This document shows positions 1-64,000 of a DNA stretch of 64,000 nt, in pieces. The notes beneath the pieces are model-generated. The model saw nothing but the letters and a program-made list of their open reading frames with translations. It searched no databases and had not been told where the DNA came from. The position numbers and the translations under genes are program-made. This DNA is from Phlyctochytrium arcticum (taxonomy: Eukaryota > Chytridiomycota > Chytridiomycetes > Chytridiales > Chytridiaceae): contig JAHLKI010000003.1 in the NCBI GenBank assembly GCA_025602905.1, positions 1,240,001 to 1,304,000 on the forward strand, written 5' to 3'. The first letter of the stretch is position 1; every line of letters starts with the position of its first letter.

Positions 1-597
1 GAGATCCTCAAAAGACGTCGCCCCCTTGACCACATTCAAGAGCATCCGGAGGTAACAACGTTTGCCAGACAAAGGTGGTGCATAGTATAAGCGCCCAATA
101 CTGTGTCCCTGCTTTCGAATTGTCCATTTGCGCTGCGACTGCTTCCAAACAAACTTTGTAGGAAACTGACTATATGTCAGAGTGGTGGCTAGTGCTGCAG
201 TTTCGGGGTTGAGGTTGGCCGAAAAGTATGCATCGAGCATAGAGTTCTTGACGGGTCTGTCCAAAACCACACGAAGATCTTCTCCGGCCTCGAAAGTTAT
301 CATCTGGTCACCGGGCAAGTAAGTGGCCAGACGCTCAACGGAGGGGGCCCGCTCCTGCATAGGAAACCCATAGATTCTCCACATGGATTCGGATGCTGAC
401 AGATTACGGCAGTCCAGGTACTGCTTGATCTCGTCTTCATTGACCAGTTCAGCGGCGTTCACGTTGGCGGGATCTGGAGCATCCTCTCGGGTACTGACTG
501 CAGTTGCCTTGTTGTGACCCTTGTAAACATACTTGAAGAGGTACTTGACGGCACCGACATTGCTGACAGTTTTGACGTTGATGTGAGCATTGTACCG
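1..597 (-). pseudogene. Helitron replication protein (Helitron-like N domain), downstream part, runs off window
   Basis: Reading leftward on the minus strand, this piece is open from the transposon junction to the window edge. It encodes conserved Helitron blocks: RYNAHINVKTVSNVGAVKY followed by LFKYVYKGHNKA, then a block matching 'DCRYLSASESMWRIYGFPM', and near base 1 RKWTIRKQGHSIGRLYY and LLNVVKGATSFEDL. Established knowledge: these are hallmarks of the Helitron_like_N region lying between the Rep nuclease and the helicase of rolling-circle Helitrons. The upstream half is at 4682-4900, displaced by a DNA transposon insertion. There is no start here because the gene is interrupted, and the helicase part would lie beyond the window. 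Intact in this stretch but non-functional as a whole. Confidence 0.9.
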
Positions 598-603
598 GGT
601 GCT

Positions 604-629
604 CCCCAGGGCGTTAGTGCTCGATAAGG
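604..629 (+). repeat. Left terminal inverted repeat of the 604-4675 transposon
   Basis: 26 bp starting CCCCAGGGCGTTAGTGCTCG, identical to the reverse complement of 4650-4675. It is preceded directly by the TSD copy GGTGCT at 598-603. Confidence 0.95.
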
Positions 630-1033
630 GTTGATGAACTGGTCCTAAAAAGGCAATAATTGCGCTGCGCTGCTGATGTAATACGCGATCTCCGTATACA
701 CGCGATACACGTCGTAAAAACTTTGAACAGCATTGTCGTTATGGGTGAGCTCAAAATGAGGTCCAAGCGGTGCAAGAACTCGCTCAACAGGAAGCATGGG
801 TACCAGAATTACTAGTAGCACCAGCGTCTTTGGCGCCTGTTTCTAATGATTACATCGTGGCAAATGAGCATGATTGGTTCGTACTTTCCTTGATTTTGTG
901 ATGCCCACGAGGGAGAGACCAGCGGCAGATGAGTATTGGGATTCCCGCCCACGCTTCTTGAGTATATATTCTAACCCAGATTTGAAGGTCAAGTCCCTAG
1001 GGCCGATGCGAAATTCTGGGGGTGCCCTTCCAG

Positions 1034-4000
1034 ATGACCGATTTACATAGCGATTTCCAAGACGTTGACGTCGATTCTGAAGCTAACGCCAATCTCGACA
1101 GCCCCGGTCTCTGCAAGGTCGAAAGGTGTACCCGCCAGGGTAAGAGAGTCGCTTCGTATGCCGCAGGCTGCTTGAAATGCCAATGTAAATAAGCACCGAA
1201 TTACTATACTCGCAAACTGGACGACATCCCTTTCCTACAAACCCAAGGCGTCAGATTGAAGTGCGATACCAAACAGAACTGGGCTTTACAGGCAGTCTTC
1301 TGCAACAAATGTTTCAAAGCCTTTCAAGAGCGGTTCCCAGCAAGGTTCCCGCCCGCATCATCTCCTTTGTCTGTCGAGTGTGCTACTCAAACTGATGACA
1401 TAACAGTCACTGAGGATGCGGATCCGATGGACATTGATTCCCCGGAAATCAGTAACCAATGTCCAGCAATTCCCACTATTGTAGAAGGGACAAAATGTCC
1501 TCGCCAACAACCTTTCGATAAACCTCAGCCATTTGCCAAACACTTGGAGGACTTTATCGATCATCTTGACAAGAACTGTGACAATATGGCAACAAGAATG
1601 GCCTTGTTTCTCGGGTATACATCCTCCTGGCAAGAACATGTTCAGCGAAGAACGAGAGCGGTCATCGTCGCGATCGTTTTGCAGGGCGCAACTTTGATAG
1701 ATCACAGCAACAAAATCAACTATGTCAAAGAGCACTTTCTTACAAAAATCAGATCTATCTCTGATTCAGATAAAGAATCTGTTTTGGCACTCAACATGGG
1801 TTACTCGCCAATAAGCTGGATGGAGAAAAGAGAGGTTAACATTGAGGCCCACGAGGCTGACCTGGACGCTAGAGTTGCTAGCCGGCGAGGAAGTCATCAT
1901 CCTCAAACTTGACGACTTTAACCGCGTTCGTGTGCGCGGCACTCCCGGTTCAGCAAACACTTCCAAATTCTCAGAATCGTACTCTCAGGCTAACTTGGCT
2001 GCCAAGTTTTTTGAGAAAGCACCTTCCTACATCTACGAGGATTTTGGCGAAACTCTGGCTCCGCTTCCGAAGCCACGATCTCCTTACATTGACTTCAGTG
2101 CAATGTGCGAACCCATCCCACCACCTAAGGATGGTGAGAAGGAGAAGGATCCTATGAAGGATTTTGTGATGGCTGTGCTGCCACCTCATGTCGGCGTCTT
2201 GCCATTCATGAACTTTGTCGATCATTTATTACAATCTCTTGATGACCGCAAGTTTCGAACGTTGTACCAATTCGACCTTTCAACAAAAGCTGCACAACTC
2301 AAGATTTCAAGGCTTTTGGGGCCGTCCCCAAGAAAATGAAAAGTTGGCAGGATGTTCTTGAGCTCGTGGAGAAAATGCGGGTTTTTATCAAAAAGTATCC
2401 GCTTGGTTGCGTATGGGTAGTAGGAGACTACTACGTCTGGGTCAACGTCTTGAAAGCCATGTGGGGTCAGCCCGATCAAAGTCTCCGTGTCGCATTTTTC
2501 CCTTGGCCTGACGGTATGCACATAGCACTCAACGCACAACAAGGTATGTGGACACTGAGTGATAGTCCGGCAAATTGCTAATGAAGCGCCTGTAGCTCTC
2601 ATTCTCTGGAACTACGGTCTGTTTATGCCCATATGGGGTTCGGCATTTCCGAACTTGGCGGTTCCGGTGGTGAAGATGCGGCCGGAAAGACGTGTCATGC
2701 TACTGTCCATGATCTTCCTCGCGTGGAACGAATGTCGGAAGGTCGTGAAAGATTTGTATGAGAAGCGTCGTGGCCAGATGAGTGACGTGCAGCGGGTGGT
2801 GGTAGAAGCACTGATGCAGCTTTATGATGAAGACTTGCCGATGGCCCTCGATGCCGGCAATGTTATGGCATCTGGAGATCTGGATAAGTATCGAGATGTT
2901 GCCACTCGCCTCCTGCCGTTTTTTATCAGATATAGAAAAAAGAATTACGTCAACATCATTCTTTACATTCTCGCCAATCTCGAGCGCTTCAAGAATATGG
3001 GCAAGGAAGAGGTATTGCGCGCGCTGCGCAGCTTTCTCCCTTGGGCGAGCTCGGAGGACTTGGAAGTCTTCCACTCCGTCATCAGAGCTGCCATAAGACC
3101 ACATGACTCTGAGAGCGCCGCGGCCATTACTACGATGTACCTCTCGGCTACGTCCGACATTGGCTCTTCGGATTTTTTGGCCGAGATCAAGCGGCAAAAT
3201 GTACTGGAGCGCGAAAATCACTGCGCCTATTCCCAGATGATGAGCTCATTTCCTGTCAACGATGCGTCTCGGGGTACTTCCGGCGGTGGCCGTTCTGTCT
3301 ATTACAATGAAAAACTTGCCACCATGGCCGCGCACCTGAAAGACATGTTCGAGCGCATCATGGCAGTAGATGGCAGCTTCTCGATCAAGGGCGGAAAGTA
3401 TAAACAGCACTCGGCTACCAAGAGTACGATGCCCGGCTACGAGCTTCGCAGTGACATCTCTCCGCCCGACGCCCTAGAGGCCAGTCCTCCCAAGCGAAGG
3501 AAAGATAATGGAACTACTGCTTTTGTGAAGCCCGCTCCAGGGGTCTTGGCAGTTATCTCAGAGAGGATTCTGCCTCTACCTTTCTGGAGCGCGGACTTAA
3601 AGCTTGGTTCGGTCATGGAGCTGGGGACGTACAGGGCCTACGACTTCTCCGAGCATCCTATGGAGCGCCAGCCTCTAATGGACATTACGCCAAGCCCGAA
3701 TGCCGTCGCTGCCCCTCCTACTACCACTACTCCTCCTGCCCTCAGTACTCCTGCGATCCCAGTTGTCCCCGCTTCTACCATTACGCGTATTGTTCTCACT
3801 AGTTCTGCTACTCCCAATAGGCGCATTATTCTCACCAACAAAGCTACTCCCAATCAGCGCATCATACCCACTACACCACCCAGTACGCCCAACAAGTCTA
3901 CCACCCCTGCTACTCCCGTCACCCCACCCACTACCCGCACTTGCAAAGTACCCGTCACAGAATGGCTCACGGTGGATGCATTAGTCTGTGACAAGATACC

Positions 4001-4178
4001 TGAGTGTCACTGCGATGCATTCAAGAATTCCCTGTGCGAGCATCTGTTGGAAGAGGTATGCGTGCCACACTTCAAGAACTGGGTGAAAAACCTGGCTTGC
4101 ACTAGCGTGGAGGTTGAGGCAGAAGAAGGAGCTGGGGACTTCGCCGCAGACAGGGACGAAAATGGGGAGGAAGAATGA
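1034..4178 (+). pseudogene. Transposon protein with cysteine-rich head and DDF/GDYYVW/HIALNAQ core
   Basis: Exon 1 starts at ATG 1034 (MTDLHSDFQDVD) and ends at 1184. A ~63-bp intron (GTAAAT...CCAAG) leads to exon 2 at 1248, joining Cys-rich sequence CQCVRLKCDTKQNW and CNKCFKAF. Further motifs are IILKLDDFNRVRV (~1896), CVWVVGDYYVWV (~2408), WPDGMHIALNAQ (~2508), an intron at 2540-2594, then MRPERRVMLL, RYRKKNYVNIILYIL and SSEDLEVFHSVIRAAIRPHD. The C-terminus has a Thr/Pro-rich stretch with TPNRRIILTNKATPNQRII repeats, then Cys/His residues. Acidic D in LDDF and GDYY could be catalytic (inference). Frame changes near 1880 and 2335 indicate frameshifts or unseen introns, so the copy is probably dead. 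Domain order matches the 22921-25388 copy residue by residue in several blocks. Confidence 0.7.
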
Positions 4179-4649
4179 AGTTCACACGCGTTCGTACGCA
4201 TCTTTCTCTGTCGTGTTTTTCGTCTCTCTTTCCGGTATTTTCTTATACATTTTGTCTTCTTCAGCATCACTTTTAATACACTTTTTACCCTGCATCGAAA
4301 AGTATGTATATTGGAGGTCCTTACCATGTGAAGAACTTAATGCACACCTTCGAGTCAGAGCAACCCGCTGGGCAAATGAATTCAACATATGTATTCAGCA
4401 ACCCTTTAACGTTTCAGCCCCTCAGCGCCGATGCAAAAAAAGTTAAGCTTATTTTTGTGGAAAACGTGGGGGTGGAGAAATCAGATGCTACATCATAAAG
4501 ATGAAGACGGGCAAGATATGCGAGGGTCCTCACATACAAAAGTATCTGCAAAAACCGGTCCAAAACAGACTGTGCAATTCCAGGTCGATCGGAGTAAGTC
4601 TCATATACAAAACAAAAAACAATGGGAAAAGACTATAGGCGTCATTTAT

Positions 4650-4675
4650 CCTTATCGAGCACTAACGCCCTGGGG
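4650..4675 (-). repeat. Right terminal inverted repeat of the 604-4675 transposon
   Basis: 26 bp ending CGCCCTGGGG, a perfect inverted match to 604-629. It is followed directly by the second TSD copy GGTGCT at 4676-4681. Confidence 0.95.
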
Positions 4676-4681
4676 GGTGCT

Positions 4682-4900
4682 CAGATAGACGTTATGTGGG
4701 ACCACCCATCGATTGTCCAGCGGCACGTTCTTGACCAACACGCTTTCCCCATCATCCCGACGTCAATATTTTGGATACCCTTGACCGTCATTGGATGTGG
4801 ATGCTCTGAATTCATGTGGGAATCCCTTTGAACATTTCCCATCCTCCATACATGTCGCATTGGGGAATCCAATACCGCAGGGTCCATGCATCATATTCCT
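4682..4900 (-). pseudogene. Helitron replication protein, upstream part, split from the piece at window start
   Basis: Minus-strand reading gives MMHGPCGIGFPNATCMEDGK, then CSKGFPHEFRASTSNDGQGY, PKY, stop, RRDDG, and finally LVKNVPLDNRWVVPHNVYLS up to base 4682. This is the canonical Helitron order ('HGPCG..CM.DGKCSK.FP..', 'GYP.YRRRD', 'LDNRWVVP'). One in-frame TGA replaces an expected residue of the YRRRD block. The last codon before the junction continues in frame into the piece ending at base 597 if the 604-4675 element and one copy of its target duplication are removed. Upstream the fragment stops in 4900-4960, where a truncated Copia element abuts it. Dead gene with a nonsense codon, an insertion and a truncation. 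Confidence 0.9.
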
Positions 4901-4964
4901 GGAGACAGTTGCGAATGCCAATGGATTCTTCAGTGGCAGGGGAAGTTGACTCCGTCAGAAAACT

Positions 4965-6297
4965 CTATTTTGCCGACTTTGATACGACGCACACTTCACA
5001 AAGACTGTTAGGCGCTGTCCCAGAAACTTTCACCCCTCTTGCCACTATTTCCAGCTTCTTTGCATCCCGATAATTCAAATGACCCATTCTCTGATGCCAC
5101 AGAGCCAAATCCAGCGGCGCAGATGAGGGAACTGCAATTGCCGCTAAGTCCATCCTCGGATGCAAAATATAAAGACATCCCTCACGATGGGCCCCAAATG
5201 CCACTTGACCTGCTCGATCGTATATCCGACAATCCTTGTCCGTGAACTGCGCAGTTGCTCCCGCGGCTGCCAATTGGGAAACCGAAATCAAATTCCTTTC
5301 CATACCGGGGACATGCCATACATCGCGAAGCGTAACTGGCACACCCGTAGCCGACCGAAATGTAACTGACCCAAGGCCAACTGCATGAAGAAGCCGATCA
5401 TCCGCCAGACGAATGGGGATTGGTGACATGGTCGAATAGTTGTGGAACCAGTTTCGTTGCCCGGTCATATGTTGAGACGCGCCGGAATCAACTATCCATT
5501 CGGCCGGTGACGATTTGGAGACGATCGTAGCGGCAAACATGAATCCTGCTTGTGCGTGATTTGCTTCACCCCCGTTTTTATGCATGGAACAATCCTTCTT
5601 CAAATGTCCATTTTTGCCACACCTGTAGCATCGTGGCCGTTTCTTCCCCTTTCCTTTTTGGACCGGCGCCGACGCTCCTCCAAAAAATGCTTTAGCAGGC
5701 GAATCACTGCTGGAACCCGCGTCATTGAGACACTCCGTACGTCGTACATCCTCTGCCAACAGCTTGTTTGTGACAAAATCCACCGTCAAATCCGTAAGAT
5801 TTTCCAAACTTTGTAATAGCACATCGTCCGGAAGTCCACAAAGCAGCATCAAGGCGTGGTCTTCATCCGACACCGGGTAGCCAATGTTTCTGAGTTCGTC
5901 GGCAATCAGATTGGCTTTCCTGAGATGATCCACCATAGAGGCACCTTCCTGCAACCGTAGGTTGTGGAACTTTTTCCGTAAATGCAACCGACTTGCTGTG
6001 CTCTTCTGTTGATAGATGGCTTCCAATCTGCTCCAAAGCTTGCTCGGCGATCTTTCCCCTTGAATTATATGAGATCTGAGCTTCCGTCAAGGACCCCAAG
6101 ATTGTTGTAAGAGCCTTCCGCTCAAGTTTCTTTGGTTTGTTGTTATATGGTTCCTTGGGGTCGACCATGTCCCCATCCACATAATCCCAAAGTCCTTTCT
6201 CATCCAACACCATCTCCATCTTGTACTTCCACGACGAGTAGTTTGTTCCGTCAAACTGAGCCACAGGCAACCGGTCAGCTTCGTTATCACTGCCCAT
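4965..6297 (-). pseudogene. Copia gag-protease-GAG_pre-integrase fragment
   Basis: Starts at ATG 6297 (MGSDNEADRLPVAQFDGTNY), followed by SSWKYKMEMVLDEKGLWDYV, typical of the UBN2-type Copia gag head. A frameshift near 6020 moves into LEAIYQQKSTASRLHLRKKF. Then come a CCHC knuckle (CYRCGKNGHLKKDC), the aspartic protease active site (EWIVDSGASQHMT), the LRDVWHVPGMERNLISVSQL block and the GAG-pre-integrase motif LWHQRMGHLNYRDAKKL with CEVCVVSKSAK. A TAG at 4965-4967 and loss of downstream homology end it. The family polyprotein is usually about 1300 residues; only about a third is present. Confidence 0.88.
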
Positions 6298-6387
6298 GCT
6301 TGTAGTTCCTCCCAAAATAAACAATTAAAAATACGAAGTTGTGCTGTGTTGAGCTGGTAGGTATCGGCACACAGTGGTCTCATAACC

Positions 6388-6638
6388 TGTTGAGGTTTGG
6401 TAAGGTGATATCCTTGCACGACTGTTGACAACTAGTGAAGATTGAATCTTCTGACTTGTACTGATCATATTGATGTACAGTAATAAGAGAAACACAGTAC
6501 ACACTCCTATGTACTATCTGGTCAAACTAGACTATGGGGGGTTCTGGGGAAGCCGTGCTTGTATAGTCCACTGGCTCTACAACTCTCCCACGATCAACTA
6601 CTCTGACTCAACCACACGGCTCAACCACCGACACAACA
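6388..6638 (-). repeat. Putative 5' LTR of the truncated Copia
   Basis: 251 bp that begins TGTTG and ends CAACA on the plus strand, so it has TG...CA ends in either orientation. It lies 91 bp before the gag ATG (at 6297), and on the minus strand is followed by a PBS-like GGTTATGAGACC. The partner LTR is missing, so the boundaries rest on the TG/CA ends and position alone. Confidence 0.55.
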
Positions 6639-6921
6639 CTAAGACGCGTCGCGGTCTCGGCTTGCGCCGCTTGTTGTTCCCACATGCAGCAGTGCGCAGC
6701 ACTTGCTCCGAGGTAATGATGTCATGCCGAGACGCGTTGGGGGTCACGTGTTAAGCCTCACGCGAGCAAGACAAGCAAAGTCGAGAGTTGGGTCAAGATT
6801 GAGGGAATGCTGAAACTAAACTACAAGGCTACTAGGACAAGGGTAATCCCAAAGTGATGCTGGGGACCAGGACTATCTATCGGAGGATACCAAAGGTACT
6901 GACAGACTCCATTCTGTCACA
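6639..6921 (-). repeat. Putative partial Gypsy 3' LTR with polypurine tract at its edge
   Basis: On the minus strand, AAAGTGGGGGAG (6922-6933) is followed by TGTGACAGAATGG, the usual arrangement of a polypurine tract and LTR start just downstream of a chromovirus integrase. The LTR would run down to 6639, where the Copia LTR begins. No second LTR is available for comparison, and the integrase frame overlaps the tract. Confidence 0.45.
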
Positions 6922-8448
6922 CTCCCCCACTTTAACCACGACGCTGGCTCCTCTTAACTCCTCCAGGGCCGGGCCATCCAGGACGCTCTTTTCCGGTTCC
7001 CAAGTATTGTGGTGGTCCGGCCAGTTCAGCCATTTGACTAGGTATTGTTTTTGGCGCCGGTAGGTACGGGATTCAAGGATCTTCTCGCCTTCATAGAATG
7101 GTTTGCCTTCAATGATTTCCGGTGATGGACATGTTGGTACTTTGCGGGTGGGGAAGTCGTCGATGGGGTCGCGGTATGCTTTCAGCAATCGCACAATGAA
7201 TACTGGGTGGACTTTCATTGACGGTGGCAACTGTAGTGTGTAGTTTTCATGGGCATCGGTGTCGGTAACTTCATAGGGGCTAATCCACTTGGAGAGTAGT
7301 TTTTGGGTCAGCCTTTTTACTTCTTCGGCTACCTTGATTCCTTCTCTTGACAGTAGAACTTTGTCACCGACTTTGAACTTGGGGGCTGGTCGAAGATGGG
7401 CGTTTGCTTTGCGAGCTAGCTCATTTTGTGCATTCTGGATTTGGTCCTTAGCTATGATCAACAGGTTCTCAATGTATTGCACATGTTCTTGGGCCGATGT
7501 TTGGTTTCTGCGGTTTGCTGGAACGAGCTCTTCCGATGGCGTGTTCGGGGTTCGAAGGTGTTGTCCATTTTCCAGGTAGAACGGGGTAAACTTGGTGGTT
7601 GCTAATTCACTGTTGTTGTATGCAAATTCGGCAAACGGTAGTAATTGCGACCAGTTTGTCATGTGGTGGTCAACAAATGCTCGGAGGAAGGTCTTGATAG
7701 TTCGAATGGTGTTCTTGGCTTGGCCGTTGGTCTGTTGATGTCTTGCAGTGGCAATACCTTGTTCACATTGTAACAAGTTCATCAATTCTTTCCAGAAGGC
7801 GCTTGTTAGTCTTGTGTCTCGGTCGGAGATAATCTTGTCCGGGAGTCCGTGATGTTTGAAGATGTTGTGCCAGAATAGTTCAGCTACCTCTTCCGCACTG
7901 TCCGTTGTCTTACATGGAATCAAATGAGCTCGTTTCGACAAACGATCCACCACTACCATGATGGCATCGTATTGGTTGGGGCCTGATACTGGCAATTCTG
8001 GCACGAAATCCATCGAGATTTCAACCCACCTTCTATCTGGAATCGGGTGCGGTTGAAGGAGACCAGCCGGAACTTGCTGACTTGGCAAATTTCTCTGGCA
8101 TGCATCACAACTTAGGACATACTTCTTGACGTCTTTGTACATCTCGGGCCAATAGTAATAAGCTGCTAAAGCTGCAAATGTCTTTGCAACTCCGAAGTGT
8201 CCAACGAAATTGGGGTCTTGATGTGTTTCCAGTAATTGCAAACGAAGTTCAGGGCTATCCGGGATATACAGTCGATCATTATAGTATAAAAGGTCATTGC
8301 GTGTGGACAAACTCTGAAGACGGTGTGCTAGCCGTTTCGGAATCTTTTCTTCGGGGTTCTTCAGGTATTTCACAATCTGCACCAACTCATCATCATGTTT
8401 GGTTGCTTCCGTGATGAGTTCAGTCAGCAGTGCGGCATCAATAGCCAA
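6877..8448 (-). pseudogene. Ty3/Gypsy chromovirus integrase with C-terminal chromodomain
   Basis: About 520 codons. The order is HHCC zinc finger (HQDPNFVGHFGV ... CDACQ), integrase core with first Asp in EISMDFVPELPVSG and second Asp in KIISDRDTRLTS, then HQQTNGQAKNTIRTIK, GPY-like C-terminal region and a chromodomain (YEGEKILESRTYRRQKQYLV, WLNWPDHHNTWEP). In the family the third catalytic residue sits in NGQAE; here it is Lys (NGQAK), so the DDE triad is broken even though the frame is open. The enzyme would insert cDNA and target chromatin through the chromodomain. Upstream pol (RT, RNase H) is absent; sequence changes near 8500 to Tc1. The sequence may belong with the gag-protease at 13.2-15.7 kb (same strand), but this is unproven. 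Confidence 0.93.
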
Positions 8449-8499
8449 AATCTGGACGGGGTTTTCTTCTGTGTTCTGTTGGCTGGAGTCGATGAAGGC

Positions 8500-8644
8500 T
8501 TGGAAGCTCAGAGAGGTATTGGGAGCTAATGTTTGAGATGCTGGCGTTGCTAATGCTTAGTTGCTGAGCAATTTTTCGAGTAGAAAGGCCAGCCTGAAGC
8601 TGGACCTTAACACTGTTGATAGTGTCTTGGAAAAGGCAATGCAT
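8500..8644 (-). pseudogene. Tc1/mariner transposase N-terminal helix-turn-helix fragment
   Basis: ATG at 8644 opens MHCLFQDTINSVKVQLQAGL, then STRKIAQQLSISNASISNI, matching the paired-like HTH head of Tc1 transposases. Compare AGRSTCQIASALGVGQGTVS in the better preserved Tc1 at 39136-40113. The homology stops near 8505 where the Gypsy sequence takes over, so only about 45 residues survive. Confidence 0.7.
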
Positions 8645-8705
8645 GTTACAGGAGGGGGTGGGAACCCGCGGAGGGAGTCTTTATATATCCGTACAGCAAC
8701 CGGTG

Positions 8706-8921
8706 ACATCATACAGTGCCCCCAGGTGATGTACTGCATGTGATGTCGTATTTTTTGAGTAGTGGCATCAAAATTGTTAAAATGACACGGTCACATGTTT
8801 TGTACCACAATGATGTCAATAATGATGTAATAGATATGATGTCATAGACAGCAATGGAGAGTGCCCATGGCCGCTGAAAATGATGTAATACACCTTGAGT
8901 GATGTTATAGTATTTTGATGT
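8706..8921. repeat. Cluster of TGATGT hexamers upstream of the Tc1 fragment
   Basis: Eight copies of TGATGT plus one inverted ACATCA occur within 216 bp, at irregular spacing (8-65 bp). A random sequence of this length would hold about 0.06 copies. Position next to a Tc1 head suggests subterminal transposase-binding repeats or a degenerate minisatellite; the role is unknown. Confidence 0.7.
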
Positions 8922-9039
8922 GCAACAGAGCCATAGACCCCAGAGATCCAAACACTTTAACAATTTTGGAGGTCACTGTACAACAGCTTACTGTACTTCC
9001 TTTGTTACCTCCTTATACGCACGCGGTGTCAATCGTACT

Positions 9040-9523
9040 GCGCAGATGGCTGCCGCCATCGCATGCGTTGCATTTCGGGGATTGGCAAAGCGGCGCAATG
9101 TCCTCAGTAGTGGGAAGGGCCTGGAGGGAGGCGTCTTGCGGCAGAAGCACGTCACAGAATTGGTATTCCGTAACCGGCACGGCTATTCGATTCCTCGGCC
9201 CAAAGTACAGATACAGCATTTACAGTACATGCATTAGTCCTACGGCCGATTGAGCATCCTAAGTGCCCTGTATGCGCACTCGATCCGGTATGACAGCACA
9301 TACCGTGCGACCCAGAATTGCCTATATGGCAGCTACCTGATGGAAAGCTACCGTCAACCTCCTGGTTTGTGCAGATATGGCAACGAGTCATGGGACACAA
9401 CAGGAACGCCAGCTCGTTCCGGGCAGGAGGGGCAACTCAGTACGCATTCGGCGGATACAGCTCAGAAGAGATCAGCAGCTAGGCCGTTGGGCAAGCGACG
9501 CCTATGAGGTGTACATCTGATCG
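9040..9523 (+). pseudogene. Tyrosine recombinase (integrase) C-terminal fragment
   Basis: Plus-strand reading gives LRQKHVTELVFRNRHGYSIP then EHPKCPVCALDPV, stop, IWQLPDGK, MGHNRNASSFRAGGATQYAF, GGYSSEEISS, stop, and in another frame LGRWASDAYEVYI, stop. Established family pattern: box II of tyrosine recombinases has H-x-x-R (here GHN..SSFRAGGAT) and the Tyr nucleophile follows G-R-W-x-S-D (here SDAYEVYI). Two in-frame stops and a frameshift mark it as dead. Upstream catalytic domain is only faintly readable. It resembles the YR of DIRS/Ngaro-type or similar fungal elements; the exact class is undecided. No single open frame covers it. Confidence 0.75.
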
Positions 9524-9784
9524 CATCCGGCACTTCTGTTAGGAGGTTTATTGCATGGGCCAAGCACATCAGTAACCACGCGCGCACGAACCTTGTTTCA
9601 GCTTCTCATTTAGTACTCGCGCGTCCCCACTCTGTGGCAGGAGCCAGCAGCAGCGCGCATCCCATGCAGTACATCTCGTGCAGCAAGTACTGCCTTCGGC
9701 AACGGAGACTAGTAGTTAATTAGCTCAGATGTACGGTATTGTAATGGCGTTTTCTAATTGCAAAGGTGCAAATTCCCAATTCTA

Positions 9785-9968
9785 TTATAGATCTCCTGTC
9801 TGGACTCAGTGAATGGCAGTATGAACGTCTTATGTATTGGGGAAATGATCAAAGGGGTAAAGAGAGTACAGAGGAATCCCTAGCGGAGTTACAGTACATG
9901 TTCACGTAATGGGTAAGCATCTCGAAGTGGTCATCCCACTAGTAACGCATTAGCTTGGTTTCATAACA
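9785..9968 (-). repeat. Copia LTR remnant, related to the LTR at 48539-48738
   Basis: Over nearly its whole length this matches the LTR at 48.5 kb, for example the block after TTATAGATCTCCTGTCTGGA and the shared end TTGGTTTCATAACA. It lacks the terminal TG and carries internal deletions. The order with the RT remnant at higher coordinates fits a 3' LTR of a minus-strand Copia. Confidence 0.75.
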
Positions 9969-9984
9969 GTCCCCTCAAGTGAAT

Positions 9985-10740
9985 TGTCTAGTGATCTTGG
10001 GTATATGATGACGAGATGTTGCAGATAGATGATGAGAAGGTATGACGCCCCGGCTCGTTAAAAACACTACAGGTCAACCCAGTGGGAGAAACCGCTGGAG
10101 CAAAAAAAGAGTTCCGGGTATTTGATGATGTGACTTTGTTTAACCGCCGCAGTGCATAATTCTTGGTTGCCTGCAGTAGATGAAGATATGGTGGAAACAT
10201 CCGCAGTATCATTTGCTGATTTGTCTTTCACGATCTTGATTCCGTATTTCACAGTATTGCTGCTCTGTCGTATTTGAAGATATAGCTTGCTTGTGCTGTC
10301 CTCTCATGAGGTAGTGGACACTCGCTTGTGATGTCACCTCTTGAGAGTACTGGAATCCGACTGATGCAGCATTGATGTGTCTTGTGTTGATTGCGGGTGA
10401 ATCCTTGCGGTAGTGTAATCCCGTATCGGCCATGCCTGGCTATGATATGAACAAAGAAAGATTTGTCAGAACGTGTACATATGTCATGATGTATGTTCAC
10501 TTAAATTTGTTTTCTGAATGCCAGTGCATGCTCGTATTTCGTCGTCCTTTCTTCCACAGGACTTCAGCAGTCCCCTCAATGTCTGGGTCCGTGCCGATGA
10601 TCTTGATATCATCCACGTAAACAACAACGGTCGTGTATCTGCTGGCAGAAGTTTGCTAATACAACTTTGCCTAATGATTGATGTGACATATCCGCGCCAT
10701 AAGCACATCCTTCAACCGTTGATACCACATACGGCGGATT
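9985..10740 (-). pseudogene. Decayed Copia reverse transcriptase region
   Basis: Only one block is secure: near 10560-10640 the minus strand reads SRYTTVVVYVDDIKIIGTDP, the Y-V-D-D catalytic box of Copia RT, followed by DIEGTAEVLWKKG. An in-frame stop precedes it. The rest down to the LTR remnant at 9968 has no clear RNase H signature. It is probably the 3' end of an element whose 3' LTR is 9785-9968. Confidence 0.65.
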
Positions 10741-10779
10741 GCGGCGTCTTGTCCCTATGGGATCTGAGGGGTGCTTGCG

Positions 10780-10940
10780 TTCTTCTGTAGAGAGCGTCTT
10801 TTGGCAGCGATTGTGTGCATACCACGGTTGTGTTCTTCTGTCTGTTGAGAACGTCTTTGGTAGTCATCATGTGCATACCACTGTTTGCGTTCTTCTGTCT
10901 GTCGAGAACGTCGTTCGGCAGCTACTGTGTGCATACCGCG
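10780..10940. repeat. Degenerate tandem repeat, ~53-58 bp unit, three copies
   Basis: TTCTTCTGT recurs at about 10780, 10833 and 10890, each followed by GAGAACGTC-like sequence and GTGTGCATACC (10813, 10871, 10929). Units differ by roughly a quarter of positions, so it is old. No coding role seen. Confidence 0.6.
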
Positions 10941-10945
10941 CGATT

Positions 10946-12189
10946 TATCTGGGCGCACAAGTCTGTCCGTTTTTTTTGGCTCTTCTCGTACCCTGGACCT
11001 CAGTCAACCGAGCTCCTGTGGAGCCTGCAGGCGTTCCCGCGATAATGTGGTTGACCGTCCCTCGATGTCGCTCTGCGGGCGCTGTGCGCTTCCGCAATTC
11101 TATGAGCCGTTCTCGCATGCCATCTGGCACACCGATGTGGATTTAACCATACATAGTATCATGCCTGCGCACTTGAATTCAGGTATTGGAGCATCGGTTA
11201 ATGGGTCAATCACTTTTTTGTCCCAAGGCAAATATGTGGACTACTTGGCCACATACCAACTTTGAGGAACGGAACTCGCGGATCTGTGTTATTGGAAATA
11301 TAGACGCATAGTTTTGGTCAGAATAGCCACGGCCAGATTGCCTGTGCAGCTACGGGTTCTTGAATCCGCTGAGGGCAGCGATTTGCATAGTCATTGGATT
11401 CAAATTTTTTGAGGTGAAGATACCTTGGTCTTGCCGGTCATGAATAGGTTTTTTTTCGTGGATGTCAACGATCCAGATGACAAAAAATACTTCCAAAGGT
11501 ATGCGAACAATGTTGTTGATGTCTGCATCCACCTGACACAAAATTGTATTAGAAAGACTTCTTTGCTATTGGGCTTGTTTGTACCCTAGGAAAAATCCCT
11601 TTGCTTGCACCAAGATCCCATTTCTGTATAGACTGCTTTGAAGACTTCGTTGCATACAAGGTTATTGACAGTAGTGAACAACAAAACTTTGCTTCATTGT
11701 TCAAGAGAGGACGTGCAACTTGATGCAAGAATGAGGGCCCGACATGGGAAATGCCCGGAACAACTTCTCTGCACAACGACGAGAACGTGGATGAAGCCAA
11801 CTCTGCGCAATCCAACCTGACAACCCATTCGACGGATGATGTTGTGCTGTCCACTTTTGCTGACGTGGTCAACCATTGGTTCCTTTACGAATTCTGCAAA
11901 ATTCGGCATCTTTTGGTGGTTTGGACAATGTTTTGCGAAGTATTCTGCCAGAGTTGACCATGTGCGATTCTTCAGAACTGCCAGACGCTGCTGTGTGGGC
12001 CCCTTCCAGGAGAGCACAATTAACAACGCAAACATCGGGTGCCCAGAATGCACTTGATCAACTAATGCTACGGAGAATTCAGGGCCATGTTACCCCGGGT
12101 GACACCTCCCCTGCCTTTCGTGGTGACCAACCTCGTTTTTGCCATCGGCAGGCCCATCTATGGAGATGCAAATACACATTATGTCCAAT
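10946..12189. other. No gene recognised
   Basis: Several short open frames exist on both strands but none shows a family motif I trust. Because a Helitron helicase piece begins at about 12190 on the plus strand, some of this may be badly decayed Helitron upstream sequence; that is inference only. Confidence 0.4.
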
Positions 12190-12720
12190 TGTTTCACTGA
12201 AGCCGCGGCAATTTCTGTCTAACAAGTATGAACACCAAGCAGCTTACTCTTTTTATGATGGTTGCGGACGCCCTTGCCCAGCAATGGCGATCTTGGGGGA
12301 GAAGGAGGAACTGGAAAATCCAGAGTTATGCAGGCATTTGCGCTCTTATTTGCTAGACTTGCACAGGACTCCGCTAGTATTTTCGCTGCTTCTTCGGGGA
12401 CAGCTGCTAAGAAAATTGATGGCAATTTGTATCACAGTGCGTTGACAGTCGGTTAATATGTGAAGAAAAAACCGCAATCCACCAAAGGTGATCCCGCGTG
12501 CCATCAGTGGTCAGGGAGGAAATTGATTGTCATTGATGAAATAAGTATAGTTGGCTGCAAGCATTTCCTGCAAATCGAGGCCAAATTGTGCAACTTGTGG
12601 AGTGAAGTTATTGGATGTCAGGACGGACCGTTTGGGGGCATGCCTATTGTATTATCGACCAGTAATTTCATGCAGTTCCCTCCTGTGAAAGATACAGGTG
12701 AACCTGGATCAGTTGAGACT
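12190..12720 (+). pseudogene. Helitron PIF1-type helicase fragment
   Basis: The plus strand reads MNTKQLTLFMMVADALAQQW, then after a frameshift near 12290 the Walker A block GGEGGTGKSRVMQAF, SSGTAAKKIDGNLYHSAL, then the Walker B region RKLIVIDEISIVG and GGMPIVLSTSNFMQFPPV. In Helitron helicases the last block is normally L-S-G-D-F-x-Q-F-P-P-V; here GD has become TSN, so a conserved Asp is lost. A stop at 12453-12455 separates two segments. About 170 of some 600 helicase residues remain. It lies on the opposite strand from the Helitron piece at 1-597 and is a separate copy. Confidence 0.88.
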
Positions 12721-12744
12721 GGGTTAGCCAATAATTTTCCATGA

Positions 12745-13150
12745 GGTTTTGATTGGGACTTGAAAATATCCAGCATACTTGGTACTGTGTTAGCAAATAA
12801 AATCCCAAGTCCCGTCCTATTTAAAATTTCCTGGATTAGCCGATAATTAGGGTTGGATGAGTCAATCCCTGCTTAGCCCTGCGTGTCAGTTTCAGAGGCA
12901 ACTTGCGATGCGTCGCGTGTCTTAGCATCTCACAGTGTCTGCAGCTCAACGGTCTGAACCATTGGCCAGCTTACACATAAACTTCCTTCAAATCACTGTT
13001 TGGCATTGAAATGAATGATTTGCTGCATCTTCAACTAGTTTGGAATGGTCTGTAACTGCTGGAAGAAACCGGACTCTGTTCTGATGATTTCCGCACTTTG
13101 TTCCAGGAATGTGATAAAATTGGACATGGTCTGATGCCCTGACTACGTAT
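12745..13150. other. No gene recognised
   Basis: AT-moderate sequence with stops in all frames. GGGTTAGCCAATAATT at 12722 is partly echoed near 12834 (GGATTAGCCGATAATT), which might be a small duplication. Nothing else is supported. Confidence 0.4.
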
Positions 13151-13169
13151 CATTTATGGCATCAACCGC

Positions 13170-15656
13170 CAATGAGTTTTAGTCTTAAAATGTGTAGGAG
13201 AGCGTCTTTGCAAGATGGCAATTCTCTGGTAATTGGCCCAATTCCTATAGTAAAAGGAGCTAGGGTTCAATGCTTGTTGGGCTGTCCCGCACTCATTAAA
13301 ATGAGTGCTCACCACGCTTCGCGTGGCGGGCACGAGTACTTGTACTTGCAGCCACGGTAACTCGCGCGGAGGCCGGTGCCTTGCAGATATGTCTGTTGCC
13401 ATCTGTCCACTGGAGTATGTTGACATTGACTGCAAAAACTGATGTGAACTCCTTCTTTCCCATCACTCGGAGAAATTTTTCAGCCTTGAGGTGGGTCTCG
13501 ACATCCTTGACCGAGGCGAGAGGTGATTGAGGGCAAGGCGTGTTGAAATTGCAGTCAAACGCACGTACGTGGGCAGCATTGCAAGATGGTTGTTGCTCAC
13601 GTTTTTGTGAAACCGGTTTTGCTTTGCATAGGCGACGGACGCCAAACATGAAAGACATGCGAGGACGTTCATCAACCTTGTCAATCTGGAGTCCGTCAGG
13701 GCCGAGAATGAAAGGTAGTCTCGTAATGGCGCAACAATGAACGGTAGCTCACAGAAGGAACATTTGTTGTGATTGCAGTAGCGTTCCCGAGCTTCTAGCA
13801 TCATTCGATTCGACTTGAAGGTTTCTCAGTTGTCACCCCATTCTACTTCGATAGTGGAGCTGGGTTGATAGGTTGGGAACTTCTGTTGCCTGACCCATTT
13901 GTTGTTGATCATCAGGGTATCGCACCCGGTGTTGACAAGAATACTGGCCATCTTGCCATTGAACTTCCCATGAACGACAAAGCTATTTTGAGCAATTACC
14001 AGTTCAGGTCCAGAAGCAACACGGCGTGGAGCACAACGATCTTCATTCAAGGAACCTCCAATCGGTGCAACCCGAACAACGCCAGACGGCTGCATTGGTT
14101 TAGATGATCCCTTGACCTCCGATCGTGTATCTCCTTGTTGCGTAGCTTGTGATTGTGGACTCGAGGACTGAACTTCTTTGGTAAATGTAAGAGTGGACAC
14201 AGTATTGAAGGATACGGTTTTTTTTGAATTAGAAAGGTTATTTAAAACAAAAGGATCATCTAATCAGACCAAACCATCCTGCGGCAAACGACCTGTGTCG
14301 TTATTGCTTGCCGGATCTAGTTTGTTGGATCGTGGCATTTGGCAGACCAATGGGTGCCACTATTGCACCAGTACCACCAAATGCGGTCTGCCTTGGCCTG
14401 CTGGTTGGTTTTGCGAGGTCCGGGAGATGAACTTGACCCGGATCCGCTGGCTCCAGCGTTGGCTCCACGCCCTTGGTAAGCAAAGGGCTTCCCGTGGTTG
14501 TGGGTTTTGCCATTTGCCGCAGACGTTGGCTTTGGGACTCTTTCTACCACCATTCTTCGCCGGGCCATTATTGGCAGCCGGCACGGAGGCGGGACCGTTG
14601 CCTTTTCCGGTTCCACCCACGACAGGGACATATGCCCCATCATTGTTGCATCCCCCCGCTTGGAGGGTTTAAAAGGTTGCGGTTTGGATCTGGGTGAGGT
14701 TGGCCTCGGGATGCATTCCGTAAACAGCCTGCAACAGGCAACTCCAAAATTCCCCTCCCCATTCCAGTCTGTCACAAAAGTAGGGTCGCGTCTGATCGTT
14801 GTCAATGGGGCTACGGGCAGTGATGGTGGTTCTCAATTCGCCAGTGATCCTGTTGAAGGCGGAGATATAGGCCGAGAAATTTCAGCACGTGAGCTGATGG
14901 AGCCTTGCCAAAATGGCGTCCCGCGAGTTTTGTGGCTTAAAGCGGTCCCTGAGCTTTGCTTCAAACTCCTCCCGGTTTGCGGGTCTCTTGGTCAGGGTCA
15001 TGGAGGAAAACCAGTACTTGGCTGTTCCCTCAGGGGCGCGTTCCATGTAATCCACGAACGATCGCCCCGCGCGCTGATCCTTGTTCGCGGGAGAATGGTC
15101 AAGGAAAGCATAATGCTTATCCAAGAAGTCACGGATCAACTTTGAGCCTTGCGCTGGAGTGACTTGTTTTGCATCAAGTCAAACAAGTTTCCTTGTTGGC
15201 CACTGCCATCGCGAGCAACCACGTCAGCTTTGAGCGAAGCAATCTTCTCAGTCAAGGATGTGAGAATTGCTGTAAGCTGTTGTTTGCCCGTAATGTCAGC
15301 GATGGCTCCTCCAAGAGTGGATGCCGCGGGGGTGGCATTACCTGAGAGGGAAACACCAGTCATCCCCGTAGGTCCCTCAGAGGGCCTAACCACGTCTCTC
15401 GGGGGCTCTTTGTCGACCATCACGGGTACAACACCTCCGCATGGTTGTCTGTGCTGGTCAAACCAGTCTCCTGAGCATCTGTTTCTCCAGCAATGGAGGA
15501 TGCCTCAGAATCCTGGCCAATCTCTCCAGCCTCAGTTTGGTCTTCACCCAGGAGAGGGGGTCCGCCCTGTATAGTACTAGAGACGGGGCCCTCTTCACTC
15601 GGCTTGCCTTTGCTTTTGGTCTTGCGCGCCACGGCCTGCTTTTGTCCAGAACCCAT
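13170..15656 (-). pseudogene. Ty3/Gypsy gag and aspartic protease region
   Basis: Starts at ATG 15656 (MGSGQKQAVARKTKSKGKPS). The gag core near 15139-14882 reads FVDYMERAPEGTAKYWFSSM and FEAKLRDRFKP. A basic Gly/Ser-rich linker leads to a damaged zinc knuckle near 14340 (WYWCNSGTHWSAKC; the first Cys of CX2CX4HX4C is lost). The protease near 13930 reads FNGKMASILVNTGCDTLMIN, with NTG in place of the catalytic DTG/DSG. Below 13658 weak pol-linker sequence (GKKEFTSVFAVNV) resembles the equivalent part of the Gypsy at 62.5 kb. Several frameshifts are present. No RT is found here; the element is truncated near 13170. Confidence 0.85.
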
Positions 15657-16500
15657 GTTAAAAGGAACAAAGATTAGAAAGAAGTAAAAGACGCAAAAAA
15701 AGTAGAAGCGAAAGGTCGAGTTGAAATGGTCATCGGACGGTTTGAAACAAAGTGAGCTCTCTTTGTAACATCACAGAGGTTAATGACATCATCATCTTGT
15801 GACCAAAAATGGGGACAGAAAATCATGATTGGCTGAATTTGAAGGACATGTCACTGCGCCACGTTTTCAATTGAGCTTTGTTCACTTCACACAGCGTACG
15901 GCCTACGCACGTGGCCACTAGTAGGATTGTTGATTGGGTGGTGCTACCTGTAGCGTGTTTGGGTAAAAGTGGTATGGACAGTAATGCACCTTCCCAGGGT
16001 GCGTGAGTAGGGTTGTGTATTGCTTTAGTGCAGAGGAAAACGAAAGCGGAAGGAGTATGAAATGTACAATGCAGGATGGGATATACAAAAAGAAAAAGAA
16101 AACAACACATGTGATGTGGCACGGCACTGCGCTGTTTACGCAGTTGTGCGGACAATGCGCAGCAAACCACGAGCCCACTGCAATAACGTAGGATGGCGGT
16201 CACGCAGCATGTTGTTGTGAAGGAGCTCATTGTGTGCTAGATTCGGACCATGCTTGCTGTAGTTCTTGTTCTGTGTGCCCCCTATATTATACAGCCACTT
16301 TTGAGCCTTCCAATTTCGTATCCGGAGGAAGGAGCGGTACTAACGGAGCGGAGATGCAGGTTCTCTGCTTATGTAGCAAACGGCGATTCAACAACGCTGT
16401 AAGCATGCCGCGGCCCTCCTACACGCTTCCCCGCTAGACGTGCGACACCCGCCTCACGCTCCTACCTCTCTTTGCACGTTTTGTTTCTCCAACAGCATGC
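15657..16500. other. Upstream sequence of the Gypsy gag, no gene recognised
   Basis: A 5' LTR of the minus-strand Gypsy would be expected here, but I cannot define TG...CA ends or a second LTR. It contains AAAGAAAAAGAAAA-type purine runs near 16085 and a TGACATCATCATC stretch near 15784. Confidence 0.35.
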
Positions 16501-16756
16501 CAACATGGACTCGCTATCTCTGCATCTTCGCCCTCCAGCAACCGTGCCAAACGTCCTCTTACCCAAATGCATCGTGACCGGAAATGGACTGCATCCTTCC
16601 CCATACTCCAACAACAGCACCACTCTCTGCTTACACCGGCGTCTATGTTCACTTCCTCAACTGAGTCAACTCCACCATACAATTTCCCGCATTCTTTTTA
16701 TTCCACAATAGGGGGTTTCAAAGTTGCCCAAAACGCCGTGTATTTTGAGTTGAAAA

Positions 16757-16820
16757 AAACCGTTTATTTTGCCAAATAACGAGCCCTGGGAGCTGGTTAT
16801 TTGCCTGAAATAAACGGTTT
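16757..16820. repeat. Short inverted repeat (fold-back, MITE-like)
   Basis: The left arm starts AAACCGTTTATTTTGCCAAA and the right arm is the near reverse complement ending AAATAAACGGTTT, with a spacer of about 8 bp (CCTGGGAG). The sequence ATTTTGAGTTGAAA (left) and ATTTGAGTTGAAAT (right) also occurs as a direct copy on both sides. Confidence 0.65.
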
Positions 16821-17301
16821 ATTTGAGTTGAAATACAACTTTTGCTGTGCCACTGGTGCCCTCGCACTTGCACCACTAGAGAGCGCGCTTGTGTTTCCTG
16901 TGCGCGTCCTGGGTTGACATGGCTTGTTGCCATGACAGGCCTTGGTAGCTATGGTACCCCCGGCAGCACTCTTTTGGCAGCACCATCCTCCATCCTGAAG
17001 CACCATCTCGGTTTGCGCACTCCTCTCACAATTCCAGCAGGCGTCACCAGGCTATCACCCCACTATACCTTCTACTCGAGTACATAGCTTGACAACAAAA
17101 CTTCTCTGCACCAGCCCATCCTCGCGCCCATCATCAACATCTTTAAATCGCGCTGGGCATCTTGACACCAACACCACTCCCCTCACAACCACATACAGTA
17201 CATCCCCCCACCCACCCGACCTGCGTGCGACCACTATGAAATTGGTGATTCGGACGACGAGTTACCACAAGCCTACGGCGAACACCATGTACAACTGAAG
17301 G

Positions 17302-17676
17302 GTGTTGATCGAGCTTGGATGCAGGCCTTCAAAAGCCTGTGAAGCAGACAACGTGTCGTTGTATCATGGCATCGTTGAGAAATCAGAGACTGGCTCTTGC
17401 AAAAACTGTGACTCCGACAAGGATTCCGATGGCAACGGCAACCGTGAAGTCCAACGCGGACAATGGCATTACTTCGAGGATATTTTAGAAACAGAATATC
17501 TCCCTGTAGGCTACTATGAGTTTCAGGATGCTCTGCAAAAATGGCTTGAGTTCCGTAAGAGTGATGACTGGGACGGGGATCTGTACAGCCCGTATTACAT
17601 TCTCGAACACTCTTCTGATGCGACAATAACAAATACGCCTATGGTCTTGGGTTGGAATGGAGTATGTTATGAGTGA
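17302..17676 (+). CDS. Hypothetical acidic protein fragment
   Basis: An open frame of about 124 codons without an ATG at its start (probably an internal exon or broken 5' end). It reads CKNCDSDKDSDGNGNREV and then ILETEYLPVGYYEFQDALQK, WLEFRKSDDWDGDLYSPYYI. Composition (W, Y, acidic) looks protein-like rather than random, but I recognise no family. It lies just upstream of the hAT/Harbinger nest; AATAAA-like signal (CAATAAAACTTG) appears at about 17770. Could be the end of a decayed gene whose front is at 17.2 kb (YEIGDSDDELPQAYGEHH is readable there in a different frame). Confidence 0.35.
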   Translation: MLIELGCRPSKACEADNVSLYHGIVEKSETGSCKNCDSDKDSDGNGNREVQRGQWHYFEDILETEYLPVGYYEFQDALQKWLEFRKSDDWDGDLYSPYYILEHSSDATITNTPMVLGWNGVCYE

Positions 17677-17891
17677 GCATTTTATTAGAACAACGCTCTA
17701 TGGTAGACTTGCACTAGCTACACTGTGATAAAATAATTTTGTTTTGAAGAAATATATGTCGTCTGCTCAATAAAACTTGTTCCAGCTTTCAAATCGTGCA
17801 TCCTAGGGGCCAGTGCAAACAAACGGACGTCCGTGCTCCCACGCCCCAGCCATGCGGCCGTCCTTCCCTTGTTTCTCTAGTCGTATATATG

Positions 17892-17949
17892 CAGGACTGG
17901 CACGGCAAGGTTTAAATGTGGAAGGTTTAATCAGGTTTGAATAAAACCT
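17892..17949 (+). repeat. hAT left terminal and subterminal repeats
   Basis: Terminal CAGGACTGG followed by three AGGTTT motifs and the 17-bp AGGTTTGAATAAAACCT, which is found inverted at the right end. Confidence 0.8.
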
Positions 17950-18107
17950 AAAATTACAACTAGTGCTGAGAAAACGTTTGACCTGGAAGTATGATTCATT
18001 CTGACTCCCGGTTGTAGTCGGAGTTGAATTTGAGATTTGAGATTTCGAGATCTTTCCCCAGCATTATCTCGAGATCACAAGCCGACAGCATTGACATTGA
18101 ATACAAG

Positions 18108-20227
18108 ATGACCGACCCCAATGACAACACACATGACCATTAGGACACTTCTGACCCAGAGACGGATGGTACTCCGCAACCCGGCAGCGCCACCACGCAA
18201 ACACCGAAAGGCTGTCCAATCAGCACTTTCTGGGAAGAATTCACCACCAATGCTAAACCTTGAAAAACAAAGTTTGTACCCTGCAACCACTGCAAAGAAA
18301 TTGTTAGCATTCACAAGAAGTCAGAGAACGCGAAAAAGCATATGGCCTTGCACTGTCCTCCGTACAAAACGAAAATGGACGGATTGGCAGCACACCCTCC
18401 CTGGTATGATAAGCTCATTGCTGAGGGCGCAAGCAGTGTCGCAACGAAGAAAAGAAAGACGGGTCCGACGCCTAGTGGCAACCAAAGGTCTATGGCTGCG
18501 TTTGTATTGCCCAAAATGAATGCTGCTTCGAAGGCAAAGTTTCAAGAGCAACTCGCCATGCATTTCTTTGTGACGGCCACCTCATTCCAGAGGATTGAAG
18601 AGCCATACCTGAAAGCCGCCATCAAACTGTTGAGAACAGATGCCCATCTAGTTCCAAATCGACGGCAACTAAGCGGACCGTTGCTTGATAAATGTTACAA
18701 AATGGTAAAGTCAAAGACTGACACTGTCTTGCAATCTAATTCGTTACATGCCTGTCTGATTTCTGACGCTTGGTCGAATGTGCACAATGAGTCAATTTTC
18801 AATTACATGGCCACGATACCACCTGCTAAGTCTATCTTCCTCGAGTCTGTGTCAAACCGTCTGCAGGGCCATTCAGCAGAATGGATTGCAGAAGACTTAG
18901 CGCGTGTGATTAGAAAAGACAACATTAATTTTGTTGGCGCGGTCACAGACAACACGACGACAAACAAAAACGCATGGGCAATCCTAGCAGCTGAATTTCC
19001 GGCACTATACTTCCAAGGATGCACCTCCCACGGATTGCACCTCTTGGTCAAAGACATCTTTGCTGCCACAAAAACCAAAAAAATGGATCCACTGTCGCCA
19101 CGCTCCCCGATGGATATCCCTTTGAATATCTGCAATTTTTTGTCAAAGATGCAAAGGAGGTTGTTAAATTTTTTATCAATCACCACGTCATCAAGGCAAA
19201 ATTGTCTGACATGCAGGACAAGGAGAACTTATGCCGACTGGCTTTGCCAGCACCGACCTGATGGGGCTCCTTGCAAAACTGCTTGAAGACAGTGCTTGCT
19301 TCTGAACATCTGCTGCACGCCTTTGTCCAGGAGCAAGATTTCGTAGCCGGCACTCTGAAACAACGGACTCAACGCCAGGCGATCAAGGATATCCTTACTA
19401 ATAACTCTTTCAAGGACCTTCTGGAGAAAGGCCTTTGCCTACTCGAAGTGATCGACAAGTTGATTGTGAAATATCAATCAGATTCTTGTCCCATCAGCGA
19501 AATTGTTCCTGATTCCGCGCGCTCCCCCTCAAGTTTGAAGAGCTCAAGTTTACAGGCATGCTAAACCGGATGGAGTACTGTATACCTACATTCATAAGCT
19601 TGTTCTGTATCGATTTGGCTTTACAGTATGTATGGAGCGGCGCATGGTCTCGCCTATATATTGGACCCGCAATTTTTGGGAGAAAAGCTTTCCCACATGG
19701 AGAAGAAGCCAATTGAAGACCATTTGTTCAACCGCCCCATTGACAACACAACACCGGCAGATGAGGCTCGACGAATGGATTTATGCCTAGAGTATGGGGA
19801 GTTTGTAGCGTCTGCTACACAAGACAAGACGGCCAATTCCCTCCGCTACCGCTTGCTATCCGATGGGCGTAAGACGCCTCTTCAGTACTGGAAGTCAGAT
19901 GGCTGCTCGTGGCCGACCCTCCAGGGCGTTGCTCTCAGACTGTTTACAATGGCTACCTCTAGTGCCGCCTCAGAGCGTAACTTTTCTAATTTCGGATTCG
20001 TACACTCAAAGCTCCGGAATGCATTGGAATCTGACCGTGTGGAAAAGCTCGTGTTTATCAAGACCAATTACGCGCTACTCGCAAACGCTGCTGTTGAGGG
20101 CAGCATTGAGTCGTTTCTTGAGTCGGACAGTGAGGAAGAGCCTGAGATTAACAACGGCAATGAAAGCAGTGTTGCCAACAGCAATACTGATTCCGAAGAC
20201 GGCAACAACAATTGCCATGCAGTATAG
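18108..20227 (+). pseudogene. hAT transposase with BED zinc finger and hAT dimerisation domain
   Basis: Starts at ATG 18108 (MTDPNDNTHDH), but TAG follows after 11 codons and a TGA interrupts the BED finger (FWEEFTTNAKP, stop, then FVPCNHCKEIVSIHKKSENA with Cys and His ligands). Next comes the DUF659-like region (HACLISDAWSNVHNESIFNY; VGAVTDNTTTNKNAW; GCTSHGLHLLVKDI). Frame shifts near 19100 and 19560 follow. The C-terminal dimerisation domain reads TPLQYWKSDGCSWPTLQGVA and TMATSSAASERNFSNFGFVH, then RVEKLVFIKTN. An acidic Asn-rich tail ends at 20227. The enzyme would cut at the CAGGRCTGG ends, but this copy is inactivated. Confidence 0.9.
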
Positions 20228-20753
20228 AGTCTATAGATCAGAGTGTGTTCGGAGTAGAGTAGTCAATCCAGGTAGTTCATTTAAATAGTTCATAGCAATA
20301 CTCGAATCACAGTACCAATTTCTATATCATGTTTATTTGGTGGACTGCATCAACCATTGTTAAACTATTTGAACTGTTGCTCTATTTTTGTTCAACTGAT
20401 CAAGACCACCAATCCGACTGTTCTTTCAATGCTTTCTTCACCGCATCATGTATGTTCGTTTTTCATTCTCCCAATGTCAGATTCCATTGTTCTTTTTATT
20501 ATCAGTTTTTTATTATTGATCGTTGATGTAAAGTAACATCATTTCCAATAAGAGTTCCAACAAGGGTATTCCCCTGCATGTAAAAAAAATGTGGGTCTGA
20601 GGAAAATAGATCGCGTGGCACCTTGGCAAAAGGTATTGGCGTGGACCAGTAGGCCAAGGCTCGGGCTTGAAATCACTGAAGTATGACTGGGCTATAACCT
20701 ATCCGGGTGGCTGTGCCAAGACTACGCATTTAGGTTTGATTTAGGTTTAATGC

Positions 20754-20810
20754 AGGTTTTATTCAAACCTCTTTTCTGGTTTCAAAAAATAAGGGTTTTA
20801 ACCAGCCCTG
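20754..20810 (-). repeat. hAT right terminal and subterminal repeats
   Basis: Contains AGGTTTTATTCAAACCT, the inverse of the left subterminal repeat, and ends CCAGCCCTG, the imperfect inverse of the left terminus. Confidence 0.8.
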
Positions 20811-20933
20811 TATATATGGCCAGCATAGATTGTCCCACCCCTTCCCTCCCCCCCAAACTTGACCTACAAATTGTCCGCACATTGCCACATCATCAACTAC
20901 ACTTCTCATCCATCACCCTTCCATGTTCCAACC

Positions 20934-22213
20934 ATGCCCAAGAGATCAGAGCGCCAACAAAGGATCCGGGATGTTGAACTCCTTGTACAACTCAAGTTGG
21001 CTGAGGGGACATTGACAAAGCAGAGACATTGACAGGTTTCTTGGCGGCCATTCAAAGTACGCGGTACTTGAGTGATCGCAGCGAGCACAGATTTGCCGCA
21101 AAGAAGTTTTTTCAGGCCGACTGTCTCTTCCACAATATGTCTGATAAACAGTTCCATGTGAAATTCCGGACTGATTGCGCATCCATGGAAAACCTTGTTC
21201 TGGACATTGAAGATCATCCTATCTTCCAGAACAAGAGCAGCAACGGCCAACTCCCCGTCATCTACCAGACCACCTTTGCGCTTAACCGGCTGGGAACCAA
21301 TGGCAGTGCGGCTGGTGCCGTGGCACTGTCCACCAATTTTGGGATCGGTGTGGGCTCGGTCATCAACTATACCGATCGAGTGGTTGAGGCCATTGTCAAC
21401 ACCTGCGCAGATGAATATCTGGCTTGGCCAGCTGCCGCAAGGCGGCGAGAGATTGGAGCAGTACTGGCGGAGGAACGCTTTCCGGGGTGTGTGAGCTTTG
21501 TGGATGGGACCACGCTGCCCTTCGCGTTTAAGCCTGGCCTAGACAGCGAGGTATACTTTGACAGAAAGAAAAGGTGAGAAAGTTAATGCTTGTCCTGTAT
21601 GGCTCTTAGAAACTGATTGCGTTTGCCCCTTCCTCAAAAATAGATATTCTGTCAACAAGCAGGTTATTTGCAACCGCGACCCGAGCATACTTGGGATGAG
21701 GGTCGGCCGTCCTGGGTCGGCCCACAACAGCATGGTCTACAAGTCGATGGCGATGCACAACCGCCCGGATTTGTGTTTCTCCCCTGGCGAGATTTGCTGG
21801 GTGATTCCGCGTACGCCTTGGGCCCGAACATGATCCCAAACTACAAACCACCAGCGGCGAACCTCCAGATCAACATGGAGTACAATTTTGTTGCCGCCAG
21901 ATGCCGTGTTCGGAATGACCACTGCATCGGTATCCTGAAGGGCCGGTTTTCATTCTTGCAGGAGGTTCGGGTCATGATTGCATCCCCAAGGGACGTGGCT
22001 CGTATAAGTAAGTGGGTGCTAGCCTGCTGCATTCTGCACAACAAGCTTGCCAGCCTTGGTGATATGTGGGACAGACAGGAGCCTGATGAAGAAGAGGACC
22101 AGGATACCCCTGTCGTAGAGGAGGGCACCGCGGCAGCTGTGGAAGCGTTCCGGCGTTTAGTCCGGGACGAGCCAGTACAAATCAACTACAAGTCCGGCGT
22201 TCTACCTATATAA
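20934..22213 (+). pseudogene. PIF/Harbinger transposase (DDE_Tnp_4)
   Basis: ATG 20934 begins MPKRSERQQRIRDVELLVQL. A frameshift near 21025 leads into FLAAIQSTRYLSDRSE and FRTDCASMENLVLDIED. The DDE core shows FVDGTTLPFAF (first Asp), an intron at 21574-21642 (GTGAGA...AAATAG), then ICNRDPSILGMRVGRPGSAH and, after a 1-nt deletion near 21785, LLGDSAYALGPNMIPNYKPP and FVAARCRVRNDHCIGILKGR. This is the usual DDE_Tnp_4 layout with the IS5-like core. The gene is about 400 codons, near full size, but has two frameshifts. The hAT at 17892-20810 separates it from its upstream region. Confidence 0.9.
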
Positions 22214-22474
22214 ATAATTTAATAAATCAAGCTTGCAGTTTGTGTTGTAAATATGCTAGTGGAGATGCCGCTGTATGCCGGACGTAGCTGATGGGATCTT
22301 TCGTTTTTGTAGTTAGGTTCTGAACATGTTGACTCCCAAGCGGAGTTTCAGTGGAGTTTTTTGTTTATGTAATGCGCAAGGATAAGATGTGATAAGAACG
22401 CAGAGATGAATAAATATTTTAATGACAGATACAAGTGGAATACTGGAGAAACTGGTTCCTGACAGGAATGCATG

Positions 22475-22613
22475 CTACATCCCTTCAGGGATAGGGATAC
22501 CGTCCATTTGAAGCAACCCTCTGATTTCTTCCTTGCTTCTGCCGGAGGAAAAGATCCCCAACTTGACGGCATTCTGATTGGCTTTCTCTGCACTTGCGCG
22601 CCTCATCGCAACC
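22475..22613 (-). pseudogene. C-terminal piece of an unknown protein next to Harbinger transposase
   Basis: The minus strand reads RRASAEKANQNAVKLG, then IFSSGRSKEEIRGLLQMDGI, PIPEGM and a stop at 22475. It converges on the Harbinger transposase. PIF/Harbinger elements normally carry a second (Myb-like) gene, so this could be its tail; that is inference from position. Homology ends at about 22613, where new sequence starts. Confidence 0.4.
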
Positions 22614-22920
22614 CGGTTTTTTGGCGCCAAAAATTTACATGGGCAATGTCCAACCGCTGGGGGAATTCCTGGAGAATGATGAGGTACCTGAAAAGGGCCT
22701 CAAAACTTATATGAAATATATCTTATCGGTAGCTGAAGTCGAAGAAAGTATACTTAAGAAATTTGAGAGAGCGTGGCAACTACCTAAGCCTAAGTAGAAA
22801 TTGAAGTTAGATGCGAAAAAAGAAGCGTCTTAATTCATCGACCGCGTTCGGACAGGTACATATATGAGCAAAAGAGGGTCCCGTAATGAAGCTAGCAAGT
22901 TGAGCCTGCGTCGGGTGATT

Positions 22921-25388
22921 TTAGATGGGGTGTAAAAAACGGTGAGAGGTTGATCTCCCACCGGCAAGAGACACAGCTCGGAAGACATCATTGTCTGGCT
23001 TACCTTCACTATCACGCGGAACATCTTTGTCAATGTTCTTCAGGAAATGCTCTAGTGACGTAGTCCCAATGGACTGATACATTGCTGAACATTGGCAGGC
23101 TAAAGCGAAGCAACCGCAACGCGCGAGATCGTACTTGAGGTAGGTTGTGGAGAGGAAGTCTCGGACAGGTTTTTTGGTCGTTTTGGAACTGGGGGACGGC
23201 AGATTGGTGATATCACCCAATGGATTCTTCGCAATCGGCAATGGGACCGTTTGAAAACTCTCTACATCAACGGGATTACCATGGTTGACAAAAGTCTGTC
23301 AGCGCAGCTGTAATGGCACAAGTGACTCCCGAATCGTGGCCAGAATAACCTCAGGAGATTCTTTCGCAGATGTAACCGGTTGAGATGAAGGCAGCGGCCT
23401 CTGAATGAGCTTGTAGTATGGTACATCAGACGTGTAAGGGGTCTTGCCGCGCTGCCCAACGACGTCAAAAGAGAAAGTGTACAATGAAGTGAACAAGCTT
23501 ATCAGAAATACGACCATTCTCGGGACAACATCCTCGCTCGCTTTCTCCAAAGGAGATGGAGCAGAAGGACGTGTCTCTTTCTTGATCGGAGAGGCGGCTT
23601 GGTCACGAATCGCATTTTCCCTCGCGGTCATAGCAGCAAGCTGCTTTACTGCGGACTCGCCCCTCATGGCAGTGATCAACATGGCTTTCCTAGATACTTG
23701 ATCGTTGGTATCCTGGTAGCGGATTGCGGCCCGGAAGATGGAGTGAAATACTTCCAAGTCTTCACTTGAGAACTTGGAAAACAGAAAAGCCATGGGAATA
23801 TCATTTGGAAGGAGAGAAGGTAATTTTTCGAAAAGACCAAGCTGGAAGAGAATAATATTGACATAGTTTTTCTTTCCGAAAAGAGCAAACAGAGGGAACA
23901 AACGCGTCAGACACAGCTTGATTTGAAGAAGATCCGCACTCGCCAGAAGGTACGGACAATCAACGGCAATGGGAATGTACTCCTCGAACACAGCAATGAG
24001 GGTGTCGACCATTGCCTTACGGACTGTCGTTGCCTCCGGGTTGCTGGCTGCGGACTTCTTGTACAGTAAGCAGCCAACAACTCCTGCCGGCACTCTTGCC
24101 AGGCAGTCATTGCTAGTGCCAACATGGCCGTCCTTCGCTTTGGTCGCATGTTGATGGGAGTGGTATTTTCCACATCCGGGTACCCCGCGAGCCAAAAGGA
24201 CTGAATGATGGTCCATGCATGCACGAGGACCGCCTCCTGTGCGTTCAAGGCCACATGCATGATATCGGGGATGGGAAGAGCATAGGCCTCGAGATGTTTA
24301 TATCTGGGTGATTGTAGCACTTTGCTAGCGTACATCCAGACATAGAAATCGCCAGCCAGTACAAAGGAATTATGGAAAATTCCCTCTTTGTCCGGGTACT
24401 CAATCTCGGTGAGTAATGCTGCAATTTTGACCATGACAGGCTGCAGATCAAGAGCACTTTTCTTGGAATTGTCATCACTGCCAATGACATAAAAGTCCTC
24501 TTGAGATCCAGCCTTGGTGGCAATACTATGCGCATACATCTTCTTAGATTGCACTTTGCCAATGCGAACTTCTGCGTATGTTTGCGTTTCTGGACTAGCA
24601 AAGACGGAGGAGATCCATGACGTGTCCTGTAGGACATCCTTCAGGACTTGGCTTATTCCAGAAGGGAGAGGTGCATTTGATGTGTCCGGTACAGCGCGAA
24701 CCTGACACCAATGAAAATCGTCAATGGTGACAGCCAACAATGGATCATTCTCCAAGATGTCTTCGACAATACTCTGGTATGCTGTTTTTATGAGATTGTT
24801 GACGCAACCGATGTTTTTCGAAGGATGAAAGCCACAGTTCATCCTCGATAAAAACCGCTGATCAGAGTAGGATGAGGTGATGAAGCGGCGGCCAATGAAT
24901 CTTTTCACATAGTTGCAGCTTTGATCCAGGACGGATCCATCGTAACAAATGAAGACGATGACGTGTCTCATCTTCCGATCGTTGTAGACGGCGGGGTGCT
25001 GGTCAGAGTGACCGAGCATAAGAGATTTGATTTCATAGGCTCGTGGATACTGCTCCACGAATTCATCCATTTCTATGAAGGGATTGCCCGGAAACGGTGG
25101 AGAGATCAAATCTCGCAATGCATTTTGGTATTCCGAGGCTGAAGTTGAGTTCAAACCATTCAGGGTGACCACAGATCCATCGGTTTCGCTCTCTGCTTCT
25201 TGAAAGTGTGCAGCAAGGACGACCTTGCTGTTCTTAGAACCGCCATCATCGATTTCCGTTGTGGATTCATCGGCATCGTCATGGAGGGGGACAAATGGGC
25301 CCCGTTCGATTCCTGCTTCCGACCAGCGTGTGCGGCAATTGTTGCAAACCCACGGGTGGACGAGTCCCGGACCAAAATGCAGCGTCAA
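22921..25388 (-). pseudogene. Second copy of the unplaced DDF/GDFYVW transposon protein
   Basis: Reading down from 25388 the protein shows HPWVCNNCRTRWSEAG, then RMRHVIVFICYDGSVLDQSC-type sequence, LLAVTIDDFHWCQVRAVPD, SFVLAGDFYVWMYASKVL, LPIPDIMHVALNAQEAV, MRPKRRTAMLALAMTAWQEC, FGKKNYVNIILFQLGLF, SSEDLEVFHSIFRAAIRYQD and a Cys-rich end LARCGCFALACQCSAMYQ. Each block aligns with 1034-4178. No ATG is visible at the front (frame opens before 25388), and frame changes occur near 24100 and 23300. I could not find TIRs like those of the first copy, so the element ends are undefined. Function unknown, presumed transposase. Confidence 0.7.
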
Positions 25389-25436
25389 ACCGTTTGACTG
25401 AAGAGTGGGCTATAATCCCATGTCTACGGGTTTTCC

Positions 25437-25530
25437 CCGAGCGTCAAGAGAAAGAGAGGAAAAATGGAGGGAAGGAAGGGAGAAGAGAGGGGAAGAGAGA
25501 GAGAAAAGGGAGGGAGAAAGAGAGATTTAC
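25437..25530 (+). repeat. Purine-rich GGGA/GAGA tract
   Basis: About 94 bp almost entirely A and G on the plus strand (GAGAAAGAGAGGAAAAATGG and so on). It separates the copy-2 transposon protein from the exonuclease-transposase gene. Simple-sequence repeat; could form a triplex, but no function can be read. Confidence 0.8.
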
Positions 25531-25768
25531 GGGACTCTTCTGTGTTGTTTTCTGCTGCTGCTGGCCGAGCCCATGGGCGGGCCGGGGTCGTGGATCATGT
25601 AGCCCAAATCGGTGGATATTAGTGGCGCAGGGCGCAAACGCGATGAACTCCGACGCTGTTCATCAGGCTGTTGAAGTTGCTGTTCAAGTTCGAAGCCGGG
25701 TTTGAATTGAGTGTCCAGTAACAAAGAGATATATAATTGATACAAGTGAAAAGATGAAAATCCAAACA

Positions 25769-28700
25769 CTAATCGAAAAAGAATATAACTAGGAGTACGC
25801 AACATGAACATAAAAAGAATATAACTACGAGTACGCCGTATAAATAGTGACTTTGACTGGATAAGTACTGTATTATCAGACCATAGAAGGAAGAGCAGCG
25901 GTGGCAATCGCAGCGAACTGGATGAAAATGCGAGCGGCCTTTCATTCTACAATTGTCTGGGTTCTGACAGCGACAGTCCTGCCTTGCTAAGGACGGGGAT
26001 TGCTCATTAAGGGTGCACTTTCTGTTTGGTCCTTGATGGAATTCTGGGAAGGCATTTTTGATGTGGCCGCAAGCCGCGCAACTTTTGTGATGAGATGCAG
26101 GTCTCCAGATCGGGCGAGGCGGCACAGGCAGAGATGATGGTGGGGCGGCTGGATAAGCTGGAACGTGCATGGGCCTGGGCGCAAGGGGGGTGTATATACA
26201 ACTTGAGGGACAAGGTGTTGCGGAAATCTGCGGCGGACGGTAAGCTGGAACGTGTGCGGGCCTTGGTGCAAGGGGAATGTATATTGGAAGTGAGGGAAAA
26301 AGTGTTGCGAAAGAGGCTGAATTCATGGGCGTACTTGATGGCAGTTGATGGGGAAAAGGCGTTGCGGAATATGAATCATTCAGAGGAGGGGATGGCGGTG
26401 GATCAGCTTGGTGAATTTCGGCAGAGAACATCGGGGCGTTATTTGCGGCGGGGTGGTCAGTGTTCAGCACAGCATCCATATCTAACAGATCAGAATCAGA
26501 TATATCCCCAAACGATTCATACCCATCGTAGTCGTCATTAATAGGCGTGATGGTGGGGCTGAAGGGTTGGATGCCTCTGGACGGTGGAGGGGCAGGAGTG
26601 GGAGGTGTTGTGGTTTGTTCTGCCACCTGACGCAGATCACGGAATAGCTCCCTGTCGGATTTGCGGATGCTGGTGAGGGCCTCACGCTTATTGATCACTT
26701 GGTTCCATTGTTTCAAATACACTTCCAAGTGCCTTTCCGTCTTCCTTCGGATGTTGTGGCCAAGTGAGGCATTCCAATGACTGACCCAAGTCGAAAACGA
26801 CAACTTCTGCTTCTCTCCCGCCATAGAGGAAGGTTCGGCCGGTGTCATCCATCGCAGATACTCAGACTCAAAGTTGAGCTTCTCCTCTGCTGTTTCAATC
26901 GGAAATACCGCTGCTGCCAACCCAAGTAATTCCATTGCAAAAAACCTGGCAGACTGAGTTAAATCTGGCAGTGGCACATCACCTGCTTCGGACAACGCTA
27001 GCGTCATGACATCCTCACGCGTATCCTCCGCCAGTGACTGCCTGTAGATTTCTGCCAAAGAGCGGGCTTGTTCATTGTTGCTGTCCGTTGCAAAGTCGGA
27101 TGAGTGGCAGAATGCTGTCAGGCCTCCTCGCTCGCCTGTATTGTGGTACATATAGACGATGGGCCAGGTTGGGAAGGGGGAGCTTTCGCTTGACATTGCA
27201 ACAATGTTCTGTATTTCATCGCATAAGTATTGGGCGTAATGCCCCCCAACCACCTGTGGTAAACCACGATTTTGAATGGCTCGATTGAGGTTCCAGCGGT
27301 GAATAAAATCGAGTAAAGCGTAATGTGCCATTTCCGGGGATTTCACTGTTCGGGAGACCAAAACAAGCTTTTGCTTGTGATACCCTTCAATGGCATTAGT
27401 GCCGCGGATGCACCTCCACAAAGGCAGCCCAGACTCAGATCTTCCTGCTTCGTAGTAGAGATGAACATCGTCCAAATCACTGAGGCAACCCTTGCGTACA
27501 TGCCTGAGTACATTTTCCAATCGTTTTTTCGCTTTTGTATTGAATAAGGGGGCCTTTGTTTGAGGATCCTCGACGTCCTTGTAAAGGTCAAAAACTCGTT
27601 GCAGCCGGTTCAGTAATTGCGTTTCTTCAGGGATCACACGCCGACAATGCTTCAGAAAAAAGGTCCATTTGTAGTCCTTTTTCTTTTCAATGTCCGCATC
27701 TGACACTCCTTGCTGTCTCAACACTTGCTCCACTACTTTCACATTGCTGCCGTTGACCAGAAACATAGCATCTCAAAGCGCGCCATGAAGGGCCTGAAAG
27801 CACCGTGCGCCTTCTTCAAAGCTTTCGCAATCCTGTTCATGGCAAGAAAACAATCCAACTTCACTATAATCTTTCCACTTCCGGAAGTCAAATCAACACA
27901 TGCGTCCTCTTCATCGTGATCTTCTGAATCCGACTCATCTTCTTGCATGTCCATGTCCAAAATGCCACCAGGGACCCTCTGCAAATTGTCCTCCGGGACA
28001 GATGTATTCGGGTGAAGAAGCGCTCTGCGTCAGAGGGGGAGGTTGTCGATGCTGGTTTGGGTTTTCGGGCGACTGGTCGTTCCTTGGCTAGAGGTTTGGG
28101 CTTTCGGAGATATATTGCGTCCCAAAGAACAATATCTCCCACCTCCAAGACACCCTTTTCCCCTCCGTTACTGCTTTTGATGGTGGCGGTTGTGAGTTGC
28201 GGCTTGTAAGCAGGGACAAATACTACCGTCAGCTTCACAAACTGTCGGTCAATCTTGCTGCTTCTGACTTTTGTTCTTCGCTGACCTTTCACAACAAGCT
28301 CCTGCCCAACTTCATCAGTCAAACTGGCCCTGCTCTGCACAATCCCGCCTGCAACTGCCTCGATTTTCCCTTTCGAATACAAATGTACCAGATCTCCATC
28401 CACAACAGGTTGGGCGGAACTGAAGCCAGCATCGCTATGCTGCATGATATACTTATAGCATTCCATGCTGGCATACACATCCAAACATGCGTAAACTATT
28501 TGGGCTTGGCTCAGTGATGGTCTTTCCCAATCAGACAGTCGCGTCGCAAGATCTTTTCCGGTTGCTCCCCGAAAAATGCCTCAACCATGTGGTCCAATCC
28601 TCTGCCCATGTTGCACGAAATCTTCCTTTCCTTGGAAAGCAGGTACAGGTCGATCATTCGGTCAGGACACACACTGACTTCGTACGGACTGAGCAGGCGT

Positions 28701-30776
28701 GTGAAATCACCTTTGATGCTAGCTCCTACAAACTTTATGCGCTTGTCTTCGAGCAGGGTCTTGATACACACTGGCAACTGCTTTCGACTCTCATTTTTAT
28801 CCCGCTTCAAATCGAACAAGAATGTTGTTCCGTCGGGTGCCGTGATCTGAACAACGGTACTACCTTGGTCGACTTAATAATGTCGCAATTCCATTCGGCA
28901 TCGAAACCCAGGATAAGTTGGTGATCGAAATGACGGGCATGCGCTTCTGCAATTGTCAGCAACTTGTCGCACGCATTCCGAGCTGCGTCATCCTCGCCTT
29001 TCACATATTGGTAATGGACCCCTTCAGGAAACGTGAATACTGGAAGGGTGGGCAACTCTTCCACACCGGATATCAACAGCTTGCTTGCCCGGTTGGTCTC
29101 CCTGTTGATTCCTTGAAAAATCTTTTCCCATAAGTTGTGGTCAGAACAGCAGTCGTCGGACCAAATGGCCTTCACATTGTCAAATCCATGCATTTTGTAC
29201 CGGAGGGCCAATAACCTCATGCGATCAGTTAGATCAGACAATGCGTGAGTTAGCATGGGTACTTGCAGGACGATTTGAGAGTATTCATTGTTGATAGTGT
29301 AAAGCCCAATAATAGGCCGATGTGACTGGGCGTTGACGTCCGCTCGGCGACCTCGAATGACCATTTTCATGGCTTCTTTATGTAATCCGTCAGGGCCCCA
29401 GACCTGCCCATCAATCAGCTGTTGATGACGGTGCATATATTCCTCTAACGTCCATTTCTTGCCACTGGCCTCCTACAGCAGAGTTGTTCAGACGTATACA
29501 CTTCGAGAGAAACTTCAAGGAATACATACCACCAAAACAACCATTTTAAAGAGTTGCGTGTACACTGTTGAAAGATAGTGCTCCGACGGGATAAATCCTT
29601 TGTACCAGTGCTCGTCATCAAACCCACCAAAGTCTAAGTAAGTTCTAGCCAGCTCTACCTTTACCCGTGGAAGCAATTGCCCCTTGCCAGCCTGTAGAAC
29701 GTTTTGCCGGGCGGTATGAAGTCTGGACACATACACCAGAAGCAACGTAGTGTATCTCTCCATATGACTTTGAACCAAGTGGCCCCGGCAAGCTTTACGC
29801 CCTTTCCGTGTACAATATCGTCGCGCAAAAGATGCAAAATACGCCGGAGTATAGCGCTTCTCTGGGTTATGACAATAGGAAATGACGCTCTCAGGGCCGG
29901 GTTGAGAAGGTCAATGACCTTTTGATCACAGCCATGGAATGTTCCGTGGAGTTCAGTTGTCTTGGTACCAGCTTTCAATTTGGAGCAACCGGAGCACTCA
30001 TAGCAATAAGAGAGAAGGTACCGTATGCAATCCTCCATAATGACACGTCTCAAAGTCCTTGAAAATCCATCGCGTGTAACAGTAGAGGTTTTCTCACAGT
30101 ACGGACAAGGGGGTTTGTCGCCTTTTACCATGCCGGGGAACTGTAGCTCTGAAATCCAAACAAACACAGGCTGGGAATAGGAAATTGGGGTCAAATCTAG
30201 TGCTGAGAATACCATAAAGGGAATATACCTTCAAAAAGAAATGAGAACGCACTGGGAACTCGTCCAAAGGGGCCTCCTGGCAGCCTAGGGCACGATCTAT
30301 GGGATACACCCAGAAATCCTCGAAGGGGAGGGGAATTTTGGCTTTGCTGCAGTACTCCACAACTTTCTTGATCCATGCATGGAAACTATCATGATTCTGG
30401 TAACGCTGTTTCTCTAACAGCGGAGGGTTAGGGGTTAGGGTTACCCTAAAGCGTTCTTGGCGGCATCCGTCCGGCTGCTTGGTACTTGCATAGATGTTTG
30501 GAACGGGTATTGCTGTCTGGCAGGTCCAGGGCCTCTTGTTCTCTTATGGACTGCTGATTGGAATGCGGGCACTGTATTCGCTTGGGAACTCGCATTTACA
30601 TTTGAGACATCGCCAACAGCGGCAGAAGGACTTGTGCTAGCGGTAGTGGCAGGCGTAGAGAGGGTAGCTGAATTACCCGCCGATGATGTAGCAGCTCTGG
30701 TTGTCGCTTCATGCTGCTGAGATTGACGGAGGAAGAAACTCTCTAAACTGCCCTTTTGCGAACCATCAGGTCCCAT
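25769..30776 (-). pseudogene. Large fusion: DUF6729-like zinc head, transposase-like core, DEDDy 3'-5' exonuclease
   Basis: ATG 30776 opens MGPDGSQKGSLESFFLRQSQ, then a Ser/Thr/Ala-rich region, FPVRSHFFLK, and a zinc-ribbon-like part with CPYCEKTSTVTRDGFSRTLR and YCYECSGCSKL. Next, after an intron near 29475-29530, comes RPIIGLYTINNEYSQIVLQV and FDNVKAIWSDDCCSD. The exonuclease follows: motif I LGFDAEWNCDI, motif II FVGASIKGDFTRL, motif III YACLDVYASMECY, giving D-x-E, D and Y..D of the DEDDy class. Downstream are FLAMNRIAKALKKAHG, WRCIRGTNAIEGYHKQ, a Pro-rich region with repeats of PRPAHVPAYRPPQ type, and a Cys/His end (CAACGH ... CDCHRC). Frameshifts near 28850, 28555 and 27790 show decay. 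DUF6729 plus exonuclease is recalled from fungal and algal proteins; the transposase role is inference. Confidence 0.72.
30425..30450 (+). repeat. Interstitial telomere-like tract inside the fusion gene
   Basis: GGGTTAGGGGTTAGGGTTAC followed by CCTAAA: about two and a half copies of the fungal TTAGGG-type repeat (one TTAGGGG) running into an inverted CCCTAA. It breaks the frame between NAL and EKQRYQNHDSFHAWIKK, and there is no frame-restoring GT-AG intron. Confidence 0.6.
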
Positions 30777-30982
30777 ATTTTGGCGACTTTACTCGAGGTC
30801 TATGATAGGACAAAAGGCAATAGTTGGATTTGAGATGTTTTCATGGCAGGGTAAGTGTATTGGACAATTTTAGATGGGAGCAAGACAGGCTGTGTATTGG
30901 TGATTGAAAACAAAAAGAAATAAAATTGATCTGACCATGGCGGAGCTGCTTATCTAACGGTCATTCTGCCATATTTGCTCAA

Positions 30983-31082
30983 GGACAGCAGAACCGCTGC
31001 ACTGGGTCAACCAGGCAGACAGGAGCCGCTCTACTGGGTCGACTGGACAGCCGGAGCCGCTTCGATGGGTCGACTGGACAGA
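30983..31082. repeat. Tandem repeat, 31-32 bp unit, three copies
   Basis: The CCGCTnnnnTGGGTC core occurs at 30994, 31026 and 31057, flanked by GACTGGACAG. It lies between the start of the fusion gene and the 5' end of a MULE, and could be subterminal to either. Confidence 0.7.
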
Positions 31083-31169
31083 AATATCACCTTTTTGAGC
31101 GGCGAGCCGCGCTCCTGGGTCAAAAGGAGAGCGCCTCGACTGCCCAGTGCTCGTGGCCTAAACTGCCCA

Positions 31170-34105
31170 GTTCTCCCACTGGGAGACGTGTTTTAGCCTT
31201 TTTGGGACAACTTTTTACGCGGTGTACTCTTTCAGTCTCTTTGTGCACTCAGATGTGTTCTCAGAGCCTGAAACCACAGCCTCGGGCACCGTCCTCGGCC
31301 ATTGCGTTTTGACAACACTTTCGTTTAACAACCTTTGTTTATACTCATGCAATCATCGTCCTATAAAAGTACCTCGTTTACGCATGCATCTTGACCACTG
31401 CTCTCACGCATACAATTGTTGACAACCTTCAGATGGGCTTAGATGTTGATGCTAGCCTTGTATAGTGAAAAGGAACCAATGTAGTAATAGAAATGTTCAG
31501 CAATATATTGAGAAATGGCGAACTAAGCGGAAATGCAAAACCATTGAAATCTGAACAAAGAACTAGCCTAATGGTAACTGCTGACGACTTGCTGCTCTGA
31601 AAACGCAAGGTTAGAAGGCCATCTGTGTACCACGTCCGAATGCTTGTCCGAGATGTGGCTGAGTAGTTCTGGCGACCAAAACCCCGCTCCGCCGTCCATT
31701 CTTTTCAACAAAAAGAGCCTGCCCCAAACCAACACAATTCTCAAGATGGACGTCCCGAATAATTCCCAAGTGGCTGCCCCCAATGATCCCCAAGTGGCTG
31801 AGATCATTGTGCCCAGCGCAAGACCGGAACCTGAAGTTGACGCAGCCAGTTCTCGTCAGGCCATCTCCACGACTGGGTCTGATCAAACCATCATTCTGCC
31901 TAGCAGTCGTCCAGCTCACGCAAATGACGCCCTCCTAGCCAATGCCATCATCGCCCAAGCAGCAGCCCGTCATAGCTCTTTGATTCCAGAACCCGCACCG
32001 GACCAGGAATTTGCGACAATGGAGAAGGGCATTGACGGCATCAAGCTCTATGCGCTTTCTCAGGGATTTGCGGTGGTAGAGAGGCGCAAGGTTCAGTGGG
32101 GTACCCCGAAGATCATGCAACAAGTCCAGTTCCTCTGTGCTCAAGGGGGTTCGCCTCCACTAAACGTGCCGAATTCGAAGAGGAAGCGGGAGAGCAAGAA
32201 GGTGGCATGTCCCTACATGTTAAGACTGAACTTAGTAAATGGAGTTTGGAAAATTACGCAGTTCGGAGGGCAACATGACCGACACCAAAACCACCCATAG
32301 AGAACAACCGTAGAACTCGCCAGTCTTCCTGCAGCGAGACGAGACACCCAAAAGATTGCGGATGGCGTAATCCTCAACAAAATCATCGAGATGTACGCAG
32401 ACGCTCGTATGCTGGGAGAGATTGTCCCGTCGCTGGGGGACTCGAATCCGGATAGGCCCATTTTCATTGTTGCGCGTGATGTTTCCAACATTATTGCACG
32501 ATTGCAAAGGAGGGAGCTTGGAAGAATGTCAATGATGGAAGCTCTATTGCTAAAGATCCGAGAGACCCACCTAGTTTCAGACTCTACTCTCAAGTTGTTT
32601 TGGTCAGCCGACGGGAATCCCAACGTCGGCAAGTACGCGGACGTTGTTCTAATTGACACCACGTATCAGACGAACAAATACAAAATGCCCATGATGCATG
32701 CAGTCGGATTTGACGCGACCAATAAAACGTTCTCCATTGCATTCGGAATTGTCGAGCAGGAAGAGTGTCAGGATTACGTTTAGTTCGTACGTTTGTTGGA
32801 AAGGGTGCTGGGGAGGGCCCCTACCATTGTCGTAACGGATCAAGAAAAGGCGTTGATTGGCGCACTAAAAGGCGTCTGGCCTCAAACCAAAAGACTGCTT
32901 TGCCGATGGCACATCCTCCTCAACATCAAGTCGAATTGCCACAAATACTTTGTTGAGGCGTCCGATGGTAATGCGGAAGCGTACACATGGAAGCAGTTTG
33001 AAAACGATTGGAAGTTCCTACTGGAGCAGCGGACCGAAGATCTCTTCAACCTGACCTGGAACGAGATGAAGAAACAACTCAGTCCCGAAACAATCAGATA
33101 CATTACTGCGAACAAGTTACCATGGACAGAACACTTCGCCGCCTTCGCCACCAACCGACTCAAGCATTGCAGGCATACAGAGACATCAACTTGCGAAAGC
33201 CAGCACCGACGCATTAAGGAGAATTTGAAAAACTCGGTGGGAACTCTCGCTCACACCCACAAGAAAATTTGCTTGATGGTCGCGAGTATGCAAATGAAGG
33301 CCGAAATACGTTTCAACAATGAGATCAATGGCATCGTCACCACATTCAGTTTGATCTTCCTACCTCTCCAGCAGAATGTCTCCAGATTTGCGATTAATCT
33401 GTCCTACAAATCCTGGAAGAGCGTGGTTGAAGCGATCGACGACGGTGACGTGGAGTGTCGTTGTACGCTTTGCAGCGTTTACGTTATCCCGTGCGGCCAC
33501 GAAATCTTAGATACACTCGAGAAGAACGAGAAGCTGAGCTATCGACTATTGGACGCGCGGTGGTACGTAGTGGAGGAACCCCAAGACGCCGTTATTGATC
33601 CCGACATTGCTGGTGCCAAGGAGCCGGAGCAAAAGCAAGGAATTGGAAGGGCCCGGAAAAACTGGAAAGATCCCCGTATTCATAGCCGCGGTGAAGACAT
33701 CGGGAATGACGATATGTTCATTCAAACAGAGGACGAGGAAGACACACCGACAGCGCCGGGAGACGCGCCGATGCCCGAATCTGACCCGGAGTCAGAAGAC
33801 GAAATTTTTGACTTGAGCAATGACGACAACGACTACATGGCGGATTTACTGGAGTTGTGCGCCAGTGTGGAGAACATGGAGATGGAGGGTGAGGCAGTTG
33901 ATGGCGAGATTGCGAACGCGTCGGATCTTACCCTGGATGTAGCAAAGCCGCCAAAGAAACGTCGCTGCACGGGATGCGGGTCCCCTGAGCACCAGGACGA
34001 TCATGTTCTGAAGAAGTGCGGAAAGGTGCGCAAGGCTGTGGTTGCAAAGCCTTAGGATGCAGGACGAGGACGCGGAGGACGCGGAGGAAGGGGCCGTGTT
34101 AGTGG
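31170..34105 (+). mobile_element. MULE copy A
   Basis: From about 31170 (GTTCTCCCACTGGG) this copy shares its whole 5' region with MULE copy B at 44007, including GGACAACTTTTT and CTTTTGTTTATACTC-like blocks, so this point is probably the 5' terminus of the family. It carries a transposase gene to 34055 and an RGG-rich readable tail to about 34105. I could not find a matching inverted repeat at the 3' end, so the right boundary is open. Confidence 0.7.
31746..34055 (+). pseudogene. MULE transposase, copy A (nonsense mutations)
   Basis: ATG 31746 (MDVPNNSQVAAPNDPQV). A FAR1/WRKY-GCM1-like DNA-binding region holds RKRESKKVACPYMLRL and HDRHQNHP. The MULE core reads ADVVLIDTTYQTNKYKMPMM (first Asp), APTIVVTDQEKALIGALKG (second Asp), LLCRWHILLNIKSNC (the C/H block after it), and TSTCESQHRRIKENLKN. 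A SWIM finger (VECRCTLCSVYVIPCGHE) and a CCHC knuckle (RRCTGCGSPEHQDDHVLKKC) follow. Compared with copy B it has TAG for AAG at 32297 and TAG for TGG at 32780. After the final TAG (34053) the frame continues with GRGRGGRGGRGR, possibly a lost C-terminus. Confidence 0.92.
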
Positions 34106-34282
34106 TTCAATGAATGCCTGAAGTGACGTCCGCAACAAACATCTGTTGCTATGGCAACAATCATTTTCCTCTGTCTATATTTACTGTCATAGTCGCCTAA
34201 TCAATATTGTCACCCTTGTCCCAAGTCTGATGCAAAATTCAGCTCTGAAAATGCGAAATGTGTTGAGAACTCCGAAGCTCAT

Positions 34283-34973
34283 ATGGCGCCTGCACTCAAT
34301 TATCCCGATCCCGTATCTGGATCCTCATCCAATAAACAAAGCGCTGGAGGTGAAACTCAAATGTTCCCAACATTGGAAGCTTTACTGTTACATGTGAACA
34401 AGAACGCCAAGCAGAAAGGATTTGCTGTCTCTCAGCATAGCTCCAAGCCTACAATTCTCTACTTGCGCTGCAAGAATTGGGGGGAGGTTCCGCAAAAAAA
34501 ACGAGGCTCCCAAGACAGATCAAAAAGAACCAAGAAACCGAACTAGTGTCAGATGCAAATGCCCATACGAAGAATATGCTGCGCAAGATTTGCGAGGGCT
34601 GAAAGGCCCCAAAGGATGCTGGCATCTTCGGCCTTCCAAAGACGAGCATAATCATCAACTTTCTTGGCCAGTCGCCTTTTTTGATTATTGTCAACTGTCT
34701 GACACCCATATGGCGTATTTAAGGGCTCATGCCCGCACGTCTATCAAAGAGCTAGTAGTGTCCTTCCGCACAACATTCCCTGGTCACCCGACCATTGACA
34801 AAGATATTTACAATTTTCGAGCCGCTGAGAGAGAACACGCTAAGCAAGGCCGGACTGATATTGAAACCCTGTTGGAGCGTGGCTCTTTGCCGCCGCATGT
34901 GCTCTGCAGCAGAGGATTAGTTTTTGATTATACATCTGCCCCCAAACATATGCAGGACAGCTGCAAAACATGA
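34283..34973 (+). pseudogene. MULE transposase N-terminal fragment
   Basis: ATG 34283 (MAPALNYPDPVSGSSSNKQS), then LEALLLHVNKNAKQKGFAVS. A frameshift at the A-run near 34497 leads to RCKCPYEEYAAQDLRGLKG, SKDEHNHQLSWPVAFFDYC and TSIKELVVSFRTTFPGHPTI. This is the FAR1-like zinc region plus the start of the MULE domain and resembles the N-terminus of the MULE at 35132-37874 (KELVLSFRRTFPNQPVIDRD). The catalytic core is missing; homology stops at about 34973. Confidence 0.8.
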
Positions 34974-35131
34974 AATTTCTATATTCTGAGCATATGCATT
35001 TGATTTGAAGGAATGGATTTGGGCGGTAAAAACTGAATTGAATTATGGATATGATAAAACAAAGCTAAAATCTAGAGGCCGGAGGGGCCGGCCCGGCGGG
35101 GCGTAGCGGGAGGAGTACCCCGGGAAGTACC

Positions 35132-35210
35132 GGCCGTGACTAGGAATTGTACAGTCGGGCTAGAAATCGTACAGTCGCACAGCCACCTGAAATATCGACT
35201 GTCTCTGCGT
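35132..35210 (+). repeat. MULE C left TIR
   Basis: 79 bp, 77 of 79 matching the reverse complement of 37796-37874; contains ACAGTCGGGCTAGAAATCGT and a repeated TCGTACAGTCG-like motif. Confidence 0.95.
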
Positions 35211-35332
35211 CAGACTCGCGTGGAAATAATCGCAACGCGTGAACCGGCACACACAGATATATATATAAAAGGAACATCCTACGAAACGAAAATAAGAACA
35301 CTACAGAACTACGAACACTACAATGATACTAG

Positions 35333-37605
35333 CTACTCGCTCATCGCCAGGTCCATGAGTATACTCACATCCTCGTTAATTGAATTGTCTAGACCACCAG
35401 CGCTAAGGTCACTCATGCCATTAACATCAACAAAGTTGTCCACATTACCAGCAGCACCACTACCAGTAGGCGTCACAGCAGGTAAACCACAGGCAGCCCT
35501 AATGCGCGCAGCCTCCCTCACGCGAGCTACTTCGCATCGCTTTGCATTGTGGTCTATAGATCCACACGCGCTACATTTGGGCTTCGCCCTGGTAGCTGCC
35601 TTGGCCGTTGCGGCACGCTCCTGCTGCTCTCTAGCTACATGCGCCGACAACGTAGGATCCGCACGGGTTGAGGTGTCTGTTCGTTGGCGTTTGGAAGCGT
35701 GATGCTGGGCCATAGTGTCGGCACGCTTGTTCCATACCGGGACCAAGACGGATCCGCTGATGATTCCAACCTGGGTGAGTTGTTGCAGGGCACGCTGCCG
35801 TTGGGATACCGTTTGCAAGGTATCAAACCGCTTTTGTACAGCAGCCAGCTCAATTTCTAGTTGCTCATAGGGATCCATTGTCGCATCGAATGGACAGTAT
35901 GGATCAATATTGGTATCGCTAGGATAAAATCGCCAAGCCGGATGGATGGCTGACAGTGGGATCGTCAGGTTGTACTCGTAGCGAATTTGGTCGGTGCAAG
36001 GTAAACCCATTGTGACGGCGTACTGGTGATTGCACTGTTGCAGAGGACCCTCCGTGCGAGCTTGGATAATACTGTCATAGAGGTGGTCATTGAAAGTAAC
36101 GCGCGAGACATGTTCCCGAATCTGATGGGTCTCATTCAAGATTTTGCGCATCTTCGTACTCAAACGGTCTTTTTTGACGTCGAATGCGTTCTGGATGTCG
36201 GTGAGCTGCTTGTCAATAAAGGTATCCATAGCGGCAAATATGGTCATAAAGTCGCCGACCCCATTGTGAAGCCAGTCTTTAAGGCAGCGATGCGACTCTT
36301 CAACTCGGGATGTAGCCCTAATTCCCAGCGTTAGAACCTGACTTGTCCAAAACTTCACAAACCGCTTATGATGGACGAGCCATGTATCCTCTAGATACAT
36401 GCGTATCATTGGGAAATCGTCATCAAGTTCGTCCCAAAGTGCTTGAACAGCGGCCGCATAGTCCTCAAGGGTTGCAGCATAGACGACTGAGTTCCAAAGT
36501 GTGATAATACTTTGCTTGCTTTCGTCCGTAACATCAGGGTATTTGCGCACGAGCTGGGCGCCGACGTTCTCCACAATATGAAAGATACAAAGCAGGACAC
36601 TAATTCCTGATAAGAAAGTAAATAACCCAGCACAAATAAGCCTCGTTTAAGCTGAAAAGATACCTGGAAGGATCGACTCCAAGGTATTCATCAAAGCAGG
36701 GGCACAATCCACAAACACAGTTTTGATTCCGCGGCTGCCTGCGAAAAGACCAGCTATATTGTTCAACGCCCAAGTGTAATCCTCCGCAGTTTCGCCTCGC
36801 AAAAACGCGTAACCTACGGTAAAAGACTTTCCAGTGCCGTCCACACCAAGGATGTTGAAAAGCGGCATCTGCCACTTGTTGGTTTTGTATGTACAATCTA
36901 AGATCAGTACGTCCGGGTATTGTTGCAATTTAGCGATGCTCTTTTCATGCGCAAAAAATAAGTGCGTTAGAGCACCATCATCGCTGGTTTGGTAGCTAAC
37001 CGTATATTTGGACTCAGGTTGATTCAGCCCGTCCAACAAGCACTCTATGGCAGATCTGCCCTTTGCTGCTTCCATTTGCTCCAGGGTGCGAAAGTTGCGG
37101 ATATCCCTGTCAATGACTGGTTGATTCGGAAAGGTCCTGCGGAATGACAGAACAAGCTCTTTCACCGTTGTTCTGGCATGCTGCCTCAGATAATCCTTGT
37201 GCTCATCATTGAATTGCCGATATGCGGCAAATGCAACAGTTGCGGAATTCCCGTGGTTGTGCTCATTGGAGGATTGGTGCAGGTACCACTTATTCTTGGG
37301 ACCCTTTAACCCTCTCTTGTCCTGCGCGACATACTGCTGGAATTTGCACCCGCATCGCAGGCTTCCCCGGTTGCGCTTCTTCTGATCCTCTGAGTCTACG
37401 GTGGTTTCCTGCTTCTCGCGGACAGATCCCCAACGAGAGCAACGAAGATAGAACTTCTCGTTGTTGCTAGTTCTTGTGAGTGCAATTCCATTTGCTTTGG
37501 CTTTAGCCTTGGAATACTCGAGAAGCTCGTCAAATTGAAAGCAATCGCATTAGCTGCCGCACCAGTTTCTGCAGTCGCAGAATCTGTGGACGGTCCAGCG
37601 ATCAT
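35333..37605 (-). pseudogene. MULE transposase, copy C
   Basis: Probable start at ATG 37605 (MIAGPSTDSATAETG). A frameshift near 37540 is needed to continue into QFDELLEYSKAKAKANGIAL, the FAR1-like zinc region (LRCGCKFQQYVAQDKRGLKG ... SNEHNHG) and KELVLSFRRTFPNQPVIDRD. The MULE core has VLILDCTYKTNKWQMPLFNI (first Asp), YAFLRGETAEDYTWALN, and TVFVDCAPALMNTLESILPG (second Asp). A 57-bp intron (36607-36663) precedes SVLLCIFHIVENVGAQLV, RVEESHRCLKDWL (Glu) and a SWIM-like segment. The end is a CCHC knuckle, CSACGSIDHNAKRC, and stop at 35333. Apart from the N-terminal frame problem, the gene reads intact, so it may be only recently inactive or have an unseen intron. Confidence 0.9.
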
Positions 37606-37795
37606 GGTGGTCTACAACAAACGGAAGGAAACCCATCCTGTTTAATGCGTCGCCATCGGCGGAAAGACGTAAACTGGGGTTCCTACTTTTAGTGATGCGT
37701 TTGGAAAGTGTGTATGTGCAGGTAGATCCTCACGAGGGCGCTGTGCGTCGAGAATCTAGAGATCGCGAGCTGGATCTGGAGCGGAGATTCAAGCA

Positions 37796-37874
37796 ACGCA
37801 GAGACAGTCGATATTTCAGGTGGCTGCGCGACTGTACGATTTCTAGCCCGACTGTACGATTCCTAGTCACGGCC
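37796..37874 (-). repeat. MULE C right TIR
   Basis: 79 bp, inverted partner of 35132-35210, followed by the TSD GGAAGTACC. Confidence 0.95.
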
Positions 37875-38213
37875 GGAAGTACCATTCAATTGAGTCGCTT
37901 GCAGACCTTGGAGGGGTTCCACCTCGTTTTCGTTGTTTGTTGTGTACAGCGGTCAATCCTTCACAATAATCTCCTCCAAACTCTTGATGAAAGACATTAA
38001 GCTCTCCAGAAGCACTCTTTCACAAGTCATTTGGAGGTTGCATTTTCGGCCCACCTTACGCGCTCTTCCACATCCGCTCCATCTTCATCGACTGATCCGA
38101 TGCAAACTTCCAAAAGTTTGTGTTCGCATTCTGGGCACGCGGAATTTCTTGACAGATGCAACGCTAAGAAAACTCAACATCGATTGTCCGCGCTACTCGA
38201 GTAGTTCCTCATA

Positions 38214-40656
38214 CTACGAATTTACCAGAACAGCTGCCCAATTGATTTGATTTGGGTTTGGGTTTGCGGTTGTATTAACCCCGAAGACTTTTGCAGCAAA
38301 CTTCTCCACCTTGAGTTTCGACACACGGCGATCCGCATACAAGCGCGACTTCAGATCCCGCCTGCAGGCGCTGATGAAGGTGCCGGCCAATTGTTCGATC
38401 TTCTTCTTGACCGGGGCCTGGTTGCCAGTTTTCTTGGTGATGCCGATCTCATCGTTGATAGCCCTTTTGGCGACGTCAACCTTCTCTCCGACATAGGTAG
38501 TCTTGTTGCTGTTGAAAACCACCTGAGTTGCGAGATCCTTGAGATTGGACTGCCGTTCAGAAGATTAGCTGATAATGAATGAAAGTCAAGTCATATATAA
38601 CATACCCTCAGTGCGTTGCTCGGTGCCCAGTGCTGGACTTGATTGCCGATAACGTCATGCAACATGCTGACAATTGCACCATTCTGACAATACAATGTAA
38701 TCATCTGCTTCCGCATGTCCGGCTCTCTCCCAAACACAATGCCACTTTGAATCAAGTCCTCGTTAGTAGTCATGCTTCGCATGACGTGGGTGATCTCGGC
38801 AATGGGGTTGTGCACGTCGTCAGGAGCGCTGCCGGGGCCATCCTCCTATTAGAATGACATGAGCAGGTTGATTGAAAGTGAATCTGGAAACGAAACATAC
38901 AGTGCCTTCCAACAATGTTCCAATGTTTGTGACTTTTTGGAAGAATGTGAAATTGGCTAACAATATATACAGTAACACAACAAATAAGGGGAGATAATAC
39001 AAAAGTGATTCTACATATAAAAAGAAGATTTGGGTCTAATAGACCACGTGCCTTAGTTCAACCTGGGTCTCTGTATTAGTAACTGAAAAAAACATCATTG
39101 GAACATTTTTGATGCATACCCAAAAAAAATAGGAATCAGTACTTTGTGTGGCCCCCTTTGGCTTTGAGGACAGCCTCTACACGTCGGGGCATACTCTCAA
39201 TCAAGTTATGACAAACACAAGCCGGAATATGGTCCCACTCTTCCTGAACTTGTTCCCAATGCTCGTGAATGGATGCCGGAGGGGAGGGGTACCGTCCAAG
39301 CTGCTTTTTCAAATGTGACCACAGATGTTCAATCGGATTAATATCCGCACTTTGAGGCGGCCAAACCATCAACTCTAAACCGCAATCTTCGAACCACTTC
39401 TTGGCCAGACAACTAGTGTGCTTGGGATCATTGTCTTCTTGAAAAACCACATCAGTGGCCTGTAAGTTGTAATACCGTAAGCTGGCTTGAAAGTCATCTT
39501 CGAGAATTTCACAATAGAGTGCCCCGTCCATTTGGCCATCGATCTTGGCCACGTAGCCAGGCCACCAAATTTCAAGGTTCCCTCCACAGACCTATCAGAC
39601 AGCCCCCTCCCCTGGCTTTTTCCACACCTACTTGCGCCCGTCGGACCCCAGGCGGTTGATCATGATTTCATCGGTCCATACAACCCGCTTCCAGTCCTCC
39701 AATGTCCAATCCTTGTGTGCGAATGCCCAATCCATAAGAGCCTTTTGATGACGTGGAAGGAGGAGAGGCTTCTTTTTCTTCACAGCAGCCTTCATACCGA
39801 CCAGCTTGAGTTCCCGACTCACCGTAGAAGGGGATACGACCTTGTTGGTAACATCCTGCAGTGCACGCGCAACCTCAGGTGCCGTTTCTGCTTCTCCAGG
39901 GGTAACCATGGAAACAGCCTTAGACACATTCTTGGAAGAAAGAAGCTCGGGACAACCAGGAGGTGGCGATGGAGCATCCAGAAGTAGCGATAACCTGACT
40001 CTGGAGACCGTGCCTTGACCCACACCCAGTGCTGAGGCAATTTGACAGGTAGAACGCCCAGCTGAGAGCTGGGAAAGATTGCTGTTTTTGCTGTCTTGTG
40101 AAATTAGATGCATGATAAAAGATGAAGGGGGAATTGGTTTCAGGCCAGTCTTTTATACCGGGCGAGTAAAAAAAAACCACATCGGTTGCCATAGTGCCTG
40201 TTACCACCCCAACAATGCACTTGGGGGGGTGCATCCACAAAAATGTTCCAATGACAAAAAAAGGTGTAAAATTTTTTTCCCAGATCTGTAGACCATATAC
40301 CACCCCAATACATTATTAAAAGGTGCACCCTAGATACCGTTCATCATTCTTTCATTAAGCAAGAACCCTCTAATACTGACTTTCAGAAGGAAAAAAAATT
40401 AATTTCAAAAAATGTGGCAAACATTGGAACGTTTTTGGACGGCACTGTACCTTATCATCTGTGCCCTCAAGACCTGCCGCATCTGCAGTCCGTTTGTTGC
40501 TTGGACCCAGAAGTCCTTGTGTGTCGAGGCCTTTGTTGTCATTGTCAAAATAGTGAGATCCACGTCGAGCAATGAGAGGTTGAGAAAGTTTGTAGTAGAC
40601 ATGGTCGTTGTTCACTCGAAATCGGCAAGAAAGTAGAGTAGATGGAACGAGATTTC
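38214..40656 (-). CDS. Unknown three-exon gene, intron 1 occupied by a Tc1 element
   Basis: Exon 1 ends at 40451 with LGPSNKRTADAAGLEGTDDK. Intron 1 is about 55 bp plus the Tc1 at 38900-40447. Exon 2 is 38606-38845 (EDGPGSAPDDVHNPIAEITH ... QHWAPSNALR), a 56-bp intron spans 38550-38605, and exon 3 is 38214-38549 (SNLKDLATQVVFNSNKTTYV, KTGNQAPVKKKIEQLAGTFI ... INWAAVLVNS). All junctions are GT-AG and in frame. No start is visible: the exon-1 frame stays open up to a fold-back element at 40658 that may have displaced the 5' end. I recognise no domain. Further down the same strand a short frame reads CPECEHKLLEVCIGSVDEDG, perhaps another exon. It could be a host gene or a transposon-captured one. 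Confidence 0.6.
38900..38929 (+). repeat. Tc1 left TIR
   Basis: Begins CAGTGCCTTCCAACAATG; inverted partner at 40418-40447 with three mismatches in 30. Confidence 0.9.
39136..40113 (-). pseudogene. Tc1-type transposase (DDE), damaged
   Basis: ATG 40113 (MHLISQDSKNSN), then HTH sequence LSAGRSTCQIASALGVGQGT and a second HTH (EVARALQDVTNKVVSPSTVS). The catalytic core has VVWTDEIMINRLG (first Asp), VVFQEDNDPKHTS (second Asp) and SADINPIEHLWSHLKK (third acidic position). A TAG replaces the Tyr expected before VWKKPGEGLSDR, and a deletion plus frameshift near 39575 removes the GGGSLMVWG-type block. Ends ...LKAKGGHTKY at 39136. About 320 codons, near the usual 340. Inactive, but all three catalytic acids remain readable. 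Confidence 0.93.
40418..40447 (-). repeat. Tc1 right TIR
   Basis: On the minus strand begins CAGTGCCGTCCAAAAACG; inverted partner of 38900-38929. Confidence 0.9.
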
Positions 40657-40657
40657 C

Positions 40658-41624
40658 AGTTCTCCAAGGCCTTTGGCCATCGGAGAACCTTCATTATACA
40701 AGTATATTTAAGATGGTTGATCTAGCTTGGTGGCAGTCACATGACACCCACGTGGTTGTTTGAATAAAAAGAGAATTTTTCTTCCAGAAACATTCTCCCC
40801 ACCAAGCAATCACACCACACCCCAACCGAGGGCATGCCGCATTTAGGCGGACATTGTGTAACAGATCTCGATCTGTTAGTCATATTTATTCAACATCAAA
40901 TTACCAGTACACTAGAACCAAAAGAACCAAACTTGGCACGAATCTTCCCAGGCTTCCCGGACCTTAACGGTACGACGCGATCAAGCTTGTAGGATCACAA
41001 CCGTCAGCCAAAAGACTTCCCTGTCCCATCTTGGAGTGTGCCACCAAGATGACAAATGCCTCCTGCCAATCAGAAGCCAAGAAGAACCCAGGAAAGTTAA
41101 CGATTGGTCGAGATCACCAAAGAGCGCCAACCTCCACCCCGAGAACACTAGCCTAGACGGACGTTTATGATCCCCTCACACATAGTTCGCTTTCCCCTAA
41201 TTTTCCATTAAAAGCCGCCTGTTTGCGTCCCCCTTTTGTAAAGAAACCGGACAGGACTGTGAAGTTCAATATATATTCATATTTGTTGTTACTTCTACCT
41301 TGCCTACGATCTGTCCCTGCTGCCTATTACACATTGACTACCGGCGACCTAAAGTCTTGCGACCTATTATCGCGTTCACCTGACAGGGAGTCAAACCCTG
41401 CAGTAGTCAATGGCATGAAAGCTCATAAAATGACCCAAAACTCACTCTCAGCTATCAGAAGAGTAATTCTTTATATATATAGGTCGTGCGAAAGTAAGCA
41501 CATCTACGTTTCGATCGTTCAATGGAACGCGTGGGCGGGGGGCACCAAGCTAGTTCAACCATCTTAAATATACTCATATAATGAAGGTTCTCCGACGGCC
41601 AAAGGCCTCGGAGAACCGGAATTA
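40658..41624. repeat. Fold-back element with hairpin ends
   Basis: About 76 bp at 40658-40733 is the near-perfect reverse complement of 41548-41624. Each arm itself starts with a hairpin-forming palindrome (CGGTTCTCCGAGGCCTTTGG ... TCGGAGAACC). The interior (~810 bp) holds an LTR-like segment and a cloverleaf-like segment. Its right edge is 36 bp from the stop of the DIRS recombinase, so it may instead be the inverted terminal/internal complementary region of that DIRS element. No clear target duplication is visible. Confidence 0.7.
40855..41333 (+). repeat. LTR-like segment inside the fold-back element
   Basis: Starts TGTGTAACAG and ends CTATTACACA, giving TG...CA with inverted TGTGTAA/TTACACA tips, 479 bp. 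Promoter-like TTCCATTAAAAGCC and AATATATATTC occur near its 3' third. The 5-bp flanks (GACAT and TTGAC) do not match, so it is not a clean solo LTR. Confidence 0.4.
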
Positions 41625-41659
41625 TACTACGTATAACGATGGTCTCACTAGCGTACTAG

Positions 41660-44006
41660 TCAGAAAATCTGAACTACAGTAGCTTGACGGAAATGTAGCC
41701 GCAAAACCAGAAGGAATTTCTGGCAAAGGAACACCTTCGGGACGTAATACACGGACCAGTTTCCCACAAAGATCGTAGTTGCTGAGTCCCACCGATGGTT
41801 AGCGATGCTCTCTGCGTCGCCTTGAGCGCACAATTGTGCTGTAGCTCTGCTTTTAATAAGCATGTAAGGTGTAATCCGAACATCTTTCGAATACCCCAAG
41901 AAGGTCATAAAATCGCCTACCCAGTGACGAACTGTCGCTGGTTTGGGTACCTTTGCTGCACGACACTGCGTAAGTAATGTTACGTATTTCAGGTGAGAAG
42001 TATCATCGCGATACTTTTCATACACCGGAACAATATCGGCAGCCAAATGATTGGATAAACGCTTGCAAACAAGGTTACGCGTCTCCTTCACGGATTTTTT
42101 GGATTCCTTCGGATTTACTACTTCAGCGCGCAACTCAGTAGTATCCCAAGTGACTGAAGCACGAAGTGTGCGCGTCAAGCACAATGGACGGCGTTTCGAA
42201 CCCAGCATTAATAACCCACAAAGCTTTCTTGATAAAAGGCGTAAAGTCAAAGTTGACTCTGCTTTGTGTATAATCGCTGCGATGATGTCATCCTCGAGTA
42301 AAATCGGGATGGGTTCTGCTGCTTCACTAGGAGCTCCATCGCCGTGATCGGCTTCCAATGCCATTGCCGATCTTGCGTCCGTAAGGCATTGAAATATCGA
42401 GAAACAAGTTCGACTTTTCCCAGCCAAGCATGCTGGTATTCCGGTAACGGTCCCCAAAGAGCAGAAATAGCACTCCGATGACGTGCTACTTGGGAGGCTG
42501 TAAAGCCAGAGACTCTTAAGTGTTGAAAATAATTTACAATTCGAGCAATGTTGCGTTCCAAGGGATCAAATTCCCCTTGCTCACACCAGTGTATCCATTG
42601 GTCCCACGGTTTTTTAAAGGCAGCGTGAGTCGCTTCTTTGTAGCCATATTGCAGGACAACGTCGATAACTTCTGATGAAAAGCCGCAATCTTCCCAGCGT
42701 TTCCTGAGATTCGCCAAACTGCTGCCGCCTTCCACGGCAATGGGTTCGTTTCTTGGGTTATTATTTCCAGAAAGGTCTGTCAGTGGTCCGGAATTTTGAT
42801 TGGAAAGTCAATCAACATCTCCACGAGGAGGGGATACCACAACTGGGTTGGCCAAATTGGCGCTAACACCGACAGGGTTGCTTGTTGCGCGTGAGCTCTC
42901 GCGAGGATCCTCGGTATTAAAAACCAAGGGGGGTTTACCCATGCATTCTTGTTTGTGCAAGGGAACTGAAACGCATCGACGCCGCACGAGAGTTTCTCCT
43001 CTGTCCATGAGTAGAACCGGGGAAGTTGGCTGTTCACCGCTGACACCATGAGATCAATTGAGTGGGGTCCGTATATCTGATCGATTTGTTGAAACAACTG
43101 CGGATTGAGTTGGTATTTAAGTTCGGGTTCAGCGAGCTCTGGCTGGTGACGAATCTTGAATCGGCATCGGCAATCTCGTTGTCCACACCCGCCACATGTT
43201 CCGCTCGCAATGTTGAGATCGAATGATCTTAGAGGAATTTGATTCTCAACTGAACAACATTGTTCAAAGGTGCTACCCGGGATCCCCCTTGTTTGGCCAG
43301 ATAAACAATCGTGGTGATGTTGTCCAAATGAACCAAAAGGGACTTCACGTTCGTCCAGTGAGTTCTCGCAGCGCTAGCAAAACAGCTAGGCCCTCCAGGA
43401 CGTTGATATGAACCACTGAAGTAAGTGGTTGTGGCTCTCCGAATCGCAGGCATTTTCTTCTTCGAATAAATTTCGGAGAAGTCTGTCATTTGCCACTGGC
43501 GACGCACTAGAAGTAAGTGGCCGTTTACCATGATATTCGCTCCCCACCCCAAATTGCTTGCGTCCGTGAAAATTTCTCGGTCGTGCGGTTGCGGAAGATA
43601 TGCTACTCCATTCCATTCTTCTAAATGGCTCAAGAGGTAGTTGATTTCTTCCTTGATTTCCTCTGATATAGGAACTCGGCTATCCCTGGTCAATGTACGG
43701 GTGTTCACGAGAAGGCTCCAATTAGCTTACCGGTCAGCTTTGGCTGCAAACCAGCACCGTGTCAAGGACTGTACGTAACCAAGTAGAACAGCTACTCAAT
43801 GGATCGGCATCCCCGGTTGTCGCTTCACGGCAGTAAGTGTTGCTTCAAAATATGCAATTTCTCCGGCGGTACCTCCAACTGCTGGAGATTGAGATCTACT
43901 GTATGATTAACCCAAGGTGCACCAAGTGTTGCACTGGTGAAAGACACGATTTCTTCCACTTTATGGGAGCGCCTCGAATGCACGGTGCCGATTGCTAAAA
44001 TGCGGG
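41660..44006 (-). pseudogene. DIRS retrotransposon pol: RT end, RNase H, methyltransferase-like, tyrosine recombinase
   Basis: Order on the minus strand: RT thumb-like end (ATLGAPWVNHTVDLNLQQLE, VPPEKLHILK), RNase H (REIFTDASNLGWGANIMVNG), the DIRS methyltransferase-like module (YGPHSIDLMVSAVNSQLPRF, NAWVNPPWFLIPRIL) and a tyrosine recombinase (AAFKKPWDQWIHWCEQGEFD, FTASQVARHRSAISALWGPL, then LSRKLCGLLMLGSKRRPLCL). RT-RH-MT-YR order and the MT module identify the DIRS clade. Near the YR end, ITPYMLIKSRATAQL stands where H-x-x-R is expected, and the nucleophile Tyr is not evident, so the enzyme looks dead. Frames change several times. The RT front is cut off by MULE copy B at 44007. Confidence 0.85.
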
Positions 44007-45947
44007 GTTCTCCCACTGGGGGACGCGCTATATCCTTTTTAGGACAACTTTTTCGTTGGTGTTCGCATTGCAACCTTTTGTGCTCCCATGTGCGGATGAA
44101 CCACGGCTTTGGCACTGTCCTTGGCCATCGCAACTTTTTTGTTTAACAACTTTTGTTTATACTCCATTAGCAATCGCTCTCAAATGTGTGCTATGCATCC
44201 GGATCACACTTTCCCATATAAACCACATGTGAACAGAGTACTGACTGAACCAAATGTGAACACTCGCATTGTAAAACAAAAAGAAATCATTGTAGTAACT
44301 GAATTGCAGTGTATTGAAAAAAGGCGAACTAGATAGTGACGCAAAACCGTTGAAATGTAAACAAAGAACTAGCCTAGTGGTACATGTCGACGCTTGCTGT
44401 TCTGAAAATGAAAGGTTAATAGTAAAGGCATCTGACAAATCATACCACGTCCGAATCCTTGTCCGAGATGTGGCTCAGCGCTGTTTTGCAACCAAAACTC
44501 CGCTCCGGCCGTCCGATTGCCACTCAGGTTCGCCCCATTCTTCTGAATCGAAGAACCTGTCCAACACCAACACAACACAACACCCGAAATGGAAGCCGCC
44601 AATTCTGCAGACACAGCTATCGCACGCCCCAGCGCAAGACCGCCAACAGAGGTTGCCACTGTGGTCGGGTTGACCCCCGAACAGGCAATCGTTCTTCCCA
44701 GTAGCCTGGCCGCCCCTCAAGCTGCTTTGGCAAATGCTATCATCGCGCAAGCCGCATCCCGCCACGCTCCATGGTTTCCTCAAGCTGCGCCGGATGTTGA
44801 CTTTGCCACGATGGAAAAGGGGATTGACGGTGTTCATCAGTACGCGCTTTCCGAGGGATTTATTGTTTCTGAGAAGAAAAAGGAACACTGGGGCAATCCG
44901 AAAATTGTTTGTATGGTGATCTTTCATTGTTGTCAGAGTGGGTCGCCTCCAGCAAACATTCCAAACTCGAAGAGAAAGCGGGAGAGTAAGAAGGTCGGTT
45001 GCACCTACATAGTCCGTTTAAGCTTGGTTGGAGAAGTTTGGAGGATTGTGAAATTTGGCGACGGGCACTACCAGCACATCAACCATCCAAAGAGGAACAC
45101 CGCAGAGCTTGCCAGTCTGCCTGCAGCAAGAAGGGCCACCCAAAAACTTGCAGATGGTGTCATTCTCGCCAAGATTATTGATATGTACGCTGATGCCCGT
45201 AGTCCCGGTGAAATAGTTCAGTCGCTTGCTGATGACAATCCGGACAGACCGATCCTGATCATTGCTCGGGATGTCTCCAACATTGTCGCCCGAATGCAGA
45301 GAAAAGAGCTTGGAACTATGACGATGATGGAGGCGCTGTTGACGAGAATGAAACAAAATCATTTGGTGGCGGACTTCACACTGAACGCCGACCGTACCGT
45401 ACGTCGTTTGTTTTGGTCAGCCGATGGTAATCCAAACGTTAGGAAGTACGCGGATGTGGTAATTATTGATGCCACTTACCAAACCAACAAGTACAAGATG
45501 CCAATGATGCATGCTGTTGGATTCACGGCTACCAACAACACATTCTCCATTGCATTTGGAATTGTTGAGCAGGAAGAATGCGGCGACTATGTTTGGTTCC
45601 TACAGTTGTTGACGCAAGTTTTGGGCAGGGCACCTGACATTGTAGTAACCGACCACGAAAAAGGGTTGATAGGAGCCTTGAAAGGAGTTTGGCCCCAGAC
45701 GAAGAGACTCCTTTGCCGGTGGCATATCCTTCTCAACATCAAATCCAACTGCCACAAAATCTTTGTGACAGCGTCTGATGATAACTTGGAAGCATATACA
45801 TGGGCCAAATTCGAAAAGGACTGGAAGTATATGTTGGAGCAGCCGACAGAAGCCCTCTTCAAACAAGCCTGGAGCGAGATTGCGAAACTTGTTAGCCCAG
45901 AAACAATTCACTACATCACATCCAATACGCTGTGGCTATCTCAATGA
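44007..45947 (+). mobile_element. MULE copy B, 3'-truncated
   Basis: Starts GTTCTCCCACTGGG at 44007, the same terminal sequence as copy A at 31170, and follows it through the 5' non-coding region and gene. Homology to copy A ends at about 45940, where minus-strand Copia sequence begins. It sits inside the DIRS element, whose RT is cut at 44006. Confidence 0.8.
44589..45947 (+). pseudogene. MULE transposase, copy B, open frame but truncated
   Basis: ATG 44589 (MEAANSADTAIARPSARPPT) opens about 452 codons with no internal stop: FAR1-like zinc region (RKRESKKVGCTYIVRLSL, HYQHINHP), the MULE core ADVVIIDATYQTNKYKMPMM (first Asp), APDIVVTDHEKGLIGALKG (second Asp), LLCRWHILLNIKSNC. It then breaks at ITSNTLWLSQ just before the third catalytic acid. 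SWIM and CCHC zinc domains of copy A are absent. It contains NADRTVRR where copy A lacks these residues. Being free of nonsense codons it is younger or better kept than copy A, yet cannot transpose alone. Confidence 0.9.
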
Positions 45948-45949
45948 GC

Positions 45950-48506
45950 CTGTCTAGCCTTGTTGTTCTCGGCGACGCAATGCTCATAAGGCATTCAAGT
46001 ATGGTCGCGTCGAGTATTGGTGAAAATGCTTCATTGGAATCTATTCCGGAACGTTGTGTAAATCCTTGAGCTATCGCTCTGTCCTTGTATCGCAGAATGC
46101 TCCCATCGGCATTTCTCTTGCGAAGCGTATACCCATCGATGTCAGATAGACTGTACTGTATTAGGTATGTGCGCTATGGACCTGATGACTTGTTGTCGGC
46201 TGAATTTGTTCAGCGTTGACAGCCCGTTAGGCTAAATTGGTTTTGCATAGTTTCTGTAAATGCCCAGGATGCTGTAACATTGAAGTGTCTTTCAACTGAT
46301 TTGCTGTGCGGACTCTCGGGCGTCTGTCACCTTGAGCCTTTCCTACGTCCATGGCCTCATCTAAGTGAATCGTTGTTGTTTGCTGGCCGGGACTGGAAGT
46401 GTTGCTGAATCATTTGGCAGAATACTTAAATGCTTCCGATAATTGCTGGTTGATGGTATGAAAACTTGGTCACAAAACATGTCCTTAAGTCTCTTGCATT
46501 CGATGTCGTATATGTCTTGATAATATGGCTGAGATTGCTTCCTTGTGATTGTCCACTCTGTTGTCTGAGTTGTGGGAAAGTTGATTCATTGATGTGCGTT
46601 GCCATCCTTGAGAAGTTTCTGTTTATGATCCCAGAGTGCATTTTGCCGGCTTCAGTGCCGTTTGGTTCCCGTTGTCGATCGAATAATTTGTGTAAGCCAT
46701 CGTAGATGTGAATTCCCTTTGCTGCCCCTCATCGAGACCGATTGATCTGATTATGAGATCCCCAAACTGTATTTGTAATTTCAATATTTGCGTTGGTTGC
46801 GGAAAGTGAGTAGCGCTTTGTTTTCCGGTTCCTTGAAAATATTTGATATAAATGCGAAGATGAAGTTGTTTCTGATGGAGGTCTAGGTCGCATACTGCAT
46901 TCTTGTAACATGAAATTCAGCTTGGCAAAGTAAATCCATGAAATTTCTTAAAACGTGATTGAGTTCTTTGGGTATGTTGTGTACCACTTATGGGTAATGC
47001 CAAAGATGTCGCCATTGGGAAGTCTAATTGCGGGCTTGCCATATCCTCTGATTATTCACTATGTAATTCCAGCCATTGTTGATGTGGGTTGCGCAGCATA
47101 TTTAGTGAATGTATTTGAAAAATGCTAGTCATCGATGATAGAGCTACGTCGTCTTGACTGGTTCCTACGGATCCAACAGTCCTAACTATTCCTGCACTGG
47201 TTCCTCTTGGATACATCAGTTGACTAGAAATCTACGGGGTCAAACACGTTGGCTCCTGTGGATTCATTGACCACAGCGAATGACGCCTGTGCTGTTGGAT
47301 CTTCCCGAACCTTCTTGAGTTCGGTGTATAGCTGTACGACGTAGTCTGACGATCGACAATCTCGGCGCATATGGTTATTCATCCCACATCAGAAACAAAC
47401 ACGCGTTTCTTAATTTGATGACTGTTGAGGTTTGTACTCTTGATCTCTGTTGTTGTAGTGGGACCTTCCTGACAACTGGGACCTGTCCCCTCTTCCCTTG
47501 CGGCTATCCCATCCGCCTCTGCCTTGGCGAGAACCCCCACGGCCGCCCCGTTGACCGCCGCGTTGACTGCGTCAGTCATCATTGTTGCTATTGTTGTTAT
47601 TGTTCTCGGTGGTAGTTGAGTTAGCCGTTATAGGTTGGGTACCGACGGGACGACTGGCAAGTACTAATGCGTTGATATAATGATGCTTTTCATCCAGTAG
47701 CAGTGCTTGGATTAGGCGAGCATAGGTTGTATAGTTGGTTGCACGTAAAATCCTGGGGTGCTCCGTCTGTGCGCGCGGTAGCATGCGCAAGACTTTCCGT
47801 ATCATTTCGGTTTGAGCCTTGTTAACCCCGCAGAGTTTAAGTGTAGAAATAATTTGCATAAATTTGGCGTGAAATGCAGATATAGTGGGAAAGTCAGCAA
47901 CTCGGATGGATGAGTATTCCATTTCCGCTGCAGGCAGTTGTAAACGTTCTTGATTCCCGAATTGATCGTCTAACAGAGCCAGGAGTGTCACGACGTTGTT
48001 CTCCGCCCGGAATTGGTTTTGTAATTCAGGAGGAAGGTGATGGTGGATATAACAGGATTAGCAGGGACGATGCTCCATTGGTGAAGTATAACTTTGTTCA
48101 GTGTAAAGTACAGTTGACTAGTACTATTCTGTGGGGGTTGTCGGTTAAGCTACGGGGGAGGGGAAAACTACCGTAGGCTATATACTTTGTAAAATGAAGG
48201 AAAGAAAAGACACGGCAGACACTGCGCAGCACGCGTCGCGCGACGCGTCTTGAAACTAACAAGGGAATGCGCAGTCAGCTTGTTACAGTGGATCAGATAC
48301 AATGCTTTACTGTGTTGCTGGATAAGTTTATCAGCGTCTTCAACAGCAAGTGTTCCCATGGTACAGTAGGCCACCACGTATAAGCCTTTACCTCTGAGGA
48401 GAGTTGCAATTTGTTGCTTCCATCGTAAGTAATCATTGCCGTCGACTGCCAGACGGGGAATTTGTATCGCGATTAAACGCGGGGCTTCTTCTTCTTGAGT
48501 AGCCAT
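45950..48506 (-). pseudogene. Decayed Copia gag-pol
   Basis: ATG 48506 (MATQEEEAPRLIAIQIPRLA) then DGNDYLRWKQQIATLLRGKG, the Copia gag head. The gag resumes at 47991 (LALLDDQFGNQERLQLPAAE, FHAKFMQIISTLKLCGVNKA). A zinc knuckle near 47380 reads RVCF, stop, CGMNNHMRRDC. Between 46.3 and 47.2 kb nothing is readable. At 46150-45950 an RT block appears: DGSILRYKDRAIAQGFTQRS, GIDSNEAFSPILDATILE. Its 5' LTR is 48539-48738. The copy is older than the MULE B that ends at its 3' side or shares a breakpoint with it. Confidence 0.75.
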
Positions 48507-48538
48507 TTTGGTCGCTTCGGTCGTTTGGGTTCAGAGCG

Positions 48539-48738
48539 TGTTATAGATCTCCTGTCTGGACTCAGTGAATGGCAGTATGAACGTCTTTTGTATTGGGGAA
48601 ACGATCAAAGGGGTACAGATAGTAAAGAGGGGTCCCCAGCAGAATATATACTCCCTAGCGGAGTTACATGTTTACGTAATGGATAAGGATCTCGAAGTGG
48701 TCATCCCACTAGTAACGCATTAGCTTGGTTTCATAACA
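48539..48738 (-). repeat. 5' LTR of the decayed Copia
   Basis: 200 bp, begins TGTTATAG and ends TTTCATAACA (inverted TGTTAT/ATAACA tips). It stands 32 bp before the gag ATG on the minus strand, leaving only a short leader. A shorter relative is at 9785-9968. Confidence 0.8.
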
Positions 48739-48879
48739 AATTCCCCTATATGATGAGGAAAATAAACAAGTGGTTGTGAAGCAAATCATAAGACTGAGGC
48801 CAAAGAAGAGGAAGTAGATACGTAACTGCGAAGTTGACTACATCCTGACCAAGAAGTTTGAAAAGGATGTAACTTGCAG

Positions 48880-49135
48880 ATATCTTGTGAAGGGGCAGAT
48901 GATGACACAACCGTGTGGGAGCTGTGGGATTCAGTCAAACATCTGGATGCAGTCACCGAGTTTGACCAAGAAGTTATTAACAAGGCCTTTACTACCAAAC
49001 CGCTGGATGACGTGAATGAACCCAAATCGTATGCAGCCGTAATGTGATCCAAGCATGCATCAGAATGGAAACGCTCCTTGGAGAAGGAGCTGAAGTCACA
49101 TGAGAAAAATCGTACGTGGACATTTGTGTAACAAA
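48880..49135 (+). pseudogene. Copia reverse transcriptase N-terminal fragment, plus strand
   Basis: Plus-strand reading: FDQEVINKAFTTKPLDDVNE, PKSYAAVM, stop, SKHASEWKRSLEKELKSHEK, NRTWTFV, stop. Copia RT begins with the pattern 'EP.+Y.EA+....W..A+..E+.SL..N.TW.LV', so the match is clear although short. It lies next to an LTR that belongs to a minus-strand element and is therefore a separate insertion or a rearranged piece. Confidence 0.7.
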
Positions 49136-49398
49136 ATGATCTTCCAGTGGGGTGTTACGAATTTCTGGTAAACTAGTATGGTACGGGTTATATCTAGTAC
49201 AGGTACAGGTGTATTTTGTGCGGCTGGTACAGGGTACAGAGTAGTTGTACCTGTACCAGCAAGGCCTTCCTGCGCCACCTGTACCAGGAACTTTCCGTGC
49301 CACGCGTGGCTTATCCGGAAAAAAGGGGCCGGCATGCGGTCTGGTATGCCGCACTCGGTAACAAGTTTCTCCCGCCAATAGTTTCAACTGGCGGCACG

Positions 49399-52300
49399 AT
49401 GTCAGAACCTCCGACCGGCGGAGGTGCGAGCACCCAGGTATGCTAACTTCGAAAAGCCTGCCTATATTCTGCCAATTATACTAACTATTTATTCTCAAAA
49501 TTTCCAGATCATTGACGTAGACGATTATGTTATTCCTAAGAACGAAAGAGTCGCCAGTTGCATCAGGACCACGCAAGTAAGCATTTCCCGAAACTGAATC
49601 CGAAAGGGCCGAAAGAACCTGCCTTTAATTGGGCCAAAATTGTGCTAACCTGTATTTCCAAAAATTTTCAGATCATTGATCTTGATGACTTTAACTTTAC
49701 TCCTGCCAAACATGAAGCAAATGCTAGCTCAAACAGCACGCAGCAGGTAAGCTAAACTTTGAAAGAGACTTGTTTTTTTTAATTTCGCAAGAATTATGCT
49801 AACTATATTTTCTGAAATTTCTCAGATCGTTGATTTAGAGGATTTCACTCTCACCACCAACCAAACGGGTGCCAGCTCAAGCAGCATGAAGGTAAGCTAT
49901 CTTTGAGAGAGACTTGTTGTTTTTCGCAAGAATTATGTTAACCATATTTTCCAAAATTTCTCAGATCATTGATTTAGAGGATTTCACTCGCACCACCAAC
50001 CAAACGGGTGCCAGCTCAAGCAGCGCGCAGGTAAGCTAACCTTGAAAGAGACTTGTCTTTTTAATCTCGCTAGAATTATTAACTATATTTTCCGAAATTT
50101 CTCAGATCGTTGATTTAGAAGTATCTACTCCCACCAGCAACAAAGAAAATGCCACCGGCTCTAGCAGCACGCAGGTAAGCCACATCCGAAACAGCTCCCT
50201 TTATTTTGGTCAGAATTGTGCTAACCATCATTTCCGAAATTTCTCAGATCATTGATTTGGATAGTCCTGATGTTTTGATCGAAGAAAAATACCGCATTTT
50301 TAAGCACACGCTTGTTGAAAAAATCATCTATGCACATGAGCCAATCGAGTATCCCCCGACATCAGAAAACGGAATTGCCATCCTTTATGATATTAACGGA
50401 TGGAAAACCACGACCGCAGCTTTTTCCAACATTCAATATCCGATCGGAAACCCTGGAGGAGGCGGAGGTTTTCTGCTATTTTTTAAATGCTCAAGTGAGT
50501 AGTATCAACGTGAATCTGACGTCTATCGGATGTCTTATTCGCAGTTTAGGTAACAAAAAGCTATCGAACCTGCAGGGGGGTGAAGATGTGTGAGCATATT
50601 TGTGAGGACATCCGCCAGATGACGCATTCGTCCGTGGATCCCGAAGAGGCTGATTTTATGAACATCGCCCGAACGACAGTCTCATCCAAAGGAAGCTCGA
50701 TTGATTGTAAAACGAAGGAGTATGTATTAATTATGGAGTGCAAATTTGCAAAAATTAATTCACGTCAAAGGTTTTTTTTAGCTAGACAAAATATGACATG
50801 CAGGTACACCAACCAGCAAGGCCATAAATGCACAGGCGGCCACATGGTTTTTCGGAAGTTTTCACAGGTAAGAGCGCTCGGCAGATTGGTCGTATGGACG
50901 CTCCTACTTACGCGTTGTTTAGCCAATGGTTCTTGCAGGCGGTGCCGCTCCCCTCAATAAATTTTGTCTGGGCTGTAGCATGTGGCAACCTAACCAGAAG
51001 CATCTAGTCGTTGTCATCCCTGACCATTACAACTTGGAGTACCTACGACGACTGGTAGAGGGCGATGAAATTGTAAATGAGCCTGAAAGCCAGCGTGACC
51101 CAACCGATCCATGCGCAACAGTTTTACTGGCGTCTTCCCGTCAAAAGTTTTGCTGTAAGTACTCATCCAATCTAGTAGCTAGTTGAAAATTCCAGCTAAC
51201 GAGTTACTGTAGTTGAGTTGCATAAACTGGATGGCGACTGGGAGCAGGGTGCAGTTCAGCCCAAAACATGCAACGTTAAATTCATCAAAGTCACACCATT
51301 GGATCTGGTCGCCTGCCCATATGTCATGGTTATTTGTATTGGCACTCATAGCCATCCCCCGCCTCCTCCTTTGACCATCCCATTCAACATCCGCCAAGAA
51401 ATTGAAGAACATCTTGCCGTAACGGAGAGTGGCACGCTCCAGCCCCGACAAATTTTTGGCAGAAAGTTTCTTCAAACGTGGTTCAGGTGAGAATGACAAC
51501 ACGAGTTGTATATGACAGATTTCTGAGTCAGAAATAGTCGTGGAATGCAAACGATTGCTGCTGAGTTCCATCCAAGTCTGAACCAATTATCGTCGGTGAG
51601 GCGTCTTGTATCAGCGGAACGTCGTAGAAGAGATCCGTGGGGCGAGTCTGTTGTTGGGGTTATGGCCGAGCTTTATAAGCGTCAAATGCAAAGGGATGAT
51701 CCGGACGCTTGTTATATCCGAAAAGCTGGTCAGTGAAGCGCATAGAACGGATCGGCAAGTTCGTATACTGAAATTGACTACGTGTTACTTTTAAGATTTC
51801 ACCAGCAACAACAATTTGATCGTCATCTGCGGAACCAAAAAGCAAGTTGAAGCCCTGCAGAGCAGCGAGGAGATTCTTGTCGACATGACCTTCAAAGGTA
51901 TCCGTTCAATGAGTGGGAAGTTGCTATTAGAGACCCCGACGTTGATATCGATCCCTCAGGTGAGTACGGTATGACATACAACCTTAATGCGCCATGTGCT
52001 AAGACCGATTTCTCCCAACAGTCTTGGCTTGTGTCAGGATAGCCACAGATGACCACGATGCTGAGACATACTGCCAAATGTTTGAAATGATCAATTCTCT
52101 GTATCGCCAGGAAACTGGAAGAGGCCTTCGGTTCTCTCACATTCATGGCGACGAGGAACCTGCCATCAGCGTGATTATGGCCGACCTGGACGGCGGTCAA
52201 TACAAAGGTTTGGGGTTATTTTTGGAAAAGTTAACGGCAGAAACTACCAAGATGACATGGTCTGAGCACCTTTTGCACATTTTCAAATCCTGCGTGGTGC

Positions 52301-53434
52301 ATTTTAAGAGGTAAAATCCACTGCCAAATGTCCTTCAATTGAGTTAACCGTTGCTTCAGAAATGTTCTCAAAAATGCAGCTGGTGAAGCCCGCATTTGCA
52401 CATTTTCAAATCCTGCGTGGTGCATTTTAAGAGGTAAAATCCACTGCCAAATGTCCTTCAATTGAGTTAACCGTTGCTTCAGAAATGTTCTCAAAAATGT
52501 AGCTGGTGAAGCCCGCATTTGCACATTTTCAAATCCTGCGTGGTGCATTTTAAGAGGTAAAATCCACTGCCAAATGTCCTTCAATTGAGTTAACCGTTGC
52601 TTCAGAAATGTTCTCAAAAATGCAGCTGGTGAAGCCCGCAAGTCTCTCCGAGCCCTAATAGAGTCTATCTGCACATACACCGATCCCGATACGATCGACC
52701 TGCTCTTCGACGAAATTATCAACATAGGTGCAGAGTCTGGCCTGAACCTGGAGGATTGGGCTGAGCTTTATAAGCAGCCCTACATTATCGGTTCATTAAA
52801 TCCAGTTTTTTCAAAAATTCCGTTGGCCATTTGGACAAGAACAAGGTATTTGGTTCGGTTCGAGGCCTTGCAATCATTCAAACAATTTTTTGACTGTTCT
52901 CCAGCAACCAGAGTAATGCAATCGAAAGCTTGCATGCCAACACCAACCGCGACTTGAAAAATGCCAGTCTGTTACATTGTATTCGGTCCCGGCACAACTA
53001 TGACGTGCGGCGTTGGAGGCAGCTTGAGTTTGGGGATCGGACGGGGGTCTACTACAAAGACCGAGTGACGGGTGTGCAGGCAACCACCAATAGGCTCAAT
53101 GTCAACGCTCGCAAGGCCAGCCAAACCCAAAGCTCCTGCCAAAGCTCCCGCCCAACCCAAAGCCCCAGCCAAGCCCAGAGCCACCACCACCAGATCAAAG
53201 AAGGGAAAGGAGGTGGTCCGGGAGGAGAGCATGCCCACTTCCAGTGCAGCCAGTTCCAGCTCGGCACCCCCCACATCAGACGTCAGCAGTAAAGATGTGG
53301 AACTCGAGACGGCCAGAGAGAAAACACGCAGCTTGGAGCGGGAGTTTTTAATCGAGGAAGAGCTTGAGAAACATCGCGTCATGGAAGAGAAACTGGCGGC
53401 GATCAAGGCCAGGAATAAGAATGCCCGAAAGTAG
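49399..53434 (+). CDS. M1-SIM: MULE-like transposase gene with tandem SUMO-interaction-like exons
   Basis: ATG 49399 (MSEPPTGGGASTQ) is followed by six exons whose products all start with I-I/V-D-L/V (49508, 49672, 49826, 49965, 50106, 50248). The seventh exon continues into the main body: HKCTGGHMVFRKFSQ, VQPKTCNVKFIKVTPLDLVA, CPYVMVICIGTHSHPPPPP, SEEILVDMTFKGIR (likely first Asp), FSHIHGDEEPAISVIMADLD (second Asp) and SNAIESLHANTNRDLK. This is the fungal MULE-like group known to me by its CPYV...HPPPPP and NRD motifs. The tail is K/A/P-rich (RPAKPKAPAKAPAQPKAPAK) with SKKGKE and a coiled coil (FLIEEELEKHRVMEEKLAAI) to stop 53434. At least ten introns of 45-100 bp are visible. Defects: a frame slip near 51905, a 123-bp triplication at 52275-52643, and a frame choice near 53100. 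TIRs were not found. Confidence 0.72.
49508..50294 (+). repeat. Tandemly duplicated exon-intron units encoding SIM-like motifs
   Basis: Exons 49508-49576 (69 nt), 49672-49746 (75), 49826-49891 (66), 49965-50030 (66), 50106-50174 (69) and the start of the exon at 50248 all begin ATCRTTGA and encode IIDVDDY, IIDLDDF, IVDLEDF, IIDLEDF, IVDLEVS and IIDLDSP. Introns share GTAAGC starts and TTTCTCAG-type ends. Every internal exon is phase 0-0 and divisible by three, so units can be gained, lost or skipped without shifting frame. Exons 49826 and 49965 differ at only a few codons (recent copy). The unit period is about 138-165 bp. Confidence 0.88.
52275..52643 (+). repeat. Triplicated 123-bp unit spanning an intron
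   Basis: Three head-to-tail copies (52275-52397, 52398-52520, 52521-52643), nearly identical; one difference seen is GCAGCTGG versus GTAGCTGG. Each holds the exon end coding IFKSCVVHFKR, a complete 49-bp intron (GTAAAATCC...TTGCTTCAG) and the next exon start. The extra exons are 74 nt each, so including both shifts the frame. Confidence 0.93.
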
Positions 53435-54284
53435 TTGTTATATGTTTTTATTGAATTTCTCACTTTGTCGCGTTCTCTCTCACAGTTACTGGGGTCACCC
53501 AGGCTCCATGCAGGGCTGCATGAGCATCCTGTGGATGTTTCGGCCATCGGAGATAATCCATCCCGCGGTTAGTGCATTCCAACTACTCCGTGTGTGGATA
53601 CGTATTGTATTTTTGCATGAGAAGAGTAAGGACAGCTCTTGCAATGACAGCCGAGTTGACGGTCTGATGCTGAAATCATCTTGCCACCAAGCGCCGACGA
53701 GTTGAGGGACAACTATGACAAAGAACCTGTACTGTCACGGCTGCTGTATGGCTGCAAAGGTTTAAGCATAGCATAGATTGGCTATTGGATCAGTCGTCCG
53801 GTCGAAGGAGGTTTTGGATGCTGCAACGTCTTTGGGGCTTGGATAGGTAAGTCGTAGGTAGTTTTTTGTTGCGGCTTGAAGGTAGGGAAGGTAGGGAAGG
53901 TGGGAAGGTAGGTTCGTAGAAGTAGAGTGTCGCTAGAATATCTGTAATCATTAGAAATTGTCGCTGTTTCAATGCTATTTTGGCTGAATATATACGACCT
54001 TTGCTCCGTTGCAAATATCCACTTTCCGGTCCTTGATGCATATTGGTTGAAGTTGGTGAGTTACTCCAGCAAACGAAAGCGAGGTCCACTGGGGCTCAGC
54101 GTCTTAAAAGAAAAATGGAGACACCCAGATTACAAACACGGAATCGGGAAACAAAGATTTGAGGGAAAGACACTTTGATGTACCTGTGGGGGATACTGGA
54201 ACGGATTTCATTCTCTTTGCAAAAGTTTAGGTTGTTATATAGTCCTGGAATCGATAGAATTAAGGTATAAAATTAGAGAATTTT
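53435..54284. other. No gene recognised; short GGTAGGGAA repeats
   Basis: Sequence after the stop of the transposase gene. At 53879-53912 the 9-mer AAGGTAGGG recurs about four times with slippage. No inverted partner of the region upstream of 49399 was found, so the element end is undefined. Confidence 0.5.
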
Positions 54285-54779
54285 TTAAGTTGCCACCGCC
54301 ATAGGCCGGAGGTTGGAGAAAATCTCCAAACGTCGAGAGCTTTGAGCCTCCGCGTCCAAAAAGTAAATTTGAGAAAACTTGGGCAGTTCCCCGTCTTCGG
54401 CCTCCAATCCATCCCCAATCCGGTGATACAGCTCACCGTTGACCCGGAAAGTGTAGATGCCATCCCGGTCGCTCGCCAAGTTCAAGTCAAGATTGCTGGA
54501 CATGCTGGTAAACGCAAAGGCTTGGTTGTATTTTCGGATGTGCGCGAGGAACTCTTTAGAGTCGTTCGAGGCTCCTGAAAACAACGGCTGTAAAGCTTCA
54601 TGTGGAGAAACATGGCCTACATCATCACCTTTGGTTTTGCCATTATGGCAGCAGATTGAAGCCTTCTCGGCCTTCCACCTGAATGCGCCGCAGCTTCTGC
54701 ACTCGCAATTCATATCGCCCGCATCAAACAGAGTTGCACTGTCCCGAAACTGCTCAATAGAGCAAATCGCAACAGCCAT
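54285..54779 (-). pseudogene. Helitron replication protein N-terminal fragment
   Basis: ATG 54779 (MAVAICSIEQFRDSATLFDA), then a CX2C-type region CECRSCGAFRWKAEKASICC, LQPLFSGASNDSKEFLAHIR, KYNQAFAFTSMSSNLDLNLA and the Helitron signature IYTFRVNGELYHRIGDGLEA with KFSQIYFLDAEAQ. This is the segment just before the Rep nuclease in fungal Helitrons. After 165 codons it ends with RRLEIFSNLRPM and a stop, so nuclease and helicase are missing. The preserved front and promoter suggest a 5' end copy or a captured fragment. Confidence 0.9.
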
Positions 54780-54845
54780 AGTAAAGGTCTTTGTGTGTGT
54801 GTATTGTTTTGTGATAAAGAGTAGGGGAGCGGAGGGAGCTCTGCC

Positions 54846-54852
54846 TTATATA
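54846..54852 (-). promoter_or_regulatory. TATA box of the Helitron fragment
   Basis: The minus strand reads TATATAA about 67 bp upstream of the ATG at 54779, a normal distance for a fungal core promoter. Confidence 0.5.
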
Positions 54853-55285
54853 CCGCGTGTCCGAAGGCTGGCCCTGTCCGGACAATAATTGATTACGGCT
54901 GCCAGCCAAGCCACCTGATGAGTCATGTCGCGACCAACATTTTTTAGTAGTAGGATTATAACAATTTGAGGCAATTACAATGAAGCGTGTCATACGGTGG
55001 CAGGAAAGTTGATGACGCAAGGAACGAAGTTAAAAATCGAGGCAGGAAATGATGATGACAAACGGCAAAGACCATGGACAAAGGGAAAAGACTGAGTGAA
55101 AAGACAAAACCCAAGACTCAGAGCAGTTGACAATAGCGGGACGTCCCTCCGGTGCCAAAATGTCAACCACGGCAACCGAGAGCGTCTGACTGGTGGACGC
55201 CCAACAGGACCTTAATTTAGCGGGTGTTGGTGTCTAGTAATTGGGGTTGGCTTATACATTGAGTTGCCGCGGGTCGCTTGACGTC

Positions 55286-55361
55286 GTGATTGCAAGTCAT
55301 GGGGGTCGCTCGACATGATTGCAAGACATGGGGGTCGCTCAACATGATTGCAAGACATGGG
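55286..55361. repeat. 29-bp tandem repeat, 2.6 copies
   Basis: Unit GTGATTGCAAGTCATGGGGG plus TCGCTCGAC; copies start at 55286, 55315 and 55344 with two or three changes between units. It overlaps an open minus-strand frame of unknown meaning (CHHVERLPALTDSSAQTP is also readable there), so it might be translated. Confidence 0.8.
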
Positions 55362-57628
55362 CAGGTTGAAAAATTGTTGTTGCTGAATATTCGCCCCGGC
55401 AACGGCGAGACTATGAGCGGTTGACGCTGCCGCAAAGAGGACCTTCATGTATTGCGGCGTCTGTGCGGAGGAATCTGTCAGTGCCGGCAGTCGCTCGACG
55501 TGATGGCAAGAAGTCGGTAAGTGGAAATGTGCGGCTTGGGCATGAGTGGAAGTCCCAACAGAGCGGGTATGGGGTATATCCCTGACGACCACCCCATTTT
55601 GAAGACGAAATGTCCGGCTCGGACAGGGACAATTGGCGCCACGTTTCCTGGACAAATAGCATCAGCACGTGTTCACCAGGGCTGGACATGTGCGGTACAG
55701 TCATTACCTCAGAGTTTGCCTAAAATATTTACCGTTGGACACCTTGCATGCGCCCTCATCCAATAAATGTATGCAGTCGGCTCAGTGCAACAGCCCCGAT
55801 GATCTGCTTTCGGGGCTCTGTCTGCTCAGCATGCCTGCGCAGGTGTGCGGAGGTGGTGCACGCGATAAATAGAAAACTCAACGCTATTGGCAGGAAATGA
55901 GTCAATAGAAGGGAATCGGGAAACAGCTAGCTTACATACATATTTGGGCAACACTTGAGTAAACATGTACAAAGGTGTAAAGGACAGTGGCATGTGACCG
56001 GCAAGCATCCTGAGTAAAAATCATCAGCACAGGTTTGTGTCAGCAGACCATGTTCGATAAATTCATTACCTGTGAGTGTGCTGGAAATCTATAACTTCGG
56101 ACACTTTGCAACCGCCACCATTTAATGGTGTTCCGCATGTTGCCAGCGCAGGCAATTTGGCAGTGATGAATGGTCATTGTAAGAGCAAAAGAGGCGAAGG
56201 TTGCGGACAATGGCCGAGAATCCCGAGATGGATGGAGATGGAGATATGCAGGGGCAGGGGGCGGAAGAGCGGAAGCGGCGGACAGCGTGGAACCCTAACA
56301 CAAAAGAAAAACTGACAGAACAGGACGTACTAATTTATAGACAAAATTGGACAGAAGAACAAGAAAATTCCGGGAAGAGGTTCGTTGGAAAGACAGGAAG
56401 CAAGAGTACCGGCAGGAAAATCAACACCAAATTTGAAAGGGGGGGAAAAGACAGACAGAGTTTGAAAGACAGACCAAAGGGAGGCCGGACTAACAGGTCA
56501 GGACAGGTCACGTGGACCTACCGGGGCCAGACCCGAAACTGAACTACTCTATTCTGATCCATATTCTCTATCAGATCCTCGTGAAAACATCTGGAGGCAA
56601 AATTGCGCTTCACTTGACCAAAATGGTAGACGACAGGTTTTTCAATGTACAGCTCTTGTTTGGGGCTGACTTGGAGCTTCCCAGTCTGGGCATGCTCAAC
56701 AATATTTTTGGAAGCCATGAATTGTTGTATCCAACCATTTGTAATTCTGTAGAAGATGCGCCTTCCTTTGTGCCTGGTTTTGGCATGGAACTCTCCCTTG
56801 GAAGTTTCCAGTATGTTTTTGGCCAGGTGTGTTAAGAGCATTGGGGAATATTTCAATCCGAATTTTCTCAGGTGCTGGAATTCACTATGGAGCTCTTCTC
56901 TAAGCCCTTTAAAGGGTCCAGGGGGCTACGTTAGGACCTCGCCTGTCAAGCAGAGATCAGTAACGGCGCTGTGAAGCTATATACTTCAAACAACACGACT
57001 GGTCATGACCAGTCATGACCGGGGTTTCTTGGGTTTTTTCGAGTTTTTTCTGGTTTTTTTTTGGTTTTGTGGGCTTTTTTGCCCCATTGATCACATGACC
57101 ATCGGCTAGATCTGAAATTTCGGTCAAGATCATTTTGCAGAAGATCTTGGCTCTGGGAATTTCAAATTCACAGCTCACCATTCTACCCATTTTCAAAACT
57201 TGCACGTCCCATATTCAGGGATGTTTGTTGACACATAAATGCATGGTCGCATAAATCAATAAGTAAAATTGAAAAGACACTACCACGACTGTACCAAAGT
57301 GCGAGCTGGCTGTGATAGTACAGCCCTCTTTTTACTTTGCCAAAATCTCACACTACCCAATTGAATGCTGACAGTTGTGTGACTTGGGGCTCTTGGGGCT
57401 GGGGATGTGCATCTGCTTGCGCACAAAAGACATCCGAGGAACTCAAGGCTGAATAAAATGACCAGAGGAATGACCAGAGTGGCAGTGAGTTTGGGACAAT
57501 GATCTACTGGCTAAAGCAGCCTTGGCAAAAGTTAGAACATTCTTTGTTCCCCATGTCTTAGGCTGAGAGCACAGCCCGCAATTGTGCATTGGGAATGCCT
57601 TCATTGTTGCATGGACTGTGAAATTTCC
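55362..57628. other. No gene recognised; several uncertain short frames
   Basis: A charged plus-strand frame at 56207-56542 (MAENPEMDGDGDMQGQ, Lys/Arg/Gly-rich) and a minus-strand frame at 56518-56856 (MKYSPMLLTHLAKNILETSK, ELYIEKPVVYHFGQVKRNF) overlap head to head; neither is recognised. A G/T-rich run with GGTTTTTT motifs follows at 57028-57075. Confidence 0.35.
56998..57013. repeat. 16-bp perfect palindrome
   Basis: ACTGGTCATGACCAGT, followed at once by another CATGACCGG. GACCAG also recurs near 57460. It may be a protein-binding site or the tip of a lost inverted-repeat element. Confidence 0.7.
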
Positions 57629-57712
57629 TATAAATTCAGAGGGATGTGGCCCCCCTCCTTGCTTGTCATATCCGACACTACTTGCACTGTCCTCTCTCTC
57701 TCTCTCTCATTT
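57629..57712 (+). promoter_or_regulatory. TATA box and CT-rich tract of the 57737 gene
   Basis: TATAAA at 57629-57634 lies 103 bp before the ATG. A (CT)n run at about 57693-57709 lies between them. TATA plus pyrimidine tract just before the start is a common fungal promoter layout. Confidence 0.55.
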
Positions 57713-57736
57713 TGCTGCCGATCATCCGCCTTCATC

Positions 57737-58227
57737 ATGTCCCAATCATTCAACATCACTTCTTCACCCATTGAACAAACCTTTGACGACTTTGATTTTC
57801 GCGACCTTCTCGACACCGAGGTCCGCAAGATGAACACACAGTACCAAAAGCTGTGGGCGGCAACCGAGAGCGCCATTCAAGCGGAGCACAAGAGAACCCG
57901 TGAAAAGTTGAAGCCTCTCCAAGACCGCATCGAAGCTCTGGAGCAACAAAACAAGCATCTGGTCTTGCAACTTGAAGAACTGTCGAGCGTTGGCCCTCGC
58001 AGTACTCCCACATCAGCTGGTATTTATTTTACTGATATATGTGTTCCACTTGGGATTTGTTGCAAACTTTCATATCTTTTTTTCCCACAGACGCGTCAGA
58101 CGCTGCATTCACGAGTCCTATTGCGTCCTCTTCAAGCACCGTTCCACTATCCACCTCTATTTTCAAGAGTGGTCTTGATGCCACTACTCTCAAGCAACGT
58201 GCGCCAATGCACTACGAAGCCTACTAA
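57737..58227 (+). CDS. Small coiled-coil protein, intact two-exon gene
   Basis: ATG 57737 (MSQSFNITSSPIEQTFDDFD); exon 1 to 58019, a 71-bp intron (58020-58090, GTATTT...CCACAG), exon 2 to stop at 58227; 139 residues. Residues ~45-90 form a heptad-rich helix (KRTREKLKPLQDRIEALEQQ, NKHLVLQLEEL), followed by a Ser/Thr-rich tail (FTSPIASSSSTVPLST) ending QRAPMHYEAY. I recognise no family. It is one of the few genes here without a visible lesion and lies 1 kb upstream of the Crypton-like gene on the same strand, so it could be a companion protein of that element or a host gene. A dimerising role is only a guess from the coiled coil. Confidence 0.65.
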
Positions 58228-59219
58228 CATTATTTGGCAGAATGAAAAAGATGCAACTGCAGCAGCACACAACCAATCTAGCCGTACGTCGTGAAGTTTG
58301 CACATTGAATAATGGGGTTGCAGAATGCACCAAAACAGCAGATCAGTGCTCTTGTGAACAACAAGATAGATCGTCTTCCTTGGCTGCGTGGGGCCCAGCC
58401 CTGGCTGCTATTGCAGCAGATCTTGGGGCACAAGGGTCGAGCCATCTCCCCTTGGTACCCTTTTGTCCAAACCACATTCCCCCAGCAGGTGACCAAACCC
58501 TAGCGGGCAAGCGACCGCAAGCAACTATTTGTTTTTAATTGAGGCGATCGCCCAGAATCGCCATAGGTACCTTCTAATTGAAAAGGGACGCTCAAGCGTC
58601 CCCCTCCATAGGTACCCTCGTTCGCCCATGCCAGGGTACCTCGGTACCAGGACGCGCCATCTTCAAATCTCCGATTTGCAGGCCAAATGTGGGAGTCCCT
58701 TGCTTGATGCTAGTTTAGAACTTGATTCGGCCATTCCCAATTCATTTTTGGACACTCTGCACCCATATTGGGATGCATATGGGCTCCTCCGGAATGCCAC
58801 ACATAAAATTCAGAAATTTTGACAATGTCCAAAGTCCGCTTGCAATTGACAGTTCCCATACACATTGCGCTTCACACAGACCTTCAGACCCATAAAGAAC
58901 CACACACACACACTCCCCGTCACACGGTGACTTGTCTTCAACATAGTCCTTCTTTAGTTGTATGTAAAAAAATCCCTCTAGTTCTAGATCACTCCCAAGA
59001 TGACACCCATCTTCCCTTGGAATCAAAATTACCATTTCATTTAACCTTGCTTTCTTTTTTAGGACGTCTTTCTCACGTCAGTATCAATAGTCTATTCTCC
59101 ATTACTTGTTTGTCTTCTATCACACATAATGAACATAAACAAACAAAAGCAGCAAGGTTCGATACATACAGCACAATAATCCATGTTTCACACAATTGAT
59201 TAATCACCAAACCTTTAAG
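58228..59219. other. Intergenic, no gene recognised; small hairpins
   Basis: Contains GGGACGCTCAAGCGTCCCC (hairpin, ~58586) and several GGTACC sites between 58565 and 58650. A plus-strand frame at 58311 reads MGLQNAPKQQISALVNNKID and LPWLRGAQPWLLLQQILGHK without known homology. Confidence 0.4.
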
Positions 59220-61835
59220 ATGTCTGAGGAGGCTCCAGCGGAACGACTGGCAGCAGCGTCCAACAACTTACAGGATCCAGATTTCGGAGATGATTTGGAC
59301 CCGGATTCCGATGAAGAAGCCAATCACCCTGAGTTACAGGAGGCATATATTGCGCAGATTATGGCCAACCGGCGAGCCCGTCCCCTTGAGACTCAGAAGG
59401 CATATGATACAAGGCAAGAGCAGTATTGCCAGTGGTGTAACAGTCAAGGCTGGGATGACACTGCAAGCCATCGGCGATTGCTCTTATGGTTGCGGGATGT
59501 GATCATACCTGGCGGCTGGCGGACTAAACCGGGCGGTGAAAGAAGAGAGTACTCCCGTAGCTCGGTGAACATGTTTATAAAAGCCAAAGTAGATCTCTGT
59601 GCCATGTAGTGACAGCTCGGTCGGGGAGCAAAGACCAGCCCGCGACACAAAACTATCAGCGGTCTTCTGAAAGCCCATGTCAACCGGCTGCACGATGGCC
59701 ATAATGACAGCTTCGCCGATTGTGGCGAACGGACGCTGATTGATACATACGAAATGGAAGACATGGAGTCTTTAGCCCTGCATTGGTCGAATCAGGTATG
59801 GTGGTTCGGATGATTTTATGTCAGAATATGTATATGTGGACTCATTTATCAAATGTTTAGGCCCAAGCTGAAGCAGGGTTACGAAACGCCTCTTGCTTCC
59901 TACTCCAACATGCAACGATGGGCAGAGGGCAGGCGCCACGCGCTTTACAACTCTCCCACTTGTACATGCATGAGCTCCCGAGAATGGAAGGTCCGACCCC
60001 CGCCTTTGCCATGCTACTAATCTCGCGGGAGGGCAAAGTCAATCAAATGGAAAGGAAGAAAATGACGGGCTGCATTCGCCACAAGAATGCCATCATCTGT
60101 CCGATTGGCACAGCCGCCTTTTCCCTCTTCTACCGGTTTCACATTTAAACCGAGCCGGTGCCAATCTTGGGGAATAACAAAAATTGGTACAACACCTACT
60201 TCATCAAGCGAGAACCTCCGAAGGCAGCTCCAAAGGGGAAGGGGAAAGGAACTGGGACGGGCAAGGGCAAGAGAAAGAGAAAGGTCGCGGCTTTGGAGGA
60301 AGAAGAAGATATTGCCTCACAACCATCATCGTCATCCGCCCAGCCGTTGTCGTCCACTCAAGCCTCCTCATCTACTGATAAGAGAAAAAAAGTAGATGAG
60401 TACTCGTACGGTGCACATCGTCACATGTATCAGCGGGGCTGGAAAGCCGTGGGAATACATGTCTCTTAGGCGACGCACTGCCCGCGAGGCGTCGCCTTGA
60501 GACATTGTATTGCACGTGGAGTCGACCCTGCTGATGCTGCCAAGATGGGAAAGTGGGACTACTCGTCAAGGACCTTGTCCCATGACTTGGAGTTACCCAG
60601 GCAAAGCATCCGGGCGTTGGGGGATTGGCCGATCAACGGCAGAGGTTTCTTTCTCCCGCGAGCTAGTCTAGATCCGCCAGCCGCGGTAGCCAACCAAATC
60701 TTCCCCTTCATCAATGCCTACTTGACCAATCCCACCACCAATGACATTGCCACTAGAGGGTTCGCAAACCTCTCAAAAAAGATGCGTCATGTCATCCACC
60801 AGGACGCGGTCATCCTTCAGCAAAAAGTCCCCCGTCATAGTTTGTTTGCCCATCCTATCTTCAAGTCACAAGAGTTCAAGGCTTACGCCCAGGAGCTGCG
60901 CAAAAAGATAGAAACGTCGGTAGATCCGACTATTAGTACACTGCAGCACGTTGGTGAGCATTTTGGCAATAGCAATCGCGAAGGGTTCGTCAATTAATGG
61001 CAATTTGCGTTGTAGTACCTCAAATAGCAACGGCAATCATCACCAGAAATCAGTCAACTCTCAGCGAAGTAGCGGCGTTAGGAACAAAAGTGCATCGCAT
61101 GGACAACAAGGTCGACTCTGTCCAAACTGTCGTTCAAAGCCGTGAGTTCATTTGTGTGGGAACAAAAGCAGTGCTTGACTTGCCAAGTTTCATCAATACG
61201 AAGTGTTATTAACTTGTGTTAATCCCCAATCAGACACAGTCAAGCTCACTACCATAGAAGAGAGTGTACAAAAGCTGCTCGAGTTGTTCCAAAACTAAGA
61301 CATCGCCCGAAATACGTCACGCGGAAGCTGCTACGCATGCCATTGACGGATTTGTAGGTAAGTGGATCAGAGATTCAGTCTGGTAACATTTTCAACCCAG
61401 CTCATATCACATCTGGGCCTGGTCCGTCTTCCTCAAGCGTATCCCGTCCTCCTTTCTCCGCCGCCACCAACAGTAATACCAACACGACCAGCAGCGACAT
61501 TCTTGACACGTACACTCTATCGAGAGTTGTAAACACTGTCGTTCAGGTCTGGGAGGAATATGCAGAAGGTTTACCTCCTTTGACTCCCGGTGGGCCTAGA
61601 GGTCCGAACGTCAGAGCGTTGAATGACCGGCTGGAACGGCCTGGCAAAGCAAGGCAGAAACGAAGTATTACTCCAAGCGGTCGATCAGTTATTGCGCGGT
61701 TGAAGCCCGCCAGCTTACTCTGCAGGGAACGGAAATGGAGGCGGTGTTGGCATTGGAAAACGAGCGCATCACCCTAAACCTTTCCTTGGATCAGTTCCAA
61801 AAGCGTCTCCGCGTGCAGGGCGGTGTCTTGGCGTG
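59220..61835 (+). pseudogene. Crypton-like tyrosine recombinase with GCR1_C-like C-terminal domain
   Basis: ATG 59220 (MSEEAPAERLAAASNNLQDP). The N-terminal region reads RPLETQKAYDTRQEQYCQWC. Two adjacent stops (TAG TGA at 59608) precede QLGRGAKTSPRHKTISGLLK. After an intron (59796-59860) come GLRNASCFLLQHATMGRGQA, MERKKMTGCIRHKNAIICPI and GTAAFSLFYRF. Further stops at about 60147 and 60468 precede the box THCPRGVALRHCIARGVDPA (H-x-x-R), KMGKWDYSSRTLSHDLELPR and RGFFLPRASLDPP. In Cryptons the nucleophile is the Tyr of 'CYL..LPR'; here the aligned residue is His. Two small introns follow, then a coiled tail (MDNKVDSVQTVVQS) and a GCR1_C-like part (VVQVWEEYAEGLPPLTPG; after a frameshift KYYSKRSISYCAVE). 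Dead copy, domain order intact. Confidence 0.8.
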
Positions 61836-62270
61836 ATTGATTTCGACTTAGCTCTTTCCATGTCTTTCCTCTCCCGCGCTGCATCTTCAGCCCAGCATTC
61901 GTCATCCGCTACGTACTTGTTCAACACATCCAGTTGCACATTTCTGACTTTCTTTCATTGTTGCTCCTTGCTTATGTTTTTTGTTGCTCGTTTCATTTTC
62001 AATTCGCAATTCTCTCTGTCCTTCCTTTCCGTTGTTTCTCTTTTCCCAATTTTTGTTTTTGTCACTACCGTGCTTCTCTTTACTTTATATTTTCTCTCGT
62101 TTACTTTTTACTATTCTCCAGTCTAAACCTGAGTGTTAGGGGGTCTGGGGGTACCCGTCAATTGGGGGAACTCAGGGGGCATTTTTGCATGAAGCCAGCT
62201 GGCGGTGGTTGATGTGGTATTGAAGGGGGAATGCTGAAGTCAAGTAGAAGGTGTTTCTTCTGGCTCCGCT
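61836..62270. other. T-rich stretch, no gene recognised
   Basis: 61900-62120 is strongly pyrimidine/T-rich on the plus strand; it follows the Crypton-like gene and may be its 3' untranslated region. Gypsy sequence starts near 62275. Confidence 0.5.
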
Positions 62271-62274
62271 ACGC

Positions 62275-63594
62275 GTGAACTTGATTCTTGGCCTACCACT
62301 GTTCAAGTGGCTGAACGACGTGTCATTGAACGACGAGCGAGGTCACTGTTAAATGGTGTTCACGCACAAGCCAGGGGAAAGAATGCAATTAACAGCAAAG
62401 CCCACAAACCGAAGGTGGGAGAAGCCCACACGCAATGCAATTCACCTCCGGGAATGGGATAGAACACGATCAAGGTTCACCCCGACAACTAAACCATTCT
62501 CATGGGTACTGACAGAGTCCCAACTGGCAAGATTGGTCCGGAAGAAAAGTGTCGCTCAGGTGTTTGCAGTACTGGTGCGACGCTGGGATGAAGCCCAGTT
62601 AGTGCAACCGGTTCAGGTGGATCCATTGGAAATGATAGCACAAGATCATCCCTTGGGGACGGTAGTAGAGAAATACCGCCATGATCTTTTTCGAGAAAAT
62701 ACGGACCAACCGGATAGAGGTGACAACAATTTTCGGATCGAGACACTCCCCGGGTCAAAGCCTGCATTCCTATCCTTACGACACATGGCCGAGGATGAGA
62801 GTGGAGAGCTCAGGAAACAGATCGAAAGTTTGTTGAACAAGGGATGAATACGACATTCGGAATCTCCGTGGGGTGCCGCGGTATTGTTCGCCAAGAAGAA
62901 AGATGGCGGGCTCCGCTGCTGCATAGATTACCAAAGGCTGAATGCCCAGACGAAAAAGGATCGTACACCCATGCTGAATCTTGCGGAACTCGGAGACCGG
63001 CTCACCGGATAGAAGTACTTCACCAGTGTCAACATCAGGGATGCATATCATTGCATCAGAATGCACCCTGATGATATCGGGAAAACAGCCTTTGGGACTC
63101 AGTTTGGACACTTTGAATACTTGGTGATGCCATTTGGGTTGACAAATGTGCCGGCAACATTCCAACGCAGGATGAACAAGGTTCTTGGTGACCTCTTTGA
63201 CAAGTTCGTAGTGTCGTACTTGGACGACATTCTGATTTACTCGGACACCCTCGAAGAGCATCGACAGCATGTCGATGTCGTATTGAAGCGCCTCCAGGAC
63301 CACAAAGTGTTCGTGAAACTGTTGAAATGCGCATGGGTGGTCACCAAAGTAGAATTCTGTGGCCACGTTGTATCGGCCAAAGGATTCAGGATTGCCCCAA
63401 GCAAGATTCAATGGGTGCAGGAGTGGGGACGACCTTCGAATTGGCGTGAGGTTGCGTCATTTTTGGGAATGACAAACTACCTGAGCAAGTATGTGGATTG
63501 GTATGCCGAAATAGCAATGCCGTTGTTGCAGCTACAGTCTCCCCAAAGTGTGTTCAAGTGGGGCGAAGAACAAGAGTTAGCCTTTAGCGCATGA
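62275..63594 (+). pseudogene. Ty3/Gypsy protease end and reverse transcriptase
   Basis: NLILGLPLFKWLNDVSLNDE at 62279 marks the end of the aspartic protease. A linker (ARLVRKKSVAQVFAVLV) and the RT entry (SLRHMAEDESGELRKQIESL, LNKG, stop, [20 protein letters not shown]) follow. RT continues [20 protein letters not shown], a stop (TAG at 63010), KYFTSVNIRDAYHCIRM, TQFGHFEYLVMPFGLTNVPA and the catalytic VVSYLDDILIYSDTLEEHRQ, then VEFCGHVVSAKGFRIAPSKI and FLGMTNYLSKYVDWYAEIAM. The YLDD box is intact but at least two nonsense codons interrupt the frame, and ~63594 ends it before RNase H and integrase. Opposite strand from the Gypsy pieces at 6.9-8.4 and 13.2-15.7 kb. Confidence 0.93.
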
Positions 63595-64000
63595 GAAAAC
63601 GTCTGATATACTGTACCCCTGTTTCTGCTCGAAATATTAAAATGCCCCTTTTTTTCCAAAAATCCTCAAATGCCCTTGTTTTTGGGGTGATAATGGAACA
63701 TATCTGGTATAGACCACCATTCACTGCCACCTGTCTGATTCAGTTTTCTCACACGAAAAACGCAACGAAAACCATGAAAATACCATACAAATTACACAAA
63801 GGAAGTGTCTCTCTAGCATGCTACCATACATTATGTCCCTAGCAATGTCAATCATCGATGAGCCTCACGACATGTGCGACGACTATGTCCCCGCTCTCCG
63901 CAAGTGCGACAACCTTGGTCCGAGGGAGTAGCTCCAGCTTGGGAAGATCCCTGCATTCCACTCTCCCTGCGACGAGTCTTCGGACGGCCTCGAGGACGTT
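63595..64000. other. No gene recognised
   Basis: AT-rich sequence with poly-T and CCCC/TTTT runs near 63640, then a more GC-rich end from 63850 where the plus strand has a long open stretch to the window edge that I do not recognise. Confidence 0.4.

Follow-up and report, generated by a model that had tools for sequence, protein, structure and literature searches.

In the genome of the chytrid Phlyctochytrium arcticum, the remains of a DNA transposon carry a gene that opens with a tandem array of short exons, each of which begins with the same hydrophobic and acidic motif. This exon array on a MULE-type transposon is genuine and unusual, and it was found in a stretch of 64,000 nucleotides that is referred to here as the window. 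The explanation that we favour, tentatively and somewhat short of calling it probable, is that these are the remains of a Mutator-like transposase with a tail of duplicated exons, whose motif cores would once have been selected as a multivalent set of SUMO-interaction motifs (SIMs) gripping SUMO-modified proteins. Other explanations, including neutral duplication, are weighed below alongside the evidence that bears on them.

Structure of the exon array

Six consecutive exons of one gene, at positions 49508-50294, start in phase 0 directly 3' of a splice acceptor, which reads YAG before each of the six units, and their first codons encode the pattern I-(I/V)-D-(L/V)-(D/E). The cores of units 1 to 6 are, in order, IIDVD, IIDLD, IVDLE, IIDLE, IVDLE, and IIDLD. 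Units 1-5 are in phase 0 at both ends and have lengths of 69, 75, 66, 66, and 69 nt, while unit 6 forms the head of a longer exon, which is open for 345 nt in a second long copy of the element on contig C4 (the C4 copy) and is terminated sooner in the deposited models. In the deposited proteins P0002 (window copy) and P0001 (C4 copy), precisely these exons are present, with the same splicing. The first-pass annotation of this DNA had described six exons of 66-75 nt, each with the motif first and in phase 0 at both ends. The motif and the phase-0 start stand for all six, in agreement with the deposited models, whereas the size and the symmetrical phase apply to five, the sixth opening a longer exon. 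The features of the element, including those that resemble a sibling family (family D, described below), are as follows.

49167..54292, + strand: decayed MULE-type element (approximate limits, those of the homology to the C4 copy, locus L006, by blastn and global alignment)
49197..49257, + strand: GTACAGGTAC ... GTACCTGTAC repeats in the 5' subterminal region, similar to the inverted terminal repeat of sibling family D (pattern matches at 49197 and 49247)
49399..49437, + strand: exon 1, MSEPPTGGGASTQ, 13 codons, the gene start, ending in phase 0 (from P0002)
49508..49576, + strand: unit 1, IIDVDDYVIPKNERVASCIRTTQ
49672..49746, + strand: unit 2, IIDLDDFNFTPAKHEANASSNSTQQ
49826..49891, + strand: unit 3, IVDLEDFTLTTNQTGASSSSMK
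49965..50030, + strand: unit 4, IIDLEDFTRTTNQTGASSSSAQ
50106..50174, + strand: unit 5, IVDLEVSTPTSNKENATGSSSTQ
50248..50590, + strand: unit 6 (IIDLDS...), which extends into the adjoining transposase sequence; frame unlike that of the C4 copy, where it is open
50586..53434, + strand: remainder of the transposase gene, several modelled exons, frame broken (motifs DMTFKG, DLDGGQYKG, C-x2-H-x3-N, and NAIESLH; weak Pfam Transposase_mut match)
52272..52640, + strand: 123-bp unit present three times, 99% identical, across an exon-intron boundary within the transposase; present once in the C4 copy (Tandem Repeats Finder)

The six introns of the array are 70-95 nt long, and TAAC is present in every one of them. 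The lengths of the five short exons (66, 66, 69, 69, and 75 nt) differ by multiples of three only; those of the introns (70-95 nt) do not. It had been proposed that exon and intron were duplicated together as a unit, and this is upheld by the homology of the units and of their introns and by unit numbers of six, five, and two in different copies. The description of the introns as near-identical went too far for the set as a whole: only those preceding units 3, 4, and 5 reach 89-93% mutual identity, and the remaining 12 intron pairs are at approximately 64-78%. With phase-symmetric exons, homologous introns, and a varying number of units, the region is an exon-duplicated array.

The first 134 residues contain six strict matches to the motif, compared with a mean of 0.014 and a maximum of 2 in 100,000 shuffles, although units that arose by duplication from each other cannot be counted as six independent events. 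That each exon starts where its motif starts was rejected as evidence in its own right, because this is copied along with every duplicated unit. When the whole genome was searched for an acceptor followed by the motif, 18 matches were obtained, 13 of them in the three arrays that are described here, and the reversed control pattern gave 2.

Skipping any one of units 1-5 would leave the frame unchanged, as would suit a role at the RNA level in which interchangeable phase-0 exons are skipped to adjust how long a flexible spacer is and the motif is incidental. All units are included in the deposited models, however, and the spacers diverge freely but the core does not, so we consider such a role very improbable.

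A probable Mutator-like transposase

The array-bearing gene probably encodes a Mutator-like (MULE-type) transposase. The window copy, the C4 copy, and a third P. arcticum protein (P0003) all contain the stretches DMTFKG, DLDGGQYKG, SCVVHF, and IE...H, and with them the catalytic D, D, E residues and, between the second D and the E, the C-x2-H motif. We take DMTFKG, DLDGGQYKG, C-x2-H-x3-N, and NAIESLH to be the catalytic core and signature of the MULE type. The Pfam model Transposase_mut matched the spliced catalytic piece at 12.3 bits (E 0.075), which does not reach its cut-off of 21 bits, and nothing in Pfam matched proteins P0001-P0003 at E <=1. A search of solved structures with a profile of the transposase gave no match up to E 1, and an AlphaFold2 model of P0003, built from a four-row alignment, had a mean pLDDT of 34.3 and was too poor for a search for the RNase H fold expected of a MULE transposase.

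MULE elements are expected to have terminal inverted repeats and target-site duplications of 8-11 bp. Supporting evidence is provided by sibling family D, which has an inverted terminal repeat of 43 bp (95% identity in the one copy measured) and flanking target-site duplications of 9-10 bp at both ends in two of two copies examined by eye. It comprises eight copies, seven of which share 98.3-99.5% identity with the first in the stretches that were compared, and this uniformity suggests that the family was recently active. Its loci (L014-L021 and L043-L050) include one at approximately C1:709802-714299, and its inverted repeats are rich in GTACAGGTACAGG. The likeness to Mutator-like elements (Pfam Transposase_mut/MULE type) lies in the catalytic motifs and in the inverted repeats and target-site duplications of family D, and these motifs and sibling ends support the earlier view of a fusion between the array and a MULE-type transposase. 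The differences are the Pfam match below cut-off, the presence of the exon array on the gene, and the terminal inverted repeat, which was found in neither the window copy nor the C4 copy.

Mobile elements seem to be plentiful in the window. Open frames at 4965-6026, 6877-8448, 32793-34055, and 44589-45947 resemble pieces of Copia-like and Gypsy-like retroelements and other transposases, as judged by eye.

Copies, exchange between units, and decay

The window copy is on contig C3 of the 31.5-Mb genome, and the C4 copy is at locus L006. Their homology extends from approximately 49167 to 54292, with two long blocks that are about 94.7% identical (blastn and global alignment). There are six units in the window copy, five in the C4 copy, and two in a fragment at a third locus (L007, C3:909500-918400), as anticipated by the suggestion that unit number can vary. 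Unit 3 of the C4 copy consists of the head of window unit 4 and the tail of window unit 3, and the first unit of the fragment at the third locus consists of the head of unit 3 and the tail of unit 4. Among the three copies, all four head and tail combinations of units 3 and 4 occur, which requires either that units exchanged sequence or that several sites mutated repeatedly. Judged from these copies, there has been recombination among the units as well as a change in how many there are.

No intact copy of the array-bearing subfamily was found in this genome, and both long copies are broken. The frame of the window copy, compared with that of the C4 copy, is broken close to the first catalytic aspartate as well as in the sixth exon, and again by the triplication of the 123-bp unit, which is confined to the window copy. 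Together with the exon array, this repeat accounts for two of the three tandem arrays that score at least 150 in the whole window. A triplication that spans exon and intron in the same gene indicates that tandem duplication is easy here and needs no selection or benefit. Five insertions of 5 bp, each at a TA site, are present in the C4 copy, and transposase exons contain two of them. Introns in the models of P0001 and P0002 bridge the frame breaks, and the catalytic region is consequently partly missing or out of frame in these two proteins.

All five insertions in the C4 copy (at approximately 2100-4870 of its locus, corresponding to 49437-52310 of the window) convert TA to TACTGTA or TACAGTA. 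These words are the excision footprint of Sleeping Beauty-like Tc1/mariner elements, and the window contains 16 of them compared with about 3.2 expected. A genome-wide excess of TACTGTA was considered as support for footprints and rejected, the word having 4,110 matches and its reversed control 5,751.

Several of these observations fit a model in which the array arose by neutral tandem duplication, a frame-neutral exon and its intron being copied by slippage or unequal exchange. The apparent conservation of the motif would then come from young, exchanging units that sit beside a conserved acceptor. In keeping with this are the 89-93% identity of the introns before units 3-5, the exchange seen between units, the second, frame-breaking tandem repeat of exon and intron in the same gene, and the broken state of both long copies.

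Constraint on the motif cores

Across the six window units, 5 of the 15 core sites vary, none of them at a second codon position, and the tails differ between units by 8-69%. When the core is set aside, divergence among units 1, 2, and 5 is 29-50%, and unit 6 differs from the others by 53-69%, a comparison in which its continuation may not be homologous. The introns of these units differ by 22-36%, and yet all of the units keep the pattern. In simulations of neutral change with branch lengths derived from the introns, all six cores were kept in a fraction of 0.00025 of 20,000 runs, and no second-position change occurred in 0.009 of runs. When the rate was multiplied by 0.4, a scaling that gives 4.8 variable core sites on average compared with the 5 observed, all six cores survived in 3.3% of 6,000 runs and 15% had no second-position change; at a multiplier of 0.5, the corresponding values were 1.2% and 9% (6,000 runs). 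Core retention exceeds the neutral model at the intron rate, and does so weakly when the rate is adjusted to match how variable the motif itself is.

Between the window and C4 copies, differences number 0 in 75 sites of the core, 8 in 273 of the tails, and 12 in 386 of the introns, with window unit 4 paired by choice with C4 unit 3 (itself a mixture of head and tail) and window unit 3 excluded. From the 20 differences in 659 sites of tails and introns, approximately 2.3 would be expected in the core, so the observed zero is not significant. Seven of the tail differences are non-synonymous and one is synonymous. Five blocks of the transposase give a dN/dS of about 0.63 between the two copies, which is near neutral, in a total that excludes one misaligned codon block (block e, 25% identity). 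The window and C4 copies, now broken, drift with little constraint. We read these results as moderate evidence that the core was constrained in the past, and as no evidence that it is now.

These results bear on neutral duplication in both directions. Survival of the cores in 3.3% of the scaled runs is compatible with it, whereas the value of 0.00025 at the intron rate, the retention of the pattern despite diverged tails (29-50%, and 53-69% for unit 6) and introns (22-36%), and the change in length of the five short exons by multiples of three all argue against it. We regard neutral duplication as a serious possibility, although not as the probable one. If it is the whole explanation, the array is a caution that decaying transposons can yield frame-neutral exon repeats with a plausible motif.

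Selection on the cores as SIMs, the explanation that we favour, can be set out in steps. An ancestral Mutator-like transposase would have had an N-terminal tail, disordered by composition, that was made of tandemly duplicated exons. An exon and its intron were copied several times in phase 0, and units exchanged heads and tails. Every unit has kept its core of two hydrophobic residues, Asp, Leu or Val, and an acid, as most of the other exon sequence drifted. In the live element, selection may have held these cores as multivalent SIMs on a flexible tail rich in Ser, Thr, and Asn. The transposase could then have gripped proteins of chromatin, repair, or silencing that carried SUMO, and its avidity would have depended on how many units it had.

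The motif and its possible partners

Passages of PMC12751080 define a SIM as a four-residue hydrophobic core, typically with at least three hydrophobic residues, that has acidic or phosphorylatable neighbours. The pattern I-(I/V)-D-(L/V)-(D/E) agrees with this definition in six of six units, and the likeness of the cores to the classical SIM pattern, proposed in the first-pass annotation, is sustained on the same definition. The acids follow the cores and no acidic residue precedes any of them, which, among the types given in those passages, fits the parallel type of SIM only.

The host has an intron-split SUMO gene within C11:282350-283150, on the minus strand, with exons HINLKVLGHDQTEI, AFKIKRTTPLQRLMDAYVSKTGQ, and LEMEDNDMIQVTVQQLGG and a near-terminal GG. 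A first query for this gene returned nothing at E 0.001, and a second located it by a weak match (E 0.04). Four matches to SP-RING (zf-MIZ) in the host were over the cut-off.

Comparison of the whole array with solved structures gave a single match, to a LIDL-rich stretch of GTSE1 (6qnp chain H), at an E of 0.38 that is not significant; this stretch, we assume, binds clathrin. A query of two units also gave a single, insignificant match, to an IST1 homolog (E 0.99). GTSE1 has a similar repeated motif of two hydrophobic residues, Asp, and a hydrophobic residue, but its motifs have Leu first. Taken with the degeneracy of the pattern, this match means that the pattern by itself names no partner. 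The array might accordingly be a multivalent set of some other short hydrophobic-acidic motif, for example one that is clathrin-box-like (L-hydrophobic-x-hydrophobic-acid) or that contacts the transcription machinery, and both structure matches and the degenerate pattern lean in this direction. However, a clathrin box requires Leu first and the first residue here is always Ile; moreover, a transposase acts in the nucleus, where SUMO binding is the commoner use of VIDLT-type cores. We therefore judge a partner of this kind to be unlikely. SUMO binding is plausible, and is probably the best single guess for the motif.

Known proteins offer partial parallels to the selected SIM array that we favour. 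RNF4 has four closely spaced SIMs (passages of PMC12751080), and proteins of this type resemble the array in having several close hydrophobic-acidic motifs in the N-terminal region. They differ from it in that no RING domain was found here, each motif has its own exon, the array is fused to a transposase, and the SIMs are candidates by sequence. Several SIMs recruit the chromatin protein ZMYM2, according to the title of a reference in PMC12751080, although this is an animal host protein and the likeness rests on the idea and not on sequence. A DNA transposon has also been tied to the SUMO pathway in the case of Sleeping Beauty, whose host factor HMGXB4 is SUMO-modified (PMC10138897). There the modified partner is a host factor, and the passages of PMC10138897 concerned describe no array of motifs on the transposase.

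A stronger form of the proposal is that multiplication of a single SIM-bearing exon made a transposase that binds poly-SUMO, and that its number of SIMs, and hence its avidity for SUMO-rich chromatin or repair foci, would shift by recombination between repeats. We hold this to be rather unlikely as a complete account. To our knowledge, the means by which eukaryotic transposases find or avoid host chromatin are known for few elements. If the proposal is true, SUMO-binding valency would be laid out as a countable exon array, so that this question could be tested directly, unit by unit, and the array would clearly exemplify how exon duplication can multiply a short linear motif.

Distribution among relatives

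With the N-terminal domain as query, 24 matches were obtained in the genome, three of which come from the window and C4 copies. The strict motif was found near the gene at none of the 21 other family loci, some of which are short or partial (weakest E 6.5e-4) and may be missing their own start. The scan covered bases 1-1750 of each of 22 loci (L010-L031, L013 being the window copy), which extends at most 1.5 kb upstream of the match. One strict match, at position 328 of L021, is upstream of the start of that element's homology (at about 999). Since these 21 matches have no motif near the gene, the family does not need it. Other families have different N-terminal pieces that are acidic or rich in Ser and Thr, some of them as short phase-0 exons with limits set by eye. 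In family D, for example, the N-terminal exons are MSSNSSNPTVIESLDK and then LTDQVRESPPPDVAAATVNLTTNE, again with limits by eye.

When the array region was compared with a collection of 5.8 billion proteins, only P0001 and P0002 were matched at E <=10, among 3,394 candidates. The protein searches for homologues, in which 7,988 and 7,996 candidates (in both cases those sharing most words) and 3,394 candidates were scored, returned only P0001-P0003 of P. arcticum and P0004 of Rasamsonia byssochlamydoides. As far as these searches reach, the array appears to be limited to one subfamily of one species. The idea of a general targeting or defence-evasion strategy goes beyond what these results show, with the array near the gene in 0 of 21 other family matches, nowhere else in the protein search, and on two long copies that are both broken. 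Among the matches listed in literature searches, no SIM array on a transposase was found by title or abstract opening, and nothing on MULEs of chytrids or on the P. arcticum genome was found by title.

P0004 has 24% identity (E 2.4e-17), and no such array was seen in it by eye. Its host is an ascomycete, which suggests that the transposase family is wider than the chytrids. Within P. arcticum, two relatives (L012, C5:1189822, and L022, C2:1314318) represent another family, which starts with MADPQDGIDLTISDGED and has a single, weaker SIM-like stretch and an apparent second, diverged exon that is alike, as judged by eye.
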